The notes below the pieces were generated by a model that worked only from the letters and a program-made list of their open reading frames with translations, did not search any database and had not been told where the DNA came from. Source: an uncultured Bacteroidota bacterium (GTDB lineage: Bacteria > Bacteroidota > Bacteroidia > Bacteroidales > SZUA-534). From it: DNA of 9,468 nt. Of the stretch, positions 1 to 9,468 are shown piece by piece (the first letter of the stretch is position 1; each line of letters begins with the position of its first letter). Location of the stretch: positions 1-9,468 of the forward strand of contig CALABN010000274.1 of NCBI GenBank assembly GCA_937885735.1. Reading direction: 5' to 3'. Position numbers and translations under genes: made by a program.

Positions 1-1019
1 AACTACTTGAAAATCTGGCAAACGGCCAACTGAAAATACTTATCGGCACACACGCGCTGATTGAGGACAACGTGAAGTTTGCAAGTTTGGGACTGGTTGT
101 TATTGACGAGCAACACCGCTTTGGCGTGGCTCAAAGGGCCAAATTATGGTCGAAGAACTACATTCCGCCTCACGTGCTTGTAATGACCGCCACACCAATT
201 CCGCGTACGCTTGCAATGACCTTGTACGGCGACCTTGACGTGTCGGTCATTGATGAACTGCCACCTGGACGTAAACCTGTAAAGACAATTCACTACTACG
301 ACTCGAAACGGCTTGTGCTGTTCGGCTTTATGCGCGAGCAACTCAAACAAGGCCGTCAGGTGTATATTGTATATCCACTCATAGACGAGCCTAAATCGTC
401 CGACTTGAAATATCTTGAAGACGGTGTCGAGAGCATATCACGCGCATTTCCTCCGCCCGACTACGCCATTAGCGTGGTCCACGGACGTATGAAACCTGCC
501 GAAAAGGAACAGTCTATGGTATTTTTTGAAAAGAAGATTACCAACATAATGATTGCCACAACCGTTATTGAAGTTGGTGTAAATGTGCCAAATGCATCGG
601 TTATGGTGATTGAAAACGCCGAACGGTTCGGGTTGAGCCAACTGCACCAATTGCGCGGACGTGTTGGCCGTGGCGCCGACCAATCGTACTGCATACTGAT
701 GACTGGCGACAAACTGACTTCGGACGGACGCAAACGCATACAGACTATGGTTGAAACCAACGACGGTTTTGCCATTGCCGAAGCCGACCTGAAACTGCGC
801 GGGCCTGGTGACATTGAAGGCACTCAGCAGAGCGGTGTCGCTATCGACCTGAAGATTGCCGATTTGGGCAAGGACAACCAAATCCTGATGCTGGCTCGCG
901 ACGAAGCCTCCCGCATCCTGCAAGAAGACCCAAGCCTGTCGCTTCCTGAACACGCCATTCTCGACTCCGAGATTAAACGGCGCTGGAAATACGAATTCGA
1001 CTGGGGACAGATTAGTTGA
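1..1019 (+). CDS. recG: ATP-dependent DNA helicase RecG, C-terminal half (5' end outside window)
   Basis: RecG is a superfamily 2 double-stranded DNA translocase that remodels stalled replication forks and branched recombination intermediates. The frame is open from the left edge (first full codon at base 3); a GTG at 72 is internal, because the residues before it (…IGTHALIEDN) already match RecG. Visible in order: helicase motif II DEQH (bases 105-116), motif III TATPIPRT, the motif IV region VVHGRMKPAEKE, motif V ATTVIEVGVNVPNA, motif VI QLRGRVGRG, and the RecG-specific TRG region (RGPGDIEGTQQSG, then LKIADL). About 338 residues are visible, roughly half the usual length of near 700, so the wedge domain and helicase motif I lie upstream. 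The C-terminus looks intact. The final base of its TGA stop begins a heptamer repeat array. Same strand as the hydrolase 94 bp downstream; no shared function is evident. Confidence 0.96.
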   Translation, partial: LLENLANGQLKILIGTHALIEDNVKFASLGLVVIDEQHRFGVAQRAKLWSKNYIPPHVLVMTATPIPRTLAMTLYGDLDVSVIDELPPGRKPVKTIHYYDSKRLVLFGFMREQLKQGRQVYIVYPLIDEPKSSDLKYLEDGVESISRAFPPPDYAISVVHGRMKPAEKEQSMVFFEKKITNIMIATTVIEVGVNVPNASVMVIENAERFGLSQLHQLRGRVGRGADQSYCILMTGDKLTSDGRKRIQTMVETNDGFAIAEADLKLRGPGDIEGTQQSGVAIDLKIADLGKDNQILMLARDEASRILQEDPSLSLPEHAILDSEIKRRWKYEFDWGQIS

Positions 1020-1074
1020 AGACTAAAGACAGAAGGCCTAAGACAGAAGACTTAAGACATAAGACTAAAAGCCA
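1019..1074 (+). repeat. Heptamer array of AAGACNN units after recG
   Basis: Eight consecutive 7-bp units are in perfect register: AAGACTA, AAGACAG, AAGGCCT, AAGACAG, AAGACTT, AAGACAT, AAGACTA, AAAGCCA. The first unit starts on the last base of the recG stop codon. Seven of eight match AAGRCNN with no indels. The array fills most of the recG-hydrolase gap; the remaining 39 bp (1075-1113) are AT-rich, without a promoter I can defend. The unit differs from the ATTTAGG family found elsewhere in the window, but period, orientation and position relative to the stop codon are the same. Confidence 0.85.
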
Positions 1075-1113
1075 AATAAATAGGAAAGACTTCAAACTTT
1101 AAAAATCGCAAAT

Positions 1114-2022
1114 ATGAAACACATACTTTCGGCATTGCTATTAGCAACAAGCATCACGGCATTTGGACAACGCGAAATCAAACTCTATGACGGCACCGCA
1201 CCTGGAAGTGAAGGTGTTGAGAATAATGAAAAGGCGACACTCGACGCGCAAGGCAACATACAAAGCATTACGGGCGTGGTTGAGCCTTCAGTGACCGTAT
1301 TCCTGCCCGACTCCGCAAAATCGACAGGAACAGCCGTGATTCTTTGCGCTGGTGGCGGACTTATGGCTCACTCGTGGGGCTCTGACGTCATCAATATGGC
1401 TCATTGGCTTAACGAACGTGGCATTGTGGCCATTGGACTGAAATATCGCACACGCGTTTTCGGAAATGGCCCAAGACCTAAAATGGACCCTTCGACAATG
1501 TTGAGCGCCGAAATCACCGAATTTCAGAAAATAAAGAATTCCAACACCAACCCTGACCAATCGGGCAATCCCGACCCGAGCATCGACAATGCAATAAACG
1601 ACGCTCTCCGCGCAATGGAAATAACACGTGCCAATGCCAACGAATGGCATATCGACACTGCAAAAATTGGCTACCTGGGCTTTTCGGCTGGCGGTGGCGT
1701 TGCCATTGGCGCTATGCTACGTGCCGACAGCAGACTTCGGCCTGCATTTCTGGCCACCATTTTCGGACCTTCACTCATTGACGTAACTGTGCCTGAAAAC
1801 GCGCCCAAACTGTTCATTGCCACGCGTGGCGACCACCACAACGTTTCGGCTGGACTGCTGTCGCTTTATCTCGACTGGAAAAAGGCAGGCGCTAATGCCG
1901 AACTGCACATCTACGACGACGGCAAAGGCCCGTTCGGCCCTGACGATATCGGCAACACTAGTGGCACGTGGCGCGAAAGTTTCTACCGTTGGATTTCTTA
2001 TAATTTAGGATTTAGGAATTAG
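1114..2022 (+). CDS. Secreted alpha/beta-hydrolase, esterase-like, with the catalytic His position altered
   Basis: A 302-residue protein of the alpha/beta-hydrolase fold resembling the Bacteroidetes acetyl-xylan/feruloyl esterase-like group. Residues 1-19 look like a Sec signal peptide (KH, then a hydrophobic stretch ending TAFGQ), so it should be periplasmic. CAGGGL (78-83) fits the oxyanion-hole CPGGGY motif, and LKYR (109-112) follows as in the family. The nucleophile elbow is GFSAGGG with Ser191; Asp240 (RGDHH) fits the acid. The usual C-terminal HGFG carrying the catalytic His reads GPFG (272-275), so His is replaced by Gly272. His241/His242 are nearby alternatives. It may be a pseudo-enzyme or use a different His. 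The last five residues (LGFRN) and the TAG stop are encoded inside a heptamer repeat array, so the native C-terminus was probably rewritten. Natural substrate unknown; an ester on plant or host glycan is a guess from the family. The ATG at 1114 places the signal peptide correctly. Confidence 0.85.
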   Translation: MKHILSALLLATSITAFGQREIKLYDGTAPGSEGVENNEKATLDAQGNIQSITGVVEPSVTVFLPDSAKSTGTAVILCAGGGLMAHSWGSDVINMAHWLNERGIVAIGLKYRTRVFGNGPRPKMDPSTMLSAEITEFQKIKNSNTNPDQSGNPDPSIDNAINDALRAMEITRANANEWHIDTAKIGYLGFSAGGGVAIGAMLRADSRLRPAFLATIFGPSLIDVTVPENAPKLFIATRGDHHNVSAGLLSLYLDWKKAGANAELHIYDDGKGPFGPDDIGNTSGTWRESFYRWISYNLGFRN

Positions 2023-2069
2023 GATGTAGGATTTAATTCATTTAGGATTTAAGATATTCAAGATTTAGG
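2003..2069 (+). repeat. ATTTAGG heptamer array overlapping the hydrolase 3' end (locus A)
   Basis: Four in-register heptamers run from 2003 to 2030: ATTTAGG, ATTTAGG, AATTAGG, ATGTAGG. Then come a 9-mer ATTTAATTC (2031-2039), ATTTAGG and ATTTAAG (2040-2053), an irregular ATATTCAAG, and ATTTAGG (2063-2069). The array begins 17 bases before the hydrolase stop codon, and that TAG (2020-2022) lies within the third unit. Bases 2003-2034 are identical to 2537-2568, and 2027-2048 are identical to 6288-6309. The array runs toward the palindrome at 2078-2101. Confidence 0.85.
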
Positions 2070-2077
2070 ATATTTAG

Positions 2078-2101
2078 TCCCGATAGCCATCGGAATCGGG
2101 A
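2078..2101. repeat. TCCCGAT…ATCGGGA palindrome of locus A
   Basis: TCCCGAT (2078-2084) and ATCGGGA (2095-2101) are 7-bp inverted arms. An additional inner ATCGG (2089-2093) can also pair with CCGAT (2080-2084), so the right arm looks partly duplicated (ATCGG then AATCGGGA). The same core occurs in cleaner form at 6334-6353. There is no T-run on either side, so it is unlikely to be an intrinsic terminator. It sits between the hydrolase and the FKBP gene, 35 bp before the latter. Confidence 0.7.
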
Positions 2102-2135
2102 GTAGGATTTTCATAAAACACTCAAACTTAACGTG

Positions 2136-2534
2136 ATGAGCAAGCAACAATATAAACAGCAAAACATTGTTTTTCTTGAGAGCAAGCGGAATGAGCCTGA
2201 CGTGAAGGAACTTACAAAGGGCATATTGTACAAAGTCCTGAAATCGGGCAACGGCGAAGGCAAAATAACTTTAGGCAACGTGGTTTGTTGCTACTACAAG
2301 GGCTCGCTAATAAACGGACACGTGTTCGACAATACTTTCAACCAAGGATATCCCGAAGCGTTACGCGTAAAGGATTTGATAGTCGGTTTTCAGATTGCCC
2401 TGGAGTTTATGCACATTGGCGACCGCTGGATTGTGTACATTCCGTCTGAACTGGGCTACGGGAGCAAGACTAACGACGACATTCCTGGCAACTCCACACT
2501 TACGTTTGAAATTGAGGTGGTGAGCGTGATGTAA
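2136..2534 (+). CDS. FKBP-type peptidyl-prolyl cis-trans isomerase, single-domain, cytoplasmic
   Basis: FKBP proteins catalyse cis-trans isomerisation of X-Pro bonds during protein folding. The 132-residue chain (from the ATG at 2136) has no signal peptide, unlike the periplasmic FkpA/FklB types. The domain spans about residues 26-132. Visible landmarks are CYYKGSLINGHVFDNT (the YxGxLxxGxxFD signature, Phe64-Asp65), LIVGFQIAL (the VIPGW position, with Phe85 instead of the pocket Trp), GDRWIVYIPSELGYG with Tyr108, and IPGNSTLTFEIEVV with Phe124. The Trp-to-Phe change is common in bacterial FKBPs and does not argue against activity. The N-terminal 25 residues are charged and unassigned. A GTG one codon upstream (2133) is a possible alternative start; ATG is preferred. 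No ribosome binding site is obvious, as is usual in this phylum. The stop lies 2 bp before heptamer array B. The low-GC defence cassette starts beyond it. Confidence 0.92.
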   Translation: MSKQQYKQQNIVFLESKRNEPDVKELTKGILYKVLKSGNGEGKITLGNVVCCYYKGSLINGHVFDNTFNQGYPEALRVKDLIVGFQIALEFMHIGDRWIVYIPSELGYGSKTNDDIPGNSTLTFEIEVVSVM

Positions 2535-2536
2535 TT

Positions 2537-2585
2537 ATTTAGGATTTAGGAATTAGGATGTAGGATTTTGAATTTTGAATGTAGG
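2537..2585 (+). repeat. ATTTAGG heptamer array after the FKBP gene (locus B)
   Basis: Heptamers ATTTAGG, ATTTAGG, AATTAGG, ATGTAGG (2537-2564) start 2 bp after the FKBP stop codon. They are followed by degenerate ATTTTG, AATTTTG and AATGTAGG. The 32 bp at 2537-2568 are identical to 2003-2034 in locus A, including the order of the variant units. That points to copying of a block rather than independent slippage. Confidence 0.83.
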
Positions 2586-2599
2586 TTTTAAGTGCTTTG

Positions 2600-2720
2600 G
2601 GGCAATATATGCTTAACGTACAGCCTTTCAGACTGATATTTCTTTGGTAGAATTTCCGTATGTTACGCTTTGCTCAACTCAACGGTTATTATTGTATGCA
2701 CTTTCAGGTCAACTTTGCAC
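2600..2720. repeat. Degenerate palindromic (REP-like) module in the FKBP to R-M gap
   Basis: The 260-bp gap between converging genes (2535-2794) contains no credible ORF. Three imperfect palindromes can be read: CAGCCT-TTC-AGACTG (2621-2635, 5 of 6 pairs); CCGTatGTT facing AACtcAACGG across ACGCTTTGCTC (2656-2685); and a weaker TGCACTTTCAGGTCA (about 2697-2711). The succession of a short CTTTCAG hairpin and a CCGT…ACGG hairpin resembles repetitive extragenic palindromic modules seen in Bacteroidetes, here decayed. No terminator with a T-run is obvious for either converging gene. From 2721 to 2794 I see nothing distinctive. Confidence 0.3.
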
Positions 2721-2794
2721 GCAATTACTTACTTATTGTTTTCCAATACGTTAAAACAGCGACATTGGCATTTGAAACGCTATGAATCGCGCCA

Positions 2795-5269
2795 CTATTT
2801 CAAGAATCCGTATTCGTAAACTTTGGGTTCAATTTTGCGGGCCAATAACTTCAATGCATCACGCAAGGCTTTTACAAGTTCGTTGTAGTGTTCGTCGGAA
2901 CTGCTGTTGTTCATTTTGCCTTTATCGTTACGGCCTTGAAAATACTCCTTAATATCATATAACGAAGCATTTACATTGACATTTGGCTGTGCGTGGTAGT
3001 AGCGCCACAACTCGCGCCCTGCATCAAAAACCGCTGTCGCTTCTGCCGAAAATTGCATCTTCTCCGTTGGAATGAATGTTTCGGTTTGGGTGGCAAACAA
3101 ATCGGCTTGTGGCTGATTTTCAGGCTTTATCTTGCCATTCATAAAATCCACCATAAAGTGACTTTCAAACCTCTCCCTTGCCTCCACTTCACTTTCGGCA
3201 AATGGTATCCAATGGTTTACACCATATTGACTTTGTATGTTGTTGTTGAACAGAGTCCAGCACAAACAATTTGACTGAAATTCCTTGTCCGTTTTCCAAC
3301 CATCATTTGGATATAGAAATTGGTCACGGTCGTTTAGCCAAGTGGAATCAACAACGTGTCGAACAGAAATATAAATGGCACTTTCGATTAAATTCTCATT
3401 TGTCACAATCGTTCCACGAGGCGACGGTAATTGTTCTTTTGTTGTTTCAATTCTATTATAATTATTATGTTGAATATCGTTTGACGCACTATAATTAAAA
3501 CCTAAAATAACATCACCACCACGTATTCTGGTTTCAATTATCCAATCTGTCAAAGTTTTAAAGCCAACATTTGAATTTATTTCTTTCATACAAAAGAAAT
3601 CGCCATTATCGTTAAAGGCCTTAACCTCTATTCTTGTAAAGAAATCCTCTTTATCACAGTTCCAAATAAATAATCCAATAGGAAATTGACCTTTAACATT
3701 ATCAAATGTATATGAAGGAACCAAAAAAGCATTTTCTAATTTTGGTTTAAACACATTTCTAAAACTAATAAAATTAGGTGCCTGCAAATGTTTCAACGTT
3801 GAAAATTGAACCAATATACAACCTTGTATTTCTATATATATTCTAATAAAGAATTGGGCAAATAATTCCCTTCCAGCAATTCCTATTTTTCCAACATATT
3901 TTGAATAAGTCTTTTGTGTAACAGCAACATCTGTCTTATTTATTCCATTTCCACTCAATTGCTTCGCATTACCCGCCTCCGCATACGGTGGATTGATATA
4001 AATCACCAACTTTTTACGTTTATTTTCGTCATTTACAATCTTTTGCAATTCCACGGGCAACTTGCTGAAATCGTCGTTTAGGAAATCGAACTGGAAGACG
4101 TGGTTTTCCAAAAGATTGGCGCCATTGCCAATACGCTCCTTCATAACGTCGACGTCCTGTTGGTCGATGGTGCTTGCCCAAATATTGTATTTATTTGTCA
4201 ATCCGTTCAATAGGTTACCCGTACCCGCACAGCAGTCCCAAACGTAGTACTCGTCCTGCCAATCGGCGCCAAGCACGTCGGCAATGTACTGCTGGCTCTT
4301 TTCAACCCAAATCTGTGGCGTGAAATATGCGCCTTTGCGTTCCCTGACATCTTGTGGCACAAGAAGGTCCAAGCGCTCGACAATGTAATGCCAATAATCG
4401 TTTTGCGGTGGTCGCTTGTAGCGTTTCCAGAAATCGGTGTATTGCGCCAGTCCCTTGCTCTTGAATCCGAACGGAATCAGGAAATCGAGGCCCATAGCGT
4501 CGGTGCGTTTCAGCATATAAGGCTTGTCGGCCTGCGCATTGAACGTTATGAAGAAATTGGCGTCGATGGTGCGGTCGTCGGTGACGCAGGTTGTCCCGTT
4601 GTCGTCGATATTGAGTTCGGCAAGGAAGAAATCGCGGTCGTAGATGCTGTAGTTCTTCTTCAGTTTCTCCCAGTCGGCATCAATGTAAGGCATAACCATT
4701 GAGCGCCATTTTTGGTAGATGAATACAAAATTGTTCTTATCTATTTGAGTTGAAAGCAGATTCGCATTTTCATCAAGAATGAAGTTTTGCTTTACAAAGT
4801 TCTGCAGTTCGGTATGGTCGGCATCGAAATTGAAAGTGAAAACAGAATCGGCATCAATGTTTGCCTTGACGGATTCAATGCTCTTGTCGTCGACAGCCGA
4901 AGGCGTTTGCGTCCAATTGAAATCGTTAAGGTTGAAGATAGGCAGAATGTGATGATACTCCACAAATGCAATCTTCTCGTTGTCGAAACAGCCGATGAAT
5001 TTTGGCGGATTCAGGTTCTTTGCGTCCTGTCTGACAGTCACTAGCAGTTGCGTCAGCATACGGTAGATATCGGTAGGCTGGTTTTTCGCCTCCGCCCAAA
5101 GCAGATATTCATCGCCAAAGTCAATAATGCCATCGGTTGCAGATGTCTTGCGCTTGATTTTGACAGCAAAGTCGATGCGGTTGATAATGTCGGTGCAGTC
5201 GAATTTTGGGAACCAATCGGAAGCCACCTTCAGTTTGAGCGATTCCTCGCGAATATTGCCGTATGCCAT
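2795..5269 (-). CDS. Type IIG-like restriction-modification enzyme (N-terminal nuclease, N6-adenine methyltransferase, target recognition region)
   Basis: An 824-residue single-chain protein predicted to methylate adenine in a specific DNA site and to cut unmodified DNA. Near the N-terminus, D50-x9-E60-x-K62 (…WAEAKNQ) fits a PD-(D/E)xK nuclease core. The methyltransferase has motif X GAYFTP (313-318), motif I DCCAGTGN (345-352; SAM binding) and motif IV NPPY (426-429; catalytic, gamma-class order). The rest should hold the later motifs, the target recognition domain and a conserved C-terminal helical region ending KVYEYGFLK. No separate R, M or S gene is nearby, which supports the bifunctional reading. 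The start is set at MAYGNIREES (ATG 5267-5269); the frame stays open to 5437, but the extension crosses structured non-coding DNA and does not look like protein. Composition is mosaic: 3361-3960 (about residues 437-636) is about 29% G+C against about 55% in sampled motif I-side sequence. If the nuclease site is inactive it would be an orphan methyltransferase. Recognition site unknown. Confidence 0.85.
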   Translation of the reverse strand: MAYGNIREESLKLKVASDWFPKFDCTDIINRIDFAVKIKRKTSATDGIIDFGDEYLLWAEAKNQPTDIYRMLTQLLVTVRQDAKNLNPPKFIGCFDNEKIAFVEYHHILPIFNLNDFNWTQTPSAVDDKSIESVKANIDADSVFTFNFDADHTELQNFVKQNFILDENANLLSTQIDKNNFVFIYQKWRSMVMPYIDADWEKLKKNYSIYDRDFFLAELNIDDNGTTCVTDDRTIDANFFITFNAQADKPYMLKRTDAMGLDFLIPFGFKSKGLAQYTDFWKRYKRPPQNDYWHYIVERLDLLVPQDVRERKGAYFTPQIWVEKSQQYIADVLGADWQDEYYVWDCCAGTGNLLNGLTNKYNIWASTIDQQDVDVMKERIGNGANLLENHVFQFDFLNDDFSKLPVELQKIVNDENKRKKLVIYINPPYAEAGNAKQLSGNGINKTDVAVTQKTYSKYVGKIGIAGRELFAQFFIRIYIEIQGCILVQFSTLKHLQAPNFISFRNVFKPKLENAFLVPSYTFDNVKGQFPIGLFIWNCDKEDFFTRIEVKAFNDNGDFFCMKEINSNVGFKTLTDWIIETRIRGGDVILGFNYSASNDIQHNNYNRIETTKEQLPSPRGTIVTNENLIESAIYISVRHVVDSTWLNDRDQFLYPNDGWKTDKEFQSNCLCWTLFNNNIQSQYGVNHWIPFAESEVEARERFESHFMVDFMNGKIKPENQPQADLFATQTETFIPTEKMQFSAEATAVFDAGRELWRYYHAQPNVNVNASLYDIKEYFQGRNDKGKMNNSSSDEHYNELVKALRDALKLLARKIEPKVYEYGFLK

Positions 5270-5319
5270 TGTGAATGATAGTTTTATCAGATTGACTATC
5301 AGCCACGGAAAACGGCAAT

Positions 5320-5422
5320 AAAAAAGGTGCGAGACCTCTCTACTCACGCTCAACGGGAAGCCTGGAAAGAAAACCCGCCTAACCCCAATAGAAAGTTCGC
5401 ACCAAGTCGAACAAACGGGGTT
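5320..5422 (-). promoter_or_regulatory. Candidate leader attenuator upstream of the R-M gene
   Basis: Read on the minus strand, GGTGCGA (5403-5397) can pair with TCGCACC (5332-5326), which is followed at once by six Ts (5325-5320), as in an intrinsic terminator. The same GGTGCGA overlaps the hairpin GTTCG-8nt-CGAAC (5412-5395), itself enclosed by AACCCC/GGGGTT arms (5381-5386 and 5417-5422). The two folds cannot form together, which is the layout of a terminator/antiterminator switch. The element ends 50 bp before the R-M start codon. No ligand or trans-acting factor is recognised, and the long, partly unpaired terminator loop lowers confidence. Confidence 0.35.
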
Positions 5423-5517
5423 AAAAGCGAGCACCAACGGGACATTTCAGGTTGAGCGCAATTATTCCGATTTCAAAAGAAAATCAGTTTTCCAGGCTTT
5501 TTTTTCTTTGAGCGTGA
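5344..5517. repeat. 174-bp element bounded by a 21-bp interrupted inverted repeat
   Basis: TCACGCTCAA (5344-5353) and AAGCCTGGAAA (5358-5368) are matched exactly by TTTCCAGGCTT (5489-5499) and TTGAGCGTGA (5508-5517), with internal loops of 4 and 8 bases. An extra GTTGAGCG (5451-5458) can compete for CGCTCAAC (5347-5354), and CAACGGGA occurs twice (5351-5358, 5435-5442). It may be the base stem of a structured RNA or the ends of a small non-autonomous insertion; no flanking target duplication is visible. It lies in the 392-bp gap between the R-M and toxin genes. The AT-rich remainder, 5518-5595, holds nothing else I can support. Confidence 0.6.
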
Positions 5518-5595
5518 ATAATAGTAAAATCTTATGTATTAATAACTTACTTCTCTATAATATAAACAGTCCTTGTTTTAGAATTTGACAACCGC

Positions 5596-5636
5596 AAAAT
5601 AATAAAAAATCCATTAGTGTCCGCCAACACGAATGG
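5596..5636 (-). terminator. Intrinsic terminator of the toxin-antitoxin operon
   Basis: On the minus strand, 25 bp after the toxin stop codon, CCATTCGTGT-TGGCGG-ACACTAATGG forms a 10-bp stem with one mismatch and a 6-base loop (5636-5611). ATTTTTTATTATTTT follows immediately (5610-5596). Stem, loop and T-tract are in the right order for Rho-independent termination. This would separate the toxin-antitoxin transcript from the R-M gene downstream. Confidence 0.7.
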
Positions 5637-5661
5637 AACACAGATGCATATCAGCAGTAAT

Positions 5662-5934
5662 CTATTTAAACAATTCAGAATGTGTTCCTAAACGGACTAA
5701 TTTTATGGTGCTGTTATTTTCATCAATCCAAATCAAAAGGAAATCGTTTCCTATATGGCATTCCAAAGTTCCTTTGTAATTGCCTTTTAATGGATGAGGC
5801 AAATATTCCTTGTCAACAGTGCCATTTTCCTTCAACTGCGTCAGAACTGTCTTTAATGCAATAAGTTTGGCTTTGTCGTTGCAGTACTTCTTGAAGTCTT
5901 TTTTGAATTGTGACGTTTGCGTTAAAATCCACAT
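5662..5934 (-). CDS. YafQ-family type II toxin (RelE-like ribosome-dependent mRNA interferase)
   Basis: A 90-residue toxin of the RelE/YafQ superfamily, which enters the ribosomal A site and cleaves mRNA when its antitoxin is degraded. HPLKGNYKGTLECHIGNDF followed by RLGTHSELF matches the YafQ signature. His47, His60, Asp64, His85 and Phe89 line up with the functional residues of E. coli YafQ; Phe65 stands where YafQ has Trp. Length and the N-terminal helix-rich segment (about residues 7-36) are normal, so it looks intact. It starts 3 bp after the antitoxin stop (TGATTTATG on the minus strand), indicating co-translation in the usual antitoxin-first order. It is followed by a clear terminator. 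Its low G+C resembles the variable part of the R-M gene rather than the flanking core genes. Confidence 0.92.
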   Translation of the reverse strand: MWILTQTSQFKKDFKKYCNDKAKLIALKTVLTQLKENGTVDKEYLPHPLKGNYKGTLECHIGNDFLLIWIDENNSTIKLVRLGTHSELFK

Positions 5935-5937
5935 AAA

Positions 5938-6192
5938 TCACAACCTATTTATTTGTTCATTTAAGGCATCAAAGTCAAATTTCTCCAAATCATTGTTGTT
6001 TTGTGCTTCGCGAATAGCACTGACAGTTGCGTCGTTAGGTTCATTGAATGCTATTTTCATAAGTACATTCTCAACATAGTTATTGAGGCTTCTGTTGTCT
6101 TTTTTTGCCAACTCCTTAAGCCTTGCAATCAAATCCGACCTTAACCGAAATGCTGTAGCGACTTTATTGCTTTTGACTTCAAGTGCATCCAT
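5938..6192 (-). CDS. Ribbon-helix-helix antitoxin partner of the YafQ-like toxin
   Basis: An 84-residue protein, read from the ATG at 6190-6192 (MDALEVKSNK). Residues 10-45 (VATAFRLRSDLIARLKELAK, then NRSLNNYVENVL) fit a ribbon-helix-helix DNA-binding domain: one beta strand and two helices that bind DNA as a dimer. The acidic, probably flexible C-terminus (about 52-84, NNNDLEKFDFDALNEQ) would wrap and neutralise the toxin, as DinJ does for YafQ. Upstream in-frame residues to 6264 (MKFVLFCLQCVIQM…) are Cys/Phe-rich, unlike an antitoxin, and cross the promoter, so they are excluded. Autoregulation is expected for the family; an inverted repeat centred on the promoter fits this. Confidence 0.88.
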   Translation of the reverse strand: MDALEVKSNKVATAFRLRSDLIARLKELAKKDNRSLNNYVENVLMKIAFNEPNDATVSAIREAQNNNDLEKFDFDALNEQINRL

Positions 6193-6193
6193 A

Positions 6194-6236
6194 GTGTTAT
6201 TATTTTGAATACAAAAATATATCATTTGTATAACAC
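6194..6236. promoter_or_regulatory. Candidate autoregulatory operator of the toxin-antitoxin operon
   Basis: Perfect 7-bp inverted half-sites GTGTTAT (6194-6200) and ATAACAC (6230-6236) are separated by 29 bp and centred at 6215, inside the -7 element of the predicted promoter. Two ribbon-helix-helix dimers binding the half-sites would straddle the polymerase site. The similarity extends slightly on either side (TNGTGTTATNA). Whether the antitoxin binds here is inference. Confidence 0.4.
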
Positions 6237-6243
6237 ATTGCAA
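6212..6243 (-). promoter_or_regulatory. Bacteroidetes-type promoter for the toxin-antitoxin operon
   Basis: On the minus strand, TTGC (6243-6240) and TATTTTTG (6219-6212) are 20 bp apart, matching the Bacteroidetes -33 TTG / -7 TAnnTTTG consensus. Transcription would start near 6205, leaving a leader of about a dozen bases before the antitoxin ATG at 6192, which also supports that start. Confidence 0.6.
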
Positions 6244-6284
6244 GCAAAACAAGACAAATTTCAAACTATGGTAAGTTTTTGGTC

Positions 6285-6321
6285 ATTTAGGATTTAATTC
6301 ATTTAGGATGTAGGATTTGGC
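6285..6321 (+). repeat. ATTTAGG heptamers, left arm of locus C
   Basis: Reading plus: ATTTAGG, ATTTAATTC (9-mer), ATTTAGG, ATGTAGG, ATTTGGC. Bases 6288-6309 are identical to 2027-2048 of locus A. This arm runs toward the palindrome at 6334-6353 from the side opposite the main array. Unlike the other arrays it does not follow a gene, but lies upstream of the divergently placed antitoxin promoter. Confidence 0.75.
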
Positions 6322-6333
6322 ATTTAATAATCT

Positions 6334-6353
6334 GTCCCGATGACCATCGGGAC
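6334..6353. repeat. GTCCCGAT-GACC-ATCGGGAC palindrome of locus C
   Basis: Perfect 8-bp arms (6334-6341 and 6346-6353) enclose a 4-base loop. The core matches the palindrome at 2078-2101. Heptamer arrays approach it from both sides. Neither strand has a T-run after the hairpin, so it is not a standard intrinsic terminator, although it could still protect the 3' end of the triple-PII transcript. Confidence 0.8.
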
Positions 6354-6358
6354 AAAAT

Positions 6359-6473
6359 CCTAAACAGTAAATGTCAAATATGAAATTCCTAAATTCTAAT
6401 TCCAAAATATGAAAATCCCAATTCCTAATTCCTAAATATGGAAATCCTAATTCCTAAATACTAAATCCCAAAT
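6359..6473 (-). repeat. Long ATTTAGG heptamer array after the triple-PII gene, right arm of locus C
   Basis: On the minus strand the array starts on the last base of the TAA stop: ATTTGGG, ATTTAGT, ATTTAGG, AATTAGG, [ATTTCCAT], ATTTAGG, AATTAGG, AATTGGG, [ATTTTCAT], ATTTTGG, AATTAGA, ATTTAGG, [AATTTCAT], ATTTGAC, ATTTACT, GTTTAGG. The bracketed units are 8-mers ending in CAT that recur every three or four heptamers, so the array also has a higher-order period of about 29-36 bp. It leads into the palindrome at 6334-6353. There are no spacers and the units are too short for CRISPR. Confidence 0.85.
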
Positions 6474-7666
6474 TATATCGCCCTTACGTAAGTTGAAGGC
6501 GAATCGAGGACGTTAATCTTATCGACATTATCCTTCTCGATGTCAGATATTTGCAAAAGCGAATCAACAACGGCATCGGCCATATTTGCAGGAATGCTGA
6601 CAGCGCAACGCACGAGCAGTTTCTTGCTGTTCGACCCGTCGGCATTTGCCAAAAGGGTAATGCGCGACGTGGTGGCACCCGTAGCCCCGACATTGAGGCA
6701 GGTGGCACGCAGTTCATCGATGCGGTCCTCGTCAGATATGATTGACACCTCGCAGTTGTCGTACTTGATGTAGTTGTTGCCGTTAGGCACGTTGGTATCC
6801 AGGCGACGACGCCAACTGGTATCGCCCTTGAGCGAATCAATGGCGCATATAACCTGCTCCATTGAGGCGGAATATTTCTGTCCGCCAATTTTCAAATGAG
6901 TATCAACAAGCCCGACAGTGACAGGCGTCTGATAAATAAAGCCACGTCCTGGGCGGTCGAGTTTGGCGTGTTCGGCAAGCAGATATGCGATGCTGGCTGA
7001 ATCGTGTTCAGGCACAACAAGATGCACGACCTCCTTTTCCGCTGGGATGGTTACGCGAATCAATCCCAACTGGTCGCGAATGTCGTTCCCAGTGGCGTTT
7101 GTGAGCAAAGGCACGCAGATGCCGAGGTCGAGTGCATATTTTGCAAGTTTGTCGCCACTGCCATTTTCCGACAGGACACAAATCATATACGACAGTCGGT
7201 TGAGCAGTTGGACATCGCCACTTTCCATAAGATAGTCTTCGAGCACATTGAAGTTGATTTCTGGCGGATATTTGCTGAATTCCATCAAGTCCTGCGAGAA
7301 GACAGTTCCCTTGCCTGGAATGTTGAGTTCGGCCAAAGCCACAACAGCCTCAATCACGAGCCTTGCGTTCTCGCGAGGCACCGAAAAGCGGAAAATGGTG
7401 GCCGAAGTGCTGTTTAGTTTCACGGTATCGCCAGGAATGCCGAATGGCAACGGCTTTACAACCTCGCGGACATTCCTGCCCGACTCAATATAAACATCAA
7501 CTCCCAGCCTGATCAGGAAATCCTGCACAAGATGGCTGACCTCGTTGTTGACAATGCACGTAATCAAACTCACCCTATGTGGCGTGTACAGGCCCTTCGC
7601 CATTTGAGTCCGCCAGACAATGCGTGAAGGCGACACCTTGCCCGATTTTGCCTTAATGTCATTCAT
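6473..7666 (-). CDS. Protein of three tandem PII-like domains, partner of the DUF1538 transporter
   Basis: A 397-residue soluble protein with no signal or membrane segment. I read three ferredoxin-like PII repeats. Repeat 1 is about 32-130: VSLITCIVN strand, helix, GVDVYIESGRNVRE, then IFRFSVPRENARLVIEAVV and B-loop-like IPGKGTVF. Repeat 2 is about 158-254: SYMICVLSE, …VVHLVVPEHDSASIAYLL, RPGRGFIYQTPV. Repeat 3 is about 305-395: CEVSIISDEDRIDELRATC, …LLVRCAVSIPANMADAVVDSL. In repeat 3 the B-loop glycines are missing (IEKDNVDKINVLD). PII proteins are trimers that bind ATP/ADP and 2-oxoglutarate or other effectors at subunit interfaces and gate membrane transporters; one chain with three domains would be a pseudo-trimer (inference). 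The start at 7664-7666 overlaps the transporter stop by 8 bp (ATGAATGA), which favours it over Met22. PII-like genes beside DUF1538 are known; the covalent triple is the unusual point. The effector is unknown. Confidence 0.75.
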   Translation of the reverse strand: MNDIKAKSGKVSPSRIVWRTQMAKGLYTPHRVSLITCIVNNEVSHLVQDFLIRLGVDVYIESGRNVREVVKPLPFGIPGDTVKLNSTSATIFRFSVPRENARLVIEAVVALAELNIPGKGTVFSQDLMEFSKYPPEINFNVLEDYLMESGDVQLLNRLSYMICVLSENGSGDKLAKYALDLGICVPLLTNATGNDIRDQLGLIRVTIPAEKEVVHLVVPEHDSASIAYLLAEHAKLDRPGRGFIYQTPVTVGLVDTHLKIGGQKYSASMEQVICAIDSLKGDTSWRRRLDTNVPNGNNYIKYDNCEVSIISDEDRIDELRATCLNVGATGATTSRITLLANADGSNSKKLLVRCAVSIPANMADAVVDSLLQISDIEKDNVDKINVLDSPSTYVRAI

Positions 7667-9468
7667 TGTCCTTGCTCTTTAAATTATTGTGTTGTTTCAA
7701 TCTTGAATAGATGCCAAACAGAAGCACTATTATGATAGGCCAAGCCGATGCCATAGCCAGGATTCCGAATCCATCAGAAACGTTGAGCGCACCGCCGATT
7801 CCGAGCCCCATAGCCAAAACCAGAGGAACCGTTACAGGTCCAGTAGTCACGCCACCGCTATCCCAGGCAATGGACGCAAAGCCATCCTCGCTGAAAATGG
7901 TGAGTATCAGCAACAACGCGTAGGTAATGACAAGCATCCACGCAAGTGGCAAGCCAAAAAGGATGCGCGAAAGGCCGAGCACAATGCCCACACCGACGCC
8001 GATTGACACCATTTGCACTATCTGCTGGCGCTTTATGGCACCAATGGTGATGCCCTCCACAGTAATGCCCAAAGCGCTCAACGCTGGTTCAGCAAGCGAT
8101 GCGCCGTAGCCAAGGCCGAAGGCGAAAAGCAACACAAGCACGAGTCCAAGCGCCGACAATTGGCTGTCGAATAGCGGTTTTTCAGTAATTATCTGTGTAT
8201 AAGTATGTTGTTCCCTATCAAAATAAGCAGGATCAAATTCTACAGGCTTGACTTCGCCCTTTTCATAAAGGTTGAAAAACACCTTGCACTCGCCTTCAGG
8301 ACTGATTCCGCTGTAGAGCAATGTGGTGTCGAAGTTATTGATTACCACCTGCTCTACAAACTTCTCCTTGCTGGCAAACGCCTTTGGCAACTGCGAGCCG
8401 ACCTCACCGCCAAGCGAGCCAAGCCCAAGTTTGATACCCGAAGTGAGCAGAATCATGCCCACAAGCGTGAATGTCAAGCCCAAGGCCACCTCGTCCTTGT
8501 TGCGAATCTTCTCGCGCAGGATAACCGTGAGCACTACTATCAGCAAGAGAGTCAGAGGGATAACTGCACGCAAACCGCCTGTAGTCTCTTCCCTGATTGT
8601 CTGACTGAACGATGCAGTTGCTATTGTCTCGTTAGATATCTCAATATTTGACAATAAGTTACGTTCGTAATCGCTAGCCTTTTGCGCAAGCCATACCGAG
8701 AGAGGCTCGTTGCCAAGATACTTGTGGCAAAGCGAGTCGCTGTGGGCAATGGCGACAATGGCCTCGTCGAATGCCACCGAATCGTTGCCGAAAAGTGCAC
8801 GCCGTCCTGCCTCGCTACCGTGAGTAAATGCGTGTTCAGCAATCATATCAACGTTGCCGTTGAACAGTTGGGCAGAAACTTCCTTGTTTTCAGGATTAAA
8901 GAAGACATCCTCCGTAGTAGCCGTAGGAATCAATGTGTTAAGGTACAATCCCAAACTCAAGACAGCCACAACAGGCAAAGCCGACGCAAGCATAATGATG
9001 CCGAATCCGCCGTCGGAACCCGAGCCTGGATTGGCTGTGCGTGAAACGCCAATGCCCAAGGCCAATACAAGCGGGACCGTCACGGCTCCTGTGGTTACAA
9101 CACCGCAATCCCAAGCCAAGCCTATTATCTTTGAAAGATTATCATCGAAAGATGCATATAGCGTAAGCGCAAGGACAATGGGAATGACAAGGAAAATGAC
9201 TGGCTTGATGCGCCAATTATAGTAGAATCGGCACATACCTAGCGCCACAGCAATCCCGACACCAACGCCCACGGCATTAACAAGCATTCCCGAATATTTG
9301 TCGAGAATCATATATAACAATGGCGTGTCCCACGCGGTGATAGTTGCGCCTGCCGTCTTCAGCGAACTGATTGCTGGCTCGGCATACGTGGAGCCGAAAC
9401 CCAAGATGACGCCAAAAGCGCAAATGGCCACAATGCCCGCCTTTGCTGGCAATTTCACTCCAACACGC
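7659..9468 (-). CDS. DUF1538 family integral membrane protein, two-repeat fused form (5' end outside window)
   Basis: A polytopic membrane protein with two DUF1538 repeats. The signature AWDxGxVTTGxVTVPLVLA occurs at 115-133 and 531-549, and GFGSTYAEPA / GYGASLAEPA at 20-29 and 450-459, counted from the GTG at 9456-9458. That GTG is internal: the frame is open to the right edge (…RVGVKLPAKAG) and the first helices of repeat 1 are missing, so the gene starts beyond the window. In Halomonas a two-protein DUF1538 pair (UmpAB) has been reported as a Na+(Li+,K+)/H+ antiporter; here both halves are on one chain. Two hydrophilic inserts, about 178-295 and 352-430, interrupt the membrane segments and probably lie on one face; I recognise no domain in them. 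The stop overlaps the triple-PII start, so the two are co-translated. Predicted role is cation/proton exchange; ion specificity unknown. Confidence 0.85.
   Translation of the reverse strand, partial: RVGVKLPAKAGIVAICAFGVILGFGSTYAEPAISSLKTAGATITAWDTPLLYMILDKYSGMLVNAVGVGVGIAVALGMCRFYYNWRIKPVIFLVIPIVLALTLYASFDDNLSKIIGLAWDCGVVTTGAVTVPLVLALGIGVSRTANPGSGSDGGFGIIMLASALPVVAVLSLGLYLNTLIPTATTEDVFFNPENKEVSAQLFNGNVDMIAEHAFTHGSEAGRRALFGNDSVAFDEAIVAIAHSDSLCHKYLGNEPLSVWLAQKASDYERNLLSNIEISNETIATASFSQTIREETTGGLRAVIPLTLLLIVVLTVILREKIRNKDEVALGLTFTLVGMILLTSGIKLGLGSLGGEVGSQLPKAFASKEKFVEQVVINNFDTTLLYSGISPEGECKVFFNLYEKGEVKPVEFDPAYFDREQHTYTQIITEKPLFDSQLSALGLVLVLLFAFGLGYGASLAEPALSALGITVEGITIGAIKRQQIVQMVSIGVGVGIVLGLSRILFGLPLAWMLVITYALLLILTIFSEDGFASIAWDSGGVTTGPVTVPLVLAMGLGIGGALNVSDGFGILAMASAWPIIIVLLFGIYSRLKQHNNLKSKDNE

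Follow-up and report, generated by a model that had tools for sequence, protein, structure and literature searches.

The window, by which we mean the whole stretch of 9,468 nucleotides that was analysed, carries on its minus strand an open reading frame (ORF) at 6473..7666 of 397 codons (397 aa; ATG at 7666, stop at 6473-6475), which encodes three PII-like domains in one chain and is hereafter called the triple-PII gene. Next to it on the same strand lies a gene at 7659..9467, the 5' end of which is outside the window. Its product, a fused UmpA-UmpB-like membrane protein, matched DUF1538 in two stretches (PF07556, E = 1.4e-89), as the earlier note had supposed of this neighbour. Because the stop of the DUF1538 gene and the start of the triple-PII gene overlap by 8 nt (7659..7666, minus strand), translational coupling of the two is likely. 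Just downstream of the triple-PII gene, the intergenic stretch 6300-6475 contained A/T-rich near-repeats, variants of 'attcctaaatatggaaatcc'.

A search with the 397-aa protein returned 225 homologues at E ≤ 1e-3, and the matches listed (120 of 225) shared 55-98% identity, with at least 94% of the query aligned. A profile built from 11 triple proteins matched 345 proteins at E ≤ 1e-10 (120 listed), while a divergent orthologue of 380 aa (L065) matched 148 proteins at E ≤ 1e-4 (120 listed) when used as the query; the sets of 345 and 148 may overlap. Source labels among the listed L065 matches included Spirochaetia, Syntrophales, Sediminispirochaeta and Zixibacteria and, since these labels of metagenome-assembled genomes (MAGs) come from several phyla, the triple PII seems not to be confined to Bacteroidota. 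Some homologues already bear the JGI name 'nitrogen regulatory protein PII'. Within Bacteroidota the triple was rare: the family profile matched 11 of the 296 genomes drawn, two of which (G010 and G101) had the triple. A tblastn search of plasmids with P0156 gave no match, nor did a scan of viral contigs. One near-typical Bacteroidales triple PII (P0080) was filed under Candidatus Micrarchaeota, which is probably a binning error, and in one MAG (L017, 5959-7170) the gene was interrupted, giving ORFs of 81 and 290 aa, either through a sequencing error or as a pseudogene. The family is easily missed, as a PF00543 search at E ≤ 1e-3 failed to recover any triple protein from 14 triple-bearing genomes. 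The PF00543 search did detect single-domain PII genes in 11 of these 14 genomes; the other three (G010, G011 and G012; loci L025, L027 and L029) had no PF00543 match at E ≤ 1e-3, and because of this the triple may be their sole PII-type protein.

The earlier note had placed three consecutive PII-like domains in the chain, and this was borne out at nearly the boundaries set beforehand, with domain 1 at about residues 29-138 (7253..7582), domain 2 at 155-256 (6899..7204) and domain 3 at 300-397 (6476..6769), all on the minus strand. Compared by hhalign with a set of DUF1538-linked PIIs (SB), domains 1, 2 and 3 scored 50.9, 88.4 and 42.9, respectively. Controls consisted of 60 column shuffles per third, reversed profiles and ten slices of an alignment of the DUF1538 membrane protein. 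The shuffles topped out at 20.0, 18.4 and 18.4, the reversed profiles scored 13.3-16.1 and the slices reached at most 16.3; because all of these were far lower, the PII match of the thirds was not due to chance. Against a second DUF1538-linked set (SA) the scores were 47.6, 72.2 and 27.8, the last of which makes domain 3 the least secure of the three. Domains 1 and 2 recognised each other (47.9), and domain 3 was barely detectable from either (18.9 from domain 1, 16.2 from domain 2) and was linked to them via the outside set. The triple is tied to PII through the DUF1538-linked PIIs, which are themselves tied to canonical PII by Pfam and by PDB sequence search. When the domains were aligned by hhalign with four canonical PIIs encoded in these genomes, the signal was weak (probability 74.2, 1.6 and 1.0% for domains 1, 2 and 3). 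The DUF1538-linked single PIIs had a weak sequence link to SbtB (E 0.02-0.2).

The related expectation of three PF00543-like matches held in part: all thirds were recovered by profile and by predicted fold, but the window protein fell below the PF00543 gathering cut-off of 25 bits (16.2 bits; best stretch residues 306-336, itself under the cut-off). PF00543 matched 56 of 73 relatives at E ≤ 1 (best 7.6e-7), and of seven selected relatives that were inspected in more detail, six passed the cut-off as whole proteins; P0010 (29.7 bits) and P0120 (28.3 bits) were over it. No single stretch fell below E 0.1 for PF00543 in any of the seven, and their best stretch fell in domain 1 (three relatives) or domain 3 (four relatives). 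The whole L065 protein was also over the cut-off (45.5 bits), and its thirds, given alone, each had PF00543 as the top Pfam family at 24.8, 15.6 and 17.0 bits, all under 25 (E 2.8e-5, 0.022 and 0.0076). A phmmer search of PDB sequences with the window protein gave chance matches only (chitosanase, E 0.39), and therefore a profile was needed; the family profile A1 matched archaeal GlnK1 structures (7p52/2j9c) through domain 2 (residues 215-251, E 0.004).

In an AlphaFold2 model built from the deep alignment of 148 rows (pLDDT 89.2, pTM 0.89), the PII order of strands and helices that had been read into each third from the letters was indeed found three times, so that the fold β-α-β-β-α-β recurs along the predicted chain. 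Domain 1 was predicted to consist of β29-40, α44-54, β58-72, β80-97, α98-112 and β120-130; domain 2 of β155-165, α170-180, β187-194, the T-loop, β210-219, α220-233 and β242-253; and domain 3 of β300-311, α313-326, β331-340, β347-359, α360-373 and β383-393. An earlier model from 73 near relatives (pLDDT 76.1, pTM 0.80) likewise showed the fold three times, and in a Foldseek search with it unrelated chains led (sulfur oxygenase reductase and a designed cage). Foldseek with the 148-row model gave no match at E ≤ 1e-3 (best E 1.4e-3), and 45 of the 50 rows listed were PII or SbtB chains with a probability of 1.00. In a first VIA-align listing, solved PII-type chains fell on single domains within residues 27-138, 155-272 (three rows) and 297-397; in a second listing, single-domain rows fell on domains 1 and 3, with no row confined to domain 2. 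Most of the single-domain rows aligned 81-103 residues at 1.8-3.5 Å, and three rows did so at 4.2-4.7 Å. Several PII chains aligned from about residue 32 in domain 1 to residues 380-388 in domain 3, as reported by end residues only. Such spanning alignments would be expected if domain 3 sat beside domain 1, and we take them as a hint.

With a pTM of 0.89, the model positions the three domains confidently with respect to one another, which would fit closure of the chain into a pseudo-three-fold ring. Mean-field coevolution (Neff 127) gave plausible pairs within domains, and pairs between domains were too noisy to interpret. The chain might instead stay open, like beads on a string, with separate chains building a larger assembly through domain-wise trimerisation. 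This arrangement would suit the long linker between domains 2 and 3 (~43 residues), and the two-domain PIIs among the relatives, a single chain of which could not make up a closed trimer, must in any case assemble in some other way. We nevertheless regard it as quite unlikely given the single-chain pTM and the strong divergence of the domains (18.9 for domains 1 and 3, 16.2 for domains 2 and 3), which is like that of subunits spared self-association. That the protein is no PII at all, but a series of repeated ferredoxin-like domains of a generic type, similar to RND porter domains or to aldoxime dehydratase, is scarcely credible. Chains of these two kinds did lead VIA-align by Z (7.1; 6.4 in the second listing) because they extend over more than one domain, but their rmsd was high (4.1-7.4 Å), whereas most single-domain PII rows fitted at 1.8-3.5 Å and the sequence profiles point to PII; the likeness to RND efflux pumps and aldoxime dehydratase was rejected on these poor multi-domain fits.

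A single chain had been expected to let its sites and T-loops diverge, and so they have, with T-loops under very different constraint and a domain-3 B-loop that has Gly-x-Gly in only 4 of 148 relatives. Information content was computed over 148 triples (alignment A4, Neff 105), in which the protein mean was 2.11 bits. The domain-2 T-loop (residues 190-207; 7046..7099, minus strand) reached 3.23 bits and is a candidate output finger, compared with 1.63 bits for the T-loop of domain 1 and 0.97 bits for that of domain 3 (residues 336-349; 6620..6661, minus strand), which is hardly constrained: 13 of 384 windows of equal length scored lower. The best 18-residue stretch (195-212, 3.50 bits) was mostly domain-2 T-loop and extended five residues beyond it, and R197, K211 and E212 were kept in 148 of 148 rows. 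Conservation alone singles out no output finger, however, because the domain-2 B-loop (residues 235-245; 6932..6964, minus strand) matched the T-loop of its own domain at 3.29 bits. Between domains 1 and 2, the linker 139-154 had 0.81 bits, below the domain-3 T-loop. The linker between domains 2 and 3 (residues 257-299; 6770..6898, minus strand) contains a conserved helix, with D277, W285 and R286 invariant in the 148 rows. An N-terminal helix (residues 13-24; 7595..7630, minus strand) lies within a stretch conserved in the Bacteroidales-type subfamily, residues 10-28 having 3.91 bits in the Bacteroidales-type alignment A1 and a gap fraction of 0.50 across all triples (A4).

Canonical PII ligand residues include Thr29, Gln39, Lys58, Gly87, Lys90, Arg101 and Arg103, among others (PMC8395244). 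The canonical ATP/2-oxoglutarate side chains were not found in the triple: the Lys90 equivalent was K or R in 0 of 148 rows in domain 1 (T121 in the window protein) and in 0 of 148 in domain 2 (F243), and the equivalents of Gln39, Lys58 and the arginines were judged missing by eye only. DUF1538-linked single PIIs had I, L or V after the B-loop Gly in place of Lys90 (11 of 11), and the Arg101/Arg103 stretch was absent from them as read by eye. Because the canonical nucleotide-binding side chains are missing, canonical binding of ATP/2-oxoglutarate by the triple PII is probably not to be expected, judging by its residues. Gly-x-Gly was kept in the B-loops of domain 1 (residues 114-124; 7295..7327, minus strand; 134 of 148) and domain 2 (126 of 148), and this suggests that a site persists there, perhaps for a different ligand.

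The partner is best compared with UmpAB of Halomonas zhaodongensis, a DUF1538 pair reported to be a hetero-dimer and a Na+(Li+,K+)/H+ antiporter (PMC5484666, in the main text of which 'PII' occurs 0 times), and by this analogy the partner is a probable sodium/proton antiporter. It scored 174.5 and 132.9 bits, under the NCBIfam UmpA/UmpB equivalog cut-offs of 490 and 500 bits, with the window covering part of the gene; being below these cut-offs, its substrate may differ from that of UmpAB. Unlike UmpAB, the window partner has both halves in one chain, with an added spacer (102-122 aa) between them and an insert (76-83 aa, Bacteroidales type) in the second half, both of which the window's own gene carries.

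Of 33 genome loci, 31 had a DUF1538 ORF directly upstream of the triple, including L004 and L016 with a partial or split one, and in most loci it was 685-731 aa long; the two remaining loci have no testable upstream region, since the contig starts 185 bases ahead of the match (L002) or at the match itself (L010). Wherever a triple-linked DUF1538 ORF spans the junction (31 of 31, namely 30 from genome loci plus L065), the spacer measured 102-122 aa; it was 17-29 aa in each of the 9 fused DUF1538 ORFs that are not linked to a triple PII. The second-half insert was 76-83 aa long in the Bacteroidales-type partners (30 of 30 covering it) and 24 aa in L065. A rough reading of hydropathy and charge gave the L025 partner 14 membrane segments and a positive N-terminus, and on this hydropathy estimate both inserts are probably outside the cytoplasm. 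The transporter's added, putatively outer domains were present in 31 of 31 triple-linked genes covering the junction and in 0 of 9 fused genes beside single or double PIIs, a correlation with the triple PII that may reflect shared descent. Both inserts are long and soluble, and both are net acidic in the window; the second is neutral in L025. A tblastn search of plasmids with the window's DUF1538 protein gave no match.

PII genes also accompany DUF1538 outside the triple family. PF07556 was detected at E ≤ 1e-3 in 15 of 395 Bacteroidota genomes drawn and was over the cut-off in 13, the weak cases G230 and G306 being left out. All 13 had a PII directly downstream of DUF1538: the triple in two (G010, which was also among the genomes first found through their own triple, and G101), a two-domain fusion in four (G036, G126, G237 and G398), two separate genes in five (G118, G133, G185, G319 and G350) and one gene in two (G137 and G382). 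These PII genes were read from ORFs, and Pfam was run for G101, G133, G237, G126 and G010 only; the PII was over the PF00543 cut-off in the first four and under it for the G010 triple (L025), and the remaining assignments rest on alignment and tree. Outside Bacteroidota, seven of nine plasmid matches were opened, and the five annotated records all had a P-II gene adjoining DUF1538; the two unannotated records had a double PII downstream of DUF1538, as read by eye. Plasmids of Alphaproteobacteria carried a single PII with two DUF1538 genes, one of which is shortened in L105; in those of Clostridia, UmpAB was fused and the PII had two domains (L107, 224 aa, by length and annotation; L108 and L109 by eye). 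As Bacteroidota and plasmid loci both have it, DUF1538 with PII is a recurrent pair, with one to three PII domains per chain. Two-domain PIIs adjoined DUF1538 in L066-L069, L103, L106, L108, L109 and L114 (L069 being a split A/B pair); a chain with two PII domains is unable to close one trimer alone. The plasmid records label such proteins simply P-II family nitrogen regulator. In five Bacteroidota genomes (L070-L074), single PII-like genes of 122-131 aa directly followed an ORF of 1,044-1,047 aa.

An unrooted tree of 108 PII domains, including those of 26 triples chosen from the 148, was computed over 101 columns, with an unsettled bootstrap and some long branches. Domains 1, 2 and 3 of the 26 triples each formed one group (support 94/86, 96/94 and 100/99; recovered in 92, 96 and 100% of bootstrap trees, respectively), and the single and double PIIs formed a separate group (100/99). 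Because each domain groups with its counterparts, the triple is likely to have arisen once, each domain then keeping its identity. A stepwise history from one to two to three domains, which the gene arrangements had suggested, was not supported by the tree, in which domains 1, 2 and 3 and the single and double PIIs are separate groups.

Control of transporters by PII T-loops is established for GlnK-AmtB and SbtB-SbtA (PMC10710835). From what was computed here, namely three PII domains, the gene pairing, asymmetric conservation and the loss of canonical nucleotide side chains, we infer antiporter binding and control through the domain-2 T-loop. We consider it fairly probable that the protein is a covalent PII pseudo-trimer and most likely a dedicated cytoplasmic regulator of the co-translated DUF1538 antiporter. 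The three diverged domains would fold together like the subunits of a PII trimer, and the protein would be co-translated with the fused UmpA-UmpB-like cation/proton antiporter. The domain-2 T-loop (~190-212) could then bind to the antiporter's cytoplasmic face or plug it and, according to a ligand, hold the antiporter shut or adjust its activity. The ring would be completed by domains 1 and 3, whose ligand sites would not be equivalent. A more detailed version is offered tentatively: in an asymmetric single-chain PII of this kind, the domain-2 T-loop would be the output and the other domains sensor and scaffold, the ligand would be something other than ATP/2-oxoglutarate, the fusion would have let a three-fold regulator fit a transporter of two unequal halves, and the outer inserts may couple an external signal.

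A different role for the protein would be that of a permanent structural subunit, which would belong to the antiporter complex constitutively, sense nothing and have vestigial ligand sites. The loss of the Lys90 equivalents from domains 1 and 2 (K or R in 0 of 148 rows) is consistent with such a role, as are the near absence of Gly-x-Gly from domain 3 (4 of 148), the I, L or V after the B-loop Gly in the separate DUF1538-linked PIIs (11 of 11) and the tight gene pairing itself. The B-loop Gly-x-Gly kept in domains 1 (134 of 148) and 2 (126 of 148) argues for a kept site, and we think a purely structural part unlikely, if still worth keeping in mind. PII proteins have many targets, and one of these, such as a nitrogen enzyme or transcription, could be the true target here, with the DUF1538 linkage incidental. 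The linkage was however present in all 31 testable loci and in each of the 13 DUF1538 genomes sampled, and 11 of the 14 triple-bearing genomes searched also have single-domain PII genes, which makes another target very improbable.

The triple PII differs in several respects from known systems. GlnK/GlnB (PF00543) share with the triple PII the fold, the T- and B-loops and, for GlnK-AmtB, a gene paired with a transporter; they are homotrimers of ~112-aa chains, whereas the triple has three unequal domains in one chain and lacks the Lys90 equivalents in domains 1 and 2. SbtB likewise has a PII fold and controls a Na+-coupled transporter, SbtA (PMC10710835), but it and other PII-like proteins (PstA, CutA-type) are homotrimers, unlike the single-chain triple. 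SA1388, a NIF3-type protein with an inserted PII-like domain, has that domain within a longer chain, and its PII-like domains form trimeric lids (PMC1779786); there, one PII domain per chain comes together in a trimer of three chains, compared with three per chain here. The nearest relatives by profile are the DUF1538-linked single and double PIIs, which are also directly downstream of UmpA/UmpB-type genes but have one or two domains, not three, and several of which are annotated 'P-II family nitrogen regulator'. The idea of treating this as the first case of a non-trimeric transporter under PII control was dropped, as a PII-NrtBCD complex (with an ABC transporter) is in the PDB (8wm7); PII control of NrtABCD and UrtABCDE is also named in PMC10710835. 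A symmetry mismatch between PII and transporter is thus neither unique nor excluded here; the novelty would lie in a PII built from three different units. According to PMC8395244, the PII proteins described to date are homotrimeric. In the open-access literature searched, we found no triple PII, no work on PII with DUF1538 and no description of the control of DUF1538 antiporters, for which the triple PII is a likely regulator.

The three sites and three T-loops of a PII homotrimer share one sequence. Mixed PII trimers were reportedly made in vitro in a 1997 study to separate the role of one site or loop. A natural single-chain PII lets each site and loop be altered alone, so that site cooperativity and the number of T-loops needed on a transporter become directly testable.

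Two further loci lie in the window downstream of the triple-PII gene, both on the minus strand. An 880-aa ORF at 2795-5437 had no Pfam match at E ≤ 1e-3 and contains an NPPY-type stretch, which presumably points to N6-adenine DNA methylases; its product is possibly a restriction-modification enzyme. At 5662-6264, a 108-aa ORF with a sub-cut-off DUF6364 match is followed by a YafQ-type toxin (PF15738, E = 4.1e-28), and the two are likely to be a type II toxin-antitoxin pair.
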